DNA of 64,000 bases from Oscillospiraceae bacterium. GTDB taxonomy: Bacteria > Bacillota > Clostridia > Oscillospirales > SIG627. This document shows, one piece after another, positions 1 to 64,000 of the stretch; position 1 is the first letter of the stretch, and every line of letters starts with the position of its first letter. The stretch is from the NCBI GenBank assembly GCA_015063605.1, contig SVTV01000004.1, positions 1 through 64,000 on the forward strand, written 5' to 3'. The notes under the pieces are model-generated. The model saw only the letters and a program-made list of their open reading frames with translations, did no database searches and was not told where the DNA came from. The translations under genes and the position numbers were made by a program.

Positions 1-567
1 TAAATGCATTTCTCTTTCTCAGAAGTTTGTGCTGCTTGATTTCTGATTTCGTCAAACAACGATTGCTTAACGGACATAGCAATCCCTGTAGTTTATATTT
101 TGTTGCAAACTTCATCAATCTTATCTTTTTTTCGACCTTTTCGTCAGTCCATGCGCTATAAGTCAAAGGTGTACACATATCATTTCCGATTATTGCCATT
201 ACATCATCGGGGTACGTCTGCGCCCATCTCAATGCTTCTATACCAGACATAGAATGTGGCAATAAAATGTATGACCCATTTTCACCGACAGCTTCCAAAG
301 CTTTCCTTTGTGTTGAAACAATCGTATCTATATCAGCAGGAGAATCAAAGATGTCCGAATATCCATATCCGAACTTTTCTATTACAATCACTCTGAAGTT
401 TTTTGATAACTTTTCATACAGTATTTTGAAATCATATACAGGTGCAACGGTTCCCGAACCTGACATAAGCACAATCTTAGGGTGCCTATATTTCCTGTCC
501 TATATATATGAATGTTATGCCCGTCTACATTTACAAGCTCGCCGTTGTATTTCAACGTTTTATTCAT
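1..567 (-). pseudogene. alpha/beta hydrolase, frameshifted and cut by the window edge
   Basis: Reading leftwards from ATG 567, preceded by AGGTGA at 575-580, the product starts MNKTLKYNGELVNVDGHN and reaches GNIGT. Continuity then requires a +1 shift at the GGG run (plus-strand 480-482). In the shifted frame the protein continues as a typical alpha/beta hydrolase to base 1 without a stop: an oxyanion-loop-like SGSGT, then a nucleophile elbow HSMSG near residue 100. The catalytic Asp and His would lie outside the window. The frameshift could be a real mutation or a homopolymer sequencing error, because one missing C on the coding strand would explain it. The family is clear, the substrate is not. 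Confidence 0.6.
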
Positions 568-698
568 AATAATATCACCTCGTCAAATTCTTATTTACCG
601 TCCTGTTTTATCGCCGGATTCACCCCTGTATTACAGATGCACGAGGCTCAGCCCTTACCTCACCGCACTGTCCGTTAATTTTTGTGCAAAAAGTCCAT

Positions 699-727
699 TT
701 GAAATTTTCAAAAATTTATTGTATAAT
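699..727 (+). promoter_or_regulatory. SigA promoter for the CarD-type gene
   Basis: TTGAAA at 699-704, a 17-bp spacer and a perfect TATAAT at 722-727. The expected transcript start is near 734, leaving a leader of about 75 nt before ATG 811. Apart from this promoter, nothing recognisable lies in the 568-810 gap. Confidence 0.8.
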
Positions 728-810
728 TTTTATACAGCAATGATATTACCTTGTCGTTTCATACCCTATCGTAATGTCAAAATAAAGTATCGCTGTGAAA
801 GGCTGAAAAA

Positions 811-1341
811 ATGCTGTTTGATAAAGAAAGCTTTGAGTATCATGTGGGCGAATACATCCTTTACAAGACGACCGGCATATGTCAAATAACGGATATACGA
901 TCGGAAGCCTTCAAGGATGGCGAGGAACGTATATATTATGTTCTTACACCAATAAACGATCAACTTTCCTCAGTGTATATTCCGACCGATTCGGAAAACA
1001 TCGCCAAAAGCATAAAACGAGTTCCCACGGTGGAAGAGGTTGAAAAAATGATCGAAGACAGTCTGTCCGTATCATACGTTTACCCTGCCGATATCAAGGA
1101 AAAAGCCGTCCTGTTCGATAAGATAATCCATTCGGGAAACAGAGCGGAAATATTATGGATGGCAAAAAATCTCGCTCTGCGTAAAAGAGAGACGGAATCG
1201 CAAAAAAAGAAATTTCATGTTGCCGACACCCGCTACCTTTCCCTTGCCGAAAAGATAATAACCGAGGATTTCGCTTTTGTTCTCGGAATAGACAAAAGCG
1301 AGGTCATTTCTTATATAATAGAAAAAACCGAGACAAAATAA
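811..1341 (+). CDS. CarD family transcriptional regulator
   Basis: A 176-aa protein whose N-terminal 60 residues fit the CarD/CdnL/TRCF RNA-polymerase interaction domain: VGEYILYKTTGICQITDI is the usual 'GD-VVY-hG-G-I' strand pattern, followed by YYVLTPINDQLSSVYIPTD. The C-terminal half is helical, as in CarD proteins that bind promoter DNA at the upstream edge of the transcription bubble. Family knowledge indicates stabilisation of the SigA open complex; the genes affected cannot be read from sequence. The start at ATG 811 has AAAGG about 10 nt upstream, and the gene has its own SigA promoter and terminator, so it is monocistronic. Confidence 0.85.
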   Translation: MLFDKESFEYHVGEYILYKTTGICQITDIRSEAFKDGEERIYYVLTPINDQLSSVYIPTDSENIAKSIKRVPTVEEVEKMIEDSLSVSYVYPADIKEKAVLFDKIIHSGNRAEILWMAKNLALRKRETESQKKKFHVADTRYLSLAEKIITEDFAFVLGIDKSEVISYIIEKTETK

Positions 1342-1365
1342 GGAGTGGAACACTTGATTCAGTTC

Positions 1366-1410
1366 GGCTGAGATACTACAATACGCAACATCTCAGCCTT
1401 TCATTTATTT
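1366..1410 (+). terminator. Rho-independent terminator after the CarD-type gene
   Basis: Perfect 9-bp arms GGCTGAGAT (1366-1374) and ATCTCAGCC (1390-1398), followed by TTTCATTTATTT. It lies between convergent genes and overlaps the end of the FAD oxidoreductase gene on the other strand. Confidence 0.8.
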
Positions 1411-3195
1411 CCGATCAAAGTCAAAGGAGATAACGGGAATATTTCCGCTGTCTCCCCAACTGTCAAGGGGTATCAATATAAGCTTATCAAGCTTTTTATC
1501 AATATTCAAATGATAGGAACGCTTTCTGTTATCCGTCACATGGATAAGCTCAAACTCTTCTCCATTTGATCCGCCTACAAGCTTGAATTCCCTGCACAAT
1601 GTCTTTGGCATATGCATCAAAGGACTATCAAGACGGTGGTTTGCGCGTGTTGAATGATTACGCTCACAATGAGAACCGGGAAGAGTATCGCGATTCAGAT
1701 CACTGCAAAACACGATATGCACCGATGATATATCGGTCTCGTCAAAGCTATAACAGATCTGTTCTCCGATACCCGCAATATATGAACAGTTGCTTTCATC
1801 CGTATTGTAAATGCGGTGAGGTCTATCCTGACCGTTTCTGATAACATCATTTCCGATATTAAGCTTTGCACTTGCGCATACTGAAGATATCTTTCTTGTT
1901 TTCGAGGGAAGAAAACAGTCTTCATTCATGAGCAGAGTTTGAAGCTCATCTATCTTAGTGCAATAAACGTCATGAGGTGTGAATTTGTTTTTCACAGCTA
2001 AGAACGCTGCTTTTCCAACAGCTTCTCCCAACAATGTGCAAGTTGCCATAACGCGGATACTGCTCATTGCCGTATGAGTCATACTGATATTTCTGCCTGC
2101 AAAAAACATATTTTCCACATTTTTCGAATACAGTGCACGGTAAGGTATCGAATAAGGAGCAGGTGTTGAATAATTTGTGTTCGGAACCCCCTTATGGTAG
2201 AATCCACCGGGAAAGTGATCGTCAAGAGGCCAGCCTCCGAAAGCTATCTCATCGTTGAACACTTTCTTTTCGCTGATATCCTTTTGTGTTATCATGTATT
2301 CGCCGCACATTCTGCGGGATTCACGCTTGCCGGGTAAAAATCCCAAAAAATCAAGATCCCATTTTGATGAATCAAAGCTGCCGGAATTTTTTATATAATC
2401 CCACGTTCCGACTCCGAGTGCAACAAGCTCGTCTCTCAGTTTTTCCGTATCGTCAATGGTATTTCGGTCACCGCCCAATTCAAGATACCAAAAATTTTCC
2501 GTATCATTATATATATCGGGCTTTCTGCTTTGAAAATCCTTGTCCGTAAGAGAGGTGCTCCAGGAAGGAGGTGTAAATTTAATATCCCGTGTGGTTTCAC
2601 GTCCCTGAATAAGACAGGACATTCCCATGGTCATATTATCTGCGATATGAGTTTCCGTCATTTCACCGAACTCACTGTCGGCCTCACGACCCATACGGAA
2701 TTCGGCACCGGTAAGAGGTGCAAGTATACTGTCACCTGAGCTATCACAGAAAAAGAGTGCTTTCACTTCGTAAAAGCTTTGCGTCGTCATCTGATAACCC
2801 GTGACCGTATTTATCTTCGTATCCCTGCCATATGCAAAACAGCCTTTTTCAACGGATGCATCCATGCAGGTGCAATTCAGAAGCAATGTTATATTTTCTT
2901 CACGCCGTACAAAATCATAAAGCACCGTATCCCATACGGCATAGCTTTTCGAGGGGTTACGGTACAGATTCTCAAGAGCGATCTCCTCTGTTATTCCCGT
3001 TTCCCTGTTACCTTTGCCTTGAGCACCGCATATCCACATTCGTATCTCCGACGAAGCATTACCGCCGAGAACGGGGCGTTCATGCATAAGAACTACTTTC
3101 AGTCCTTCTCTTGCCGCAGATATAGCGGCGGAAATCCCCGACATACCTCCGCCCACAACACACAGATCACATTCTAAATAATTCTTTTTAAGCAA
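1405..3195 (-). CDS. FAD-dependent oxidoreductase (FAD_oxidored family)
   Basis: About 596 aa. The N-terminus carries a Rossmann dinucleotide-binding motif CVVGGGMSGISAAISAAREG, then a conserved block HERPVLGGNASSEIRMW typical of the FAD_oxidored group (Pfam PF12831) found beside sugar-catabolic genes in gut bacteria. A second conserved block, FFAGRNISMTHTAMSSIRVM, lies near residue 380. The C-terminal ~150 residues form a beta-rich extension. I prefer the TTG start at 3195: AGGAGG lies 9 nt upstream, inside the alternative ATG reading that starts at 3216. It follows the dehydrogenase at 3334-4596 in the same orientation, which suggests joint sugar or polyol oxidation. The substrate is unknown. 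Confidence 0.8.
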   Translation of the reverse strand: MLKKNYLECDLCVVGGGMSGISAAISAAREGLKVVLMHERPVLGGNASSEIRMWICGAQGKGNRETGITEEIALENLYRNPSKSYAVWDTVLYDFVRREENITLLLNCTCMDASVEKGCFAYGRDTKINTVTGYQMTTQSFYEVKALFFCDSSGDSILAPLTGAEFRMGREADSEFGEMTETHIADNMTMGMSCLIQGRETTRDIKFTPPSWSTSLTDKDFQSRKPDIYNDTENFWYLELGGDRNTIDDTEKLRDELVALGVGTWDYIKNSGSFDSSKWDLDFLGFLPGKRESRRMCGEYMITQKDISEKKVFNDEIAFGGWPLDDHFPGGFYHKGVPNTNYSTPAPYSIPYRALYSKNVENMFFAGRNISMTHTAMSSIRVMATCTLLGEAVGKAAFLAVKNKFTPHDVYCTKIDELQTLLMNEDCFLPSKTRKISSVCASAKLNIGNDVIRNGQDRPHRIYNTDESNCSYIAGIGEQICYSFDETDISSVHIVFCSDLNRDTLPGSHCERNHSTRANHRLDSPLMHMPKTLCREFKLVGGSNGEEFELIHVTDNRKRSYHLNIDKKLDKLILIPLDSWGDSGNIPVISFDFDRK

Positions 3196-3216
3196 AGATA
3201 CAATCCTCCTTACCAT

Positions 3217-3259
3217 AACAGCTTATCCTGAGCGTTCTTAACACCCAAGATAAGCTGTT
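3217..3259 (-). repeat. perfect 11-bp inverted repeat over the leader of the FAD oxidoreductase gene
   Basis: AACAGCTTATC (3217-3227) and GATAAGCTGTT (3249-3259) with a 21-nt loop. On the coding (minus) strand it ends directly before ATGGTAAGGAGG and has no U-run, so it is not a normal terminator for the upstream dehydrogenase. It could be an operator or an intercistronic mRNA hairpin. Confidence 0.6.
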
Positions 3260-3333
3260 CTTTGTTTTATATCACCGCGTTTCCGATTCTTAAAGTTCGG
3301 CAAAACACGGTATATGACCTTTATTCTATATTG

Positions 3334-4596
3334 TTATATAGCCTTTGCGTTTGCAAGGAGATACTTTTCAGCCTCTGCGCACCAAAGTCCGTTGTTAGCC
3401 TTTACTATCTTTGCAAGCTCAGCATACATGGGATCGCTTTCTCCGAGCTTTTCCATATCGTCAAGAGCAACAAGAGGCATACTTATATTTGTATATATAA
3501 GCTTCTTTCCGCCCTTGATATTGGGAAGATTGAGAGTAGCTTCTCCCGCAGCGTCGAGACCGCCTACGTGAGTTATCATGGCAGCGGGATTGATCTTTCC
3601 CTCTTCCATAAGCTTCAAGGATTCAAGCATATCATCTGTATTTCCGCCGCTTGTTCCGACAATATGTGTGGAAGCATAGTGAACGTTATAGAAATTGAGA
3701 TTTGCGGAGAATTCGGGATTTGTGGGGCCTGCGAAGAAATTGAGGCATCCGTCACGTCCGAGTATCTTGTCAGCCTGCTCTACAACTGCCTTAACGGGAG
3801 CGAAAGCAAATACATCATCATAGCCCTTGCCGTCGGTAAGAGCGATAAGGTCTGCAACGGGATCTTCGGATTTTGCCGTGTTAACGTAAACGAGCTTGAT
3901 TCCCTCCTTGAGAGCATCCTCGGGTCTGATTATCTCTGCAGCTCTTTCAAGACGTGCATCATCAATATCCGTTACAACTACCATAGCGGGCTTGATATCG
4001 CCGTGGAGAGCGTAATCTATAGCACCGAGACCCATGGGACCGGCACTTGCAAGGAGAGCAAGATTTCCGCCTGCCTTTATACCCATCGTATGAGTATAAA
4101 CGCCGTTCTGTGTATGGTACTGTGCATGGTATGCACCTACTATACAGCTCATAGGCTCGGAAAGAGAGCCGTAGAAATATGCATCACCCTCGTAGGGAAG
4201 GAGAGAGCCTGTTTCCATTACCTCGTGAGGTATGATTATATATGTAGCGTCTCCGCCGATGTACTGATACGAATAACCGGGAGAAGCAAGGCTTCCCTTA
4301 TAGTTGAGCGCGGGCTGAATGGAGAAGCGCTGTCCCGCAGTGAACTGATCCTGCCACTTTGCGCCGACCTTAACTATCTCGCCGCAGAATTCATGACCGA
4401 TTATGATGGGCTTTTCAGCTATATCATCGGGAACTCTCTTGTGAGCGCTGCCCTGTATTGCCGCCTTGTAGGAGGACATGCATATACTGTCGGATACTAT
4501 GTGGGCAAGTATCTCGTCTTCCTTGATCTCGGGAAGCTCAAATTCTTCAAGTCTGAGATCGTTTGTTCCGTATAATCTCAATGCCTTTGTTTTCAT
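3334..4596 (-). CDS. zinc-type alcohol dehydrogenase, L-sorbose-1-phosphate reductase-like
   Basis: A 420-aa medium-chain dehydrogenase. A GroES-like N-terminal part includes SDSICMSSYKAAIQG and IIIGHEFCGEIVKVG, where the GHE zinc-site motif is intact. It is followed by a Rossmann part with LALLASAGPMGLGAID and VVVTDIDDARL. Length and motif order resemble the SorE group that reduces L-sorbose 1-phosphate to D-glucitol 6-phosphate with NAD(P)H; that substrate assignment is from family resemblance, not proven here. The start has AAAGGA upstream. It follows the small membrane protein at 4636-4815 by about 40 bp and probably shares its promoter. Nearby transaldolase and transketolase genes fit a sugar-phosphate role. 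Confidence 0.75.
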   Translation of the reverse strand: MKTKALRLYGTNDLRLEEFELPEIKEDEILAHIVSDSICMSSYKAAIQGSAHKRVPDDIAEKPIIIGHEFCGEIVKVGAKWQDQFTAGQRFSIQPALNYKGSLASPGYSYQYIGGDATYIIIPHEVMETGSLLPYEGDAYFYGSLSEPMSCIVGAYHAQYHTQNGVYTHTMGIKAGGNLALLASAGPMGLGAIDYALHGDIKPAMVVVTDIDDARLERAAEIIRPEDALKEGIKLVYVNTAKSEDPVADLIALTDGKGYDDVFAFAPVKAVVEQADKILGRDGCLNFFAGPTNPEFSANLNFYNVHYASTHIVGTSGGNTDDMLESLKLMEEGKINPAAMITHVGGLDAAGEATLNLPNIKGGKKLIYTNISMPLVALDDMEKLGESDPMYAELAKIVKANNGLWCAEAEKYLLANAKAI

Positions 4597-4635
4597 TTCG
4601 GGTATATTCCTTTCAAATATGGTTTATTAATCGTT

Positions 4636-4815
4636 TTAAGCTGTCTGAGCCGCATCGTCTGCGGTACTTTCCGTTGCCGTTTCGGGAACGAGACCGCCGT
4701 TTTCTCCGTACAGAAGCGTCTTTGACGAATTCTGTGATATGAAGAAGAGGCATAATGCCACGACGCATACGGCTATAAAAGTAAGCATAAGAATATTCTT
4801 TGTTTTTTCACTCAT
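4636..4815 (-). CDS. small membrane protein of unknown function
   Basis: A 59-aa protein with one predicted membrane segment (roughly residues 8-27, ILMLTFIAVCVVALCLFFI) after a short basic N-terminus MSEKTK, then a Thr/Ala/acid-rich C-terminal tail. AGGTAA precedes the ATG, and a consensus promoter lies immediately upstream, so it is the first cistron of the dehydrogenase transcript. I do not recognise the family. It might be a leader membrane peptide or a small subunit; low complexity limits any call. Confidence 0.55.
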   Translation of the reverse strand: MSEKTKNILMLTFIAVCVVALCLFFISQNSSKTLLYGENGGLVPETATESTADDAAQTA

Positions 4816-4830
4816 ACATTTACCTACTCT

Positions 4831-4859
4831 ATTATATCCGATAAATATATTTTTTTCAA
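4831..4859 (-). promoter_or_regulatory. SigA promoter for the small membrane protein and dehydrogenase operon
   Basis: On the minus strand: TTGAAA (4854-4859), 17 bp, TATAAT (4831-4836). The transcript would start about 9 nt before the ribosome binding site of the 59-aa gene, giving a very short leader. Confidence 0.75.
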
Positions 4860-4911
4860 TATTTTTTCGCTTTTGTTTTTCAAATAATCGAAAATTTGAT
4901 GTGACGACTTA

Positions 4912-5556
4912 TCAAAGATTACAGTATTTGTCCATATAAGCTTCCATAAGCTTTGCAAGATCCTTTGTTTCTTCCTTTTCCAAAAGATAAGAATGAAGGT
5001 CGAGAACGCTTATGATGCTGTGAGTCTTTATTCCGAAGTCCTCATAAAGCTCCAATGTGGCTGTCTTGCCGTTGTAGCCCTTTTCACATCTGTCAACGGA
5101 GATTATCATATCCGTTACAACAGCACCCGCCGCCTTGAGCATTGGAAGTGTTTCACGTACGGATGTACCTGCGGATACAACGTCCTCGAGGATAACTACA
5201 TTATCACCTTCCTTGGGAATGTAGCCTACTATGCTTCCGCCCTCGCCGTGATCCTTGGCTTCCTTTCTGTTGTAGAGGAAGTTCTTGTCTATGCCGTACT
5301 TTCTTTCGGTAGCGGCTGTAGTTGTACATACTATGGGAATACCCTTGTAAGCGGGGCCGAATACCGCATCATAGCCGTCTCCGAGAGCCTCATAAAGCTT
5401 ATCCGCATAAAACTCTCCCAGCATTCTTATCTGCTTACCCGTGCTGTAAAGACCTGCGTTGATAAAATAGGGAGAAAGTCTTCCCGCCTTTGTTTTAAAT
5501 TCTCCGAAGCGCAATACTCCGCTTTCAAGCATGAATTCTATAAACTGTCTCTTCAT
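4912..5556 (-). CDS. pyrE: orotate phosphoribosyltransferase
   Basis: A 214-aa type I phosphoribosyltransferase converting orotate and PRPP to orotidine 5'-phosphate in pyrimidine synthesis. The PRPP-binding motif is clear, NVVILEDVVSAGTSV, and the catalytic loop region RKEAKDHGEGG matches PyrE. Length is normal. It is the last gene of the minus-strand cluster that includes polA and nth, 43 bp after polA, so it is probably co-transcribed with DNA repair and replication genes. No PyrR-type attenuator or strong terminator is visible after it; the next promoter to the left serves another operon. Confidence 0.95.
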   Translation of the reverse strand: MKRQFIEFMLESGVLRFGEFKTKAGRLSPYFINAGLYSTGKQIRMLGEFYADKLYEALGDGYDAVFGPAYKGIPIVCTTTAATERKYGIDKNFLYNRKEAKDHGEGGSIVGYIPKEGDNVVILEDVVSAGTSVRETLPMLKAAGAVVTDMIISVDRCEKGYNGKTATLELYEDFGIKTHSIISVLDLHSYLLEKEETKDLAKLMEAYMDKYCNL

Positions 5557-5599
5557 TTTTATATATGTCCTTTCAAAAATGTTCTTTTATCTGCTTTTA

Positions 5600-8248
5600 T
5601 TACGTTTTTGCATGAAGCCATGTAGCTCCCGTTCCCACATCGGCAACGAGACGTATCTTGTCGGTAACGCCTTCCATTTCATTTTTCAGAAGGGTGCTTA
5701 CGTATTCCGCTTCATTTGCGGGAGCTTCTATTATAAGCTCGTCGTGTACCTGAAGTATAAGCCTTGATGAAAGCTTTTCTCTTCTCAATCTTTCATCCGT
5801 CTTTACCATAGCGATCTTGATAATATCGGCGGCACTTCCCTGTATGGGAGTGTTCATAGCAACACGCTTTCCGAATGATACTATATTTTTATTTGTCGCC
5901 TTAAGCTCGGGAACGTATCTTATACGTCCGAACATGGTCTTGGAATATCCCTTCTCCTTTGCATCCTCGATAAGAAAATCAAGGTATTCCTTTACCTTGG
6001 GATACTTTTTGAAGTAGGTCTGTATATACGTTTTCGCCTCGGCAACGGATACTCCTATATCCTTTGCAAGAGAAAAATCGCCTATTCCGTAAATAATACT
6101 GAAATTGACCGTCTTTGCACTGCTTCTCATTTCGGGAGTAACATACTGAGCGGGTACTCCGAAAATATTCGAAGCCGTTCTGATGTGAATATCCTCTCCC
6201 GTTTCAAAGGCATTCACCATGGTCTCATCCCCCGAAAGGTATGCAAGCACTCTCAATTCTATCTGAGAATAGTCCGCATCGATGAGGACACTGCCCTTAT
6301 CTCCCGGAACAAAGAAGCCTCTCAATTCTCTTCCCAATTCCGTTCTTGTGGGAATGTTCTGCAGATTCGGTTCGGCAGATGAAAGTCTTCCCGTAAGTGT
6401 CAGATACTGATTGAAGGATGTGTGTATCCTTCCGTCTTTCGGCGATATCACCTTCCGGAGACCTACAGCATATGTGCTGTAAAGCTTCGTAAGTCCTCTG
6501 TACTCCAGAACGAGATCGAATATGGGAGAAGAAGCTCTGTACTGCTCAAGAGTTTCCGCATCGGTTGGATATCCGTTCTTCTTTTTTTTCGGTCTGGGAA
6601 GCCCCATCTTCTCAAAAAGTATTTCTCCGAGCTGTTTGGGAGAATTTATATTGAATTTTTCACCGGATAGAGCGTATATCTCCTCCTCCGTTTCCGCTAT
6701 GCGTTTTTCAAGCTTTGCCGCATATCCGATCAAGCCATCCTTCGAAACGGAAAATCCCGTTTCCTCCATGGAAGCAAGAACTCTTGCCAAGGGAAGCTCG
6801 ACTTTATAATAAAGATCGGAAAGACCGTTTTTTTCGATCTCCTCGGAAAGGCACTTATAAAGCTCCTCCATAACGCTTACGGATAATCTTTCATCGCTTT
6901 CAATAAGCTCACCGTAGGAGCGTTTGAGATAAAGGAACACAAGTCTTGTACGTGTTGTGGCGCTGTCTGCGGGATTAATGAGATATTGGGCAAGCTTCAA
7001 GTCAAAGCATACATTGAAGTCATCGTTTTCCACGGAATATCTTTCCTCAAGATAACCGAGAAATTCCTTCTTATCGTATACTACGATGGGAAGCTTTTTC
7101 AGGAGCTCACATGAAGCTTTATCGGATACCTTGTAAAAAACGCCGTCAAGAGACAGCACAGCATCAGAATTGTTCCTGAAATCGACAAAGGCGCATATTC
7201 CCTTTGCAGCGGCATCGTTTACCGCCTCCGCATTCACCTCGCAAAGCTCCTCTTCGCTTTCATCCGGCTCTATCTCGTCGATCGTTATCTGCAGAGTATC
7301 CTCGGGGATCTTCTTTCTCTTTGAGGAGGATGCTTTCTTATAGGAGGTTATCTCCTTTATAAGCTTCTCCTGCATCTGCTCCATCGTAGGCTCGTCAAGA
7401 CCAAAAGTCTTTATAAGTCTTTGGAATTCAAGCTTTGTAAAAAGCTCCGTAAGCTTTTCCCTGTCGATCTCTGCCATTTCGGCGTTCTTTATATCCACAT
7501 CGGGAACATAGGTATATATCTCGGCAAGCTCACGGCTCATATAAGCACTGTCTTTTCCGTTTTTCAGCTTTTCCTTTACGGAAGCAGATACTCCGATCTC
7601 ATCTATTTTTTCGTATATCTCATCGAGAGTGCCGTATTCAAACACAAGCTTTACCGCCGTTTTTTCACCGATACCGCTGACACCCGGAATATTATCCGAT
7701 GTATCTCCCATAAGGGATTTTATATCAATAAGCTTTTTCGGCTCCACGCCGTATTTTTCGTATATCTCACGGGGTGTAAAAAGATCGTCCTTTCCCGTGG
7801 AGGCGATATTCACAGAGGTATATTCCGACACGAGCTGAAGAGAGTCTCTGTCACCGGTTACTATACGGCATTTTGTTTCGTTTTCCTCCGCCTGCCTTGC
7901 AAGAGTGCCTAATATATCATCAGCCTCAAAGCCTTCCTTTTCGAATATCTTTATTCCGAGAAGAGATACAGCCTCCTTGGCATAGGGAAGCTGCATGGCA
8001 AGCTCCTCGGGCATACCCTTTCTGGTAGCCTTGTAACCTTCATATCTTTTATGACGGAATGTGGGAGCCTTCAGATCGAAGGCGCAGACCGCACCGTCGG
8101 GCTTGAATGCATCAAGATGTTTTTTTATTATATTGAGAAAACCGTATACTGCGTTTGTATGAAGTCCGTCCTTTGTGGTAAGAGGACGAATTCCGTAAAA
8201 AGCACGGTTCAATATACTGTTTCCGTCAAAAACAATAAGCTTTTTCAA
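5600..8248 (-). CDS. polA: DNA polymerase I
   Basis: 882 aa with three parts. The 5'-nuclease domain (1-300) has LIVFDGNSILNRAFYG, FEADDILGTLA, VTGDRDSLQLV and a helix-hairpin-helix at GVSGIGEKTAVKL. The middle domain (about 300-490) sits where the 3'-5' exonuclease should be but lacks the DxE metal motif (FVDFRNNS instead), so proofreading is probably lost, as in Bacillus Pol I. The polymerase domain has motif A LIDADYSQIELR, motif B RSSAKTVNFSIIYG and motif C LQVHDELIIEAP. The start is TTG with GAAAGGA 10 nt upstream, and the Shine-Dalgarno can pair with the start-codon region. It lies 15 bp after nth. Confidence 0.95.
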   Translation of the reverse strand: MKKLIVFDGNSILNRAFYGIRPLTTKDGLHTNAVYGFLNIIKKHLDAFKPDGAVCAFDLKAPTFRHKRYEGYKATRKGMPEELAMQLPYAKEAVSLLGIKIFEKEGFEADDILGTLARQAEENETKCRIVTGDRDSLQLVSEYTSVNIASTGKDDLFTPREIYEKYGVEPKKLIDIKSLMGDTSDNIPGVSGIGEKTAVKLVFEYGTLDEIYEKIDEIGVSASVKEKLKNGKDSAYMSRELAEIYTYVPDVDIKNAEMAEIDREKLTELFTKLEFQRLIKTFGLDEPTMEQMQEKLIKEITSYKKASSSKRKKIPEDTLQITIDEIEPDESEEELCEVNAEAVNDAAAKGICAFVDFRNNSDAVLSLDGVFYKVSDKASCELLKKLPIVVYDKKEFLGYLEERYSVENDDFNVCFDLKLAQYLINPADSATTRTRLVFLYLKRSYGELIESDERLSVSVMEELYKCLSEEIEKNGLSDLYYKVELPLARVLASMEETGFSVSKDGLIGYAAKLEKRIAETEEEIYALSGEKFNINSPKQLGEILFEKMGLPRPKKKKNGYPTDAETLEQYRASSPIFDLVLEYRGLTKLYSTYAVGLRKVISPKDGRIHTSFNQYLTLTGRLSSAEPNLQNIPTRTELGRELRGFFVPGDKGSVLIDADYSQIELRVLAYLSGDETMVNAFETGEDIHIRTASNIFGVPAQYVTPEMRSSAKTVNFSIIYGIGDFSLAKDIGVSVAEAKTYIQTYFKKYPKVKEYLDFLIEDAKEKGYSKTMFGRIRYVPELKATNKNIVSFGKRVAMNTPIQGSAADIIKIAMVKTDERLRREKLSSRLILQVHDELIIEAPANEAEYVSTLLKNEMEGVTDKIRLVADVGTGATWLHAKT

Positions 8249-8263
8249 AGGACAAATTTCCTT

Positions 8264-9004
8264 TCATTTATTTTTCGCTGTCTCATCACCGTTTACGCCT
8301 TTATCACCCGAAGCAAAGGATGATATGGGACAATCACCGCACCTCGGACCTTGTGCACTGCAGAATTCTCTTCCGAAGAAAACGAGTCTGTGGCAAAAAT
8401 CCGACTGCTCCTTTTTTTCCACGATCGCAGAAAGCTCTCTTTCGCACTTCACGGGATCATCGGGAACGGAAGTAAGCCCCAATCTGTGGGAGATACGCAT
8501 ACAATGGGTATCGGGCACTATTCTCGGATCGTCGTAAAGCTCGCCCATTATAAGATTGGCTATCTTCATTCCGATACCCGGAAGATTAATAAGATCATCG
8601 TATGTACACGGAACGACACCGCCGTATTCTCGGCAGATAATAACGCAGGCATCCTTGATGCTTTTCGCCTTGGTCTTATAAAGACCGCAGGGACGCACTA
8701 TGCGTTCTATATCCTCCAAAGGTGCTTCCGCCATGGAAAATACATCCGGATACTCCTTGAAAAGCTCCTTCGAAACGATATTGACTCTTTTATCGGTGCA
8801 CTGTGCCGAAAGACGCGACATAACGAGAAGTCTGTAAGGAGTATTTTTGCTGTCACCCTCATTGAATTCAAGAGCACACAATGAATCCTCATACACGTTT
8901 TTGAGGATCTCGCTTACCCTTTCCGCTTTTTTCTTCGGAGTTCTGCCCAATGCTTTGGCATAGGGGCAAACAAGAAGCTTTTTTCTCTCGCTTTTCTCCG
9001 CCAT
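8264..9004 (-). CDS. nth: endonuclease III, with incomplete iron-sulfur cluster motif
   Basis: A 246-aa DNA glycosylase/AP lyase for oxidised pyrimidines. The helix-hairpin-helix and catalytic Lys are in LINLPGIGMKIANLIM, and the catalytic Asp is in VPDTHCMRISHRLGL. The C-terminal [4Fe-4S] loop shows three cysteines, FCSAQGPRCGDCPISSFAS, spaced C-x6-C-x2-C, but the fourth position (C-x5-C) is Ala. The N-terminus is slightly long (KKLLVCPYAKALGRTPKKKA). It sits between the TIM-barrel isomerase (2-bp gap) and polA (15-bp gap), consistent with a base-excision repair operon. Confidence 0.9.
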   Translation of the reverse strand: MAEKSERKKLLVCPYAKALGRTPKKKAERVSEILKNVYEDSLCALEFNEGDSKNTPYRLLVMSRLSAQCTDKRVNIVSKELFKEYPDVFSMAEAPLEDIERIVRPCGLYKTKAKSIKDACVIICREYGGVVPCTYDDLINLPGIGMKIANLIMGELYDDPRIVPDTHCMRISHRLGLTSVPDDPVKCERELSAIVEKKEQSDFCHRLVFFGREFCSAQGPRCGDCPISSFASGDKGVNGDETAKNK

Positions 9005-9006
9005 AA

Positions 9007-9735
9007 TTACATTTCCTTCATCATCTTTTTAAAGGAAGCTATAACATCGTCAAGGGAAAACTCCTCGGAATATTTTCTGAAGGAGAAATAACCGTTGTAG
9101 CTTCTCGAAAGCATTGCGGATACACATTCCTTTATCTCGCCGTTGCCCTTCTCGGGAAGAACGGGGGTTCCGTCCTTTTTCATGTCGTTGATCCTGATAA
9201 AGGCTATGTCATCCTTGAATTTATATTTATAAAGCTGACCGAGGAAAGGATTTATATTTCCGAGCACGTATTCGGAGGGATTGAATATTATTCCCGTATT
9301 TTCGCTTCTCAATGCACTGTATACCTCATTTGTGAACACGGGATACTTCTTTCTCGGCTCAAAAAGAATATTTATATTGAAGGCTTTCGCCGCCTCGATT
9401 ATTCTCTTCACAGCGTTTATAAAGCCTTCGCCGGGATTTTCGGGAAATGTGCAAAGGCATATTTTTATATTCTCAATACCGATGCGGTTTGCGTTTCTCA
9501 GTATTCTTACATATGCATCGAAATCGTTTATATCGTTCTTTACGGTATGAAGAACTATCTTCTTCATGGAATCGCAGAGTGCATCTCGTATATCCTCCGT
9601 CTTACCGCATGGAAGCTCGGAAAGAGCAGTGCCAAATATAGGATCATCGGTCTCGAGATTCGTTATACCGAAGGTGCTTTCAAAGAAAGAAGCTTTTTCC
9701 ACGGAAGCATTTATTCTTACAGAGTAATTAAACAT
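9007..9735 (-). CDS. sugar phosphate isomerase/epimerase-like TIM barrel
   Basis: 242 aa, AP_endonuc_2/xylose-isomerase-like fold. Strand-end residues typical of the family are visible: IENIKICLCTFPENPGEG, INILFEPRKKYP, TGIIFNPSEYVLGNI (where family members carry metal-binding Asp/His) and AFIRINDMKKDG near residue 185. It is short for the family, and some metal ligands are not obvious. It overlaps no neighbour but lies 2 bp from nth and 14 bp from the acetyltransferase gene, so it is co-transcribed. The same fold includes endonuclease IV, but conservation is too weak to claim a DNA repair role. Confidence 0.7.
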   Translation of the reverse strand: MFNYSVRINASVEKASFFESTFGITNLETDDPIFGTALSELPCGKTEDIRDALCDSMKKIVLHTVKNDINDFDAYVRILRNANRIGIENIKICLCTFPENPGEGFINAVKRIIEAAKAFNINILFEPRKKYPVFTNEVYSALRSENTGIIFNPSEYVLGNINPFLGQLYKYKFKDDIAFIRINDMKKDGTPVLPEKGNGEIKECVSAMLSRSYNGYFSFRKYSEEFSLDDVIASFKKMMKEM

Positions 9736-9749
9736 TCAAAAAGCCCTCC

Positions 9750-10547
9750 TTATTTCGCACCGTTGTCACGGGCATCCTTTTTGCCGCGGCAATAGGCACA
9801 TTCATCATTATTGCAAAGGAAGTAATCGGGATCCTTTTCAAGCATCTTTTCGCCAAGTTCAAACATCATCCTTGCATCTATAAGAAGCATACGGGCATTT
9901 CCCGCAATTCCCTCTGTAAGAGCGCCGCCTCGTCTGAGCACAGATGTGAACTTAAGAAAATCACGATGTCCGGGAGGAAATTTTCTCATGGTCATGGTCT
10001 TTCCCTCATAGTCCTTCATGTACATGGGAGCGGGAACCGTTCTGTTTTCAAGATAATAGGAATCCATTATGTCTTCTATGGAATGGAGCGTTGTGTTTCT
10101 GTTCATGTCAACACCCAGCATAAGTATCTTTCCGCCCATATCACGAAGCTTTGTATAAGGCGTTCCCTCTCCGCAATTCGTTTCGGAGATGTCGTGGCCC
10201 GATGTGAATTCCTTGGCTTTTTTACCGTAAGCCGCAACGGAATGAACGGGCTTCAGGCTTCTGAATGCGCCCTTTCTCTTTCTCAATGTTTCGCTGATAA
10301 TACCAACGGTTGAGGGGGAATTTTCGGGATCAAATGGGTGCTGACCGCTCATTGCCACAACGGCAAGAGTACCTTCTTCACCGAGCACATTGAGAAGTGC
10401 ATCTATAACGGTATCCGCGCCGCCCGATACTTCTCCAATGGAGGATAATGCGCTGTGCATGAGCAACAGATCGCCCTTTTCTATTCCGCACAGCCTGAAA
10501 GCAAGCTCAAGCTCGCTTCCCGTTATTTCTCTTTTGTTATTCTTCAT
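9750..10547 (-). CDS. AAC(3)-family N-acetyltransferase (Antibiotic_NAT)
   Basis: 265 aa. Conserved AAC(3) blocks are present: LLLMHSALSSIGEVSGGADTV near the N-terminus, NSPSTVGIISETLRKRKGAFRS, KPVHSVAAYG with the catalytic-type His, and KILMLGVDMNRNTTLHSIED. The fold transfers acetyl from acetyl-CoA to an amine. The C-terminus carries an unusual short Cys cluster CNNDECAYC. Many chromosomal homologues do not confer aminoglycoside resistance, and its place in a housekeeping operon argues for a metabolic substrate. The start has AAAGG at a normal distance. Confidence 0.8.
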   Translation of the reverse strand: MKNNKREITGSELELAFRLCGIEKGDLLLMHSALSSIGEVSGGADTVIDALLNVLGEEGTLAVVAMSGQHPFDPENSPSTVGIISETLRKRKGAFRSLKPVHSVAAYGKKAKEFTSGHDISETNCGEGTPYTKLRDMGGKILMLGVDMNRNTTLHSIEDIMDSYYLENRTVPAPMYMKDYEGKTMTMRKFPPGHRDFLKFTSVLRRGGALTEGIAGNARMLLIDARMMFELGEKMLEKDPDYFLCNNDECAYCRGKKDARDNGAK

Positions 10548-10647
10548 TTATGTCTTGCCTTTCTGTGGTTCGAAGCGAAGCCGGTTTCGAAGCGAAACAT
10601 ATTTCGCGATTGTACCTTTTGCTTAAGCAAAAATTTATTGTAATGAA
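10548..10647 (-). other. intercistronic region with a repeated TTCGAAGCGAA module
   Basis: The gap between rarA and the acetyltransferase gene holds two copies of a near-identical block, GGTTCGAAGCGAA (10567-10579) and GGTTTCGAAGCGAAA (10583-10597), and a self-complementary TTTTGCTTAAGCAAAA. There is no U-run and no clear promoter. It could be an mRNA processing or stabilising element. Confidence 0.4.
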
Positions 10648-11919
10648 TTATTTCTTATTGTTTCCCGATTTTACCCGTTCCTGATATTCGTATGCGGCAC
10701 GCTCTGTTTTGTTGTCGCCGTACGTATAATACTTCTTATCCTTAATATCATCGGGCAGATACTGCTGAGACACATAGTGATTCGGGAAATCGTGGGGATA
10801 TAAATATTCACCCTTCACCTCGCCCACTCCGAATGCGTGATTGTTCTTGAGTCTCGAGGGCATGTCCCGTCCAAGTCCGTTTCTTACATCTTCAAGAGCC
10901 ATGTCCATTGCCATGTATGCGCTGTTCGACTTCGGAGCTGTTGCAAGAAGCACCGCCGCCTGAGCCAGGGGAATACGAGCCTCGGGAAGCCCGAGACGTA
11001 TCGCACTGTCAACGCAGGCATTCGTTATTGCCGCCGCCATTGGGTAAGCAAGTCCTATATCCTCCGAAGCTATAACGAGAAGTCTTCTGCACGGGGAAAG
11101 AAGATCTCCAGATTCCAAAAGCTTTGCAAGGTAAAACACAGCCGCATTCTCATCCGAGCCGCGTATGGATTTCTGCAATGCGCTGAGAAGCTCGAATTTA
11201 TCGTCGCCCTCGGAATCGTAGGATGCATATCCTTTACCTGAGACCGCTTTGGCAGTCTCTTCGTTTATAACCGTATCCGCTGTATAGTATGATGCTTCCA
11301 GAGTATTTAGGGCTGAGCGCACATCCCCACCGCTGCTTACGGCAATCAACCGTGCAGCCGTTTCGTCAAGTATCTTCTCTTCCCCGCCCTGAGCCTTGTT
11401 TTCTTCATTCAAAGCATTCATGGCTCTTACAAGCACATCCGTCATATCTTCTGGGGAAAGCTCCTTGAATTCAAACACAAGACATCTTGAAAGTATCGCT
11501 TTATATATGTAAAAATAAGGATTTTCCGTAGTGGAGGCTATAAGAGTAACTCTTCCGTCCTCGATATATTCAAGTAAGGTCTGCTGCTGTTTTCTGTTAA
11601 GATACTGTATTTCGTCAAGATACAGCAATATTCCCTCAGAGCCCGTAAGTGTCTCCGTCTCCTTTAAAACATCCTTTATATCGGAACTGCCGGCTACAGT
11701 GGCATTGAGTTTAAAAAAGGTCATACCCGCCTTTTCGGCAATAATATTCGCCGCTGTTGTCTTACCTGTGCCGGACGGTCCGTAAAAGATCATATTTGGG
11801 ATCTTATTTTGTGAAACAAGCTTGCGAAGAGGAGCGTTTTCTCCTATTATGTGACGCTGTCCGCACATTTCGTCAAGCTCTCTCGGTCTCATTCTCTGAG
11901 CAAGAGGTATACTTTTCAT
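10648..11919 (-). CDS. rarA: replication-associated recombination protein A (RarA/MgsA)
   Basis: A 423-aa AAA+ ATPase acting at stalled replication forks. The N-terminal PLAQRMRPRELDEMCGQRHI is the family signature, Walker A is IFYGPSGTGKTTAANII, Walker B is ILLYLDEIQYLN, and sensor 1 lies in LIASTTENPYF. The C-terminal tetramerisation and clamp-loader-like region includes ASEDIGLAYP and AQAAVLLATAPKSNSAYMA. Normal length. Start ATG 11919 has GAAAGG upstream. It is co-directional with nth and polA, consistent with a genome-maintenance operon. Confidence 0.93.
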   Translation of the reverse strand: MKSIPLAQRMRPRELDEMCGQRHIIGENAPLRKLVSQNKIPNMIFYGPSGTGKTTAANIIAEKAGMTFFKLNATVAGSSDIKDVLKETETLTGSEGILLYLDEIQYLNRKQQQTLLEYIEDGRVTLIASTTENPYFYIYKAILSRCLVFEFKELSPEDMTDVLVRAMNALNEENKAQGGEEKILDETAARLIAVSSGGDVRSALNTLEASYYTADTVINEETAKAVSGKGYASYDSEGDDKFELLSALQKSIRGSDENAAVFYLAKLLESGDLLSPCRRLLVIASEDIGLAYPMAAAITNACVDSAIRLGLPEARIPLAQAAVLLATAPKSNSAYMAMDMALEDVRNGLGRDMPSRLKNNHAFGVGEVKGEYLYPHDFPNHYVSQQYLPDDIKDKKYYTYGDNKTERAAYEYQERVKSGNNKK

Positions 11920-11960
11920 ATTTATATCACGCCTTTCGCAACTAAGATCCGAAGATCAGA

Positions 11961-12779
11961 TCATATACCGAGAAGCTCTCGTGCATTATCTCCCATTATC
12001 AAATCCTTTTCCGTTCTGCCTACGGGAAGCGCTTCTATAAAAAGCAATTCCGCAAGGCTTTCGCTCCAGGGAAAATCGCTTCCGAAAAGTATCTTGTCAG
12101 CACCGTGAAGTCCGATGGTCTTTACAAGTCTTTCGGGAGAAATATGTTGAGAAAGAAATGCCGTATCGAGGTAAAGATTCGGAAAACGTCCCGCAAGATA
12201 TTCATTCACCTCATCGAAGCGGTGCATTCCGCCGAGATGAGCAAGGACGGTCTTCATTTTCGGGAAATCTGCAAGCACCCTTGCGGATGCCTCGGGAAGA
12301 GCGTGGATAAGCTCGGGAGACAAGGGGTCGTATCCCGCATGGAACACGGCAACAAGACCCAATTCGCTTACCGCCTCATAAATGGGATACATTTTTTTGT
12401 CGTCTATCATGAATTCCTGATAGTCGGGATGAAACTTTACGCCCTTTACACCTTTATTCTTCAATCGTACAAGCTCCTCCACCGCATTGGGTGAATCGGG
12501 ATGCACGGAGCAAAAACGCATATGACGGGCATATTTTTCGTTTCCCGAAATAAAGCCGTCTCTTTCCATGGCGTAATCGTTTATTTTTTCTATGTTATCG
12601 GGGCGTGTGGCTATCGTAAGAATAACGGCAACATCCACTCCCGCTTTTTCAATATTTTTTTGAACGGCATCGCTTGTACCGTCTCCGTAATAAGGTATGC
12701 CTGCGATCTTGCCGAGCTTTCCCATGGTCTTCTCCGCTATCTTTGAGGGAAAAGCATGGGTATGAATATCGATTATCAT
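11961..12779 (-). CDS. amidohydrolase family TIM-barrel protein (amidohydrolase_2)
   Basis: 272 aa from ATG 12779, where the family N-terminus MIIDIHTHAFP begins (first metal-binding HxH). Other metal/active-site elements: GVKFHPDYQEF, VAVFHAGYDPLSP, VLAHLGGMHRF and ILFGSDFPW with the catalytic Asp. These match the ACMS-decarboxylase/amidohydrolase_2 group, whose members hydrolyse or decarboxylate varied substrates. An in-frame GTG at 12821 would add 14 Lys-rich residues but lies inside an intercistronic hairpin, so I reject it. Located between glyA and rarA. The substrate is unknown. Confidence 0.75.
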   Translation of the reverse strand: MIIDIHTHAFPSKIAEKTMGKLGKIAGIPYYGDGTSDAVQKNIEKAGVDVAVILTIATRPDNIEKINDYAMERDGFISGNEKYARHMRFCSVHPDSPNAVEELVRLKNKGVKGVKFHPDYQEFMIDDKKMYPIYEAVSELGLVAVFHAGYDPLSPELIHALPEASARVLADFPKMKTVLAHLGGMHRFDEVNEYLAGRFPNLYLDTAFLSQHISPERLVKTIGLHGADKILFGSDFPWSESLAELLFIEALPVGRTEKDLIMGDNARELLGI

Positions 12780-12796
12780 AATTATTTTAAATTTTC

Positions 12797-12834
12797 GGTT
12801 CGCTTTGAAGCTTTTACACACTCCAAAGCGAACC
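12797..12834 (-). repeat. intercistronic hairpin between glyA and the amidohydrolase gene
   Basis: Perfect 11-bp arms GGTTCGCTTTG (12797-12807) and CAAAGCGAACC (12824-12834) with a 16-nt loop. On the transcribed strand it is followed by an A/T-rich stretch without a U-run, so partial termination or 3'-end protection of glyA mRNA is more likely than full termination. Confidence 0.6.
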
Positions 12835-12873
12835 TTTTGCCTGTTTTAAAAAATTATTCGGATCCTATCCGTA

Positions 12874-14124
12874 TTATTTGCCGGAGTAGATGGGATGCTT
12901 TGCACAAAGCTCGGCAACACCCTTTCTGATCTCATCGGCCTTGCCCTCGAAGTCGCATACTGCGTACTTGATGTATTCCGCTATCTTATCCATATCGGAA
13001 ACATCAAAGCCTCTGGATGTAACGGCGGGAGTACCTATTCTGATACCGCTTGTTACGAAGGGGCTCTGGGGATCGTTGGGAACTGCATTCTTGTTTACGG
13101 TGATATTCACTTCATCAAGTCTGTGCTCAAGCTCCTTGCCCGTGATATCCATATTGCGGAGATCCACGAGCATAAGGTGGTTGTCGGTACCGCCGGAAAC
13201 GAGGTTGAAGCCTCTGGAAACGAGACCGTTGGCGAGAGCTGCGGCATTGTCAACGATATTCTTCTGATATGCCTTGAATTCGGGCTTGAGAGCTTCACCG
13301 AAGCAAACTGCCTTAGCGGCGATTATGTGCATAAGAGGACCGCCCTGCATTCCGGGGAATACAGCCTTGTTTATAGCCTTAGCCAATTCTTCCTTGCAGA
13401 GTATCATACCGCCTCTGGGGCCTCTGAGAGTCTTATGAGTTGTAGTGGTAACAACATCGGCATACTTCATGGGGTTGTCATGAAGTCCCGCAGCTACAAG
13501 GCCTGCGATGTGAGCCATATCTACCATGAAGTAAGCTCCTACCTCATGAGCTATAGCGGCAAAGCGTTCGAAATCTATCTTTCTGGGGTATGCACTGGCG
13601 CCTGCAACGATAAGCTTGGGCTTATGCTCCTTTGCGAGACGGAGGACCTCATCATAATCTATCATCTGTGTTTCGTCGCTTAAGCCGTAAGAAACGAAGT
13701 TGTAGTAAAGACCGGATATATTTACGGGGCTTCCGTGTGTAAGATGTCCGCCGTGAGCAAGGCTCATACCGAGAACGGTATCACCGGGCTTGAGAAGAGC
13801 GAGGTAAACGGCTGTATTTGCCTGTGCACCGCTGTGAGGCTGAACGTTTGCGTGTTCTGCGCCAAAAAGCTCCTTTGCTCTTTCGATAGCTATTGTCTCG
13901 GCAATATCTACCGCATAGCATCCGCCGTAGTATCTTTTTCCGGAATAACCCTCTGCGTACTTATTTGTAAGAACCGTGCCCGCCGCTGCGAGAACCGCTT
14001 CGGAAACGATATTTTCACTTGCTATAAGCTCTATGTTTCCGCACTGACGAAGATATTCCTTTTCTATAGCTTCGCCGACTTCCTTGTCATAAGCCTTTAA
14101 GAATTCCATGTTTTCAAGTATCAT
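12874..14124 (-). CDS. glyA: serine hydroxymethyltransferase
   Basis: 416 aa. The PLP enzyme interconverts serine and glycine with tetrahydrofolate, supplying one-carbon units. Signature regions: [50 protein letters not shown] and the PLP-lysine block [15 protein letters not shown]. The start is set at ATG 14124 because GGGAGG lies 10 nt upstream; the ATG at 14142 would contain that Shine-Dalgarno. A consensus promoter sits at 14176-14204, so glyA probably leads the long operon down to pyrE. Confidence 0.95.
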
Positions 14125-14175
14125 CTTTTTTATTCCTCCCATGATGGTTATAAAGTTATATACTTCAACTCTTAT

Positions 14176-14204
14176 ATTATAATACCTATTGCGTTTTTTT
14201 TCAA
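14176..14204 (-). promoter_or_regulatory. SigA promoter for glyA operon
   Basis: Minus strand: TTGAAA (14199-14204), 17 bp, TATAAT (14176-14181). Leader of about 45 nt to ATG 14124. No glycine or folate riboswitch features are visible in the leader. Confidence 0.8.
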
Positions 14205-14364
14205 GTATTATTTGCGTTAAAGCCTCTATTTTGTCGTTAAATGAGTATTTTTTTCAAAAAAAATCCGTCATATCACATGCAATTCAAAGAATTCACATCC
14301 ACATTACAGTATTAAGATATATAATCATACACAAATGTTCATTTCTCGAAAGGAAGAATAAAAA

Positions 14365-15852
14365 TTGAGTAAAGGTGCAAGAAAACGCGAATCGCGCGAA
14401 GAAAAGATCCTTGCCGAAAAATTGGCTGCCGAAAAGGATTTAAAAAACAAAAAGAAAAAGATCACGATCACCATTATCACTGCAGTATGTCTTGTCATTG
14501 CTGTCGCTGTATCGGCAATTGCGATAATCAGTCATAATAATTATCTTGATACAGGTGAGGGCTTGAGAAACACAGCTGCTCTGGCATCGGATAATTTCAC
14601 CGTTGACAATGCAATGATGAGCTATTACATCTATGACACATATTATTCCATAGCAAACTATTACAGCGCTCAGCTGTCTTCATGGGGACTTGATGTTACA
14701 AAGTCCATCAAGAAGCAGTTTTATTCCGACACACAGTCATGGTTCGAATTCTTCACCGAAACGGCTATCTCCACCGCAAAGCAGACTCTGACGCTTGCGG
14801 AAGCGGCTCATAAAAACGGAATATCATTATCCGAAGACGAGATATCAGCCCTCAAAATAAGAGTGTCGGCTCTCAACCCCTTATCCTACGGAAGAGGCAT
14901 CACCACCGACGATATACTTCGTGCGGAATCCTTAAGTTATCTTGCGGCAAAATATGACAACAAGCTTCTTGAAGGCATAGACACATCGGATAAAGCAATA
15001 GATGCATATTACAAGGAGCATAAGGACGAGATACTCAAGGCAGAGTATCGAATGTATTCATTCTACTTCGACGATGATGAATCGAGCAGCAAAGCCCCCT
15101 CCGAAAAGGTGGCAAAATCCTACGCGGAGGATCTTGCAAAATGCAAGACCGATGAGGAATACTGCGAATGGCTCAGAGAATATCTTACAAACGATCCCAA
15201 CGTGGATAAGAACGGCATCGACGCCGAGATCCAGTACGCACATATTACCAACGGAAAATACACCGATGAATACGAATCCCTGAAATGGGTTTACGATGAA
15301 AAAAGAGAGATCGGCGATACCTATGTGGAATACGATCCCAATTACAAGTGCTACATCACTTACATGATAACAAAGCCCTGCAGATTGGACACAGCCTCCA
15401 CAATAAACGTCCGACACGTTCTTTTCACAGCCGATAAATACGGCACGGATGCGGCGGCAGCTGAGGAAGCAAAGAAGGTCTACGATGAGTGGAAGGCTTC
15501 CGAAAAGACCGAAGAAAGCTTCGCTCTTCTCGCCGTGGCTCATTCTACAGACTTAGGCTCCGCAAACTCCGGCGGACTTTACGAAAATGTCCGTGAGGGT
15601 GAAATGATGGCGGAATTCAACGATTGGTGCTTCGACAAGAGCAGAAAGGCAGGAGATACGGGCATAGTCACCACCGATTACGGCATCCATCTCATGTACT
15701 TCTGCGGAGAAGGTCTTGAGGTATACAAGTCTCAGATCAAGCAGTCCATCGAGGATGCGGAATACGCTTCCGTTTACGCAGATGCATCTTCGGGCATTAC
15801 CATCAAGGACAATTCCAAAAAGGCTTACGGTATCCCCGAAAAGAAGCTTTAA
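14365..15852 (+). CDS. membrane-anchored PpiC-type peptidyl-prolyl isomerase (SurA/PrsA-like)
   Basis: 495 aa, TTG start with GAAAGGAAG 8 nt upstream. A very basic cytoplasmic N-terminus (residues 1-33) is followed by one membrane segment (about 33-55, TITIITAVCLVIAVAVSAIAI), then an extracytoplasmic helical SurA-N-like region rich in Tyr (residues 75-250). The parvulin domain (about 350-460) shows INVRHVLFTADK, HSTDLGSANSGGLYENVREG and GDTGIVTTDYGIHLMYF. It likely folds secreted proteins at the membrane surface. It has no lipobox, unlike PrsA. It ends in a shared terminator facing the transaldolase gene. Confidence 0.88.
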   Translation: MSKGARKRESREEKILAEKLAAEKDLKNKKKKITITIITAVCLVIAVAVSAIAIISHNNYLDTGEGLRNTAALASDNFTVDNAMMSYYIYDTYYSIANYYSAQLSSWGLDVTKSIKKQFYSDTQSWFEFFTETAISTAKQTLTLAEAAHKNGISLSEDEISALKIRVSALNPLSYGRGITTDDILRAESLSYLAAKYDNKLLEGIDTSDKAIDAYYKEHKDEILKAEYRMYSFYFDDDESSSKAPSEKVAKSYAEDLAKCKTDEEYCEWLREYLTNDPNVDKNGIDAEIQYAHITNGKYTDEYESLKWVYDEKREIGDTYVEYDPNYKCYITYMITKPCRLDTASTINVRHVLFTADKYGTDAAAAEEAKKVYDEWKASEKTEESFALLAVAHSTDLGSANSGGLYENVREGEMMAEFNDWCFDKSRKAGDTGIVTTDYGIHLMYFCGEGLEVYKSQIKQSIEDAEYASVYADASSGITIKDNSKKAYGIPEKKL

Positions 15853-15869
15853 TTATACGCATACGCAAG

Positions 15870-15908
15870 CAAGCCACGGTCTTTATCAGGCCATGGCTTG
15901 TTTTTTTT
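15870..15908 (+). terminator. terminator between the foldase and transaldolase genes
   Basis: CAAGCCACGG (15870-15879) pairs with CCATGGCTTG (15891-15900), with one mismatch, followed by eight Ts. It lies between converging genes. Confidence 0.85.
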
Positions 15909-15912
15909 CATA

Positions 15913-16554
15913 TTATTGACGGGCTTCCCAATCCTTAATAAACTTTTCTATTCCCTTTTCCGTAAGAGGATGATAGTACATCTGCTTTATCACCTTATAT
16001 GGAACGGTTGCTATATCGGCTCCCGCTTCGGCGGCACGTATAACATCGAGAGGTCCTCTGATGCTCGCCGCAATTATTTGCGTCTTTATTCCGTAGCTTG
16101 CGAATATACTGCTTATCTGCGCTACGGTTTCCGAGCCGTCATATGATATATCATCAAGCCTTCCTATAAAGGAGCTTACGTATGTTGCTCCCGCATTCGC
16201 CGCAAGAAGAGCCTGAGCCGCGCTGAATACAAGGGTGACATTTGTTTTTATTCCCTCTTTTTCAAGAACCGAGACTGCCTTTATTCCTTCCTCACACATG
16301 GGTATCTTTATGACCACATTTTCTCTTATTTTCGAAAGTTTTCTTCCTTCTTCTACCATTTCTGAAGCCTTATAGGTCGTGACCTCCGCAAATACGGGAC
16401 CGTCGGTCATCCCGGCTATTTCCCCTATCATCTCCTCAAAGCTTCCCTCTTCTCTTGCTATAAGAGTCGGATTCGTGGTCACTCCGCTTACCGCTCCACC
16501 TGCAAGTGCTTCCTTTATGTCCGATAAATTTGCTGTATCTGCAAAAATTTTCAT
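15913..16554 (-). CDS. fsa: transaldolase-like fructose-6-phosphate aldolase
   Basis: 213 aa, the short TalC/Fsa-type class I aldolase length. N-terminal [17 protein letters not shown] and [15 protein letters not shown] are the family signature; the Schiff-base Lys lies in [15 protein letters not shown] and the following strand in [20 protein letters not shown]. It either transfers dihydroxyacetone units (transaldolase) or cleaves fructose 6-phosphate; sequence alone does not decide between these. The split transketolase elsewhere in the window supports a pentose-phosphate role. The ATG is 25 nt from a GGAGG, with a small hairpin between. Confidence 0.9.
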
Positions 16555-16627
16555 AATATTCCGTTGCTTACAAAAGCATCCTCCGTTTATCTGACTTGGC
16601 GATACTCAAAGTCCATCACCGTATTAT

Positions 16628-16656
16628 ATTATACACCCTCGAGGAAAAAACGTCAA
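16628..16656 (-). promoter_or_regulatory. SigA promoter for the transaldolase gene
   Basis: Minus strand: TTGACG (16651-16656), 17 bp, TATAAT (16628-16633). Confidence 0.8.
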
Positions 16657-16779
16657 CACCGGTATACAACGTATACAACGCCTCGCACGGCACAATGACA
16701 CGGATACCTTACGAATTTTGTAAAATGCTCCGCGTACGTAAAATTTACCTTACGGTAAGTGAATTATTGCCGATCTCTA

Positions 16780-16808
16780 TTGACATTTCACATGGATGGA
16801 TTTATAAT
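16780..16808 (+). promoter_or_regulatory. perfect-consensus SigA promoter for the amidohydrolase gene
   Basis: TTGACA (16780-16785), 17 bp, TATAAT (16803-16808): an exact match in both boxes, about 55 nt before ATG 16869. Because the core promoter is so strong, the palindromes just upstream or nearby may act in repression. Confidence 0.85.
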
Positions 16809-16868
16809 AAGCTTGTAATATCCGCCGATGCGGAAAATCAATAAGTCAACAAGAAAGGGATAGAAAAA

Positions 16869-17762
16869 ATGTTTATAGATATTCATGCTCACATGTACAA
16901 GTACCCTTATCCTCTGTCATACAACAAGGAAACCGATAAATTCAGACTTCTCTTTCCCAACGGAGAAGAGCTCATAAAGCTTCACGATACTCTCGGAATA
17001 GACAGAGCGATCATTGTCCCCTTGGTAAATGCCGAGGTATACGTTCCTCAGTCACTCGGAGAGGTTATCGACTTCTGCAACGAATCAAACGGAAGATTCA
17101 TACCCTTCTGCAGTCTCGATCCCCGTGTAATTTCCAATACAAGCGATGCACCCTTGGGATTCCTTATCGATTTCTACAAGCGTCAGGGATGCAAAGGCAT
17201 GGGCGAGGTACTTCCCAATATGTCATTCTCCGACCCCAAGATGCACAATCTTTTCCATCACTGCGAGCAGGCCGGGTTCCCTCTTCTCTTTGACTGCTCG
17301 GGTGCAAGAGGCAGATCCTACGGCCTTTACGACGATCCCGGTCTCCCCGGACTTCGTGATGCTCTTGAAAAATTCCCCGATCTCGTATTCATAGGCCACG
17401 GCCCCGGATTCTGGAAGGAATTGGGCACCATCCGCCCCGGCGACGAACACATCAATTATCCCACTTTCCCAATTGAAGCCGAGGGTGCCGTTGTAAAGCT
17501 TATGCGCGAGCATAAGAATCTCTGGGTAGACCTTTCCGCGGGAAGCGGCTACCATGCAATGACAAGAGATATTGAATTTTCAAGAAAATTCATGAACGAA
17601 TTTTCCGACAGGATACTGTTCGGTACTGATATCTGCTTTGCCGAGATTCCCAAGGAGCTCGTTATAGATCTTCTTAAAGGCTTCCACGCCGACGGTACAT
17701 TGAGCGACGAAAAATTCGAAGCCATTACCCACAAGAATGCCGAAAGACTTCTCGGCATCTGA
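16869..17762 (+). CDS. amidohydrolase family TIM-barrel protein (amidohydrolase_2)
   Basis: 297 aa. Begins MFIDIHAHMYKYPYP (HxH metal site), then GCKGMGEVLPNMSF, a strand LVFIGHGPGFWKE with metal-type His, and RILFGTDICF with the catalytic Asp, as in the amidohydrolase_2 group. It ends with KNAERLLGI, the usual C-terminal signature. It is a distant paralogue of the protein at 11961-12779. Driven by its own consensus promoter, it may be co-transcribed with the two small membrane proteins that follow, though a weak hairpin separates them. Substrate unknown. Confidence 0.78.
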   Translation: MFIDIHAHMYKYPYPLSYNKETDKFRLLFPNGEELIKLHDTLGIDRAIIVPLVNAEVYVPQSLGEVIDFCNESNGRFIPFCSLDPRVISNTSDAPLGFLIDFYKRQGCKGMGEVLPNMSFSDPKMHNLFHHCEQAGFPLLFDCSGARGRSYGLYDDPGLPGLRDALEKFPDLVFIGHGPGFWKELGTIRPGDEHINYPTFPIEAEGAVVKLMREHKNLWVDLSAGSGYHAMTRDIEFSRKFMNEFSDRILFGTDICFAEIPKELVIDLLKGFHADGTLSDEKFEAITHKNAERLLGI

Positions 17763-17780
17763 TAATCAACAGATCATTGG

Positions 17781-17807
17781 CTTTCCTTTTAAAAAAGAAA
17801 GCTTTTA
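17781..17807 (+). terminator. weak hairpin after the amidohydrolase gene
   Basis: GCTTTC (17781-17786) and GAAAGC (17798-17803) followed by TTTT. The short stem and short T-run suggest partial termination at most; the ribosome binding site of the next gene follows directly. Confidence 0.4.
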
Positions 17808-17828
17808 AAGAAAGGCTCATTTCATATC

Positions 17829-18392
17829 ATGGAACATTCCGAGGTTACAGCCTCACACGAATTCAAGCGCTTTGTTTCCGAGCGTGAAAAGGAAAAAGCC
17901 TCAAAGGGCATTCTTCTCATGGCGGTCGTTCTCGCCGTCACATTATTGGCATACTTTTTCTCAGCATATCCCATCATATCCGTATTAATAGGCATCGCTG
18001 TTGAAATATACGTTTTCTTGAGGTTTTGCCTGCCGAGGATACTCGTTTTAAAGGACACCTCCTATGAGGGAACCGTGGAGACGATAAAAAAGAAGACCGT
18101 TTCCGGAGGAAAAGGTGTCGATGCCGGAGATGTGCCGTCACGCTTCCGTGTAAGGATGAAGATAAGAGGTACAGACGGAAAAGGTCATTCCTATACATTC
18201 TACAATGACGAAGCAGACAATGTGAAGAATTACTTTTCTCCCGGAGATAAGGTGTTCCACCATAAAGGCATAAAATGTCCCGAAAAGACTGACAAAGACG
18301 AAGATGCTCAGATCATCTGCCTTTGCTGTACACGTCTTGTAAACAAGCGTGAGGATACTTGCCCCATTTGTGAAATGCCTCTTGTAAAATGA
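17829..18392 (+). CDS. membrane protein with C-terminal zinc ribbon, unknown function
   Basis: 187 aa. Residues about 28-68 form two hydrophobic segments (ILLMAVVLAVTLLAYFF and IISVLIGIAVEIYVFL). They are followed by a soluble beta-rich part (about 75-155) and a C-terminal zinc-ribbon-like motif CLCCTRLVNKREDTCPIC. AAAGG precedes ATG 17829. I do not recognise a named family. Its stop overlaps an ATG of the downstream frame (ATGA), suggesting linkage to the DUF2752 gene. Confidence 0.6.
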   Translation: MEHSEVTASHEFKRFVSEREKEKASKGILLMAVVLAVTLLAYFFSAYPIISVLIGIAVEIYVFLRFCLPRILVLKDTSYEGTVETIKKKTVSGGKGVDAGDVPSRFRVRMKIRGTDGKGHSYTFYNDEADNVKNYFSPGDKVFHHKGIKCPEKTDKDEDAQIICLCCTRLVNKREDTCPICEMPLVK

Positions 18393-18405
18393 CCCTCAAA
18401 GTACA

Positions 18406-18458
18406 ATTCCCGATCGGCTTTCACCGCCTTACAAGACGGCAGAAGGAGGATCGGGAAT
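18406..18458 (+). repeat. leader hairpin before the DUF2752 gene
   Basis: ATTCCCGATC (18406-18415) pairs perfectly with GATCGGGAAT (18449-18458), with a smaller internal CCGCC/GGCGG-like pairing possible. No U-run follows, so it is more likely a leader structure than a terminator. Confidence 0.5.
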
Positions 18459-18493
18459 ATCATTCATTTAATGTTTACGAAAGGAAAAAATGT

Positions 18494-18880
18494 ATGGCAT
18501 CAAGGATCCTTGTTGTTGCACTGATATTGATCTTAAGCATAGCCTATGTGATCTTATACGCAATAAGCGGCATCGGAATGCCCTGTTTTCTGTATGAAAC
18601 AACAGGTCTTTTTTGTCCCGGCTGCGGTCTTACAAGAATGGTCTTCGCTCTCCTGAGACTTGATCTTTACGAAGCATTCCGCATGAATCCGCTCATGCTT
18701 ATTCTTTTACCGTTCTTTACGGTATTCATGACTTACGCTGTATATTGCTATATTGCGGATAAGCCGAACAATATGGCAAAAAAGATACCTAAATGGGTCT
18801 ATGCCGTTATTATTCTCTCTGTCCTTCTTTTCGGAATATTGAGAAACATGCCTGTTTTTTCCTTTATGGCTCCGGTATGA
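18494..18880 (+). CDS. DUF2752 membrane protein
   Basis: 128 aa from ATG 18494 (AAAGGA 8 nt upstream). The DUF2752 signature FCPGCGLTRMVFALLRLDLYEAF lies after the first membrane segment; the pattern CPxCGxTR is characteristic. Three hydrophobic segments are visible: residues 4-24, about 62-85 and 97-118. An in-frame ATG at 18389 overlapping the previous stop would add 35 polar residues across the leader hairpin and is less likely. DUF2752 proteins have no established biochemical function. Confidence 0.8.
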   Translation: MASRILVVALILILSIAYVILYAISGIGMPCFLYETTGLFCPGCGLTRMVFALLRLDLYEAFRMNPLMLILLPFFTVFMTYAVYCYIADKPNNMAKKIPKWVYAVIILSVLLFGILRNMPVFSFMAPV

Positions 18881-18896
18881 TTTTGTCATAATAAAC

Positions 18897-18942
18897 TGAG
18901 GATTTCTTTTAGAACGTATTCGTATTTTTCCTCATTTTTTTA
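18897..18942 (+). terminator. possible weak terminator after the DUF2752 gene
   Basis: TGAGGA (18897-18902) and TCCTCA (18929-18934) flank a long loop and are followed by seven Ts. The short stem makes it marginal, but the position immediately upstream of a new promoter fits. Confidence 0.4.
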
Positions 18943-18952
18943 TAAAAACATA

Positions 18953-18981
18953 TTGACAAATTCGTTTTCACATGATATAAT
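18953..18981 (+). promoter_or_regulatory. perfect-consensus SigA promoter for the sortase-CotH operon
   Basis: TTGACA (18953-18958), 17 bp, TATAAT (18976-18981). No further promoter or terminator is obvious until after 27447, so seven genes probably share this start. Confidence 0.85.
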
Positions 18982-18988
18982 TCCATAT

Positions 18989-19089
18989 AACCGGAACGAG
19001 TATTATTTTAAAGTCCGTATATCATAAAGTCCGGCAAAAAAAATAGTAACTCGAATAATTAATGCAGGCATTTTTATGGAGGTGCTAAA
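18989..19089 (+). promoter_or_regulatory. structured 5' leader with pseudoknot-like pairing
   Basis: In the roughly 100-nt leader, CCGGA (18991-18995) can pair with TCCGG (19030-19034) while CGAGT (18997-19001) can pair with ACTCG (19049-19053). The two helices interleave, giving an H-type pseudoknot layout. There is also a direct repeat AAAGTCCG. A strong ATGGAGGTGC ribosome binding site follows. It matches no riboswitch class I know; the helices are only 5 bp, so chance is possible. Confidence 0.35.
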
Positions 19090-19629
19090 ATGAAAAAAGT
19101 TATAAGCATAATAGCAGTTGTTGCTCTTGTTATGTCCCTTGCAGTTTGTGCAAATGCGGCTCCCAAGGATGACATCATCGCTGCTATCAAGGCTGCGGTT
19201 CCCGCTGATGTATACGCTGATTACGAAGCTATCATCTCTAACACACTCGATCAGATCGAAGTTACTTCTTCCGAAGCTTCCGAGATAATCAAGATCGTTA
19301 ACGAAACAAAGAGCGAGGTTAAACTCGATTCTTCTTCTGTTGCTGATCTCTCCGGTGCTGAGAAAGATGTTCTCGCTTCCAAGATCACCGAAGCTGCTGC
19401 TGTTGTAGACCTTAAGGTTTCCGTTGACGCAGGCAAGGCTGATGCTGATGAGATCGTTGTTACAGTTGCTAAGACATCCGGCGAAAAAGTTGTATCCTTC
19501 GAGACTGATCCCGTTAAGAAGACAGGCTTTGAACTCAACACAACCGCTATCATGGCTGTTTCTGCTGTAGTTCTCGCTGCTGCAGCTGCTGTTGTTTTCG
19601 GAAAGAACGCTAAAGTTTTCTCCAAATAA
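19090..19629 (+). CDS. secreted surface protein with C-terminal anchor, likely sortase substrate
   Basis: 179 aa. Signal peptide residues 1-23 (MKKVISIIAVVALVMSLAVC, cleavage near CANA-AP). The mature part is Ala/Val/Asp/Glu-rich with alternating charged helical segments. The C-terminus has the layout of a cell-wall sorting signal: DPVKKTGFELN, a membrane segment (about residues 152-170) and a short basic tail KNAKVFSK. There is no LPxTG; the motif resembles a non-canonical xxKTG signal. Codon use is skewed to highly expressed codons (GCT, GTT, AAG). The adjacent sortase gene starts about 10 bp downstream, so it is the probable partner enzyme. Confidence 0.65.
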   Translation: MKKVISIIAVVALVMSLAVCANAAPKDDIIAAIKAAVPADVYADYEAIISNTLDQIEVTSSEASEIIKIVNETKSEVKLDSSSVADLSGAEKDVLASKITEAAAVVDLKVSVDAGKADADEIVVTVAKTSGEKVVSFETDPVKKTGFELNTTAIMAVSAVVLAAAAAVVFGKNAKVFSK

Positions 19630-19638
19630 TAACACTTA

Positions 19639-20403
19639 ATGCAACCGAATATTAAAAAAGAGAGCAATCACGTCTTTGGCGTGGTTCTCTTATTATTACC
19701 CTTTATTTTTGTTTTCGGTGCAATGACCTTATTCTGTATGTTGGGCTTCGAGGCGTTTGTTGAGCGTTATCCGCTCTTCGCCCTCGTAGTCAATACAGGA
19801 CAGGACTTCATCAAAAACGACGATGATGTTATTTCCTCCCCTCCAAGCAATGATTCAACGCCTGACAATGTGTCTTCCGGCGACGCACTTCCTACTATAG
19901 ACCCTTCTTCCGGCATCGTGGATCAGATAAAAGATGCCGAAGTATTCCCTACTATAAAGTGGGGGCAGCTTTGGGCTTCTCTTTATATTGATAATTACGA
20001 TTATCTCGATAAAAATGATAAAAAGATAAACGTTTACTACGGTGATGACGATAAAATTCTCGGTAGAAGAAACAGTACCGGAATGAGTGCAACATCATTT
20101 TTTGCCGGCAAAGGCCGTACATGTATAATATCCGGTCATGTAACAAATGCTCTTTATGATCTTCGATATGTAAGTACAGGTACAAAGGTTACACTTAATA
20201 CAATTTACGGTGTTTACACATACAAAGTAACTGAGTCCACCCAATTTCACGTAGACAATTACAGAGATTACTTCAATAAAGACTACGGAAAGGACACTCT
20301 CCTGATATACACATGTTACTACCCTCCCGGTGTTAACTGGGACAAAACAGATTTCAGACATATACTTGTCTGTGAAAAGGTAAGCGGAAAGGATTGGTCT
20401 TAA
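19639..20403 (+). CDS. sortase (cysteine transpeptidase)
   Basis: 254 aa. One N-terminal membrane segment (about residues 13-37), a Ser/Asp-rich linker, then the sortase barrel: FPTIKWGQLWASLYI, GDDDKILGRRNSTG, catalytic His in IISGHVTNAL, catalytic Cys in LLIYTCYYPPG and catalytic Arg in FRHILVCEK. It resembles the B/D-like group with a C-Y-x-P after the catalytic Cys; I do not assign a class firmly. It should attach proteins bearing a C-terminal sorting signal to peptidoglycan or to each other. Its stop overlaps the next ATG (TAATG), indicating coupled translation. Confidence 0.88.
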   Translation: MQPNIKKESNHVFGVVLLLLPFIFVFGAMTLFCMLGFEAFVERYPLFALVVNTGQDFIKNDDDVISSPPSNDSTPDNVSSGDALPTIDPSSGIVDQIKDAEVFPTIKWGQLWASLYIDNYDYLDKNDKKINVYYGDDDKILGRRNSTGMSATSFFAGKGRTCIISGHVTNALYDLRYVSTGTKVTLNTIYGVYTYKVTESTQFHVDNYRDYFNKDYGKDTLLIYTCYYPPGVNWDKTDFRHILVCEKVSGKDWS

Positions 20404-21500
20404 TGAATTCATCTTCTACCGCACAAAAAAAGAATCCGTTAATGGGTTTCATCGGAATACTTTTAGTATTTCTTCTCTTTATTTCCGTCACAGCTTCACT
20501 TTATACGTATATACTTAACTTCGTTATATTTTCCGAAGATCACTATGCTTCCATAGAGATATCAGATGAATATATCGCCAAAATAAAGTCATACATTGAA
20601 GAAGAGCTTGACACAGCTACGGGTAGGTACAGCCTTCCTTATGAAATCGTTTCGGGACTTCTTTCGGACGAAGCCATAATCGATATATCTAAAGATATGA
20701 TCTTTAAAGTATACAGATCACTTCTAACCGGAACTGAACACGTGGAGACGGTGTATGATATTTCTCTTTATAAGGAAGCCATATCTGCATACATCAAAAC
20801 TCTTCCGGAAGGTCATATTCTCAGTGATCCTGCTGTGTACGAACCTCTGTTCACACGATTAGAGGAAACAATAACTTATTCACTTGATCCCATACCTGTT
20901 GCTCAGATCAAGAAATTCGTACCGGGAATATCCTCCGCAATGCAAGCAGGCAGTTCCGTTGGAGATCTTTTTATTGTTTTCGCTCTTGTTTCGGCAGTAT
21001 TAACAGTAGCCGCGATGCTTGTTCCTTACAACAAATTGCATTTGCGTTTATACTCTGTATCAGGCGCTCTCTTCGGCGCAGCAACAGTCTATTTCGTTCC
21101 CGCAGTGCTTATCTCAAACTACGACGTTCCCTCACGTCTTGCTTTGGTATCGGATTCTGCTCTAAGAACTGTGATAAGCACCGTATGGTATTCAATAACC
21201 GATTCATTGATGCTTTCTTCAACAGTATTCTTTGTTTTCACATGTATACTTGCTATTGTATCGACAGTTTACATTACTGTACACAATATAAGATCCGAAA
21301 AGGCAGAGCTTGCGATTCTGTCTGGCAACATCACAATCACAGACAGCTCATCTGAAAGCGAAAAAGTTCCGGAAGTGGCACATATCGGCGTAAAAAGAAC
21401 GCCGAAAAGGTTTATAGAACCTATAAAGGACGAAAATAATCCCGACGAAAACCGTACCAAAACGGTAAATGAAGATACAAATACTACACAAACCGAATAA
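20403..21500 (+). CDS. polytopic membrane protein of unknown function
   Basis: 365 aa from ATG 20403, with GGAAAGGA 9 nt upstream. Membrane segment near residues 15-40, a 145-residue extracytoplasmic region rich in Glu/Tyr/Ile, then three or four further membrane segments (about 188-215, 222-245, 280-305). The cytoplasmic Ser/Asp/Glu/Lys-rich tail of 70 residues is disordered-looking (ITDSSSESEKVPE, DENNPDENRTKTV). I do not recognise the family. Overlapping junctions with sortase and (by the alternative start) CotH suggest it works with them, perhaps as an export or scaffold component. Confidence 0.6.
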   Translation: MNSSSTAQKKNPLMGFIGILLVFLLFISVTASLYTYILNFVIFSEDHYASIEISDEYIAKIKSYIEEELDTATGRYSLPYEIVSGLLSDEAIIDISKDMIFKVYRSLLTGTEHVETVYDISLYKEAISAYIKTLPEGHILSDPAVYEPLFTRLEETITYSLDPIPVAQIKKFVPGISSAMQAGSSVGDLFIVFALVSAVLTVAAMLVPYNKLHLRLYSVSGALFGAATVYFVPAVLISNYDVPSRLALVSDSALRTVISTVWYSITDSLMLSSTVFFVFTCILAIVSTVYITVHNIRSEKAELAILSGNITITDSSSESEKVPEVAHIGVKRTPKRFIEPIKDENNPDENRTKTVNEDTNTTQTE

Positions 21501-21529
21501 TGAAAAGCAAATCGAAAGGAGGACAACCT

Positions 21530-24307
21530 ATGAAGCTGACAAAACGCAACCCGCGCAGGCAAGAGCTTCTTCCCGCTGTACTTCTTTCGATTTTTCTTGT
21601 TATTCTCCTTTCTCTTTTGCTTGTTCTCAACATGTATCCCTTTGCAGTAACAGACAGGCGTGAGCTGAAGGCTCCCGTGATTGAGGTAACATCGGAAAAG
21701 AGCGGACTTATTTTCGGCTCAGACTCCTTGGAAAAGCCTCTGCTTAACGATTATGAGATACACTCCGATGCATCCGATGTCATTACCTTGAAGAATCTCT
21801 CGGAAAAGGATTCCGAGATAAGCATGTTCTTCTCTTCCGATATAAAAGCCGCCATTCCCGAGGGCTCCGAAAAGCATGACTCCCTGGTGGCAGCATCGGG
21901 AAAGATAACGGTCACGCTCTCATCGGAGGAATCGGTAAATGTTTCCCTCTCGTCAAGATCGGAAAGCGAACCGTTTTTACCCGAAATAATCGTGACCAAT
22001 GACGGAAATACCGTAAGCTACATTACATCGTCATCCGATCTTCTTTCCGCACTTTCCGATACAAGCAGCACCCGTGAGGTCGTTCTGATGAACGATATAA
22101 CGGTTGAGGATGAGAACGATATCATCGTAAAAAAGAGCTGTGCCGTTTTTGTTGGAGAACATAGCCTTATAATACCCGGAAGGATCATATTTGATTATAC
22201 AGAGGAAGGCACATTCCAGATTTCCGGCGGCGAAGGTACGATAAGTGCCTCGGGCTTCATAGCGAACGCTCCTCTGTCAGCCGTTCTGATAGAATATCCG
22301 TTTTTTGATATTCCTGAGGAAAAGCTCGGCTATTATGTAACCGCAAGAAAATACAATTCGTCACGTTTGCGAGCAGTTGAATATCCCGTATATTCCGTTG
22401 AAGAGCTTACGGCACTTGCAAGCGATGAAGAATATCCGAAGCTTTTCGATACCGCCGAGATAATATTCCAAGCTCCCATCACTCTGACGGATGATATTGT
22501 ATTCAACCATGCCGTAACCCTTGATATCAACGAGGAGCTTACCGTAAACGATCATACGATATCCGTTATAACGGGATCCTCTGCATCGATAACAGTCAAA
22601 GACTCCACATCGGGAGTTGACTATTCGTCATTTATCTACGATGCCCCCAACTGCTCATTGAGCTGGAGCGGAAGGACCGCCCCCGGTCCGCTTTACGTTG
22701 CCGAAAGAATGAACCTTCTGACATACGGCGGAAAGAATCTGCGAGAGATCTACGGTATCGGAGGATACTGCATGGGTACCGTTGAATCCTTCGTAATAAG
22801 AGCCTCGGACAACCCCGTTTCCAAAGAAGATATAATTTTCACCGCAGAGGGAAATGTCCTTACCGGTTATATTTCAGATTACTCTCTTGACGAAAGCGAG
22901 CTTACGAATATAGATATTGCATACAAGGTAAAGGATTGCAAGCTCACATTTCCCGCATACATGAAGAATGATGACGGTACAGTCGATCTGACGTATGAGC
23001 CTGTGTGCACCATAACAGATACTTACGGAAATTCCAAAATATTCAGGATAAAGCTGAAACGCGGCGGAAAAGAGATCCCGGTAGTTAATATAAAGATAGA
23101 CGGCGGCGTTGATGTCCTTGCTAAAGAAGACTATCAGAACGCCGTCGTTTCAATAGAAGCCATAGGAAGATACGGCTTCGATGATCTTTACGATACAGAG
23201 ATCACCATACGCGGCAGAGGTAATTCCACATGGAAAAACTTTGACAAAAAACCCCTCAGACTTCACTTTCCTCAGGATATCTCTATCTTCGAGCTTCCCG
23301 AGGGGAAGGATTGGATACTCCTTGCAAATTACACGGACAAAAGTCTGATGCGCAACAGGATAGCCAATGAGATAGCAAAAAAGCTCGACAATCTTCCCTA
23401 CGCCGCCACTCAGTACTGTGTAGATGTATTTGTAAACGGCTCATATCAAGGCGTCTACACCTTCGGTGAAAATCTCGATGTATCACCCTCAAGAATCGCT
23501 CTTACTGACACGGGAAACGCCGATACGGGATTCCTTATAGAAATAGGCGGAGTGGATAACGGAGTACACGTCAGAAATGTAGATTTTTTCCACGCAGGAC
23601 TTATAAAATTCGCTCTCGTGAAGCATCCCGATGAGCTGACACGAACCACCTCTCAGGTATTGTTTATAAAGAATTACTTCAAGGATGCCGACAAAGCGGT
23701 AAAAAAGATGTCGGGCTACGAGGAATTCATCGACATAGATTCCGTGATCGATTGGCTCATACTTCACGAATTGTCAAATAATACTGACTCAAGCTTCAGA
23801 CGAAGCTGTTACTTTATAAAGCAACCGGGCGAAAAGCTTCAAATGGGTCCCGCATGGGATTTCGATATAGCCTTCGGCAATTTCATAGAGGATGATCCCG
23901 ATTACGATACATGGGCATGCTACACGTATCACTCTCCGGAGGAAACGAATGTGGACACAAGCAAGGATTATGTGGGAACCACATGGGGAAAATATCTTCT
24001 CTCCGACAAAGCTTTTGTCGAAAGATTCAGAGCACGGTGGCTTGAGGTAAAGGACGATATAGTTTCATCCGCCCTTGCGGAAATAGATCTTACCGCAGAT
24101 GATATCATAGAATCGGCAAATGAAAATTTCAGAGTATGGAAGATATTGAACAAACGCGTAACCCTCCAGAGAAGAGATGTAACAAAGTACAATACCTTTT
24201 CAAAGCAGGTGGATTACCTTAAGGATTTCATAGTAACACGCTCCGAATGGATGACATCTGAGCTTGACAGAATGATGGCGGAATTTGAAAACGCAGAACC
24301 AAAATAA
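21530..24307 (+). CDS. CotH-family protein kinase with N-terminal membrane anchor
   Basis: 925 aa from ATG 21530, with AAAGGAGG 8 nt upstream. One membrane segment (about residues 14-36) orients a 600-residue beta-rich region outward. The CotH kinase domain follows (about 535-925): EITIRGRGNSTWKNF, KPLRLHFPQDI, DWILLANYTDKSLMRNRIA, GSYQGVYTFGENL, and the metal/catalytic blocks LHELSNNTDSSFRR and MGPAWDFDIAFGNF. CotH proteins are atypical kinases; the spore-coat CotH phosphorylates CotB and CotG. Here the setting is a sortase operon, so the target may be a surface protein such as the 179-aa protein. The N-terminal beta-rich region is unassigned. Confidence 0.88.
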   Translation: MKLTKRNPRRQELLPAVLLSIFLVILLSLLLVLNMYPFAVTDRRELKAPVIEVTSEKSGLIFGSDSLEKPLLNDYEIHSDASDVITLKNLSEKDSEISMFFSSDIKAAIPEGSEKHDSLVAASGKITVTLSSEESVNVSLSSRSESEPFLPEIIVTNDGNTVSYITSSSDLLSALSDTSSTREVVLMNDITVEDENDIIVKKSCAVFVGEHSLIIPGRIIFDYTEEGTFQISGGEGTISASGFIANAPLSAVLIEYPFFDIPEEKLGYYVTARKYNSSRLRAVEYPVYSVEELTALASDEEYPKLFDTAEIIFQAPITLTDDIVFNHAVTLDINEELTVNDHTISVITGSSASITVKDSTSGVDYSSFIYDAPNCSLSWSGRTAPGPLYVAERMNLLTYGGKNLREIYGIGGYCMGTVESFVIRASDNPVSKEDIIFTAEGNVLTGYISDYSLDESELTNIDIAYKVKDCKLTFPAYMKNDDGTVDLTYEPVCTITDTYGNSKIFRIKLKRGGKEIPVVNIKIDGGVDVLAKEDYQNAVVSIEAIGRYGFDDLYDTEITIRGRGNSTWKNFDKKPLRLHFPQDISIFELPEGKDWILLANYTDKSLMRNRIANEIAKKLDNLPYAATQYCVDVFVNGSYQGVYTFGENLDVSPSRIALTDTGNADTGFLIEIGGVDNGVHVRNVDFFHAGLIKFALVKHPDELTRTTSQVLFIKNYFKDADKAVKKMSGYEEFIDIDSVIDWLILHELSNNTDSSFRRSCYFIKQPGEKLQMGPAWDFDIAFGNFIEDDPDYDTWACYTYHSPEETNVDTSKDYVGTTWGKYLLSDKAFVERFRARWLEVKDDIVSSALAEIDLTADDIIESANENFRVWKILNKRVTLQRRDVTKYNTFSKQVDYLKDFIVTRSEWMTSELDRMMAEFENAEPK

Positions 24308-24362
24308 GAAATAAGCACTGTACTGCTTGAAATATAAGGACAAGAAAGAAAGGCACATTAAA

Positions 24363-25580
24363 ATGAAAACAGATACATTAAGAGTCGGATTTATAGGCGC
24401 GGGCAACAGAGGCACGTCCCTTTTGACAAATATGTTCAGCGTTGAAAACGTTGTAGTGACCGCAATATGTGATCCCAATCCCGAGGCTGTTCAGGCTAAT
24501 GTAAACAGATGCAACGAAAAATACGGTGACGTTTGCACGGGCTACAGCGATTATAATCATCTTCTCGACAGCGGCAAGGTTGATGCGGTCGTAATAGCAT
24601 CCACATGGCTCACCCACGTAAGAATAGCATGTGATGCTATGAAGAGAGGCATATATGTGGGAATGGAGGTAGGTCCTGCGGGAAGTATAGACGAATGCAG
24701 AAGGCTCGTCGAAACACATGAAGAAACAGGTACACATCTTTTCCTTCTGGAAAACTGCTGCTGGGGACAGAATGAGCTCTTTATACTCAACCTTGTGAGA
24801 AAGGGCATTCTCGGAGAGCTTGTACACCTTGCAGGTGCATATCAGCACGATTGCCGTGAAATACTTCTCAGAGAATATGACAATATGGATAAGCCTTACT
24901 GCGAAAGAATATATCATAAGATAAGAAACATGGAGGGCTACCCCACACATGAGCTCGTTCCCCTGGGAAAATTCATCGGTATAAACAGCAGAAACAGATT
25001 CCTCACGCTTTCAGCCGCTTCCTCCAAATCCGTAGGCTTCCAGAAGCTTTACAAGGAACAGCGCGGAGAAACATTCCCCGACAGAATAAATCAGGGTGAC
25101 GTCGTTTCCACGCTCATCCGATGCGCAAACGGCGAAACCATATCCCTTACATACGATACCGCTCTTCCCAGACCTTATTCCAGAGGCTTGCGTGTACAAG
25201 GCTCAAACGGTATATGGATGGAGGACAACCGTTCCATATACATTGAAGGAAGAAGCCCCAAGGATAAATGGGAGCCCGATGCGGAATATATGACGGAATT
25301 CGAGCACCCCCTCTGGACAAAATACCGCGAAAGCGAAATCCAGGGCGGTCACGGCGGCATGGACTATCTTATGCTTTGTGCATTTGCCGATTTCGCTTCG
25401 AGAAATGCCCGTCCTCCCATAGATGCATATGATGCGGCTACATACATTTCCATCGCATGTCTCGTTGAGGATTCACTTTCCATGGGCGGCGCTCTCGTAA
25501 CAGTTCCCGACTTCACCGACGGAAAATGGGTAAAGAAGCGCAATTACGAAACGGATAATCTTTACGACATAAATATATAA
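24363..25580 (+). CDS. Gfo/Idh/MocA family oxidoreductase
   Basis: 405 aa from ATG 24363 (AGAAAGG upstream; the in-frame start at 24327 would add 12 residues). Rossmann motif VGFIGAGNRGTSLLTNMF, then ICDPNPEAVQANVNRC. The family EKP-type motif appears as GMEVGPAGSIDEC, an altered form. The C-terminal domain carries HDCREILLREYD and HGGMDYLMLCAFADF, typical of sugar or glycosidase-like members. It likely oxidises or modifies a sugar with NAD(P). It lies 55 bp after the CotH gene, so probably in the same transcript. A second unrelated family member is at 59048-60079. Confidence 0.82.
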   Translation: MKTDTLRVGFIGAGNRGTSLLTNMFSVENVVVTAICDPNPEAVQANVNRCNEKYGDVCTGYSDYNHLLDSGKVDAVVIASTWLTHVRIACDAMKRGIYVGMEVGPAGSIDECRRLVETHEETGTHLFLLENCCWGQNELFILNLVRKGILGELVHLAGAYQHDCREILLREYDNMDKPYCERIYHKIRNMEGYPTHELVPLGKFIGINSRNRFLTLSAASSKSVGFQKLYKEQRGETFPDRINQGDVVSTLIRCANGETISLTYDTALPRPYSRGLRVQGSNGIWMEDNRSIYIEGRSPKDKWEPDAEYMTEFEHPLWTKYRESEIQGGHGGMDYLMLCAFADFASRNARPPIDAYDAATYISIACLVEDSLSMGGALVTVPDFTDGKWVKKRNYETDNLYDINI

Positions 25581-25637
25581 ATTAACGGCAGAGTCCAAAA
25601 AAACATACGGACATTGACAGAAAGGCACGGTCATAAT

Positions 25638-26474
25638 ATGGCAGCAAAAGAAAAAGAGATTAAAATAACAGAAAAAGATCTTGCGGATTTTTCCGTACTT
25701 TATCCCGAAATGACAAACGAACAGCTTACCGAGCTTGCACTCGGTGACAAGGCGGGTATAAACTTCTCATCCTACGCTTCATCTTCCCTTTCCCCCGAGG
25801 AAATGAAAAATGCAAGAGAAGCGCTCATCGACTCCAAGAAGAGAAACACGGCTCTTTTCGAGTGCCGTTACTTCACTCCCGCCGCTCACGTTCTCGCATC
25901 CCTTTTCAATCCCTGCGAAAAGCTTGCGGATGCACTCATAAACGAAAGCATCAAGGGTCTTTCCTATAAGGATATAGGACGCTTCTCCTCCTCCAACGGA
26001 GTTCTTCAGGGTAAAAGCGACAGAGTATACGCTTCTTACCTTGCGGGAAGAGAAATAATTTCCGGAATGAATAAGGAAGAAAATGTTCTTCCGGAGAAAT
26101 ATGCGGATATGGCAAAGAAAATAACCGTAAAGGAAAACCTTCTCAACACGGAGATCTTCTTCAATATGTGCGGTGAATGCAATATATACAAGACCTTCGG
26201 CAAGAACGGTCAGGACATTATGAAGGGAATAACTCTTTCCGAAAAGTCCTCCTTCATCGTACGCGATAAAATGGTAGGCTACAACGAAAGCTACTTCTCC
26301 ATAGCTTTGGAATTCGAAGGTCTCACCGTATCGCTCGCCGTAGTTCCCAACACATCGGCAGTTAAGGGAAATGCGGCTGTATCGCTTATTTTCGCAGATG
26401 AAATTGCAGTATACGTAGATTCCGCAACGAAGTACTTTGACACCTCTCTTCTCACAGCGGGATTGAAGAGCTGA
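25638..26474 (+). CDS. hypothetical protein in the sortase-CotH operon
   Basis: 278 aa from ATG 25638 (GAAAGG upstream). No signal peptide or membrane segment. N-terminal helical part with ITEKDLADFSVLYPEMTNEQ and an Ala-rich middle; the last 90 residues look beta-rich (YFSIALEFEGLTVSLAVVPN, VSLIFADEIAVYVDS). I recognise no family or motif. Cytoplasmic by prediction, and 25 bp before the MBL gene. Confidence 0.55.
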   Translation: MAAKEKEIKITEKDLADFSVLYPEMTNEQLTELALGDKAGINFSSYASSSLSPEEMKNAREALIDSKKRNTALFECRYFTPAAHVLASLFNPCEKLADALINESIKGLSYKDIGRFSSSNGVLQGKSDRVYASYLAGREIISGMNKEENVLPEKYADMAKKITVKENLLNTEIFFNMCGECNIYKTFGKNGQDIMKGITLSEKSSFIVRDKMVGYNESYFSIALEFEGLTVSLAVVPNTSAVKGNAAVSLIFADEIAVYVDSATKYFDTSLLTAGLKS

Positions 26475-26499
26475 TCGGAAATAAGGAACAATCTGATAT

Positions 26500-27447
26500 A
26501 TGGCAAAAAGAAAAAATAAAGGTAACAGCCTTATAACCTCCACCATCATGTTCTTTCTCGTGATGGCATTCCTTCTTGTGAAGGAATTCGTAACGGATTC
26601 CGTAAGTCTCGGAGTTACCAACAGAGCGGAGGCGGCGCAGCAATTCGAGGAGGGTGCAAGCCTTCTTGAGGTGCATTTTCTCGATGTGGGTCAGGGTGAC
26701 GCAACTCTGATAGCCGTTCCCGATGAAAACGGCGGAAGCGATTTTATCCTTATCGACTGCGGAGAAAGCTTTGCAAAAAGCGATCTTCTTTACGCTCTCG
26801 ACGAATATAACGTGGATGTAATAGATCTTTTCGTTATTACCCATCCCCATTCGGACCACATGGCAAATGCATCGAGCGTATTAGAGGAATATGACGTGGA
26901 AAAGATCCTCATGAACGATCTTGAGGTCAGCCACTCATTTTACAAGAATTTCGAAAGCGCGCTGAAGCTTGAGGATGCCGAGGTGGTATATCCCGCGATC
27001 GGTGATAAATATGCCTACGGAGACCTTGTGCTTACAGTCCTCGGTCCCGGAAAGGATATGGACACAGAGGATCTCAATAATATGAGTATCGTCCTCAGAG
27101 CAGATTACAACAAGCGTTCCTTCCTTCTTATGGGAGATGCGGAGGCTGAAAGCGAATACGATCTCATGGACAGATTCATGCAGATCAAAGCCGACGTACT
27201 GAAGCTGGGACACCACGGCTCATCCACCTCCTCCGCAGAGGATTTCGTTGACCTTGTAATGCCGATGTACGCCGTTGCTTCCTGCGGTTTGGACAACGAA
27301 TACGGTCATCCCCACCGAGAGGTGGTAAGCTATCTCAATAAGCTCCGCATAACGCTTTTCCGAACAGATACGGACGGATATGTTTCCTTCTACACCGACG
27401 GAAACAAGCTTGTGTATCTCACTGAAAATAATACCGCAGCAAAATAA
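26500..27447 (+). CDS. membrane-anchored ComEC/Rec2-like metallo-beta-lactamase hydrolase
   Basis: 315 aa. One N-terminal membrane segment (about residues 11-30) places the enzyme outside the cell. The MBL fold is complete: LEVHFLDVGQGDATLIAVP, FILIDCGE, metal site VITHPHSDHM, SIVLRADYNKRSFLLMGDAE, LGHHGSSTSSAE and GHPHREVVSYL. Free-standing proteins of this group resemble the C-terminal nuclease-like part of ComEC, but substrates are mostly unknown; nuclease or phosphoesterase activity is possible. Last gene of the operon. No strong terminator follows before the next promoter at 27501. Confidence 0.8.
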   Translation: MAKRKNKGNSLITSTIMFFLVMAFLLVKEFVTDSVSLGVTNRAEAAQQFEEGASLLEVHFLDVGQGDATLIAVPDENGGSDFILIDCGESFAKSDLLYALDEYNVDVIDLFVITHPHSDHMANASSVLEEYDVEKILMNDLEVSHSFYKNFESALKLEDAEVVYPAIGDKYAYGDLVLTVLGPGKDMDTEDLNNMSIVLRADYNKRSFLLMGDAEAESEYDLMDRFMQIKADVLKLGHHGSSTSSAEDFVDLVMPMYAVASCGLDNEYGHPHREVVSYLNKLRITLFRTDTDGYVSFYTDGNKLVYLTENNTAAK

Positions 27448-27500
27448 TACCGCATATTGCATTTTTCATAAATAATATTGCGTTTATTTCATTATAGGTC

Positions 27501-27529
27501 TTGATATTTTTTCATTTTAGTGGTAGAAT
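27501..27529 (+). promoter_or_regulatory. SigA promoter for the NagB-like gene
   Basis: TTGATA (27501-27506), 17 bp, TAGAAT (27524-27529), giving a leader of about 55 nt before ATG 27590. Confidence 0.65.
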
Positions 27530-27589
27530 AGTACATGAAAGATATCGGCAGTCACAAAGATATCAATAAATGAATACAGGAGAAAAATT

Positions 27590-28540
27590 ATGGATTTTTT
27601 ATCAACAGTAAAAGGTTCTCTTCTCGAAGGCTTTTATCCCGCAGGCTGGGATCTTGAGAAGATAGACAAGTGCTGCTCTAACAAGCCCGAAGATATAACA
27701 GTTCGCCAGGATTTCTGGAACAAGGATTTCGACATAGTTCCTTGTGATAACGTATACGATTTTGACATGATCCTCGGTCATGAAATAGCTCTCGAAATAA
27801 AGAGCTGCAAGGACGAAGGACGCAAGCTCGTTATGATCCTCCCCGTAGGTCCTATGGGTATGTACAGATGGGCAGTTTACTTCCTCAAGGCTTGGAAAGT
27901 TTCCTGCGAGCACGTTTACGGCTTCAACATGGATGAGTGGAGCGATGCCAACGGCAAGACTCTCGATCCCTCCAACCCCGGTTCCTTCCAGTACGCTATG
28001 GAAAATGCTTTCTACGGTCCTCTCGGCGAGCTTACAGTTCCCGTTGATCAGAGAAACTTCGCAACTCAGGACAATCTTCCTACATATCCCAAGAAGATCG
28101 CTGCTCTCAGAGCTGAAGGCGCTAAGCTCGTTACAGTATTCGGTATCGGCAGAATGATGCACATCGCTTTCTGGGAACCCCATTTTGCGGCTGACTTCGA
28201 AACAGAAGAAGAATGGAAGAAGCAGTGCTACCGTCTCGGCGCAAAGCTCCATCCCATGACAATCGAACAGAACGCTCTCACAAGCTTCAAGAGCCGCACG
28301 ACTCTCGTTCCTTGCAGAGCTAATACAATAGGCCCCGGACTCTTCCTTTCCTCCGACAAGATCATCGGCGGATGCGACGGTGCTTTCAACCGCGGTATGC
28401 AGTGGCAGGGACTTTCCCTCTGGACAACTCTCCGTTACGGTCCTTCCATGTGGATTCCTTCCTCTTATATGCCCACTCTCCCCGGCAAGATAGTATTCTT
28501 GAAGGAGCTTGCTGGTCCGTTGGTAGCAGAGTGCAACTAA
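27590..28540 (+). CDS. divergent NagB-like glucosamine-6-phosphate isomerase family protein
   Basis: 316 aa, longer than NagB (about 250). NagB/RpiA-fold landmarks: [28 protein letters not shown] (compare NagB NMDEY) and [13 protein letters not shown] (compare GIGxxGHIAFN-P). The His and Glu of the second motif are kept, but the residue equivalent to the catalytic Asp before G-H is Met and the Gly is also lost. Activity may therefore differ from deamination. Codon bias suggests strong expression. AGGAGA lies 8 nt before ATG 27590; monocistronic between its own promoter and three hairpins. Confidence 0.7.
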
Positions 28541-28599
28541 TTGCGTAAAGCAATTGATCGCATACAGCAATCCACAATAAACAGAATATAATATTTGTC

Positions 28600-28625
28600 G
28601 AGCTACCCAAAGGGTAGCTCGTTTT
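28600..28625 (+). terminator. strong terminator hairpin after the NagB-like gene
   Basis: GAGCTACCC-AAA-GGGTAGCTC, a perfect 9-bp stem (28600-28620), followed by GTTTT. Confidence 0.75.
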
Positions 28626-28674
28626 GCCCTAAAGGGCAGCTCTGTGAAATATCTCCCTCGGGGAGATTTTTTAT
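28625..28674 (+). terminator. two further hairpins in tandem, the second a T-tailed terminator
   Basis: TGCCCT-AA-AGGGCA (28625-28638) and ATCTCCC-TCG-GGGAGAT (28651-28667) followed by TTTTTTATTT. With the preceding hairpin they make three consecutive perfect short-loop stems within 70 bp. Confidence 0.7.
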
Positions 28675-28723
28675 TTATACAACTACCGCAACCAACGGTT
28701 GAAAAAACTCAATAACGGGATGT

Positions 28724-28752
28724 TTGATTTATTTTTACCGGTATAGTATAAT
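28724..28752 (+). promoter_or_regulatory. SigA promoter for the XRE regulator
   Basis: TTGATT (28724-28729), 17 bp, TATAAT (28747-28752). It places the transcript start near 28759, which excludes the in-frame start at 28753. Confidence 0.75.
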
Positions 28753-28845
28753 ATGATCACGGAAGGCGCCTCCGAAATAACGATTAAGAGAAAAAGTCTG
28801 AAAATAAATTTTCAGACATTTCGAAAGAAAGGCATGGTTATAAAT

Positions 28846-29910
28846 ATGAATCTCGGTAATAAAATACGTGAACTCAGAAAAACAAATAATCTCACACAGG
28901 AGCAGTTGGCTGCTTCACTGAACATATCCGCACAAGCCGTGTCAAAGTGGGAAATGGGAGCAAGTTATCCCGATATGACAATGATACCTACGATCGCAAG
29001 TCTTTTTAAAGTCTCTCTTGACGAGCTTTTCGATTTTGATTTGAAAAATATCGACAAAGAGATCGAAAATATCATTATGGAATACAAAAATTATTTTTGG
29101 AGCAATTTCGAAAAAGCCGAACAGATATTGCTTGACGGTCTGAAGCTCTATCCGGCATCCATTCAGCTCAAAACGGAATTGTTTGATTTGTACTCATATA
29201 ATCTTGATCGCGGAGATGAACTTATAAATAAAGCTTTTGAACTTGGAAGTCACATTATCAGCGTATCGCAGGATGTTTTCTGTACCTGTCGTACTAAAGA
29301 GAATATGATACGTATATACAAATTCCTTGAGCGTGAAAAAGGAGAAGATCATTACGAAGAGATAGAAAAGATCATTGACACGCTTCCGTATATGTACCCT
29401 TATATGTTGGCAGATAAAATGCGTCTTTCCGCTTATTATATAAAGGGTGAAAAAGGAATGCAGGAAGCAAAAGATCTGAAAATTATAGAGTGGCAGGAAT
29501 TCTTTATTGCGTGCGACCGGGTAGGTCATCGCTATTTTGATGAAGAGGATTATGAAAATGCGATGATTCACTTCCGTGAGAGTGTAGATGTGATCGAAAG
29601 ATTTATGTATCCCGATAAAAAAGGATGTGAAGCTTATCCCATCGACGGTACCCATTCAAATCACGCCTTTACGCTTCTGGATATTACAGCTTGTATGTAT
29701 CGTTTAGGTGAAACCGACGGTATAGACGAGCTGATCGAAAAGGCTAAACATATATATCTTGATGCATACGAGAATGTTGAGCTTCGTGATTACAATAAAA
29801 CAATGCGTAAAATGATCGAATATTTCACGAAGCAGTATAACAAAAAGAAGTTAGACGAATATAAACCGCTTGACTTGAGCGAGTTTGAAAAGAGAATAGA
29901 AAAGAAATAG
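28846..29910 (+). CDS. XRE-family transcriptional regulator
   Basis: 354 aa from ATG 28846. Residues 1-62 form a Cro/CI-type helix-turn-helix: GNKIRELRKTNNLTQEQLAA and NISAQAVSKWEMGASYPD, ending LFKVSLDELFDFDL. The remaining 290 residues are helical and TPR-like (repeated YxxA/LxxG patterns, EDYENAMIHFRESVDVIERF), the layout of clostridial regulators with a C-terminal sensory repeat domain. An ATG at 28834 is too close to the AAAGG Shine-Dalgarno. Monocistronic with its own promoter and terminator. Target unknown. Confidence 0.85.
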   Translation: MNLGNKIRELRKTNNLTQEQLAASLNISAQAVSKWEMGASYPDMTMIPTIASLFKVSLDELFDFDLKNIDKEIENIIMEYKNYFWSNFEKAEQILLDGLKLYPASIQLKTELFDLYSYNLDRGDELINKAFELGSHIISVSQDVFCTCRTKENMIRIYKFLEREKGEDHYEEIEKIIDTLPYMYPYMLADKMRLSAYYIKGEKGMQEAKDLKIIEWQEFFIACDRVGHRYFDEEDYENAMIHFRESVDVIERFMYPDKKGCEAYPIDGTHSNHAFTLLDITACMYRLGETDGIDELIEKAKHIYLDAYENVELRDYNKTMRKMIEYFTKQYNKKKLDEYKPLDLSEFEKRIEKK

Positions 29911-29942
29911 AGCAATAATAAAAATTAAATACGAAGCTAAAA

Positions 29943-29984
29943 AAATACTCATGCAAGGTTTTTGCCCCGCATGAGTATTTTTAT
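29943..29984. terminator. bidirectional terminator between the XRE gene and the lyase gene
   Basis: AAATACTCATGC (29943-29954) and GCATGAGTATTT (29969-29980): a perfect 12-bp stem with T-runs on both strands. Confidence 0.85.
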
Positions 29985-30000
29985 TGGGTAAATTTAAATT

Positions 30001-33000
30001 TTATTTCTTCTTTTTCGTTGCAAAGAATATTCCGGCACCAGCAACAGCTATTACGGCGATAACAATTATCACGATAATTACCGTATTACCCGAGCCTTCG
30101 GAAGGCTTCTCCTCATCCTCCGCATCCTCATTGGAAGCGGAAGTAAAGGTAAGAATATTCTTTCCCTTGGAAACGCTGAGAGTAACCGTTGAGTTTTCGC
30201 TCAACGCAACTTCGTTTCCTGCGAACATTATGTCTTTAGCATCTTTAGGCAATGTGATGACAACGTCTGCGGAAGCATCCGCTGTTATAACAGCCTGACC
30301 GTTAAAGTTAACGGATATATCGGCAGCCTTTGTGGAGGTTGCAATTACCGCCCCGTTATAAGAAAGGGATGTTCCTCCGCTCAGAATGTATCCGTCATAG
30401 CCTTCACCGTCATCACCGAAGATTCCCAAGAACTCACCGTCGCCCTCTAAGGTCACCGAGGATGCGCTGTCGGTATGAGAGGCATTCGCTTTCTTATTGT
30501 TGAAAAGTATATGGTCAAGCTTTGTTCCGTCGCCGTATGTTACGGACGCATAGGAAAGATCTTCATCTCTGTATGATGATCTGACCTCTGCTGTCTGAAG
30601 TATTTCAACATCCGTATTCAATTCAATGTGAACAAGACCCAGCTTATCGGCGGCTTCGCCTGCCGCACTTTCATTCCATACGAATTTCAGATCATAATTG
30701 CCCTTTTCAAGTGTTACATTTTCAAATGAAACGGTATCGAAATCAACATATCCGTCTCTGTATCCGTCAAAGGAGCCTACCTTTGTGCCGCCTATGTATA
30801 CATCTGCACCGCCGTAGCTCTTGCCTGTAAGATAACGAAGCTTTACGGTATAGTTACCGCTTGCTATGATATCGATGGGAACTGAAACGGAATCACCGAT
30901 AGATGCATCACGTACGAGAAGTGTATCGAAAATATCAACATGGGCAACCTTAGCGGTAGCCGTCTTGCCTACAAGCTCAAAGGTATCGGCAAAATTCTTG
31001 AACTCGATCTTTCCGTTTGCGGGAATATAAGGAGTAATTACCGCAAGATATTCCTGCTCCTTTGTCTTATTGGCATTTGTTACATCAATAATGGGATGCA
31101 ATGTGGTTTCGTATTGACCGTACTTTATATTGAGCTTGTCGTCAAAAGCGAAATTAATTCCGACGCTGGCGCCGTTGTAGACGACGGAAATATTTCTCTT
31201 ATCGCTGTTAACGGATTGGGAACTGAAACCGTTGATGTTGAGACGCCAGGTGTATTCGTGCTGCTCTGATGCTCTCAATTCATCGCGTATTATGAAATAA
31301 GGCATACCAAAGCCGACCATAACGTATGTTCTGGCAAACCTTGAAAGTCCGAGAGCTTTAGGATAAGCACTTGAAGCATCTCCCTCGGAGATTGCGAAAA
31401 ACGGTGAAGTCAGTTTTTCCTTCAGGCTTCCTCCGCCCAAGGATGTCTGACCTTTGCCATCTATAAATATGGTGTTATGACCGCCTGTCGTTCCGTAAAG
31501 ACTTTCCGCACCGCCGTCAAAGCTGTGGTAACCGGGGTCACTTGCAAGCCATGCACCGTTCATTGCAAGTACGAAGCTGTTGGCATCATAATGGCAATGT
31601 CCCATCTTACTTCCGCTGGAGTTAGCAAAGAGAACGGGATCGGAAGCTTTCCAGCTCGGTCTGAATATGCCCCAGCCGATAACGGGAATGTTGAAAGTAA
31701 GATAATCATCGGATGGAAGCTGTGCTTCTACCTTATTGCAGGTGTATATCAACGCATCAAGTCCCGAGGAGCTTGATTTGTTTCTTACAAGATAATATGC
31801 CGCAAGGGGATTCTTTGTAAGTCTGTACATTGTGGAAGCGGTAATGAAGAAGTTACCTGTGGAGGGAGAGCAGTCTGCAATGTTGACACTGAGTCCCTTG
31901 GAGTTTTCCGCACCGGTAACGATCCATTCCATAAGGAACTCGGAAAGATATTTATGCTCGATCACGGACATATCTCCGAAGGTCCTTGCGTAATGGTCAA
32001 GAGCAACTATCATGTACTCCACACCGTATGAGGTGTACATAAGGCCTTCATGATTTGCGGAGGTTAGTCCGGAATCCATAAACCAGTTGAAAAACTCAAG
32101 CGCCTTATGAAGATATACGGAGCATTTTATTTCATTTGATTCATAAATGGTGCTGCATGCTGTCATAAGAGCCGCACAGCGCAGCATCTGACCGTTATCG
32201 GGAGATTTGGAATGAATGTCAATATAAAGCTTTGACATAGCATAGTTTATCAATGCTTTTTCGGTAGCTTTCTTATCATCCTCGGTAAGAAAATCGTAAA
32301 GCAGATCATAGACAGCACAAACACCGTAGGTCATGTGTGCCGTATCAAGACAGGTGCTTCCCGAGCCGTAATAAGGATCTGACCATGCCGTCCAGGTCAC
32401 TACCTTTCTCAGCCACTTGAGAGCCATATCCGCATATTCCTTCTTTTCGGTAAGGACATACGCAACGGCAAGAGTCTTCATTCTCGTTTCTATCTGTCTT
32501 GTAAGAGCTGTCCAGTAAGGATACTGATCCGATCCGCCGTATTTCGGGGGATTGGCAAGCTTTCCGGGCATATCGGTGGGAACATTGAAGGTAAGAGTGT
32601 GACCGCCGTAATATGAAATAGAGAAATCCTTTTCAATAATGTACTTTTCCGCGGAAGTGATAATATCGCTTGTATAAGCCGCCATTGATCGGCCGTTATA
32701 CATTACCTCAGTATCATTCGCTCTCTCCTTGAAATCAGACAATTCTTTTTCCGTAAAGTAAAGACGGGGATGAGACTTTTCTTTTGTAACGAACTTTTCC
32801 ACATTATCATCTTCGGTCACGGTCTTTATTACGGCTTTGTCATATGCTACCGTTCCCATAGCTTTGCCGCCGGAGTAAAGAAGAAGTGTCATCGTTGCGG
32901 TATCGTCGGGAGCGATACCGATTCCCGATATAGTCTTCCATTCACCGTTTCCCGCACCGTTGAATACCTTAACGCCTACACGCTTTCCGGAGTTGTTCCA

Positions 33001-33372
33001 GAATTCAAGGTACAATTCTCCGCCGCTTCCGTCAAGGACCCACGCATCGACATATGCGGAATATGCCTGACCGGGTGTTGCGGGAATGGGCTTCATACGG
33101 AATCCTGCACCCTTCGTGTCACTGTCATCAGTGATGACCGCATATGATTTTCCGTCACTGGGAGTTTTATCATCGAATCTATACGATGCCGTTCCCGTAT
33201 AGATCTCCCATTTGTCGGGAGGAGATGTTTTTGTGGCGGGATATTCGAATGACTCGAAAAACACCGTACCGTCACTGCTTTCTCCGTCTGCCGTTACTAC
33301 CGTAAACGGAATAAAGGGAAGGCAAAGACACATTACCAATGCAAGTGATATGATTCTTTTTATCTTGTTCAT
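30001..33372 (-). CDS. secreted, membrane-anchored heparinase II/III-like polysaccharide lyase
   Basis: 1123 aa from ATG 33372. Signal peptide residues 1-28 (IISLALVMCLCLPFIPFTVV). An N-terminal beta region (about 35-190) looks like a carbohydrate-binding fold; an (alpha/alpha) toroid follows (200-560, LYFTEKELSDFKERAND, CLDTAHMTYGVCAVYDLLYDF); then a heparinase II/III-like beta domain with GHCHYDANSFVLAMNGAWLA and YGTTGGHNTIFIDGKGQ; then beta-rich modules. The C-terminus has an acidic linker, a membrane segment and a KKKK tail, so it is cell-attached. Substrate is probably an acidic glycan, not resolved. An in-frame TTG at 33384 is an alternative start. Confidence 0.78.
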   Translation of the reverse strand: MNKIKRIISLALVMCLCLPFIPFTVVTADGESSDGTVFFESFEYPATKTSPPDKWEIYTGTASYRFDDKTPSDGKSYAVITDDSDTKGAGFRMKPIPATPGQAYSAYVDAWVLDGSGGELYLEFWNNSGKRVGVKVFNGAGNGEWKTISGIGIAPDDTATMTLLLYSGGKAMGTVAYDKAVIKTVTEDDNVEKFVTKEKSHPRLYFTEKELSDFKERANDTEVMYNGRSMAAYTSDIITSAEKYIIEKDFSISYYGGHTLTFNVPTDMPGKLANPPKYGGSDQYPYWTALTRQIETRMKTLAVAYVLTEKKEYADMALKWLRKVVTWTAWSDPYYGSGSTCLDTAHMTYGVCAVYDLLYDFLTEDDKKATEKALINYAMSKLYIDIHSKSPDNGQMLRCAALMTACSTIYESNEIKCSVYLHKALEFFNWFMDSGLTSANHEGLMYTSYGVEYMIVALDHYARTFGDMSVIEHKYLSEFLMEWIVTGAENSKGLSVNIADCSPSTGNFFITASTMYRLTKNPLAAYYLVRNKSSSSGLDALIYTCNKVEAQLPSDDYLTFNIPVIGWGIFRPSWKASDPVLFANSSGSKMGHCHYDANSFVLAMNGAWLASDPGYHSFDGGAESLYGTTGGHNTIFIDGKGQTSLGGGSLKEKLTSPFFAISEGDASSAYPKALGLSRFARTYVMVGFGMPYFIIRDELRASEQHEYTWRLNINGFSSQSVNSDKRNISVVYNGASVGINFAFDDKLNIKYGQYETTLHPIIDVTNANKTKEQEYLAVITPYIPANGKIEFKNFADTFELVGKTATAKVAHVDIFDTLLVRDASIGDSVSVPIDIIASGNYTVKLRYLTGKSYGGADVYIGGTKVGSFDGYRDGYVDFDTVSFENVTLEKGNYDLKFVWNESAAGEAADKLGLVHIELNTDVEILQTAEVRSSYRDEDLSYASVTYGDGTKLDHILFNNKKANASHTDSASSVTLEGDGEFLGIFGDDGEGYDGYILSGGTSLSYNGAVIATSTKAADISVNFNGQAVITADASADVVITLPKDAKDIMFAGNEVALSENSTVTLSVSKGKNILTFTSASNEDAEDEEKPSEGSGNTVIIVIIVIAVIAVAGAGIFFATKKKK

Positions 33373-33440
33373 TTCTTCACGCAAAGCAGAAGCTTTTCTC
33401 CTGTTTTATTTTTTGTATACCTTCTCGGAAGATATCGTGA

Positions 33441-33472
33441 TTTAAAAAATGACCGCCGGATCGCCGACGGTC
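33441..33472 (-). terminator. terminator after the deacetylase-like gene
   Basis: On the minus strand GACCG and CGGTC close a GC-rich stem (33451-33472), followed by ATTTTTTAA. The lyase gene begins only about 70 bp further on, so read-through may matter. Confidence 0.7.
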
Positions 33473-33546
33473 TCAGCATTTTTGTTTTATATCCGTTTAA
33501 TGTACGGATATATCAGAAACCGACCTTATTCAGATGGGAGCCTGGG

Positions 33547-34683
33547 TTATTTGAACATTACCTCGGACATCAAAGCTCCCTTGTAACCATGTTCGGAAAG
33601 CCACTTGCAGGCAGTCAGAACGATATCCTCGAATTCGGGGATATAAGCCTTATAGTCGGAATGGAAATACTGCTCATGGATCATTACGGAAATGAATCCC
33701 GCTCTGTGAGGCTCTGCATATATTCCCTCAAGTGTAGGTATAACCTGTTCGAGCTTTATCGTGTTGAGAACGTTGTCTATACGTCCATACATCATATCCT
33801 CGTCGGTATCCTTCCAGAAATCTCTTGCGCCTACATGGCGTACGAAATCTGCAGGATAATAGTATCCTACAAGAGGAGTACCGTCACGGTTTATTTCAAA
33901 GTATCCCGTAAGACCTTCGTATCCCGCCTGGCGGAGAGCGCGAACAACATTGATGTTAGCCTCACCCCAATGAACGGTACAAACATTGGAAAGAGTTTCT
34001 TTTCCCGCAAATCTTATTATTTCCTTGTGGATAAGCTCGATATCCTCAAGAGCCTTTGTGTATGTAGCATACTTATAGGGCTTATCGGGATCGTTTGCCT
34101 TTGCATGGAAGGAAAGCTTGAGCCAATCGGAGTTTGTGATAAATTCGTCCTTGAATTTGTCTGTCATCATGGAAAGATTGAAATACTCATGCTTGGAATT
34201 GAAATGAGAATCGGATTCCTCATTGAATTCATAGTAGATATTCAAATGGATCTTGGCACCGTAAAGATCGTGTGCCTTCTTGTACATAGCAAGATAAGGA
34301 TTTTCAAATATGGACTTGTATACATCCTTGTTCTTGTTTATATCGGCAAGGAAAAGAATGTTGTCATCACTTGAAAGTCTGTACTTACCGAAAGCATTCG
34401 TAAGTCTGTATACAGCTACCTTTGTTGTTTCGCCGGTTGTCTTGTTTTCGGCAAACAAAGTGTTTCTGTAGCCGTTTATAAGAATATCGGCGGTATATGC
34501 TCCGTCCTTTACCTCAGCCTTTTTTTCGTTTATATATACCTCGTCACCGAGAGACTCGGATACGACCTTGACCGATACGATAAGGCCTTCTTCTGTTTCT
34601 TTTCCGTCATATCTGTTCAGACAATCTCCGTCAAGAGGAAATTCGAATCTGAATTTTTTATCTGTTCCAAAATAGTTTTTCAT
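33547..34683 (-). CDS. polysaccharide deacetylase-like protein
   Basis: 378 aa, no signal peptide. After a beta-rich N-terminus (residues 1-95), a barrel-like region shows NILFLADINKN, GAKIHLNIYYEFNE, WLKLSFHAKANDP, NVCTVHWGEANIN and FISVMIHEQYFHSDY. The His-rich strand ends and order resemble NodB-type deacetylase barrels, but the canonical metal motif is not clear, so the assignment is tentative. It has its own promoter with a dyad just downstream. The Shine-Dalgarno AGAAAGGA is about 20 nt from ATG with a small palindrome between. Confidence 0.5.
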   Translation of the reverse strand: MKNYFGTDKKFRFEFPLDGDCLNRYDGKETEEGLIVSVKVVSESLGDEVYINEKKAEVKDGAYTADILINGYRNTLFAENKTTGETTKVAVYRLTNAFGKYRLSSDDNILFLADINKNKDVYKSIFENPYLAMYKKAHDLYGAKIHLNIYYEFNEESDSHFNSKHEYFNLSMMTDKFKDEFITNSDWLKLSFHAKANDPDKPYKYATYTKALEDIELIHKEIIRFAGKETLSNVCTVHWGEANINVVRALRQAGYEGLTGYFEINRDGTPLVGYYYPADFVRHVGARDFWKDTDEDMMYGRIDNVLNTIKLEQVIPTLEGIYAEPHRAGFISVMIHEQYFHSDYKAYIPEFEDIVLTACKWLSEHGYKGALMSEVMFK

Positions 34684-34722
34684 AATGATTTTTGGCTTAA
34701 AAGCTTCCTTTCTGAATATTTG

Positions 34723-34755
34723 ATCATTTGAATTTCTATAATAAGATCAAATGAT
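34723..34755 (-). promoter_or_regulatory. possible operator downstream of the 34.7-kb promoter
   Basis: Perfect 9-bp arms ATCATTTGA (34723-34731) and TCAAATGAT (34747-34755), with overlapping TTTGATC/GATCAAA arms, lying 26-58 bp downstream of the -10 box. Position and symmetry suit a repressor site. Confidence 0.5.
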
Positions 34756-34780
34756 TTTAAATATATAACATAACAAAATT

Positions 34781-34809
34781 ATTATAACATGTGTAAATAA
34801 TAATTTCAA
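34781..34809 (-). promoter_or_regulatory. SigA promoter for the deacetylase-like gene
   Basis: Minus strand: TTGAAA (34804-34809), 17 bp, TATAAT (34781-34786). Confidence 0.75.
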
Positions 34810-34823
34810 TAGTATTTTCGATT

Positions 34824-36107
34824 TTACTCGTTTTCTGCTGCAAGCTCTTTTGCTTTTTCCAGAATTATTCTTTCACAGTAAGGCTCAAATCCTTCGCCGG
34901 CGAAATATACATGACAGCTTCTCACCGGTTCGTATCCGCTGTTCTTACCGAGCTCATACATTTTCTCTGTACAAATATATCCGGGGGAACCGTTTGAGTA
35001 TCCGACAGTTATAACATATTTGTCGGGAAGCATGCTCTTTATGTTATAGTCATATTCAACGCATACCTCACCTTCAAGAGCAAATAATACGAATTTATCT
35101 CCCAAAGTTATCTTCTGAACGGAATATTCTAATTTGTCTTTAAGAGAATCATATTCATCGTAATACTTCTGATAAGCACATTTATCGTATTCACTTATAT
35201 TGGAATTTGCAAGAGCATGATACTCTTCTCTCGAAAGATATTTCTGCAAGGGAAGTTCGAAATCGGATACCTTGTAGGATATATCGCCTTTTATGGAGAG
35301 CATTTCTTTGGAAAGAGCTTTTTTAGCGGTTTCAAAAAGTATCTTTCCGAAGTTTTCAACATCCCCGTATGTTCCCGCACGCCATCTGGGAGCATCGGGG
35401 GATTTTGTGCTGACACGTATATTTCCGCAGCATCCCTGCATGAAGAGAGCCGTAGTACCCGGATATTCTTTTTCAAGAAGCTTTGCAGCTACTCCGGGAA
35501 AATCTCCCAGCATGTAATTGAATCCTATTGTGGATGGATGGCAAGCATATTCGAAAAGAATGGCTTTCGTCCTGTTTTTGCACTTGCCTTTAATTACGGT
35601 TACGGTGTCATTTTTTATTCCCTCTTCGTTGGGAGCATTTATGCAGACACCGTCTTCTACTCTTCGTCTGTTCATTCCCAGACCGCTTAAAGCTTCGGAG
35701 GAAAAGGAAAGCTCGCCTTCTTCAAGATCTTCGTATGCGCTTAAAGCAACCTTATAAAGAGAATCATAGAAGAATTCACCGTATTCCTCTTCATAAGCAC
35801 CTAAAACAGGATTAAAAGCAGGAGATACGTTGGGCGCACTGTGTGTATGGCTTGCGTTGAAGAGAACGGCATCCTCGGGAACACCGGTCTTTTCATATAT
35901 TCGTTTGGTTACATTTTTAAGAAGAGATTTGTCAAAGCCGAGAACGTCTGCCGTTACGATAATAACTGTCTTTTTTTCGCTTATTGCGAGAGCTTTTACA
36001 AAAATATCATCGTATACTCCGTCGAATCCTCTTGCGGGGTTTCCGAATCCGCATAAATGTATGGGCAGGTCGGTGGAAATACATTTTTTTGATACGCCTA
36101 TTTTCAT
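34824..36107 (-). CDS. neutral ceramidase-like protein
   Basis: 427 aa, no signal peptide. The N-terminal domain of neutral/alkaline non-lysosomal ceramidases is recognisable: CGFGNPARGFDGVYDDIFVKAL, VIIVTADVLGFD, the metal-binding block FNASHTHSAPN and FEYACHPSTIGFNY. LFMQGCCGNIRVSTK follows near residue 215. It is much shorter than true ceramidases (about 700 aa) and lacks their C-terminal domain. Such short proteins are common beside sugar-catabolic genes, and their substrates are unknown. Co-directional with hydrolases on both sides. Confidence 0.75.
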   Translation of the reverse strand: MKIGVSKKCISTDLPIHLCGFGNPARGFDGVYDDIFVKALAISEKKTVIIVTADVLGFDKSLLKNVTKRIYEKTGVPEDAVLFNASHTHSAPNVSPAFNPVLGAYEEEYGEFFYDSLYKVALSAYEDLEEGELSFSSEALSGLGMNRRRVEDGVCINAPNEEGIKNDTVTVIKGKCKNRTKAILFEYACHPSTIGFNYMLGDFPGVAAKLLEKEYPGTTALFMQGCCGNIRVSTKSPDAPRWRAGTYGDVENFGKILFETAKKALSKEMLSIKGDISYKVSDFELPLQKYLSREEYHALANSNISEYDKCAYQKYYDEYDSLKDKLEYSVQKITLGDKFVLFALEGEVCVEYDYNIKSMLPDKYVITVGYSNGSPGYICTEKMYELGKNSGYEPVRSCHVYFAGEGFEPYCERIILEKAKELAAENE

Positions 36108-36150
36108 TTATTTACAATTCCTTTCGTACTGATCTGAGATCTTTTATTTG

Positions 36151-36864
36151 TTATTTTCCGGAATGCTTTTCGATAAGATCCGCTATGATGGTGGGATCCT
36201 CAAGTCCGTGAGGATGATGTCCCACGCCTTTTTTCATGAACACATATATGGTTCCGTTGTTTTCCTTATAGTATTTTTCAAGCAATGCTCCGTTCTCATG
36301 ATACGGCACAACCGTATCGCTGTCACCTGCCGCAAGAATAATGGGAAGATCGTTTTTGAGAAGGATGTCCATCTTGTCTATGGGGTTATCACGGTAGCTG
36401 AGAAGCTGACTCAAGGTCCTTCCCGTGCAGCGTATATATTCCTCGAGAAGAGAGGTCTGTGAATCTCCCAAAGCCGCAGGACAGCTCAGAAGATTCATTA
36501 CCGGAGCATCAAGATAAAGACAGCTTACCTTTTCGGGATAAAGCGCCGCAAATTTCACAGCTATCAATCCTCCGCAGCTCATACCCACAAGGGCGGCTTT
36601 TTTACTGAGATCGAACCTTTCGGAAACGTAATCGACAAATTTCGCTTTTCTTTCAAGATCCAAGGGCTCTGCCCATCTTGTATGGTTGACGTTAAATGCA
36701 ATATGCCAGCCGCGGTTCAAAAGTTCAGTTTCCTCGGCGGGGAATGCATTAAAGTATTCTGTTTTTAATGCCCATAAGCCGTTTGGGGTTACATTCGGTA
36801 CGACTACCTTTGCGCCGAGCCCGTCAAATTCAAAATCAATACATTTAAATCCTTCGAATGCCAT
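36151..36864 (-). CDS. alpha/beta hydrolase
   Basis: 237 aa. Nucleophile elbow ALVGMSCGGLIAVKFA (GxSxG variant GMSCG), catalytic Asp in ILAAGDSDTVVPY and catalytic His in GVGHHPHGLED, in the right order for a serine hydrolase. No secretion signal. It lies between the ceramidase-like and ThuA genes (43-bp gap on the left), consistent with one catabolic transcript. Esterase or acyl hydrolase activity is the default expectation. Confidence 0.8.
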   Translation of the reverse strand: MAFEGFKCIDFEFDGLGAKVVVPNVTPNGLWALKTEYFNAFPAEETELLNRGWHIAFNVNHTRWAEPLDLERKAKFVDYVSERFDLSKKAALVGMSCGGLIAVKFAALYPEKVSCLYLDAPVMNLLSCPAALGDSQTSLLEEYIRCTGRTLSQLLSYRDNPIDKMDILLKNDLPIILAAGDSDTVVPYHENGALLEKYYKENNGTIYVFMKKGVGHHPHGLEDPTIIADLIEKHSGK

Positions 36865-36902
36865 TTTTCTTGTCCTTTCATGAGTTGCGTTTTTAATAAT
36901 TT

Positions 36903-36933
36903 ACAAAAGAAGAGCCGAGGTTTTCATCGGCTC
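36903..36933 (-). terminator. terminator after the ThuA gene
   Basis: GAGCCGA (36912-36918) and TCGGCTC (36927-36933) form a 7-bp stem; on the minus strand TTCTTTTGT follows. Confidence 0.65.
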
Positions 36934-36952
36934 CGAAGCTGAAACGGTAAAA

Positions 36953-37663
36953 TTATTCCACAGCGGGAGTATGAGCGCAGGCAACATCCTCCGCCTTGTT
37001 TTCGTTATATACGTAACGTACGGCGTTTGTTATGATCTTCTGTATCTCGGGCATATGGAATATGGGATTTGTTTCGTGACCGGGCTGGAAATAGAATATC
37101 TTTCCATGTGCTCTGTTGAATACGCATCCGCTTCTGAACACCTCTCCGCCGTTAAACCAGCCGATATATACAAGCTCGTCGGGAGCGGGAATATCGAAAA
37201 ATTCACCGTACATTTCTTCTCTGTCTATTCTGAAATCAGCGGGCACGCCTTTTGCGATAGGATGAGAAGGATTTACGCACCAAATGTGCTCTCTTGCGTT
37301 GTCACGCCATCTGAGAGAGCATGTGGTACCCATCAGCTTATGGAATATCTTTGAATTGTGTGCCGAATGAAGGGCAATAAGACCCATGCCTCTGTGAACC
37401 TTCTTGTAAATCTTTTCAACGATATCATCTCTTACGCTTCCGTGAGCGAGATGTCCCCACCAGATAAGCACATCGGTATTATCGAGGACCTCATCCGTAA
37501 GACCGTGCTCATCCATATCCAGAGTTGCGGTCTTTATTTCCATATCGTCGTTTGCTCCCAAAAAAGATGCTATACAGCCGTGTATTCCCTCGGGGTAAAT
37601 AGCCGCTACCTCGGGATTTCTTATTTCATGCTTGAATTCATTCCATACAGTTACTCTTATCAT
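36953..37663 (-). CDS. ThuA domain protein
   Basis: 236 aa, ThuA-like (trehalose utilisation, glutamine-amidotransferase-like fold). Conserved blocks: [57 protein letters not shown] and [13 protein letters not shown]. ThuA is linked to disaccharide metabolism, but its reaction is not settled. The GAAAGGA Shine-Dalgarno lies about 25 nt before ATG, separated by a 6-bp hairpin CACTTT-TTT-AAAGTG that would restore a normal effective spacing. Confidence 0.85.
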
Positions 37664-37718
37664 TTTTTCGTTTCACTTTAAAAAAGTGTCCTTTCGTGCT
37701 TTTTTGATTTATGATTTA

Positions 37719-38669
37719 TTAAAATATATTCAAAACCGTTATTACCGCTATTCCCACAACAATTGCTATATATGCCGGCGGCTTTAATTTTTCCTTGAAG
37801 AAAATGCGTCCTATAAACGTGGAGATCATAAGGGATGTTCCGCTGGTAACGGGATACTGTATCGCCGATGTGGCATACTGAACGAGAGATGAGTGAGCTA
37901 TCGAGTTTATACCCAAGGTTACCGAAAGTCCTATTGCCGCAGGAAGTATAGCCGTAAGATAGACAGGTGCCTTCTTTTCATCGCTTTCGATCTGTTCCGA
38001 TACCTCATCGTGTGCCGATTTTGTCAAACGTAAGCTTTTGAAGCCGCCCGTTACGGCGAAGATGATAACGCTCGTCAGGGAAGCAAAGGCAAAATAAAGA
38101 AACATCATCTGATTCTTTTCGCCGTTGTTATTGAATACCGCCTGCATACGGATACCGAAGTTTATAAGGCTGTTTGCGGCAAAGGTGGATATTATGAGGA
38201 TCATCCATTTTACATTTGCTTTCTTTTTCTCGGCGGTTGTAACCTTTGATACGGTGAGAGTATATATACATCCCAACATGAGAACAAAGCCTATACCTTG
38301 AATCAGGCTCATTTCTTCATCAAGGAAGATTATACCGTAAAATATGGTCATGAAGGAACTGAAGTTCAGAAGTACCACGGAAGTAGTATACGGTCCGCAG
38401 GCAAGGGAGCGGAGATAAAGATATGCCGCAAGAGAAAGACAGCATCCGCATAACGCCGCACAAAGCAAGGTAGATGTTGAAAACTTAAGAGCTTCACCGT
38501 TTATAAATATACCCGCAAGGAAGTAGCATGATGTCAAAAACATATATACTCCGCAAAGAAGAGCGGGAGCGGATACGTTTTTACCTTGTCTGAGACTTCC
38601 CAATTTATAAAAGAGTCCCGTAAAAACGGATGACAGTATGGCTAATGTGTAGAGAAGAAATAACATCAT
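37719..38669 (-). CDS. DMT/EamA-type transporter
   Basis: 316 aa with about ten hydrophobic segments in two repeats, broken by a polar loop near residues 215-235 (HDEVSEQIESDEKKAP). Typical EamA features: LAAYLYLRSLACGPYTTSVVLL, then SSFMTIFYGIIFLDEEMSLIQ at the end of the first repeat and IGRIFFKEKLKP in the second. The family exports metabolites or imports nucleotide sugars; the substrate is not predictable. It is upstream in the same direction as ThuA, so probably the first gene of the hydrolase transcript. Confidence 0.8.
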   Translation of the reverse strand: MMLFLLYTLAILSSVFTGLFYKLGSLRQGKNVSAPALLCGVYMFLTSCYFLAGIFINGEALKFSTSTLLCAALCGCCLSLAAYLYLRSLACGPYTTSVVLLNFSSFMTIFYGIIFLDEEMSLIQGIGFVLMLGCIYTLTVSKVTTAEKKKANVKWMILIISTFAANSLINFGIRMQAVFNNNGEKNQMMFLYFAFASLTSVIIFAVTGGFKSLRLTKSAHDEVSEQIESDEKKAPVYLTAILPAAIGLSVTLGINSIAHSSLVQYATSAIQYPVTSGTSLMISTFIGRIFFKEKLKPPAYIAIVVGIAVITVLNIF

Positions 38670-38743
38670 TTTTTACCCTAATATAAATTTTATACTTGAA
38701 ACGGCAAAATTTTGTTTTTTAACGCATTGATAATAAAAACCAT

Positions 38744-38772
38744 TTGAAATTTGCCCGATTAAGTATTATAAT
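38744..38772 (+). promoter_or_regulatory. SigA promoter for cca
   Basis: TTGAAA (38744-38749), 17 bp, TATAAT (38767-38772). The leader of about 150 nt contains AACGTT-ATTATA-AACGTT near the transcript start and nothing else I recognise. Confidence 0.75.
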
Positions 38773-38931
38773 ATAATTACTAACGTTATTATAAACGTTT
38801 AGCAAAAAAATGTCAACAATAAATTTGATTATCGTCGAAAAACAATACATCTTATACATCAAAAAGCTCATTCACAGACTAAAAGATGAATAATGAATAA
38901 AACGAAACATAGACATTAAGGATGATCTTTC

Positions 38932-40254
38932 ATGAAAGAAAAAAGAATACATATTCCGCAGGCGGCGGAAGAGATTTTAAAAAAGCTTAGTGAAAACGGA
39001 TATGAAGCATATATAGTCGGCGGTTATGTAAGGGACACCCTTCTGGGAAGAGAATGCGGCGACATTGATATCACCACAAACGCGCTGCCGGATGATGTCA
39101 TACGCATTTTCGGAAGTCATTACATATCAAAAAGCGGATTTGCCCACGGAACTGTCGGTGTGATATACAATGGTGAAAGCTATGAGATAACCACCTACAG
39201 GATAGACGGCGATTACAAGGATCACAGACATCCCGACGGAGTCGTTTTTTCAAAAAGCCTTATCGAAGATCTGGCGAGAAGAGACTTTACGGTCAATACG
39301 CTTTACTACGGCTTATCCGAAGGAGTGGGAGACAAATGCGGAGGTCTCGACGATCTTAAGAACAAGACCATCAGAGCCGTTGGGGATCCCGTGATGCGCT
39401 TTACCGAGGATTCCCTCAGAATACTGCGCGGCTTGAGATTCGCTTCTCAGCTCGGATTTGAAATAAACGATGATACTCTTCAAGGGATGGCGGAAACAAA
39501 GGATTATCTTTCCGATATATCAGCGGAAAGGATATCTGTCGAAGTTATAAAAATGATCTGCGCTCCGTTTTTCTTTGAAAGTGTAAAGAAATATACCGAT
39601 ACTTTTTCGGATATATTCCGCAGCATATTTTCCCGGGCAGGTATAAGCTTTACTGATGATGCTTTTACAAAGCTTCTTCTGAACAGTGCGGAATGCACCG
39701 AAAAGGTTTCCGGCAGTGTTTATCTGAAGCTTGCTTCTTTTCTCTGCCGATTCGACATTGCTTTTACAGACCGGTTCACGGATGCACAGATCGGAGATAT
39801 GACAAAAAAGCTTCTCAAATCATTAAAGTGCTCGGGAAAGATTGTAAATAATGTTCACTACCTTGTGCAGAAGCATCAAATACGAATCTTGGATGACAAA
39901 AAGGCGATTGCGAATACCGTGTGCGAAAGCTCTCCGGAAATGCTTCTTGAGCTTCTTGAGCTTCAGAAAGCATATTGCGGATATCACGAAATGAGCTCCT
40001 CGGAAATCGAAAAAACCGAAGTAAAAGCAAAAGATCTTATATTCCGCGGCGAGTGTCTCATTCCGTCGCAGCTTAACATAAACGGCAGAGACATAATAGC
40101 CTTGGGATGTAAGGACGGAAAATCGATCGGAAATATTCTCGAAGAGCTCTATCGGCAAGTTATAGAAGATAAACTGAAAAACGATAAAAAAGTTCTGTCC
40201 GATCATGCTTTACGCATATTGAAATCATCGAATAACGACGATACAACAGAATAA
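38932..40254 (+). CDS. cca: CCA-adding tRNA nucleotidyltransferase
   Basis: 440 aa, class II. Head domain: AYIVGGYVRDTLLGRECGDIDITTNALP (metal-binding DxD), SGFAHGTVGVIYNGESYEITTYR, DLARRDFTVNTLYYG; neck: RFTEDSLRILRGLRFASQLGFEI. The C-terminal body and tail (220-440) are present; no intact HD phosphohydrolase motif is seen. It adds or repairs the 3' CCA of tRNAs. ATG 38932 has AAGGATGA upstream. Single gene between its own promoter and terminator. Confidence 0.93.
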   Translation: MKEKRIHIPQAAEEILKKLSENGYEAYIVGGYVRDTLLGRECGDIDITTNALPDDVIRIFGSHYISKSGFAHGTVGVIYNGESYEITTYRIDGDYKDHRHPDGVVFSKSLIEDLARRDFTVNTLYYGLSEGVGDKCGGLDDLKNKTIRAVGDPVMRFTEDSLRILRGLRFASQLGFEINDDTLQGMAETKDYLSDISAERISVEVIKMICAPFFFESVKKYTDTFSDIFRSIFSRAGISFTDDAFTKLLLNSAECTEKVSGSVYLKLASFLCRFDIAFTDRFTDAQIGDMTKKLLKSLKCSGKIVNNVHYLVQKHQIRILDDKKAIANTVCESSPEMLLELLELQKAYCGYHEMSSSEIEKTEVKAKDLIFRGECLIPSQLNINGRDIIALGCKDGKSIGNILEELYRQVIEDKLKNDKKVLSDHALRILKSSNNDDTTE

Positions 40255-40263
40255 TCAAAAAAA

Positions 40264-40304
40264 GGATCTCTCCGATATTTTACCGTGAGAGATCCTCATT
40301 TTTT
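40264..40304 (+). terminator. terminator after cca
   Basis: GGATCTCTC (40264-40272) and GAGAGATCC (40287-40295), then TCATTTTTT. Also usable from the opposite strand. Confidence 0.85.
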
Positions 40305-40314
40305 ATTATTTGCA

Positions 40315-40905
40315 TTAACCGAAAAAGACACCTGTAACAAATATCTCAATTCCAATAAAGATAAGTATCGCACCCCCTAAGATTCCTGCTTTTCCCGCAA
40401 GCTTTGTTCCCGCCTTTCGTCCTATAAAAAGTCCGCCCATGCATATTACAAAGGTTACGGCGGCTATTATCATAGCCGCAAGAAGTGCGGCAAAGAAGTC
40501 GTATTCCGATATGGTAAAGCCGACGGACAGCGCATCTATTGAGGTAGCAACGCCTTGTACAAGCAGAGCCGTAAAGGTAAGCTTTGTGCAAACGAATCCC
40601 TCGTCTTTATTCTTTATCCCCTCAAGAAGCATCTTTCCGCCGATAAATCCGAGAAGTGCGAGAGCTATCCACGGAATAAGAGCCTCAAATGCGCTGAAAT
40701 ACTGAACCACCGTATGTACGCATACCCAACCGAGTAAGGGCATCATCGCCTGAAATACGGCAAAAACTCCCGCTACCACGCTCATTCTCCTCATTTTCAT
40801 GCAAGGCTCATTCAAGCCGTTGGCAAGGGATACGGAAAAGGCATCCATAGCAAGTCCTATTCCCAGCATTATACTGTTAAAAAAGAAATCAAAACCGAGT
40901 TCCAT
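40315..40905 (-). CDS. mntP: manganese efflux pump MntP
   Basis: 196 aa, six membrane segments. The two MntP repeats carry the conserved Asp motifs GIGLAMDAFSVSLANG and GVATSIDALSVGFTIS. It exports Mn(II) at the membrane. The start is set at ATG 40905, 6 nt after AAAGGA; an in-frame TTG at 40911 abuts the Shine-Dalgarno. It lies 25 bp after the MFS gene and is probably the last gene of that operon. The yybP-ykoY-type riboswitch often found before mntP is not visible here. Confidence 0.9.
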   Translation of the reverse strand: MELGFDFFFNSIMLGIGLAMDAFSVSLANGLNEPCMKMRRMSVVAGVFAVFQAMMPLLGWVCVHTVVQYFSAFEALIPWIALALLGFIGGKMLLEGIKNKDEGFVCTKLTFTALLVQGVATSIDALSVGFTISEYDFFAALLAAMIIAAVTFVICMGGLFIGRKAGTKLAGKAGILGGAILIFIGIEIFVTGVFFG

Positions 40906-40929
40906 AATCAATCCTTTATCGTTCTTAGA

Positions 40930-42192
40930 TCATTTATTCATTTCAGTAAGCTTTTCGATATTTCTCTTTATGCGGTAGAAAACGAAAACAGCTATAAGCG
41001 GGAAAATCATTCCCACAAGCATACCTATCTTCATGCCGAGCTGCTCGGGAAGAAGGTCGATGCTTTGGGCAAATCCCGCCATGGCGGGATCGGCTATAAC
41101 GGCATCGGCAATAACTCCTATAAGCTGAGGGCCTACAGAAGCGCCGAGATCTCCTCCCGCCGCCATCATGGCGTAAAGGAACACTCCTGCCGAAGGAAAA
41201 AATTCCGAAGCTGCTATAAGATTTCCGGGCCACATCATAGATGTGCAGAAACCCGTAAAGGCACAGGCAATAAGCCCTATTAAGGGTATGGATGATACAG
41301 CCGCCAAAAGGTAGCATACCGTAGCTCCCACAGCACCCGCAAAAAGAACTTTGCCGATATTTTTACCCATTTTCGCATACAGAGTTCTTCCCAGCCCCAG
41401 AGTCAAGGCAAACAAAGCCACGCCGAAAATATCGCCCCATACTTTCGGAATACCGAGAGCCTGCTCAAGATATCCCGAGCTCCATTGAGCCATGGTGCAT
41501 TCGGAGGCGCCGCCCAAAAAGATGGAGAATACACAGAGCCACAATGTTTTATCCTTCAGAGCATTGACAACGCCCGATATTTTTTCGGGAGTTTCCATAT
41601 GAGGTATTTTTGCACCCGAAAAGAATATTGACGCCGTTATGGGCACCAATGTAAACAAAAGGGCAAGCCATTGCCAATTCTCTCCTCCGAAAGCAAGGAG
41701 AAAAAGCGTACTTATGATTATTACGAACACAACGCCCCATGCATATATCGAATGAAGCTTACTCATTTCCCTGTCGGGGTCGTCCGAGGGTATCGCCGCT
41801 ATAACGGGGCTTATAAGGACCTCGCAGAATCCGCCGGAGGCAGAGAATATAACGGTACCCACCACAAGTCCCGCATAAACATGATTCGGGAATACGAAAG
41901 GCCACAGCGCATAGACCAGCATACCGAGAACCGTAAGAAAAGGCGTCATTTTTACCGCCTTCGGTATATTGAACCTATGGGAAAAGAACGAAAACGCCAG
42001 ATCCACAATAAGCTGTGTGACAAAATTTATAAGGACCAGAAGTCCGAGAAGAGAGAATGATATTCCGTAAAGCTCACGGAACGTAAGAAAAAGCACGGGG
42101 GAAAGGTTACCCACCACGGACATTGATATATTGGTAGAATAGCAGGCGCATTTCAAGCGCATTATATCACTGCGGCTGAGAGGTGTGTTCAT
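40930..42192 (-). CDS. MFS transporter
   Basis: 420 aa, twelve hydrophobic segments. N-terminal ISFSLLGLLVLINFVTQLIVD and the loop FFSHRFNIPKAVKM between segments 2 and 3 fit the MFS signature. The second half shows AGAVGATVCYLLAAVSSIPL and AFTGFCTSMMWPGNLIAASE, seen in the sugar-type (FucP/YfiS-like) MFS group. Substrate not predictable. Its ATG overlaps the stop of the HD-domain remnant (ATGA), with GGAGGTGC as ribosome binding site inside that gene. Confidence 0.85.
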   Translation of the reverse strand: MNTPLSRSDIMRLKCACYSTNISMSVVGNLSPVLFLTFRELYGISFSLLGLLVLINFVTQLIVDLAFSFFSHRFNIPKAVKMTPFLTVLGMLVYALWPFVFPNHVYAGLVVGTVIFSASGGFCEVLISPVIAAIPSDDPDREMSKLHSIYAWGVVFVIIISTLFLLAFGGENWQWLALLFTLVPITASIFFSGAKIPHMETPEKISGVVNALKDKTLWLCVFSIFLGGASECTMAQWSSGYLEQALGIPKVWGDIFGVALFALTLGLGRTLYAKMGKNIGKVLFAGAVGATVCYLLAAVSSIPLIGLIACAFTGFCTSMMWPGNLIAASEFFPSAGVFLYAMMAAGGDLGASVGPQLIGVIADAVIADPAMAGFAQSIDLLPEQLGMKIGMLVGMIFPLIAVFVFYRIKRNIEKLTEMNK

Positions 42193-42476
42193 TCGAGCAC
42201 CTCCATTTTATCCAATGCCCTTACAAGCCTTATTTCCTTTGCAGCCATTGCATCCATCTTTTCGAAAAGGTCGGGAAATTCTCTGCATTCCTTTTTTATA
42301 ACTTTATTCATATCAAGCCCGGGATATTCATCCGAGCACATCACTGCCATAAGTGTAAGGCGCCATGAATGCTCGGCAACGCTTTCTCTGCATCCCGATG
42401 ATGTCCACGAATTTCTGAGATCGCATTTCAGCTTCCCGACCGTGTTCAAAAAATCTATAAAAATACGTGCGTCCAC
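42189..42476 (-). pseudogene. HD-domain protein remnant (internal deletion and C-terminal truncation)
   Basis: 95 aa from GTG 42476 (AAAGGG 6 nt upstream; TTG 42491 is an alternative). The N-terminal half is a close match to the HDDC2/YfbR-like HD family: ARIFIDFLNTVGKLKCDLRN, SWTSSGCRESVAEHSWRLTL. After LDMNKVIK, where the HD metal motif (LIHDLGE region) should follow, the sequence jumps to KECREFPDLFEKMDAM, then to ALDKMEVLE and stops. About 60-70 residues including the catalytic HD pair are missing, as is the C-terminal helix. It is still translated in frame and coupled to the MFS gene. Confidence 0.7.
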
Positions 42477-42495
42477 TTCATTCCCTTTCAAGTAT

Positions 42496-43656
42496 TTACA
42501 AAATCGTTACTTCTTTTGCTTCGCCGGTGACAATGTTTATCATAATGTATCCTCCATCATGGAATCCATCAGCATCCGGATATTTCTGAGCTCTGATGAG
42601 GATCCAATCCCCTATACCGTACATATCCGATACAAAACCGGGATCAATTGGTATGGAATATCCGATCGCTCCTATGTCGCAAAGAAGCCTTTCATCCGTT
42701 CCGTCGGAATTGCATATATAATACTTACCGCCCCACCTGTCATACAGAGGCTTAAGCGTTCCCGTTCCCTCATCGAGAAATTCTCCCACGTATTTTCTGT
42801 CACCAAGCTTGGGATATATTATTTTACCACCGTGAATGATGGGCACGTAAGCCTCAAAACGTTCTAAAGCCGTAACTTTTTCACCTGTTTCACGGTCAAC
42901 TCTTATCATTTTATAAACAGGAGTTACATTTTTATCTTCTTCCACAGCCTGTTCAATATATTCAAGCTCAAAAGCATATTTCCCCATTACAGAGTTTGAA
43001 TGCGGTACTTTATCGCCCTCTCTCTTATCCGCAAAATCAAAGTCAGTTGAAAAATGCTCGTTTTTTCCTTGATCGTACCAATAAACTCTGTCATTCTGTA
43101 TTGCTCTTGTTGTGATCCTGTCCAAAAAAACTTTATCTGTAAGTTCATCGACTTTTTTGGTTTTTATATCATATCTCATGGGAACACAGCCGTATTTATT
43201 GTTTTCGTCATACCGTGACCATACAAAGAAAACATATTTATCATTAGCTACATGACTCGCAATATCTCCGCTTTGCGCTTCATATAAAACCTGATACTTC
43301 CCATTGTCCGAATTATATGAGCAAAGCTGTCGTGCGTCAATTGAAAAACGGTCATTGCTCCTGCCTCTCAGATAATATATATTGTTGCCGTAAAAACGCA
43401 AATATGCATTTTCACGTCTTACTCCCCAAAAAGGACAGCTTTCATCCTCATGAAAGCAAAGGGGATCGGGACAAAGAGAAACGAGCACCGCACTATCCAC
43501 ATCCAGGCGGTAAAGAACCGATTGCCATACAACATACATGGTATTGCGGTCGTCCGCCTGCTCAGACGATTCAAGCCCCTCGCATGAAAATATCATAGTG
43601 CAAATTAATAAAACGGATATTACGGCAAATATCTTCTTTATTAAGCATTTTTCCAT
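42496..43656 (-). CDS. lipoprotein with Cys-rich CPDPLC motif, unknown function
   Basis: 386 aa from ATG 43656. Lipoprotein signal peptide (KKIFAVISVLLICTMIFSC, lipid Cys near residue 25). The mature protein is a repeat-rich beta-propeller-like chain (YVVWQSVLYRLDVD, YGNNIYYLRGRSND, YYICNSDGTDERLLC), as in DUF5050-type clostridial proteins. A striking N-terminal motif SLCPDPLCFHEDESCPFWG has Cys/His spacing suited to metal or disulfide binding. It follows the YitT gene by about 20 bp; an in-frame GTG at 43677 is possible. Outer membrane-leaflet location; role unknown. Confidence 0.7.
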   Translation of the reverse strand: MEKCLIKKIFAVISVLLICTMIFSCEGLESSEQADDRNTMYVVWQSVLYRLDVDSAVLVSLCPDPLCFHEDESCPFWGVRRENAYLRFYGNNIYYLRGRSNDRFSIDARQLCSYNSDNGKYQVLYEAQSGDIASHVANDKYVFFVWSRYDENNKYGCVPMRYDIKTKKVDELTDKVFLDRITTRAIQNDRVYWYDQGKNEHFSTDFDFADKREGDKVPHSNSVMGKYAFELEYIEQAVEEDKNVTPVYKMIRVDRETGEKVTALERFEAYVPIIHGGKIIYPKLGDRKYVGEFLDEGTGTLKPLYDRWGGKYYICNSDGTDERLLCDIGAIGYSIPIDPGFVSDMYGIGDWILIRAQKYPDADGFHDGGYIMINIVTGEAKEVTIL

Positions 43657-43678
43657 TACAGCCACCACACCTTTCACA

Positions 43679-44308
43679 TCAATCAGCCTTTTTTTCCTTT
43701 TTCGGAAGCTTTACCTTTATAACTATTCCTATCACAAAGGTAGAAAGCATGACCGTCAAAAGAGAAAAAACTATTCTCGTAAGAGGAATATATATGCACG
43801 AAAGTCCGAGCACCGTAAGGTCGGAAAATACATATACCCATTGAATGTTGACCTTGAGCACCTTTGACAGTCCCATTGCCAAAGCATCATCCCCGCTGGG
43901 AGCACCGCCTATCCTGACACATATTCCCGCCCCTATACCTACAAACAATGCGCCGAGCACTGCGGCAAGAACAGGCATTTCGTAAAGCTCCGGCCACAAC
44001 GGGTCGAACTGCTCGCATACTCTGTATGCACAGGAAAAGCCCAATGTTGAGCAAACGGAGTATATTACAAAATTCTTGCCCAATATCCTCCACCCGAATA
44101 TGTAGCATGCCGCATTCATCAATGCGGAGGTCACCGCAGGTGAAAGATCAAAGACCTTTTCAAAAAATAAATTCAAGCCGAGAATACCGCCCTCGGTAAC
44201 GCCCGAAACGGAGTGAACATTATACATTCCGAAAGCAAGAAACATACTGCTTAAAACTGCGATGATGCAATAAGATATTCGTATTTTTCCTGCCTTTTCT
44301 TTCGTCAT
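43679..44308 (-). CDS. YitT/YczE family membrane protein
   Basis: 209 aa, five or six hydrophobic segments: CIIAVLSSMFLAFGMYNVH, SVSGVTEGGILGLNLFFEKVF and GIGAGICVRIGGAPSGDDALAMGLS match the DUF161/YitT group. No C-terminal DUF2179 domain is present. The function of the family is unsettled. AGGAGG precedes the start. First gene of an operon running through the lipoprotein, HD remnant, MFS and mntP. Confidence 0.8.
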   Translation of the reverse strand: MTKEKAGKIRISYCIIAVLSSMFLAFGMYNVHSVSGVTEGGILGLNLFFEKVFDLSPAVTSALMNAACYIFGWRILGKNFVIYSVCSTLGFSCAYRVCEQFDPLWPELYEMPVLAAVLGALFVGIGAGICVRIGGAPSGDDALAMGLSKVLKVNIQWVYVFSDLTVLGLSCIYIPLTRIVFSLLTVMLSTFVIGIVIKVKLPKKEKKAD

Positions 44309-44394
44309 TTGTTTTCCTCCTTGTTTTATAAACCGTACTTTATACTTTTATCAGTTCATGCCTTTTCTCATCATTTGCTAATCAAATCTAACCA

Positions 44395-44406
44395 TGATTC
44401 GAATCA
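44395..44406 (-). promoter_or_regulatory. perfect 12-bp palindrome near the YitT operon promoter
   Basis: TGATTCGAATCA reads the same on both strands and lies about 23-34 bp downstream of the -10 box at 44429, a typical repressor position. Confidence 0.45.
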
Positions 44407-44428
44407 CAGTATGATTACGAGCTTATAG

Positions 44429-44457
44429 ATTGTACTCCACTTGATCGAATTTGTCAA
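44429..44457 (-). promoter_or_regulatory. SigA promoter for the YitT operon
   Basis: Minus strand: TTGACA (44452-44457), 17 bp, TACAAT (44429-44434). Confidence 0.75.
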
Positions 44458-44500
44458 CACATAAACATAAAAAACATCAGAAAAACACTTCCGACAAATT

Positions 44501-44671
44501 TCAGGATATTATCGTATACTCAAACATTTCGTAATGAAGCTTTGTTCCGATATCCGTCCCCTCGGGAAGAAGCGCCAAAGCTATAAAAAGCTCATTTCCG
44601 CTTGCATTTTCTTCCTTCAGATAGGCATATTCGCCCTCTATTCTGACCACCTTGTAATCCTTGGGTTCCAT
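44501..44671 (-). CDS. small conserved clostridial protein (DUF3006-like)
   Basis: 56 aa, acidic and beta-rich: MEPKDYKVVRIEGEYAYLKE, then LFIALALLPEGTDIGTKLHY. The pattern (short beta strands, 'ALALLP', 'G-D-IG-L-YE-FEY') resembles small proteins found across Clostridia that may be single-domain beta barrels. GAAAGGA lies about 7 nt before ATG, 19 bp after the hydrolase gene, so co-transcribed. Function unknown. Confidence 0.65.
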   Translation of the reverse strand: MEPKDYKVVRIEGEYAYLKEENASGNELFIALALLPEGTDIGTKLHYEMFEYTIIS

Positions 44672-44690
44672 TTTTTATTCCTTTCATTAT

Positions 44691-45656
44691 TTAAGATTCT
44701 AAAAATGCGTATATCTCATTCCACAGCGCTTCATCCTGAGATGTCATTCTGTTCCAATCGTATCCGTCTTTAAATCTTTTCTTGCTTTCTTCATCGGAAA
44801 GCTCTTTATTTTTAAGCTTATTTGTAAGCTCTGCAAAGAAACCGTCCTTGTATTTCACGGCATCGCAGGTGAAATTGGGATTATGTCCCTTTCCTTCGGT
44901 CAATATAAAGCGGATATTGTCCCGATCCTTAAGAGCGTCCTTGAGGATATCGTAATGAAATTCCTTTTTCACCATGGGATCGTCCTCGGAATAAATAAGC
45001 AACACTCTTGCATCGGTATTCTTTAAAGTATCAACGCCGTTAAACCCGGCATACCTTCCGTTTACGCTCTTTTCAAGATCATAGAGACTCTTTCTGTAAA
45101 GGGCGAGAATGCCTTGAAAATTCTGCTTTATCATCTGCTCTACGGAAACAAATCCGGATATTGCCGCAATATGACTTATTTTGGGATGAAGAGATACAAT
45201 ATTCATAGTTGAATACGCTCCCCAACTGTGACCCACAACGGAAATATTCTCTTCCTCATATCCCTTGTCACACTTCAGCACATTTATACAATCGTCAAGA
45301 TCCATGAGAGACCTTCCCAAGCCGTATGTGGACTCCCCCTCCGATTCCATACATCCCGTATGGTCGTAGGCAAATACCTTATATCCCTTGCGGCAAAGCA
45401 TTTCTATTTCCTTCATATAAGAGCGATGACCTCCGCCGTATCCGTGATCGAACACTATGAGCCTTTTTTCATCGAAGTTATCATAATCGTAAAAATATCC
45501 TTGAAGCTTATAATTCGATGAGGATATAAAGGAATAAGGTTCTTTTCTCAAATTCTCAAAATCATCGGAAGAGAAATAGAATACCGTTCCGTTGTCGTCG
45601 CATCTTCCGAAAAGCTGACTTTTATATATTTTTTCGATCTTTTTTCCAAATATCAT
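44691..45656 (-). CDS. alpha/beta hydrolase
   Basis: 321 aa from ATG 45656 (AAAGGTG upstream; ATG 45677 would include it). Oxyanion region IVFDHGYGGGHRSYM, nucleophile elbow ISVVGHSWGAYSTMNI, catalytic Asp in LLIYSEDDPMVKK and His in TEGKGHNPNFTC, all present. No signal peptide, so cytoplasmic; likely an esterase or acyl hydrolase of the YqkD/BAAT-like type. Driven by a strong promoter. Confidence 0.82.
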   Translation of the reverse strand: MIFGKKIEKIYKSQLFGRCDDNGTVFYFSSDDFENLRKEPYSFISSSNYKLQGYFYDYDNFDEKRLIVFDHGYGGGHRSYMKEIEMLCRKGYKVFAYDHTGCMESEGESTYGLGRSLMDLDDCINVLKCDKGYEEENISVVGHSWGAYSTMNIVSLHPKISHIAAISGFVSVEQMIKQNFQGILALYRKSLYDLEKSVNGRYAGFNGVDTLKNTDARVLLIYSEDDPMVKKEFHYDILKDALKDRDNIRFILTEGKGHNPNFTCDAVKYKDGFFAELTNKLKNKELSDEESKKRFKDGYDWNRMTSQDEALWNEIYAFLES

Positions 45657-45697
45657 TTTTTCACCTTTCCCTTTCACATATTACTTTTTCGTGACAT

Positions 45698-45726
45698 AGT
45701 ATAAATGAAAACCTACAAAATGTCAA
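45698..45726 (-). promoter_or_regulatory. SigA promoter for the hydrolase gene
   Basis: Minus strand: TTGACA (45721-45726), 17 bp, TATACT (45698-45703). Confidence 0.75.
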
Positions 45727-45976
45727 CACTAAACAGACATTTATTTTCATTTTGATTTTACTGTAATTTGCCTGTTTTTTCGCTTCCCTTCCCTCAAACG
45801 TGACCTTTGGCGTGATAATATATATTATATAATAAATATCAACTTGTTAATTTCAATAAAAGGGGTGTTCTGCCACGAAATCCAAAAAAACTATACAAAA
45901 AAGATCCTTTGAAGAAATAACCGCCGATGACATCATAACAAAGCCCGAGGAAAAAAGCTCGGAGCTTATTACGGTA

Positions 45977-46888
45977 TTGAATGAGGAGGAAGAAAAGCTT
46001 CAGGCTCTGTACAGTGCAATGACGGAATCCGACGATCCTCAAAAGTACGAAAAGGAAGTAGACATACATATACGCTCTTACAGAAGAGCATCCCACAACA
46101 TTCTCAAGGAATCACGCCATCTGATATCAATGACGGACGAGCTTAACGCAAGGCTTACCGATCTTACAAAAGGAAAAAACAGGAAGCTTATCCCCGCTCC
46201 TCCCGCAAATTCCGTCATAGATCTGGCGGAACAAAAATCCCGCCACTTTGCAAGCGGATTGAATATGTATAAAATCCTGCTCATCTGCTTTATAGGAAGC
46301 TTCCTGGGTGTAGTAATAGAGATGATCTGGTGTCTTCTCAGAAACGGTTACATTGAAAGCCGTGCAGGACTTGTTTACGGTCCCTTCAATCTTCTTTACG
46401 GTGCGGGTGCCGCAGTGCTTTCCGCCGCCCTGTATAAATTCAGAAATAAGGGCTCATGGCTGTCATTTGGCGGCGGAATGATAGTGGGAAGTGCGGTAGA
46501 GTACGTATGCTCTTTTCTTCAAGAGCTTGCCTTCGGCTCACGCTCATGGGATTACTCCGAAATGCCCTTTAACATAAACGGAAGGATATGTCTTCTTTAC
46601 TCCGTATTCTGGGGAATTCTCGGTGCATTCTGGATAAAATCCGTATATCCCCGAATGGCAAAGCTTATATTAAAGCTTCCCGACAAGGCAGGTAAGATCA
46701 TCATATGGATATTAGTTGTATTTCTCATAATAAACGCCATAGTGACCGTGATAGCCGTCATGCGTTGGTCGGAGAGAATAGAAGGTATCCCTGCAGACAG
46801 CGGCTTTTGGGAATTTGTTGACGCAAGATTTCCCGACAGCAGAATGGAAAAGATATTTGCAAATATGGATTTTGCATCCGCTGATTAG
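45977..46888 (+). CDS. putative ABC-transporter type IV permease (PF06541)
   Basis: 303 aa from TTG 45977. An N-terminal helical soluble part is followed by five membrane segments (from about residue 95). The PF06541 core shows CFIGSFLGVVIEMIWCL, SRAGLVYGPFNLLYGAGAAV, SAVEYVCSFLQE and INGRICLLYSVFWGILGAF. The reading frame stays open 34 codons further upstream to an ACG at 45875 preceded by AAGGGG; the extra residues look coding. Annotated from the first accepted start codon. No ABC ATPase gene is adjacent, so the transporter label is only the family name. Confidence 0.75.
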   Translation: MNEEEEKLQALYSAMTESDDPQKYEKEVDIHIRSYRRASHNILKESRHLISMTDELNARLTDLTKGKNRKLIPAPPANSVIDLAEQKSRHFASGLNMYKILLICFIGSFLGVVIEMIWCLLRNGYIESRAGLVYGPFNLLYGAGAAVLSAALYKFRNKGSWLSFGGGMIVGSAVEYVCSFLQELAFGSRSWDYSEMPFNINGRICLLYSVFWGILGAFWIKSVYPRMAKLILKLPDKAGKIIIWILVVFLIINAIVTVIAVMRWSERIEGIPADSGFWEFVDARFPDSRMEKIFANMDFASAD

Positions 46889-46906
46889 CATTTATATACA
46901 TAGCTT

Positions 46907-46952
46907 AAGGCACACAGGACAGAGAAACTCCGTCTTATGTGCCTTTGTTTTC
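46907..46952 (+). terminator. terminator after the PF06541 gene
   Basis: AAGGCACA (46907-46914) and TGTGCCTT (46938-46945) with inner pairing GAC/GTC, followed by a T-rich run TTTGTTTT. Confidence 0.75.
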
Positions 46953-46957
46953 CTGAA

Positions 46958-48853
46958 TTATCTATGCAATCCTTTCACACGCATTAAGAGAGAATTTTTA
47001 AACGTGTAATAATCGAAATATTCATGCACATCCATTTCTATTCTCTCGGCGTATTTATCCAAAGCATCAATGCTTGCTTCCTTTTCTTCTTCGCTTCCGT
47101 TAAGGCGTGCTATCAATGCATCGGCATAAAGACGGCACATTTCGGCATGGTACTCAAGCTCTTTCCATCCCTTATGCAAAGGAGCCTTAGGCTTTATGTA
47201 CTTTTCTTCAAAGTCATTTACATAAGCCTTTGCTTTGTTGCACTGTGCCGTAAATTCGTCGAAGTCAATGGGTCTTTCACCTCTCATAAACGGAGGACAG
47301 AAAAGCTTTGACAAGGAAGACATATACTCTCTGACGATCTCACCGTCATCACCGAAAGCGGCAGAGAAATATTCCTCGGCTACGCCGCAAAATTCGGAAT
47401 CCTTATTCCAGAGAGCTTTCGCCATTGAATACATGGGAAGTCCTGTCGGAAATGCAACTCTCTGCGCCTGACAGCTTATCATACCTTTTAAACCAAGCTT
47501 ATCAAGATTTTTCATATCCGTATGGAGAACCTTTGAACATTCGTAATAACCGGGGTCTATGTAATGATCCCACATCAGATGATAATCGAAATCGAAGCTG
47601 TCTTTATTTATCTGCTCATTCTGCCACTTGGAAAGACGAGCCATGTTTTCGGCAACCGAACGAGGCATTGTAAGTCTGTTTCTTACATAAGGTGCAAGTG
47701 TGATATTTTCCGACATATCCGCATCGGCAAAGGCTGTTGTATATGTTCTCGTTATGGGAGCGAACATAAGAACGAATCTGTCGGGATTTTCTATTTTATT
47801 CTTTTCGGGCGCCCACAGAAGATCAACGTAAACGAGACACACTATTTTCGTTGTTATTCCACGCTTTTCAAGCTTTTTATCAAGCTCATTGAGAAGCATT
47901 ACATAGTAATCGGAGGGGATCATCTTTTGACATTCCTCGCACTCGCAATTATTGTTGCTTCCGTCGCCCAGCCAGAAATGGAGATAATTGATAGCCGGAT
48001 GCTCCTCACAGTAATCTGTTATGGCGTCTGTCATTCTTTCTCTGACATAGGGGTTGGAATAGCAGAGGTTCGTATTAAGAGCGATACCGCCCCAAAACTC
48101 TCTCTTACCGTTGACCTGCGCCAGGCATTTTCTCACATCCTCGGAAAGCTCTCCCTCATATTGCTCCCAATTGGTAGCATTGATACCGAAGGGCTCACAT
48201 GTCCAGCCGTGTCCTGCCGCATGATAGTTGAGGCCTCTCTTTATCATTTCTTCCTCAATGCGGACTCTCATGCGCTTTACATCTTCATCGTTCACCGATT
48301 CTTTTTCCATATAAGGGCTTTCGGTATTATAAAATCTCTTGAAAAATCCGCTAGGGGTATGGAACTGTATAAAATAGCTGTTCATTCCCACCTTGGGGAG
48401 CCAATCTATCATATTCTGAACGTGCTCACAGCTTACCGCACCCTCAATGCACACGCCTCTGTGACGATATGAAGCCTTTTCCGAAACGTACACGTTTAAA
48501 TTTTCTCTCTTAAGCGAACGCTTCGGTATGATCTCCTCATCACTTCCCGGTCTGGGAAAACGGCATCCCAATTCAAATGCGGCTCTGTAAACGGCGATAA
48601 GAACAGCTCTTTCATTGGAGGCAGTTATGATACCGCTTCCGTCTTTTATATCTATAAGTATTTCATCATCGTCGGACAAAGCAACACGTCCGTTAAGACC
48701 TATCCACAAAGTATCCTTCTTGCTCTCCTCAAAGGAATCATATACGTATTCCTGAATAAAGCATGGACTATCCATACTGCGAAATATCCTTATCAGCTCA
48801 GCGCAGGCAAATGCCACCGTTCTATCGTATCCTATTCTTCCAATTTTAAGCAT
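46958..48853 (-). CDS. DUF4838 domain protein (glycoside-hydrolase-like)
   Basis: 631 aa from ATG 48853 (GGGAGA upstream). No signal peptide. N-terminal glycoside-hydrolase accessory-like domain (residues 1-125), then a TIM-barrel-like region with YRHRGVCIEGAVSCEHVQNM, YHAAGHGWTCEP, INYLHFWLGDGSNNNCECEE (Cys-rich loop) and FVLMFAPITRTY. These are hallmarks of DUF4838 proteins, which sit near family GH20/GH84/GH67-like enzymes. Intracellular action on short glycans is plausible. It has its own promoter 60-90 bp upstream. Confidence 0.8.
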   Translation of the reverse strand: MLKIGRIGYDRTVAFACAELIRIFRSMDSPCFIQEYVYDSFEESKKDTLWIGLNGRVALSDDDEILIDIKDGSGIITASNERAVLIAVYRAAFELGCRFPRPGSDEEIIPKRSLKRENLNVYVSEKASYRHRGVCIEGAVSCEHVQNMIDWLPKVGMNSYFIQFHTPSGFFKRFYNTESPYMEKESVNDEDVKRMRVRIEEEMIKRGLNYHAAGHGWTCEPFGINATNWEQYEGELSEDVRKCLAQVNGKREFWGGIALNTNLCYSNPYVRERMTDAITDYCEEHPAINYLHFWLGDGSNNNCECEECQKMIPSDYYVMLLNELDKKLEKRGITTKIVCLVYVDLLWAPEKNKIENPDRFVLMFAPITRTYTTAFADADMSENITLAPYVRNRLTMPRSVAENMARLSKWQNEQINKDSFDFDYHLMWDHYIDPGYYECSKVLHTDMKNLDKLGLKGMISCQAQRVAFPTGLPMYSMAKALWNKDSEFCGVAEEYFSAAFGDDGEIVREYMSSLSKLFCPPFMRGERPIDFDEFTAQCNKAKAYVNDFEEKYIKPKAPLHKGWKELEYHAEMCRLYADALIARLNGSEEEKEASIDALDKYAERIEMDVHEYFDYYTFKNSLLMRVKGLHR

Positions 48854-48910
48854 GATCTGTCTCCCTTCAATTTTAAAGACCGCCATGTTCCGATGATTTG
48901 CGGTATGCTC

Positions 48911-48939
48911 ATTATAACACAAATTCGGCAGAAGGACAA
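48911..48939 (-). promoter_or_regulatory. SigA promoter for the DUF4838 gene
   Basis: Minus strand: TTGTCC (48934-48939), 17 bp, TATAAT (48911-48916). The -35 box is imperfect. Confidence 0.6.
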
Positions 48940-49046
48940 TGCCTCTGCCGAAAATTGTAAGCATGAGTCCGAAGATTTATTTCAGACCTTCAATTTATTC
49001 TCTTTGTTTGCTTCATTAACTGCTTTCAAGCGTATCACAAGCCATA

Positions 49047-50195
49047 TCAAAGCAAGGATTCGTAAAGCTTCTTTATATCCTCCACGCTCGTTTCCTTGGG
49101 ATTACCGGGACGGCATGCATCATCGTATGCGGACTGTGCAAGGAAAGGTATATCCTCTCTCTTTACTATATCACGGAGATTATCGGGAATACCTATATCC
49201 GAAGAAAGCTCCTTTACCGCATCAACTGCCGCTTTTCTGTATTCCTCGCATGTCATATTTTCAGTTCCGCAAACACCCATAGCCGCCGCAATATGCTTAT
49301 ACTTATCACCGGTCGCCTCAGCATTGTATTCCATTACCGTGGGGAGTATTATGGCATTTGCTATTCCGTGAGGTGTATCGTAAAGAGCACCGAGAGGATG
49401 AGCCATCGAATGAACTATTCCGAGACCCACATTGGAGAATCCCATTCCCGCCACATACTGACCGAGAGCCATACCTTCTCTGCCCTCGGGTGTATTGTCA
49501 ACAGCACCTCTCAATGAGCGGGCTATTATTTCGATAGCCTTGATATGGAACATATCGGAAAGCTCCCATGCGCCTGCGGTGATATATCCCTCTATCGCAT
49601 GTGTAAGTGCATCCATTCCCGTTGCGGCGGTAAGCCCCTTGGGCATGGTGCTCATCATATCGGGATCTACAAATGCAACCACGGGAATATCGTGGGGATC
49701 CACACATACCATCTTACGGTTATTCTCAACATCCGTTATTACGTAATTGATAGTAACCTCAGCCGCTGTACCTGCTGTTGTCGGAACGGCAAAAATGGGA
49801 ACACTTTTATTCTTTGTGTCTGCAACTCCCTCAAGGCTCTTGACATCATAAAACTCGGGATTGTTTATTATGATTCCTATAGCCTTTGCGGTATCCATGG
49901 AGGAGCCGCCGCCGATAGCTATGATATAATCAGCCTCAGATGCCTTGTATGCTTCAACGCCCGTCTGAACGTTTTCTATGGTAGGATTGGGCTTTATCTG
50001 AGAATATATTTCATATTTCAAGCCTGCGCCTTCAAGTACATCGAGCACCTTTTTTGTTACGTTAAACTTTATAAGATCGGGATCGGAGCACACAAATGCT
50101 TTATTAAATCCCCTTGCCTTTGCTTCGGAAGCAATATCATTTATTGCACCGGCACCATGATACGAGGTTTCGTTTAAAATAAATCTGTTAGACAT
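49047..50195 (-). CDS. fucO: lactaldehyde reductase (1,2-propanediol oxidoreductase)
   Basis: 382 aa, exactly the length of FucO. The sequence follows FucO closely along its length: MSNRFILNETSYHGAGA, YIIAIGGGSSMDTAKAIGII, VPTTAGTAAEVTINYVITD, VCVDPHDIPVVAFVDPDMM. Iron ligands are present: Asp/His in TGMDALTHAIEGYI and two His in VHSMAHPLGALYDTPHG. It reduces lactaldehyde from fucose or rhamnose breakdown to 1,2-propanediol. ATG 50195 has AAAGGA upstream; ATG 50216 would be too long. Own promoter and a dyad close to the start suggest sugar-dependent regulation. No fucose isomerase or kinase lies in the window. Confidence 0.9.
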   Translation of the reverse strand: MSNRFILNETSYHGAGAINDIASEAKARGFNKAFVCSDPDLIKFNVTKKVLDVLEGAGLKYEIYSQIKPNPTIENVQTGVEAYKASEADYIIAIGGGSSMDTAKAIGIIINNPEFYDVKSLEGVADTKNKSVPIFAVPTTAGTAAEVTINYVITDVENNRKMVCVDPHDIPVVAFVDPDMMSTMPKGLTAATGMDALTHAIEGYITAGAWELSDMFHIKAIEIIARSLRGAVDNTPEGREGMALGQYVAGMGFSNVGLGIVHSMAHPLGALYDTPHGIANAIILPTVMEYNAEATGDKYKHIAAAMGVCGTENMTCEEYRKAAVDAVKELSSDIGIPDNLRDIVKREDIPFLAQSAYDDACRPGNPKETSVEDIKKLYESLL

Positions 50196-50217
50196 TTTTA
50201 TGACCATTCCTTTCACT

Positions 50218-50243
50218 CGGCAATATAGTATATATTATTGCCG
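50218..50243 (-). promoter_or_regulatory. inverted repeat at the fucO start, possible operator
   Basis: CGGCAATA (50218-50225) and TATTGCCG (50236-50243) are perfect 8-bp arms 10 bp apart, directly upstream of the fucO ribosome binding site and 45-70 bp after the -10 box. Confidence 0.5.
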
Positions 50244-50288
50244 TAATTTATCTTGATATCGGCAGAAGCAATACAACGCCGCAAGTAT

Positions 50289-50317
50289 ATTTTAACAGAG
50301 CCGGAAATCATTGTCAA
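50289..50317 (-). promoter_or_regulatory. SigA promoter for fucO
   Basis: Minus strand: TTGACA (50312-50317), 17 bp, TAAAAT (50289-50294). Confidence 0.75.
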
Positions 50318-50369
50318 GCATTTAACAAACTTTTCATGGAAGTATTTATCTCTTTTCACATTATTTTTC

Positions 50370-50413
50370 AAAAAAAACAAACGATCGGCAAAGCATCTTG
50401 ACTCTGCCGATCG
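50370..50413 (-). terminator. strong terminator after the first MATE gene
   Basis: On the minus strand CGATCGGCA (50405-50413) and TGCCGATCG (50382-50390) pair perfectly and are followed by TTTGTTTTTTTTG. Confidence 0.9.
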
Positions 50414-50424
50414 AAAAAAACGAA

Positions 50425-51816
50425 TTATTGCTTTATAGCCTTTGTCTTCCACTTTCCGACTCTGTAGAATATTGCCGTGATGACCGCACCCAATACCCAT
50501 GAGAAGAGAAGCGAAAGCTGTATGCATTCACATCTGCCGTAAGGAAGCTCGGGGGTTCTTGTGAGGAAAGAAATTCCGTAAGCTACGGGAACACGGACAG
50601 CAACAGTCGTGATAAGAGATATCCACATAGGAGTCATCGTATCACCCGCACCTCTCATGATACCCGAAAGGCTCTGGGTAACAGCAACCGCAATATATCC
50701 TGCCGCAAGAATGGTCATAAGGTAATAGCTCATATCAACAAGCTCTGTCGTGTCGGTAAATATCGCCATAAGATATTTTCCCAAAAGCAGTATAACGCCC
50801 GTTATAACCGCCGAACAGCTTACTGCCATAAGAGTTCCCTGCTTTGCGCCCTTTGTTACTCTGTCATAAAGACCTGCACCCACATTCTGTCCCGCATATG
50901 TAGTCATTGCCATACCAAAGGAGAAATTGGGCATCATCGCAAAGCCGTCAACACGCATTATAACAACGTTTGCCGCAATGAACTGATCTCCAAATTGGTT
51001 TGTGAGAGACTGAACGATGACCATCGCAGAGGAGAATATAGCCTGAGTTATACCCGAGGGTATACCGAGACGGATTATCGTCTTGGTGTAAGCGGCTTTG
51101 GGCTTCATGTACTTCAATCCGAAATCGAAATCGCTTCTCATTTTGGAGAGCTTTACCACACAAAGAGCGGCAGATACCATCTGAGCTATAACTGTGGCAA
51201 GGGCAACACCGCCGATACCCATCTGAATGACCGCAACGAAGAATATATCGAGAACGATATTGATAACTGTCGCAATGAGAAGGTATATGAGGGCTGATAC
51301 GGAATCTCCCATTCCTCGTAAAATACCGCTGAGGATATTATAGAAGGCAAGACCCGCAATACCCATAAGGGATATCATAAGGTAATTTGTGCATCCGTCA
51401 ATAAGGTGGGGAGGAGTATTGAGTATTTCAAGAGCAGGACGGATAAAAGGAGAAGCAACGATCATAAGGAACACACAACAGATAGCGGTAACAGTAAGAG
51501 AATTGCCTATGGTATAGGAAAGACCTTCTCTGTTTTTCGCTCCGTAATACTGTGATACCATGATATTGGCGCCTGCGGAAACACCGATGAACAAAACGAG
51601 AAGCATATTGATTATAGGACCCGCACTTCCGACGGAGGACAGTGCGTTGTCGCCTATAAACTTTCCGACGACTATCGTATCTACGGTGTTATAAAGCTGC
51701 TGAGCTATGTTTCCCAAAAGCATGGGAAGAGTAAACATCAAAATATTTTTCCACGGTGTGCCTACCGTCATATCGGAGGCTCCGTAAAGAACCTTTGACA
51801 GTGAAAATTTCGCCAT
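50425..51816 (-). CDS. MATE family efflux transporter
   Basis: 463 aa, twelve hydrophobic segments in two halves. MATE landmarks: WKNILMFTLPMLLGNIAQQLYNTVDTIVVG, SVGSAGPIINMLLVLFIG, GILRGMGDSVSALIYLL and second-half LSGIMRGAGDTMTPMW. Na+- or H+-coupled export of cationic compounds or metabolites. About 60 bp after the second MATE gene in the same direction, so likely co-transcribed, and closed by a strong terminator. Confidence 0.9.
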   Translation of the reverse strand: MAKFSLSKVLYGASDMTVGTPWKNILMFTLPMLLGNIAQQLYNTVDTIVVGKFIGDNALSSVGSAGPIINMLLVLFIGVSAGANIMVSQYYGAKNREGLSYTIGNSLTVTAICCVFLMIVASPFIRPALEILNTPPHLIDGCTNYLMISLMGIAGLAFYNILSGILRGMGDSVSALIYLLIATVINIVLDIFFVAVIQMGIGGVALATVIAQMVSAALCVVKLSKMRSDFDFGLKYMKPKAAYTKTIIRLGIPSGITQAIFSSAMVIVQSLTNQFGDQFIAANVVIMRVDGFAMMPNFSFGMAMTTYAGQNVGAGLYDRVTKGAKQGTLMAVSCSAVITGVILLLGKYLMAIFTDTTELVDMSYYLMTILAAGYIAVAVTQSLSGIMRGAGDTMTPMWISLITTVAVRVPVAYGISFLTRTPELPYGRCECIQLSLLFSWVLGAVITAIFYRVGKWKTKAIKQ

Positions 51817-51875
51817 TTGTTAATTAATATTCCTTTCCTTAAAGCGGATATAAGCAAGCAGTCGGGACTTCGGCG

Positions 51876-53231
51876 TCACACCTTGTGTGAAAGCCACTTT
51901 TTACCCATAAATCTCGGTATGAAGAGTGCCACCCTTACTATCCAGTCGCAGTACATCGCAAGCCATACGCTCAATGTACCGAGATGGAAGAAGTAGAAGA
52001 ATATGTAGCTCAATCCTATGCGGGCGGTCCACATGGAAATGACCGATGTCATCATGGTGAAGCGCACATCTCCCGCCGCTCTGAGCGTGTTGGGCAGAAC
52101 GAATGCCTCCGGCCACATTATCATCGTAACGATGCAATACGTTGTTATAAGCACATTTGCGATCTGTGTTGTCTCGGGAGAAAGATTGAATACATAGAAC
52201 ACAGGACCTCTGAATATCAGTAGCAATGTTCCCAGAACCGCAACGGACAGATTGGAAAACAGCACAAGCCTTTTTGTATGCGCTCTCGTTTCCTCCACTC
52301 TTCCCGCTCCGAGGCATTGTCCGCTTATGGTAACGAGACCCAAGCCCACTGCCGCAGGGGGAATGAGAAGAACGCTTGCAAGTGAATTGGCGGCGGAATT
52401 TGCCGCTATGGAAGAGGTACCGCCGAGAGTCACTATGCCCTGAACAAGTATCTTTCCTATCTGGAACATGCCATTCTCAAGACCGGTGGGAACGCCTATA
52501 CGCAGAATCCTCAATATCATGGGTATATCGGGTATGAAATCCCTGATATTGCTGAAATATACTTGACCGTTCCTTCTTGAAAGAATATACATCGTAACAA
52601 CGGCACCTGCCGCTCTCGAAATAAGAGAAGCTATCGCCGCACCCACAACATCAAGATCGAATACATATATAAGAATTGCGTTGCCTGCCACGTTTATTAT
52701 ATTCGACGCGGCGGAGACATACATGGTCACACTTGATCTGCCCTGTGAACGCAGTATTGCCGCTCCCGCATTGAATACCGCTATAAAGGGATAGCTCATC
52801 GCCGACCAGAAAAAGTATTTCATACTGAAGGCAAGGACATCCTCACTTAATGCGCCGTAAACGGTGGTAAGTATCGTCTTGTTCAGGATTACGGTTACCG
52901 CGCTTAATATCACGGACAGAAAAGCCACAGCGGTAACGAGCTGGCTTGCCGCTTTTCTTGCAAGATCCTTTTCGCCGCTTCCGATATGGCGGGAAGTAAT
53001 TATCGCACCTCCCGTGGCAAGAGCTGAAAAAATAGTAATAAGGAGCAGATTAACGGAATCGACTACCGACACCGCACTCATTGCCGCCTCGCTTACGGAC
53101 GATACCATCATCGTATCCGCAAGACCAATGGCAACTCCCAGAAACTGCTCTATGATAAGCGGCAGAATAAGCTTCACTACCGCTCTGCGGTCAAACAATG
53201 GCTTATCCGCAGTTTGTAATGAATTATCCAT
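51876..53231 (-). CDS. MATE family efflux transporter (second copy)
   Basis: 451 aa. LILPLIIEQFLGVAIGLADTMMVSS, AAILRSQGRSSVTMYVSAASNIINV and FVLPNTLRAAGDVRF are MATE signatures. It differs strongly from the neighbouring MATE protein, so it is not a recent tandem duplicate. ATG 53231 has AGGTT upstream. It lies 17 bp after the membrane protein gene at 53249-54289, suggesting a transport operon; perhaps the two MATE proteins act independently. Confidence 0.88.
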   Translation of the reverse strand: MDNSLQTADKPLFDRRAVVKLILPLIIEQFLGVAIGLADTMMVSSVSEAAMSAVSVVDSVNLLLITIFSALATGGAIITSRHIGSGEKDLARKAASQLVTAVAFLSVILSAVTVILNKTILTTVYGALSEDVLAFSMKYFFWSAMSYPFIAVFNAGAAILRSQGRSSVTMYVSAASNIINVAGNAILIYVFDLDVVGAAIASLISRAAGAVVTMYILSRRNGQVYFSNIRDFIPDIPMILRILRIGVPTGLENGMFQIGKILVQGIVTLGGTSSIAANSAANSLASVLLIPPAAVGLGLVTISGQCLGAGRVEETRAHTKRLVLFSNLSVAVLGTLLLIFRGPVFYVFNLSPETTQIANVLITTYCIVTMIMWPEAFVLPNTLRAAGDVRFTMMTSVISMWTARIGLSYIFFYFFHLGTLSVWLAMYCDWIVRVALFIPRFMGKKWLSHKV

Positions 53232-53248
53232 TATTTATAAATAACCTA

Positions 53249-54289
53249 TTATTCCTCTGTACAGATTATATCGTACTTTTCTTTACCCAGTTTTCTGCAA
53301 ACAAGCAGAAGCTTCATAAACGCATACAAGCCTACAACAAATTCAAGAAGCGAGAACAATGTCTCATTGGTGAATCCGGTGATCCAGAAGCATGCAAGGA
53401 TTATATTCGGTACTGAATGAAGGGAAACATACATAACAACGCACTGTGCGAAGAAAACATACGCCTTCAGATTATACTTTTCTCTGAATGACAACGTAAA
53501 TAACGCCTCGTTATGGAAGAAAAACATCATTGCACATGCAGTCATCAAAGTAAAGAAGCTCGTTTCTATGTTCACATTATTATGACGTGCCGCAAAGCAC
53601 ATAATAAGTCTGAATGCCGCCCAAATAGTGGGGATCGAGCATGCAACAGAATATCCCACGCTGTGGGGATATACATTTTTCGCAGAAGAATATATATAGA
53701 ATATTCCGCAGCATGCAGACAGCAAAAGGACTGCATAGGTAACAAAATTATCCTTAACGGGGCCGAGATCTCTGAAAATAAGCAGACCGAAAACGGAAAC
53801 GAACATAAATCCGAGAAGTGCGGTAATAAACACCATAAGAGGAGAATCATTTACCACAACTATAGCCGCACCGTCAGTTATCTTTTTCACCTCAGGGGCT
53901 TCATCTTCTTTATTGACCGATTCATTATCCGATATATCCGCATCCGACCCATTATCGTTTTTTTCGCCATCGGATGACAAAATTACATCCTCCTGTTTAC
54001 CGCCACTGCCCTTAAACTTAAAGGACTTGCTTTTAGCCTTTTCTTTGCTTTTCTTCTTATTGACAAAAGGAATATCGTAAAAGAAGGAGAGAACAAAAAG
54101 AGCAACCGTAAAGACAGCTATGATCCCGTTAAATATACCGGGTATCGCACTGTCATCAATGGCATATCCGCTTTTCGGATCTATAAAATTGATATTGACT
54201 AAAACACTGAGAGCGATAAATACGGGAACAAGAATAAATATGCACACCGTCGAACGCTTTATCAACATTTTTTTCTTTTCTTTACTCAC
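53249..54289 (-). CDS. polytopic membrane protein with long acidic linker, unknown function
   Basis: 346 aa, GTG start with AAGGGATGG. Two membrane segments (about 12-30 and 50-68), then an 80-residue charged linker switching from basic (KKKSKEKAKSKSFKFKGSGG) to acidic (DADISDNESVNKEDEAPE), then six or so further membrane segments from about residue 155. No family recognised. The upstream 170 bp contain a TATAAT box without a clear -35. Confidence 0.6.
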   Translation of the reverse strand: MSKEKKKMLIKRSTVCIFILVPVFIALSVLVNINFIDPKSGYAIDDSAIPGIFNGIIAVFTVALFVLSFFYDIPFVNKKKSKEKAKSKSFKFKGSGGKQEDVILSSDGEKNDNGSDADISDNESVNKEDEAPEVKKITDGAAIVVVNDSPLMVFITALLGFMFVSVFGLLIFRDLGPVKDNFVTYAVLLLSACCGIFYIYSSAKNVYPHSVGYSVACSIPTIWAAFRLIMCFAARHNNVNIETSFFTLMTACAMMFFFHNEALFTLSFREKYNLKAYVFFAQCVVMYVSLHSVPNIILACFWITGFTNETLFSLLEFVVGLYAFMKLLLVCRKLGKEKYDIICTEE

Positions 54290-54458
54290 TTTATTACCAT
54301 CCCTTTCTTACAAGCGAAAGCTTCCTGTGATCTTTTCATGTACGTTCAGCGCTCATAGCCGCAAAACACATACTTTACATATTATACCTCATACTTGTGA
54401 ATGTTTTATGTATGTTATCGGCAGTTAATATGTACACCTGTATATAAAAAATACTGTT

Positions 54459-55172
54459 TTAATACTTTCTGAAATTGCGTATCTTCGATGAATGTCTTTT
54501 ATGCTTGAGCTTACTTTTCTCGCTGTTTTTCAGAATAAGCCTTTCAAGACGCTGTATCGATGACCTCGTCATCATACCCCGCATGGGATCACGTGTATCG
54601 CGGGAATACTTCCGCATCGTATCCTGCCTGTATGCCTTAGAGCTTTTTACGAAAGACGCCAATTGGTTGAGGCTTACCACTTCCCTGACCTGCTCGCTGA
54701 ATCTGACATTTTTCGAGGTAAAAACAACGAATCCGTTGACATTCAGATCACGGAAGCTTCTGTCGGTTGCAATTATATTCCGCAAAGCCTTCTTATGTAT
54801 CTCATTCTGATGAACGGGATTATGGAATTTTACGATCTTATCATTATATTTTTGCGTCCATTGTCTCTGACCTATATCGATAAAGCCGTTATGGCTCTTT
54901 GTTTCTATAGCGAAAAGCCCGTATTTACATATGAGTATATGATCCAATTGGGTAAGACCGTTATTCGTTTTCAGATATATATTGTTAAGGCAGACTCCGT
55001 CGGGAAAATTCTTCTTCAAATAATTCGAGACCTGAGTTTCCGCATAATCACCGTAATGGGATATTTTTTCTATTTCCTTATCTTTTTTCAGCTTGTGGAA
55101 AAGAAGAAAGACAGCAGCTATAAGATTGATCCCGCCGAAGACCGCAAGTATCACATACAATTCCCGGCTCAT
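54459..55172 (-). CDS. NERD domain protein
   Basis: 237 aa. One N-terminal membrane segment (about 4-24), then the NERD nuclease-related domain: YAETQVSNYLKKNFPDGVCL, TQLDHILICKYGLFAIETKSH (Asp and E-x-K of the PD-(D/E)xK-like core), NPVHQNEIHKKALRNII. The C-terminus is basic. The family is thought to be nuclease-like, but activity is largely untested. Its ATG overlaps the murC stop (4 bp), so it is translationally coupled to murC. Confidence 0.85.
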   Translation of the reverse strand: MSRELYVILAVFGGINLIAAVFLLFHKLKKDKEIEKISHYGDYAETQVSNYLKKNFPDGVCLNNIYLKTNNGLTQLDHILICKYGLFAIETKSHNGFIDIGQRQWTQKYNDKIVKFHNPVHQNEIHKKALRNIIATDRSFRDLNVNGFVVFTSKNVRFSEQVREVVSLNQLASFVKSSKAYRQDTMRKYSRDTRDPMRGMMTRSSIQRLERLILKNSEKSKLKHKRHSSKIRNFRKY

Positions 55173-56611
55173 TTTATTCCCCTTCCAATATTCAATTCGG
55201 AAAACGAGGAATGCTTTTCCGTAAGTATCATATCTGTAAGCTTTACGATGCTTCCGGCACCCATCACTATGATAAGGGTATCGGAAGAATGCTCATCATT
55301 TCGCAAAACCTCCGCAATTTTTTCGAAGGAAGGATAATACTCACCGTTTTCACATTTTTCCGCCAATGCTTCAGAGGTCACGCCTTCTATAGGCTCTTCC
55401 CTTGCACTGTAAATATCTGCAAGCATCAATCTGTCGCAAAGCTTGAACGCATCGGTAAAATCATCAAAAAGAGCTTTAGTACGTGTATAGGTATGAGGCT
55501 GAAAAACACATATAACATTATCGAATCCCATTTTCCGTGCGGTCTTCAATGTGGTCCTTATCTCATCGGGATGGTGGGCATAATCGTCAACTGTAACTGC
55601 GTTATTGCATTTTCCTCTTAATTCAAAGCGTCTTTTCACACCCGTATAATCATTGAGACCTTCCTTCACATCTTTTCCGTCGATCCCCATAAGATATGCA
55701 CTTCCCGCCGCCGCAAGAGCATCGGCAACGTACACCTCACCCGGTACTGAAAGAGATACATCCGTGTAAAGCTTTCCGAAAGCGTAGATATTGAAGGAAT
55801 AAAAGCCCTTCTCTTCTCTTATGTTATCCGCAAAAAAGTCCGCATTCTTATCCTTTACCGAAAAAGTCACTACTTTGGAAACGGCATTTTCAGAGGCCTT
55901 GATGGAGTTTTCACAATCTCCGTTTATAAGAGCGTATCCTGCCTCTCCGGGGATATTAATATACTTTGCAAAGGACTTTATTACATTTTCGAGATTCCCG
56001 AAGTAATCCACATGATCGAGCTGTGTATTCAGAACTACCGATACAGAGGGGAAGAAATCAAGAAAAGAATCCATATATTCGCAAGCTTCAAATATGAAAT
56101 CCTCGCCCTTTCCGTCTCTGTGAGTTCCGTTTATCATAGAAAGCTCAGCGCCTACGAAAATTGAAGGATCACGGTTTGCCGCAAGGGATATGGAAGAGAG
56201 CATTCCCGTTGTGGAGGATTTTCCGTGAGTGCCCGCTATTCCCACTCTGTTCTTCTTTTCAAGGGAGATGACTCCCAGCATCTGTGCACGGGTCATGCAT
56301 TTGATCCCCTTTGACTTGGGATATGCGTACACCGGGTCACTTTCATGTATGGCATTTGTGAAAACGGCAAGCTCCACTCCCTCATACATTTCTTCCTTGA
56401 AGGTGTAGCTTATATCGATGCCTTTTGAGGAAAGTCGGTCGCATATATAAGATCTGTTTGCATCGTATCCGCAAACGTCAACACCCCTGTCAAGGAGATA
56501 TTCTGCTATTGCGGACATGCTTATACCGCCTATGCCCGCAAAAAAAACTTTTCCTTGAATTTTTCGTATTGTGTTTTCACAATATTCTGTTATTTTTTTA
56601 CAATTTAACAT
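55169..56611 (-). CDS. murC: UDP-N-acetylmuramate--L-alanine ligase
   Basis: 480 aa Mur ligase. N-terminal UDP-binding loop VFFAGIGGISMSAIAEYLLDRG, ATP P-loop VGIAGTHGKSSTTGML, central VVLNTQLDHVDYFGN and C-terminal VTVDDYAHHPDEIRTTLKTA, all conserved. It adds L-Ala to UDP-MurNAc in peptidoglycan synthesis. Residues 1-18 (MLNCKKITEYCENTIRKI) form a short extension. GGAGAAGG precedes ATG 56611. Followed by an overlapping NERD gene; not located in a dcw cluster here. Confidence 0.94.
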   Translation of the reverse strand: MLNCKKITEYCENTIRKIQGKVFFAGIGGISMSAIAEYLLDRGVDVCGYDANRSYICDRLSSKGIDISYTFKEEMYEGVELAVFTNAIHESDPVYAYPKSKGIKCMTRAQMLGVISLEKKNRVGIAGTHGKSSTTGMLSSISLAANRDPSIFVGAELSMINGTHRDGKGEDFIFEACEYMDSFLDFFPSVSVVLNTQLDHVDYFGNLENVIKSFAKYINIPGEAGYALINGDCENSIKASENAVSKVVTFSVKDKNADFFADNIREEKGFYSFNIYAFGKLYTDVSLSVPGEVYVADALAAAGSAYLMGIDGKDVKEGLNDYTGVKRRFELRGKCNNAVTVDDYAHHPDEIRTTLKTARKMGFDNVICVFQPHTYTRTKALFDDFTDAFKLCDRLMLADIYSAREEPIEGVTSEALAEKCENGEYYPSFEKIAEVLRNDEHSSDTLIIVMGAGSIVKLTDMILTEKHSSFSELNIGRGIK

Positions 56612-56876
56612 TTTTCTTACCTTCTCCTTAACAAGCAGGTATTATAATATATCCGTTAAGCGCTGAAATGGTGCTTATTGGGACTTACGCCGCTTTTTCC
56701 TCATACCATTAATTAAAAAACACTAAAAAATCAAATATTTTAATAAAAAACATATGATCTTGCCACTGCAGATCAAAGCGGCTATTCTGCGTTTGGCAAT
56801 CGGTACAAATCAACATCAGCTTGTTTTTCATCATCTTGTCATGTCGTACTTCTTTGTTTTTTGAAAGGAACATACA
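56612..56876. other. divergent intergenic region between murC and spoVG
   Basis: 265 bp, AT-rich, no gene. On the murC side a TATAAT (minus strand) lies about 45 nt before ATG with only a weak -35 (TTTCAG, 16 bp). I find no clear SigA or SigH promoter for spoVG, though the latter is SigH-dependent in Bacillus. Confidence 0.35.
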
Positions 56877-57164
56877 ATGAAAATCACAGGCATAAAAATA
56901 AGACGGCGCTATACAGAAGGCACTCTCCGTGCTATTGTTTCCGTAACATTCGACGATTGTTTTGCGGTTCACGATATCAAGGTGGTTTGTACAATGGACA
57001 GATATTTTGTGGTAATGCCGTCAAAGCAGAATCCCGACGGAACATTCAGAGATATCGCTCACCCCATAAATACCGAGTTTCGCCGTGAGATCGAAAAGGC
57101 GGTAATGGATGAATACAACAAAGAGCCTGAAGAAGCTTCTGCTTCCGAAACCGTCTCCGAGTGA
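56877..57164 (+). CDS. spoVG: septation regulator SpoVG
   Basis: 95 aa with the SpoVG fold: MKITGIKIRRRYTEGTLRAI, VTFDDCFAVHDIKVV, YFVVMPSKQNPDGTFRDIAHP, NTEFRREIEKAVMDEY. A small RNA/DNA-binding protein affecting septation, sporulation and virulence genes in Firmicutes. The acidic tail EEASASETVSE is typical. GAAAGGA 7 nt before ATG. Stand-alone gene; the usual purR-yabJ neighbours are absent. Confidence 0.93.
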   Translation: MKITGIKIRRRYTEGTLRAIVSVTFDDCFAVHDIKVVCTMDRYFVVMPSKQNPDGTFRDIAHPINTEFRREIEKAVMDEYNKEPEEASASETVSE

Positions 57165-57238
57165 ACAACATTTTGGGCCGATCCCTTCTTTCCCGGAATC
57201 AGCATAACTAACAAGACAATATTGTGATGATTCGATTT

Positions 57239-57271
57239 ATCCGCAGTCAATAAAGGCTGCGGATATTTTCA
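57239..57271 (+). terminator. terminator after spoVG
   Basis: ATCCGCAG (57239-57246) and CTGCGGAT (57257-57264), then ATTTTCATTT. Positioned between converging genes. Confidence 0.75.
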
Positions 57272-57272
57272 T

Positions 57273-58214
57273 TTAACCCCTTGCAACCGCCTTGGGACGG
57301 CTGAAATTTATACATTTTTTCTTTATTTCAATGAAAAGCTCCTTAGCCTTCAATATTTCTCCGTCTATGCATATGCTTATTTCCTTCGGAGAAATAATAT
57401 GCGCCTTTTCAAAAGGAAGATATGTCAGAAGCTTTTTGGCGATCTTAGCTTTGTAAATAGTACCTTTTCTATATTTGCCCACAAATCCCAACAATACTCG
57501 TCTCGTCGTATTTTTCACGAGAACAAGATCGAGCTTTCCGTCATCGAGAGAAGAGAATGGAGAAGCCTTATAACCGCCTCCGTAATAAGATCCGTTGGCA
57601 ATCAGCGCAAGAAGATATTTTCCCGAAAACCTGCTTCCGTTATCCGTTTCAATATTAAGATCGCAGTGAGGCATATCCCAGAAGGCGGAAACAAGTCCCG
57701 CGGTATAGGATACCGAACCTATCATATAGGGCTTTTCCCTGAATTTCGTGGCTCTTTCCACCACGGCGCAGTCAAGACCCATATTGAATATGTTGACAGC
57801 GGAACGAATTTCTTTTCCGTCACGGGAATACGTTATCACATCGATGGGAGAAGCCTCTCCGTCGACCTGAGCCTCGATATTTTCGAATATATCACACGTA
57901 TCGAAATTTCTGGCAAAATCATTTCCCGATCCTATGGGAACCATCGCTGTCTCGAACATTTCTCTGTCATCACGTCTGACAAGACCGTTGATGACCTCAC
58001 TCAGAGTACCGTCGCCTCCGCAGGCATAGAATCGTGTTTGCTCTCCGCCATGGTCATACTCGTATGCAAATCTTGATGCATCGCCTATCCCACAAGTAAT
58101 ATATATTTCATACGGCAGATTTTTATTACTGCATATTTCGTCTATGTTCTTTTTTGCGGATTCTGTTTTTTTGCCGCCGCCTGCGACAGGATTAATTACA
58201 AAAACGTGCTTCAT
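57273..58214 (-). CDS. diacylglycerol/lipid kinase family protein
   Basis: 313 aa, DagK/YegS type. VFVINPVAGGGKK near the start, the catalytic block FYACGGDGTLSEVINGL (GGDGT) and MVPIGSGNDFARNF are diagnostic. Family members phosphorylate diacylglycerol, sphingosine-like lipids or undecaprenol using ATP at the membrane surface; the substrate is unresolved. GGAAGGGCGG lies upstream of the start. It follows the lipoprotein gene by about 40 bp in the same direction. Confidence 0.88.
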   Translation of the reverse strand: MKHVFVINPVAGGGKKTESAKKNIDEICSNKNLPYEIYITCGIGDASRFAYEYDHGGEQTRFYACGGDGTLSEVINGLVRRDDREMFETAMVPIGSGNDFARNFDTCDIFENIEAQVDGEASPIDVITYSRDGKEIRSAVNIFNMGLDCAVVERATKFREKPYMIGSVSYTAGLVSAFWDMPHCDLNIETDNGSRFSGKYLLALIANGSYYGGGYKASPFSSLDDGKLDLVLVKNTTRRVLLGFVGKYRKGTIYKAKIAKKLLTYLPFEKAHIISPKEISICIDGEILKAKELFIEIKKKCINFSRPKAVARG

Positions 58215-58256
58215 GAGGCATACCGCCCTTCCTAAAGTTGTTTTATTACGCTAAGA

Positions 58257-58889
58257 TCATCCTATTTTACAATTATCTATCATTTTATCGAACATCTCAA
58301 TATACACATCTGGGCTGTCCGTCAGCGAAGTGTATGTAATGATATACGCCACCTCATCATGTATTGCTATTACCTGTATCCATTTATAAGTGACAGGCTC
58401 CGTTTCGGCTTTTTCGTCGGCATCCATCTCTTCGGAGACCTCATCACCCTCGGATAACTTTTCTCTGCCTGTATAAACAAGCCTTTTCGCCGCAATATCA
58501 CCTACCGTGATATCCTTTATTTCAAGCTCTGTATAATCATCTATGTAAAGACCTATTTCAGCCTTTGAAAAGGAAATATACTCATCAAGAGATATTTCAT
58601 CCGACAAGCCGTCATCATTAAGATCGTATCCTATAAGCGGTATCGTAACTATACCCACATTCTCGTAAAAGTTATCCTCCGCATCCTCTCGGGGAGAAAA
58701 GAAATTTACCACTGAGCCCTCATAGGAGCGTATATCCCAATTTTCGGGATACACCAAAGATATTTCCGCATCTTTATTCTCGTACTTCTTATACCCCTTC
58801 GGTGCAAAAGAGCATGAAGAAAACATCACGATTGCGGCGACAATGCTTACAGCCGCACGAAAAGCCGCATATTTAAAAGTGTTTCTCAT
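58257..58889 (-). CDS. lipoprotein, PsbP-like fold suspected
   Basis: 210 aa. Signal peptide with lipobox VAAIVMFSSC (lipid Cys near residue 26). The mature part GYKKYENKDAEISLVYPENW opens like PsbP/LpqN-type small lipoproteins, with DITVGDIAAKRLVYTG, a 20-residue acidic insertion (EVSEEMDADEKAETE) and a final VIAIHDEVAYIITYTS strand pair. Surface-exposed; function unknown. AAGGATC precedes ATG 58889. Confidence 0.65.
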   Translation of the reverse strand: MRNTFKYAAFRAAVSIVAAIVMFSSCSFAPKGYKKYENKDAEISLVYPENWDIRSYEGSVVNFFSPREDAEDNFYENVGIVTIPLIGYDLNDDGLSDEISLDEYISFSKAEIGLYIDDYTELEIKDITVGDIAAKRLVYTGREKLSEGDEVSEEMDADEKAETEPVTYKWIQVIAIHDEVAYIITYTSLTDSPDVYIEMFDKMIDNCKIG

Positions 58890-58982
58890 AAAAGATCCTT
58901 ATTTGATATCAATCCCGAAAAACTTCCGGACATGAAATTTGCAAAAGGCACAGTCAAAAATGATATGCCAATACTATGGAAA

Positions 58983-59021
58983 GCGCATGCAGCTTACCGT
59001 TGCGCGGTCCACTGCATGCGC
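58983..59021 (-). terminator. hairpin after the Gfo/Idh gene
   Basis: GCGCATGCAG (58983-58992) and CTGCATGCGC (59012-59021), a perfect 10-bp stem. The U-run on the minus strand is short (TTTCC), so termination may be incomplete. Confidence 0.55.
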
Positions 59022-59047
59022 ACGCATTTTTTGTGATCGCTTTTTAC

Positions 59048-60079
59048 TTAAAAGTCGTATGAAGGACAAACAGGCTTTCCTGTAGCCGCGGATTCAACTA
59101 TCGCACATCCTACAGCAACCGTGGAAGCACCTTCTTTTCCGTCTGTTATGAGAGGAGCTCTTCCGAGAATAGCTTCCGTAAGCTCTTTGATCTCTGCGGT
59201 AACGTTGTGGTTATTAACGTCAACGGGAAGTTCTGTCGTTTTTATGGATGCCTTGCCGTTTTCATCAACAACCTCCTGCATAAGTGTTATCTTTTCGGAG
59301 GTGTTATCGGTGATTATTGTACCGGTGGATCCGTAAAGAACTGTTCTCATTGTATATGTACGCTTGCATCCGACGCTTGTGAATACCTTACCGACTACCT
59401 CGTTGGGGAACTTCATTATAGCTACCGTGCAATCGTCAACGGGCCAATCCTTGAGCATCTTTCTGTTGGAATATGCATATACCTCGGAAGGGTTGCCCGC
59501 AAGCCATCTGAGAAGGTCGATAGCATGGCATCCGCCGCCGATTATGGGGTGGCGAAGGTGAACGGGGTCAATTCTCCAATTTCCTACGCCGGGAATTCTG
59601 GAATAATCGTGTGCATATTCGGATTCAACGAAGAAAAGCTCTCCAATTTCGCCGTCTTCTATAAGCTTCTTTGCCAATACGAAGCCGGGAGCCTTGCGGC
59701 ATACCTGACCGATCATAAGAAGCTTTCCCGTTTCCTTGGAAGCGGCTATCATCTCACGGCATTCCTCTGTTGTAAGCGCCATGGGCTTTTCACATATAAC
59801 GTGGCACCCCTTTTTCAAAGCAGCCACTGTGCATTCGCAGTGAAGCTGGTCGGGAGTAGCAACCACAACGGCATCAAGCTCTTCCTTCTCGAGCATTTCC
59901 TTGTAATCATCATAGCAATGCTCTTCGGATACTCCGAATCTGTTAGCACAGTTCTTCATAGTTTCGGGAGACTTTTCGCATATTGCAACCAATACAGCAT
60001 CTTCATTACTCTCTATACCAACCATATGGCCGCTGCCCATTCTTCCGCCTATAACACCAAATCTTATTTTTTCTGACAT
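59048..60079 (-). CDS. Gfo/Idh/MocA family oxidoreductase
   Basis: 343 aa. Rossmann motif RFGVIGGRMGSGHMVGIE, then VVVATPDQLHCE and the EKP motif HVICEKPMALTTEEC. The C-terminal domain carries VGNWRIDPVHLRHPIIGGGCHAIDLL, the GGG-H-D active-site pattern of sugar dehydrogenases. Likely NAD(P)-dependent oxidation of an inositol or sugar derivative. Single gene with its own promoter and a dyad in the leader. Confidence 0.88.
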   Translation of the reverse strand: MSEKIRFGVIGGRMGSGHMVGIESNEDAVLVAICEKSPETMKNCANRFGVSEEHCYDDYKEMLEKEELDAVVVATPDQLHCECTVAALKKGCHVICEKPMALTTEECREMIAASKETGKLLMIGQVCRKAPGFVLAKKLIEDGEIGELFFVESEYAHDYSRIPGVGNWRIDPVHLRHPIIGGGCHAIDLLRWLAGNPSEVYAYSNRKMLKDWPVDDCTVAIMKFPNEVVGKVFTSVGCKRTYTMRTVLYGSTGTIITDNTSEKITLMQEVVDENGKASIKTTELPVDVNNHNVTAEIKELTEAILGRAPLITDGKEGASTVAVGCAIVESAATGKPVCPSYDF

Positions 60080-60109
60080 ATCATATACCTCGTATTTTCA
60101 TGTTCCACC

Positions 60110-60148
60110 TTCTCCGAACGCTTTACGAAATATGTTCCGAACGGAGAA
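60110..60148 (-). promoter_or_regulatory. inverted repeat in the leader of the Gfo/Idh gene
   Basis: TTCTCCG (60110-60116) and CGGAGAA (60142-60148), with TTCGGA-like repeats between, just downstream of the promoter. Possible repressor site or mRNA hairpin. Confidence 0.4.
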
Positions 60149-60162
60149 AAATGTTCACGTAC

Positions 60163-60191
60163 AGTATACAATTATTAAGAATGATTGTCAA
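60163..60191 (-). promoter_or_regulatory. SigA promoter for the Gfo/Idh gene
   Basis: Minus strand: TTGACA (60186-60191), 17 bp, TATACT (60163-60168). Confidence 0.8.
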
Positions 60192-60303
60192 GTACTTCGC
60201 AGTAAAAAATGTTCTTTTTTCCGTGGCGATATACAAACCCGAAGAAACAGAAAAGTATCGTGTCGTACGCCTTTTAAACTAATTATTCGGTAACATCAAA
60301 GCC

Positions 60304-60340
60304 CGTCTGCATCCGTCTCCTTAAAGGGGGGATGCAGACG
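60304..60340 (-). terminator. hairpin after the transketolase genes
   Basis: CGTCTGCATCC (60304-60314) and GGATGCAGACG (60330-60340), a perfect 11-bp stem with 15-nt loop. No long U-run follows on the minus strand. Confidence 0.65.
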
Positions 60341-60358
60341 AGTCATTACTCAAAAAGA

Positions 60359-61321
60359 TTATTTCTTGGAAATAGCTATCTTTGCCTTAGCAACGATATT
60401 TTCAGCTGTAAGACCGTAAACCTCAAGAAGCTCCTTTGCGGGGCCGGACTTACCGAAGCAATCCTCAACGCCTACGCGAACTACGGGAACGGGACACTCA
60501 GCGGATACAGCTTCTGCAACCGCACTGCCGAGACCGCCTATAATGTTATGCTCTTCTGCAGTAACTATAGCGCCTGTTTCCTTAGCAGCCTTGATAACGA
60601 TCTCTGTATCGAGAGGCTTGATGGTGCAGATGTTGATAACTCTTGCGCTGATGCCTTCTTCAGCAAGCATTTCCGCAGCCTTGATAGCCTCGGATGTCAT
60701 TATACCTGTACCGATCAATGTAACGTCTGTACCGTCCTTGATAAGGTTGCCCTTACCGATCTCGAAATCGAATGTATCCTCGTCAAATATTACGGGAACG
60801 CCGAGACGGCCGAATCTGAGATATACGGGACCTTCATAGTCGATGGCAGCCTTAACGCAAGCACGAGCCTCAGCCGCATCAGCGGGATTGAGAACTACCA
60901 TACCGGGAATGGTACGCATGATTCCAAGGTCTTCGTTGCACTGATGTGTAGCGCCGTCTTCACCAACCGTGATACCTGCATGTGTAGCACCTATCTTAAC
61001 ATTGAGGTGAGGATAACCTATAGAGTTTCTTACCTGTTCAAACGCTCTGCCTGCCGCAAACATAGCGAAAGAGCTTGCGAAGGGGATCTTGCCTGTTGTT
61101 GCTATACCTGCGGATACAGCCATCATGTTGCCTTCCGCGATACCGCAGTTAACGAATCTTTCGGGATAAAGCTTAAGGAAGTTAGCCGTCTTTGTAGACT
61201 TAGAAAGGTCGGCATCGAGAACTACTATTCTTTCATCTGCGCCGAATTCGGCGAGAGCGTCTCCGTAAGCTTCACGGGTAGCTATTTTTTTACCTAATTC
61301 ATATTTCTTTGTAAGCTTCAT
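60359..61321 (-). CDS. transketolase, C-terminal subunit
   Basis: 320 aa, corresponding to the pyrimidine-binding and C-terminal domains: REAYGDALAEFGADERIVVLDADLSKS, CGIAEGNMMAVSAGIATTGK (with the ThDP-activating Glu), GEDGATHQCNEDLGIMRTIP, RFGRLGVPVIFDE. Works with the N-terminal subunit to transfer two-carbon units in the pentose phosphate pathway. Its ATG overlaps the stop of the upstream subunit (ATGA), so the two are made together. Split transketolase is common in Firmicutes and Archaea. Confidence 0.92.
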   Translation of the reverse strand: MKLTKKYELGKKIATREAYGDALAEFGADERIVVLDADLSKSTKTANFLKLYPERFVNCGIAEGNMMAVSAGIATTGKIPFASSFAMFAAGRAFEQVRNSIGYPHLNVKIGATHAGITVGEDGATHQCNEDLGIMRTIPGMVVLNPADAAEARACVKAAIDYEGPVYLRFGRLGVPVIFDEDTFDFEIGKGNLIKDGTDVTLIGTGIMTSEAIKAAEMLAEEGISARVINICTIKPLDTEIVIKAAKETGAIVTAEEHNIIGGLGSAVAEAVSAECPVPVVRVGVEDCFGKSGPAKELLEVYGLTAENIVAKAKIAISKK

Positions 61322-62157
61322 CAGTTGTTACCTCCAAGTACCGCTTTTAATTGAGCCTGAGCATCCTCATACTGCTCCTTTGTAGGAGCTGTGCCATGCC
61401 AGGATGCCTGATTTTCCATAAAGGAAACGCCCTTGCCCTTAACGCACTTAGCTATAACTGCTGTGGGCTTGTCGCTGCTTTCCGCATTCTTGACAGCCGC
61501 TTCGATCTCGTCAAAGTTGTGGCCGTCTATAACGATAACGTTCCAATTGAATGCACGGAACTTGTCATCAATGGGAGTGGGGTTCATAACCTTTGTTATG
61601 TCACCGTCTATCTGGAGACCGTTGAAGTCTACGAATATTGTAAGGTTGTTAAGCTTATAGTGTCCTGCGAACATAGCAGCTTCCCAAACCTGTCCTTCTT
61701 CCAATTCACCGTCGCCGAGAACGGAATATACTCTGTAGGAATCGCCGGAAATCTTTGCGGACTTAGCCATACCGCAGGCTGCGGATACACCGAGACCGAG
61801 AGAACCTGTGGACATATCAACACCGGGGATATACTTCATATCGGGGTGACCCTGAAGTATGCTGTCAGTGTGACGGAATGTCTTGAGAAGATCTGTAGAG
61901 AAGAAGCCTCTGTTAGCCAATGTGGCATAGAGAGCGGGGCAAGTGTGACCCTTGGAGAGAACGAATCTGTCTCTGTCTGCCTTCTTGGGATCCTTGGGGT
62001 CTATATTCATCTTTTCGAAATAAAGATATGCCATTATATCGGCTATGGAAAGAGATCCGCCGGGATGTCCGGAGTTAGCTCCGTATACGCAATCCAACGC
62101 GCCCATTCTTATTTTGGTGGCTATGTCGGAAAGTTCTTGTTTTCTTGAAATGTCCAT
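61321..62157 (-). CDS. transketolase, N-terminal subunit
   Basis: 278 aa from ATG 62157 (AGGAAAGG upstream; an in-frame start at 62274 would add 39 basic residues before the conserved N-terminus). ThDP/Mg-binding domain: GANSGHPGGSLSIADIMAYL, DRFVLSKGHTCPALYATLA, TGSLGLGVSAACGMAKS, VLGDGELEEGQVWEA and LTIFVDFNGLQIDG. Paired and coupled with the C-terminal subunit. Confidence 0.93.
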   Translation of the reverse strand: MDISRKQELSDIATKIRMGALDCVYGANSGHPGGSLSIADIMAYLYFEKMNIDPKDPKKADRDRFVLSKGHTCPALYATLANRGFFSTDLLKTFRHTDSILQGHPDMKYIPGVDMSTGSLGLGVSAACGMAKSAKISGDSYRVYSVLGDGELEEGQVWEAAMFAGHYKLNNLTIFVDFNGLQIDGDITKVMNPTPIDDKFRAFNWNVIVIDGHNFDEIEAAVKNAESSDKPTAVIAKCVKGKGVSFMENQASWHGTAPTKEQYEDAQAQLKAVLGGNN

Positions 62158-62285
62158 TTTATTGAATGTTCCTTTCCTCACACGGCGATAATCGAAACAA
62201 CGCCGCAGAATATGCAATATATGCTTTTTATATTTTCGCTTCGATACAAAGGGAGAAAAAAGCTTATTTTTCAAACCCTTTACAG

Positions 62286-62321
62286 CGAAAAATCGCGAAA
62301 GCGTAATGTGCCTTCACGATT
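62286..62321 (-). terminator. terminator-like hairpin between nagB and the transketolase operon
   Basis: On the minus strand AATCGTGAA (62313-62321) and TTCGCGATT (62291-62299) pair over 9 bp (one G-T), followed by TTT. Confidence 0.55.
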
Positions 62322-62326
62322 TTAAA

Positions 62327-62378
62327 GCACCGCGGAAGGCAGATGACCAATAAAACGGTTCTGCCCTGACCGCTGTGC
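62327..62378 (-). terminator. long imperfect hairpin directly after nagB
   Basis: GCACCGCGG (62327-62335) pairs with CCGCTGTGC (62370-62378) over 8 of 9 positions, with an inner GGCAG/CTGCC stem. With the following hairpin it should end the nag transcript. Confidence 0.55.
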
Positions 62379-62391
62379 TTATGATCTCAGA

Positions 62392-63162
62392 TCAGAGTAT
62401 CTTAGCTCCGCTGTCGCTGTCTACATAAAGTACAGCGCTGTCGTGGTTGCGGAGTATGGATGCGGGGCACTTTTCTTCGATTGCGCCGTTTACTGTAGCT
62501 TCAACAGCGTTAGCCTTTGTCTTGGCGGGAACCATGCAGAAGAGGTTGTCGCCGGAGAAAAGTGTGGGTATTGTAAGTGTGAGAGCGTGTGTGGGAACGT
62601 CGGAAAGCTGTGCAAAACATCCGTCGTTGACCTGCTGCTGACGGCAAACGTTATCAAGCTCAACTACCTTAACTGTCTTAGGATCATTGAAGAATGCAAC
62701 GTGAGGATCGTTGAACGCGATGTGGCCGTTTTCGCCTATACCCATGCAAACTATATCAATGGGATGTTCCTTGAGAAGCTTTGTATAGCGTTCGCACTCA
62801 GCTTCTATATCGGGGTTGAGACCGTTGAGATAATTAACGGACTTAAAGGGAGCCTTGGAGAATATTCTGTCGCGGAGGAAGTTGCCGAAGCCCTGAGGAG
62901 CATCAGCGGGAAGTCCTACGTATTCGTCCATATGGAATGCATTGATGCGTGAGAAGTCTATTTCGGGGTCTGTGTAAAGAGACTTGAGAAATTCATTCTG
63001 GGAGGGAGCTGCTGCAAAGATCATGTTGATCTCGTCCTTTTCAGCGAGGAGCTCCTTCATCTTCTTAGCGCATGCAGCTGCCGCATAAGCGCCCATTGCA
63101 TCTCTTGTATCAAATATTTTTACCGTAAGCTTATCTTTCTTGAATTCCTTGATTAAAGCCAT
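62392..63162 (-). CDS. nagB: glucosamine-6-phosphate deaminase family protein
   Basis: 256 aa. NAFHMDEYVGLPADAPQGFG and VCMGIGENGHIAFNDPHVAFF are NagB motifs, and DVPTHALTLTIPTLFSG and CPASILRNH follow in order. In the second motif the Asp before G-H is Asn and the final Glu is Asp, as in a recognised NagB-like subgroup; activity is still expected but not certain. Converts glucosamine 6-phosphate to fructose 6-phosphate and ammonia. About 60 bp after nagA in the same direction. Confidence 0.88.
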   Translation of the reverse strand: MALIKEFKKDKLTVKIFDTRDAMGAYAAAACAKKMKELLAEKDEINMIFAAAPSQNEFLKSLYTDPEIDFSRINAFHMDEYVGLPADAPQGFGNFLRDRIFSKAPFKSVNYLNGLNPDIEAECERYTKLLKEHPIDIVCMGIGENGHIAFNDPHVAFFNDPKTVKVVELDNVCRQQQVNDGCFAQLSDVPTHALTLTIPTLFSGDNLFCMVPAKTKANAVEATVNGAIEEKCPASILRNHDSAVLYVDSDSGAKIL

Positions 63163-63223
63163 GATTGTACCATCCTTAGAAAATATTAATAGTTTTTATT
63201 TCATGTCGCTTATGTGCGGCAGA

Positions 63224-64000
63224 TCATTCGCCGTAAACGGTCTTACCGCAGATTATCGTGCGGGAAACGTCTACATTATCATTGAATACAACTATATCCG
63301 CATCATATCCGGGAACAAGGATACCCTTGTGCTTGAGGCCCAATATCTTAGCGGGTGTGGTGCTCATCATCTTAACGGAATCGCATATACCTGCTTCGCC
63401 GTACTTGAGCATATTTCTTACGAGTCTGTCCGCTGTGGCAACACTTGCCGCAAAGGCTTTTCTGTCGGGCATCTTTGCAACGCCGTCTTCTATTATAGCC
63501 TTCTGACCGTTCTTCTTGCTTCCGAGAAGTATTTCGCCTTCTTCCATACCGGCACCGCGGCAGGAGTCTGTAACGAGGGCTGTCTTATCGGCACCCTTTG
63601 CGTTATAGATATACTTCAAGAGAGAGTAAGGAAGGTGTCTTCCGTCAGCGATTATTTCCACGGTATAATCATCTACCATGTAGCCCGCATCGATAAGACC
63701 GGGGAAGCGGTAGGAATTGATCCTTACAAGACCGCTCATTCCGCTGTAGAAGTGTGTGATATGTGTATAACCGTTTTCGTAAGCCTCGATAGCGTCATCA
63801 AGCTTCGCATCGGAGTGGCCGATGGAGGGAAGAACGCCCTTGTCGCGGAGGTATCTTCCGAGCTCATGACCGCCGGGAAGCTCAGCCGCTACAGTCCATC
63901 TCATTATCTCGGGACAATGGTTAAGGATCTTTTCGTAATGCTCCTTAACGGGAGGAACTATATACTTGGGGTCCTGCGCACCCTTCTGGGAATCTGCAAA
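63224..64000 (-). CDS. nagA: N-acetylglucosamine-6-phosphate deacetylase (5' end outside window)
   Basis: 258 residues of the C-terminal part; the frame runs open to base 64000 with FADSQKGAQDPKYI, which follows the metal-binding EGPY motif in NagA. Further blocks: LPSIGHSDAKLDDAIEAYENG (metal-binding His), THITHFYSGMSGL, VEIIADGRHLPYSLL, TALVTDSCRGAGM (catalytic Asp), NPAKIL-like TTPAKILGLKHKGILVPGYD. Removes acetate from GlcNAc-6-P, supplying nagB. The missing N-terminus lies beyond the right edge. Confidence 0.9.
   Translation of the reverse strand, partial: FADSQKGAQDPKYIVPPVKEHYEKILNHCPEIMRWTVAAELPGGHELGRYLRDKGVLPSIGHSDAKLDDAIEAYENGYTHITHFYSGMSGLVRINSYRFPGLIDAGYMVDDYTVEIIADGRHLPYSLLKYIYNAKGADKTALVTDSCRGAGMEEGEILLGSKKNGQKAIIEDGVAKMPDRKAFAASVATADRLVRNMLKYGEAGICDSVKMMSTTPAKILGLKHKGILVPGYDADIVVFNDNVDVSRTIICGKTVYGE

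Follow-up and report, generated by a model that had tools for sequence, protein, structure and literature searches.

A conserved three-gene sortase cassette of Clostridia with a hairpin inside the sortase reading frame

Introduction

In Gram-negative bacteria, the PEP-CTERM/exosortase system comprises a protein-sorting transpeptidase that is tied to exopolysaccharide loci and serves many substrates per genome. The cassette described here, composed of a candidate surface protein (A), a sortase (B) and a membrane protein (C), resembles this system in the association of protein sorting with polysaccharide loci, but the enzymes are unrelated and exosortase hosts are Gram-negative. The best sequence relatives of sortase B are class D sortases (e.g. 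2ln7), with which it shares the catalytic residues and a single N-terminal transmembrane segment (TM). It differs from class D sortases in scoring far below their curated cut-off and in a predicted substrate motif that is mostly the non-canonical (I/V)KxTG, and its cassette includes a constant partner (C) and a hairpin within the ORF.

In M. gnavus, the srtB4 gene is located in a CPS cluster together with LCP and tyrosine phosphatase genes, and deletion of srtB4 abolishes capsule display (PMC13121745). Some of the cassettes likewise have their sortase gene among CPS and tyrosine phosphatase genes, and putative sorting-signal proteins are found near several M. gnavus sortases, resembling the position of A beside B (PMC13121745). 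SrtB4 differs in being named a class B sortase and in having an LCP gene in its cluster, and the likeness is one by description, so that the parallel is suggestive only (PMC13121745).

Regulation of a sortase/surface-protein operon by a stem-loop terminator has been described for pil1 of Streptococcus gallolyticus, where the terminator lies 5' of the operon and is governed by the length of a leader peptide (PMC3894217). In contrast, the hairpin reported here separates the substrate from the enzyme and falls within the ORF of the latter. CotH-type kinases are found in Gram-positive Pel operons together with a poly-P polymerase, DUF4956 and DUF4832 (PMC7112168). The CotH protein encoded next to our cassette is similarly a CotH-type kinase outside spores and near envelope genes, but poly-P polymerase, DUF4956 and DUF4832 were not recognised beside it.

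Results

Organization of the seven-gene stretch

The window, by which we mean the whole analysed stretch of 64,000 nucleotides of an Oscillospiraceae bacterium (GCA_015063605.1, contig SVTV01000004.1), had been read from its sequence as containing a seven-gene sortase-CotH operon behind one consensus promoter. All seven ORFs (18953-27447, promoter included) are present in the same order on the + strand with small gaps (Table 1), and domain searches upheld the sortase, CotH, Gfo/Idh/MocA and MBL assignments. None of A, C and the 278-aa protein reached a family cut-off in the domain-model searches, and no Rfam match was obtained in the window. The promoter upstream of A is an exact TTGACA-17-TATAAT match, as had been claimed. 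Three such matches occur in the window against 0.01 expected, the other two being located at 16780-16808 and 38788-38816. Two TAATG overlaps had been noted between neighbouring genes; the one between B and C (20401-20405) reflects true tight coupling, whereas the one between C and CotH (21500) is probably spurious (see below). Elsewhere in the window, a 1127-aa secreted protein [30001-33384 (-)] has a C-terminal TM and a KKKK tail and lacks a TG sorting motif.

Table 1. Positions of the features of the seven-gene stretch in the window.
Feature	Position	Strand	Remarks
Sigma-70-type promoter	18953..18981	+	12/12 consensus, extended -10
Gene A, 179-aa secreted protein	19090..19629	+	Signal peptide, C-terminal sorting signal, SD GGAGG
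Gene B, class D-like sortase	19639..20403	+	His167, Cys226, Arg240; one N-terminal TM
Terminator-like hairpin within the sortase ORF	~19661..19690	+	About -14 kcal/mol, tail TATTATTACC
Gene C, 365-aa membrane protein	20403..21500	+	Four predicted TMs
CotH-type kinase with signal anchor	21530..24307 (ORF from 21500)	+	SD 21515-21522; outside the conserved cassette
Gfo/Idh/MocA oxidoreductase, GH109-type C-terminal domain	24363..25580	+	Outside the cassette
Unknown 278-aa protein	25638..26474	+	Outside the cassette
ComEC-type MBL hydrolase, one N-terminal TM	26500..27447	+	Outside the cassette

Genes A, B and C form a conserved cassette

Separate searches with A, B, C and CotH were carried out in 58 relatives, followed by 197 genomes of the order and 392 genomes of the class. 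About 25 A-B-C loci, which include related loci that are not independent samples, were recovered, and they represent a dozen families within the class. Among the 58 relatives, A, B and C are adjacent in five genomes (G004, G006, G009, G015 and G043). The wider searches added cassettes in a further eighteen (G005, G020, G026, G039, G062, G065, G109, G113, G179, G187, G188, G216, G236, G264, G287, G306, G404 and G537), some of them complete and others broken at contig ends. The gene order A-B-C is almost universal in the loci read. A dedicated sortase with one small substrate and a membrane protein is a conserved unit across relatives, in agreement with the sequence-only reading, and of the seven genes only these first three constitute it.

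Protein A has the features expected of a sortase substrate. A signal peptide is followed by a helical region, a small strand region and a sorting signal, which consists of VKKTG as the xxxTG motif, a hydrophobic TM segment and the basic tail GKNAKVFSK. A TG upstream of the C-terminal TM is present in 18 of the 25 A proteins and lacking in seven; the motif is (I/V)(K/R)xTG in 11 of the 18, PxxTG in three, canonical LPFTG in two (G287 and G404) and of another type in the remaining two. The codons of A are the most biased among the 49 genes of the window (ENC 33.4, compared to 51 for B and 51.8 for C), which is consistent with the suggestion that the substrate is small and probably abundant. Codon bias was also considered as a feature of such cassettes in general and dropped, as A has the lowest value of the three genes in only 10 of 22 cassettes. 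Of 22 cassettes, 16 have a GGAG or GAGG site ahead of A, and three have one ahead of B. A structure model of A (pLDDT 71) gave no match below E 0.2 to PDB folds. In G236, a single 444-aa ORF (L090, G236:C17, 9084-10418) encodes a fusion of A with the sortase; the TG motif and TM lie midway along the protein, and the fusion hints that A and the sortase cooperate. An A-like protein with an IKQTG motif is encoded 3' of C in L085 (G264:C112, 1788-2327), where it replaces or adds to the upstream copy.

Protein B contains a sortase domain (PF04203, 36.4 bits, cut-off 26.6), and the catalytic residues H167, C226 and R240 are invariant across 17 sequences. The best NCBIfam sortase model is class D, yet with 35.8 bits B remains below the curated cut-off of 165 and is therefore labelled class D-like only. 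Among solved structures, the B profile has its best relative in 2ln7, which is one of the LPXTG-site transpeptidases (E = 1.2e-26). In the genome of the window a single further sortase was found, at G000:C47:55298-55795, and the sortase profile gave no match in the Lachnospiraceae CE91-St56 genome. In L081 (G158:C32, 9236-12558), a degenerate sortase lies between two C-like membrane proteins; its catalytic TC is replaced by TS (LYTSKDES), and it is possibly a pseudo-sortase.

The sequence-only reading had further proposed a pilus-like structure, for which neither a pilin-type domain nor a pilus-sortase signature was found. Polymerisation of A by the sortase into such a fibre would agree with a small abundant subunit next to a dedicated sortase, and the B profile additionally matches class C (pilus) sortases. 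On B itself, however, the class D model outscores the class C model, which reached 23.5 bits against a cut-off of 160. A had no match to a pilin or Ig-type family in the domain-model searches, and it is a single short subunit in loci where no tip or basal pilin was recognised. We consider a pilus-like fibre improbable.

Protein C is predicted to have an N-terminal TM, an outer helical domain of ~160 aa and three C-terminal TMs. Its structure model is of moderate confidence (pLDDT 74) and gave nothing below E 0.2 against PDB folds. In the class and order searches, C matches with a detected sortase beside them are nearly all directly adjacent to it, in about ten families. C-like proteins were also found with no sortase detected beside them in L096, L097 and L098 (G431, G489 and G291), and C may be part of a wider family of membrane proteins.

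CotH is not linked to the cassette

The CotH protein of the window matches PF08757 with 155.3 bits (cut-off 23.8, E = 3.7e-45), and one N-terminal TM is predicted, in line with the description of the protein as membrane-anchored. A search against PDB sequences gave no match. The sequence AAAGGAGG at 21515-21522, 7 nt ahead of the ATG at 21530, is a Shine-Dalgarno (SD) sequence of CotH's own, and the homologue in G010 begins exactly at the residue encoded by this ATG (query residue 1 aligned to residue 11). The start of CotH is thus probably at 21530, and the TAATG overlap with C a coincidence.

CotH was found within 6 kb of the cassette (or up to the contig end) in only one of the 25 loci, namely that of the window. 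Adjacency confined to this genome had been named in the sequence-only reading as an outcome that would speak against the pathway, and this outcome was observed. Five genomes with a cassette (G006, G026, G043, G109 and G179, the latter a single contig) have no CotH match at all, and in nine others (G004, G005, G009, G015, G020, G039, G113, G187 and G188) cassette and CotH are located on different contigs. Presence of both in the same genome carries little meaning, since CotH is widespread (109 of the 197 genomes searched at order level). The genus of the window is represented by a single genome in the search set, so that a recent association of CotH with the cassette at the genus level is conceivable. 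The CotH relatives in 13 loci have no neighbour in common, and genes 5-7 (Gfo/Idh/MocA, unknown and MBL) show no linkage to CotH or the cassette at the further loci that were read. The sole CotH neighbour seen in common with the window is a NagB-like gene in L059 (G009:C48, 986-5198), which is convergent with the CotH relative at a distance of 83 bp and 68% identical to the window's gene at 27590-28540.

These results bear on the proposal that all seven genes form one pathway in which A is phosphorylated by CotH during or after export and then anchored or polymerised by the sortase. In the window the genes are contiguous on one strand with short gaps behind one strong promoter, the C-CotH junction has no clear terminator, and CotH retains the family-invariant residues D741, N751, W776-D777-D779 and F782-G783-N784, of which the last six were invariant among the homologues aligned here. 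Against this stand the linkage of CotH to the cassette in the window alone, the at least five cassette genomes that lack CotH, the absence of conserved neighbours around CotH relatives and the separate SD and start of CotH. In addition, Ser/Lys-rich repeats of the CotB/CotG type are absent from A. As a general system the seven-gene pathway is contradicted already, and we regard it as highly improbable altogether; CotH seems to be a chance neighbour of the cassette. In the literature that we covered in part, no paper was found that unites CotH and sortase in one system.

A hairpin is conserved inside the sortase reading frame

The sequence-only reading had overlooked the hairpin at the start of the sortase ORF (Table 1). 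In the window it is a strong stem-loop (z -3.4) located 31 nt 3' of the A stop codon, with a weak T-tract. Hairpins were scored in the cassettes if their folding energy reached -12 kcal/mol and the tract after them had five or more T in nine, and 120 other in-operon junctions of the same loci served as controls. Such hairpins were present in 18 of 23 cassettes, 7-65 nt past the A stop and within the first part of the sortase ORF, and in 12 of 120 controls (Fisher p = 6e-11), a contrast that is conservative because one of the 12 control matches corresponds to a cassette hairpin in antisense orientation. At -20 kcal/mol, the numbers were 11 of 23 cassettes and none of the 120 controls (Fisher p = 2e-10); the hairpins span about a dozen lineages, and related loci among them are not independent. 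Five cassettes lack the hairpin, and at B-C junctions it was mostly not seen.

The hairpin sequences are unrelated between lineages, and their position is constant at about codons 8-20 of the sortase. The 3' arm and T-tract coincide with a conserved Pro and hydrophobic residues of the protein. When compared with 300 synonymous recodings, the native hairpin was among the strongest 5% in 17 of 22 cassettes and stronger than all recodings in eight, so the protein code does not explain the hairpin. The element combines the sequence features of an intrinsic terminator, a stable hairpin and a T-rich tract, beyond coding constraint. In the part of the literature covered, we did not find such an in-ORF hairpin described.

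The simplest reading of the hairpin is attenuation, by which partial termination would probably hold the sortase and C at a low level. This reading is based on the conservation of the hairpin, the GGAG or GAGG site that precedes A more often than B and the codon bias of A in the window. A hairpin that stabilises the 3' end of the mRNA, or marks a site of processing, and so protects the A message would predict the same outcome, more A than B, and several hairpins, including that of the window, have mediocre T-tracts. Many others have strong T-tracts, however, and the tail falls recurrently on the same hydrophobic codons, which makes a stabiliser rather unlikely in our view.

Polysaccharide genes flank part of the cassettes

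Genes for Wzz and a BY-kinase were found within 6 kb of seven of the 25 cassettes (G005, G020, G065, G113, G179, G236 and G404), six of which also have CpsB; these families were confirmed by Pfam. Near four more cassettes (G006, G015, G043 and G109), rml, glycosyltransferase or polymerase genes are present. None of 14 CotH loci has Wzz, BY-kinase or CpsB nearby. In the window no capsule genes are close to the cassette, and the Wzz gene of this genome is on contig C34.

By analogy with SrtB4, the cassette could serve capsule attachment, in which the sortase would link a polysaccharide-bearing or polysaccharide-organising A and B would be needed for capsule display. The Wzz/CpsD/CpsB genes at seven cassettes, the rml, polymerase or glycosyltransferase genes at four and the loss of capsule display without SrtB4 (PMC13121745) speak for this possibility. 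The window cassette has no capsule genes as neighbours, a polysaccharide link is seen at fewer than half of the loci, and clear polysaccharide context is missing at about half of the cassettes. Direct capsule attachment is thus an option that we take seriously and still judge somewhat more likely to be wrong than right.

Discussion

What is new here is a sortase cassette of wide occurrence in which a hairpin has been conserved within the reading frame of the enzyme. Anchoring, attenuation, a role of C and a capsule role are inferred from this arrangement, and we propose that A-B-C is probably a self-contained surface-anchoring cassette with an in-ORF attenuator. Many cassettes of relatives lie in capsule or exopolysaccharide loci, and the likeliest role would therefore be to organise or hold surface polysaccharide.

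According to this model, A would be driven by a strong promoter and ribosome site, exported and retained via its C-terminal sorting signal. The class D-like sortase B would cleave A at the (V/I)KxTG-type motif and join it to the cell wall or another envelope acceptor, and the membrane protein C would assist B. The hairpin in the first ~20 codons of B would pass only some of the transcripts, so that B and C would be made at a lower level than A. Transcription of CotH and of the three genes after it would probably result from run-through, with no ancestral pathway in common with the cassette. A more far-reaching version, which we put forward tentatively and would rate a little below direct capsule attachment, is that Clostridia hold or organise their capsule by means of a widespread, so far undescribed three-gene cassette, which would be the Gram-positive equivalent of exosortase systems and in which an in-ORF intrinsic terminator would hard-wire the substrate-to-enzyme ratio.

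The analysis removes a tempting story of sortase-CotH phosphorylation as unsupported. If the proposed reading is right, capsule biology in Clostridia would gain a link to a dedicated sortase with an abundant substrate of its own, and an unusual transcription-stop-like signal would have been kept within a coding frame across distant families. Such an in-frame signal would make the substrate-to-enzyme ratio directly testable.
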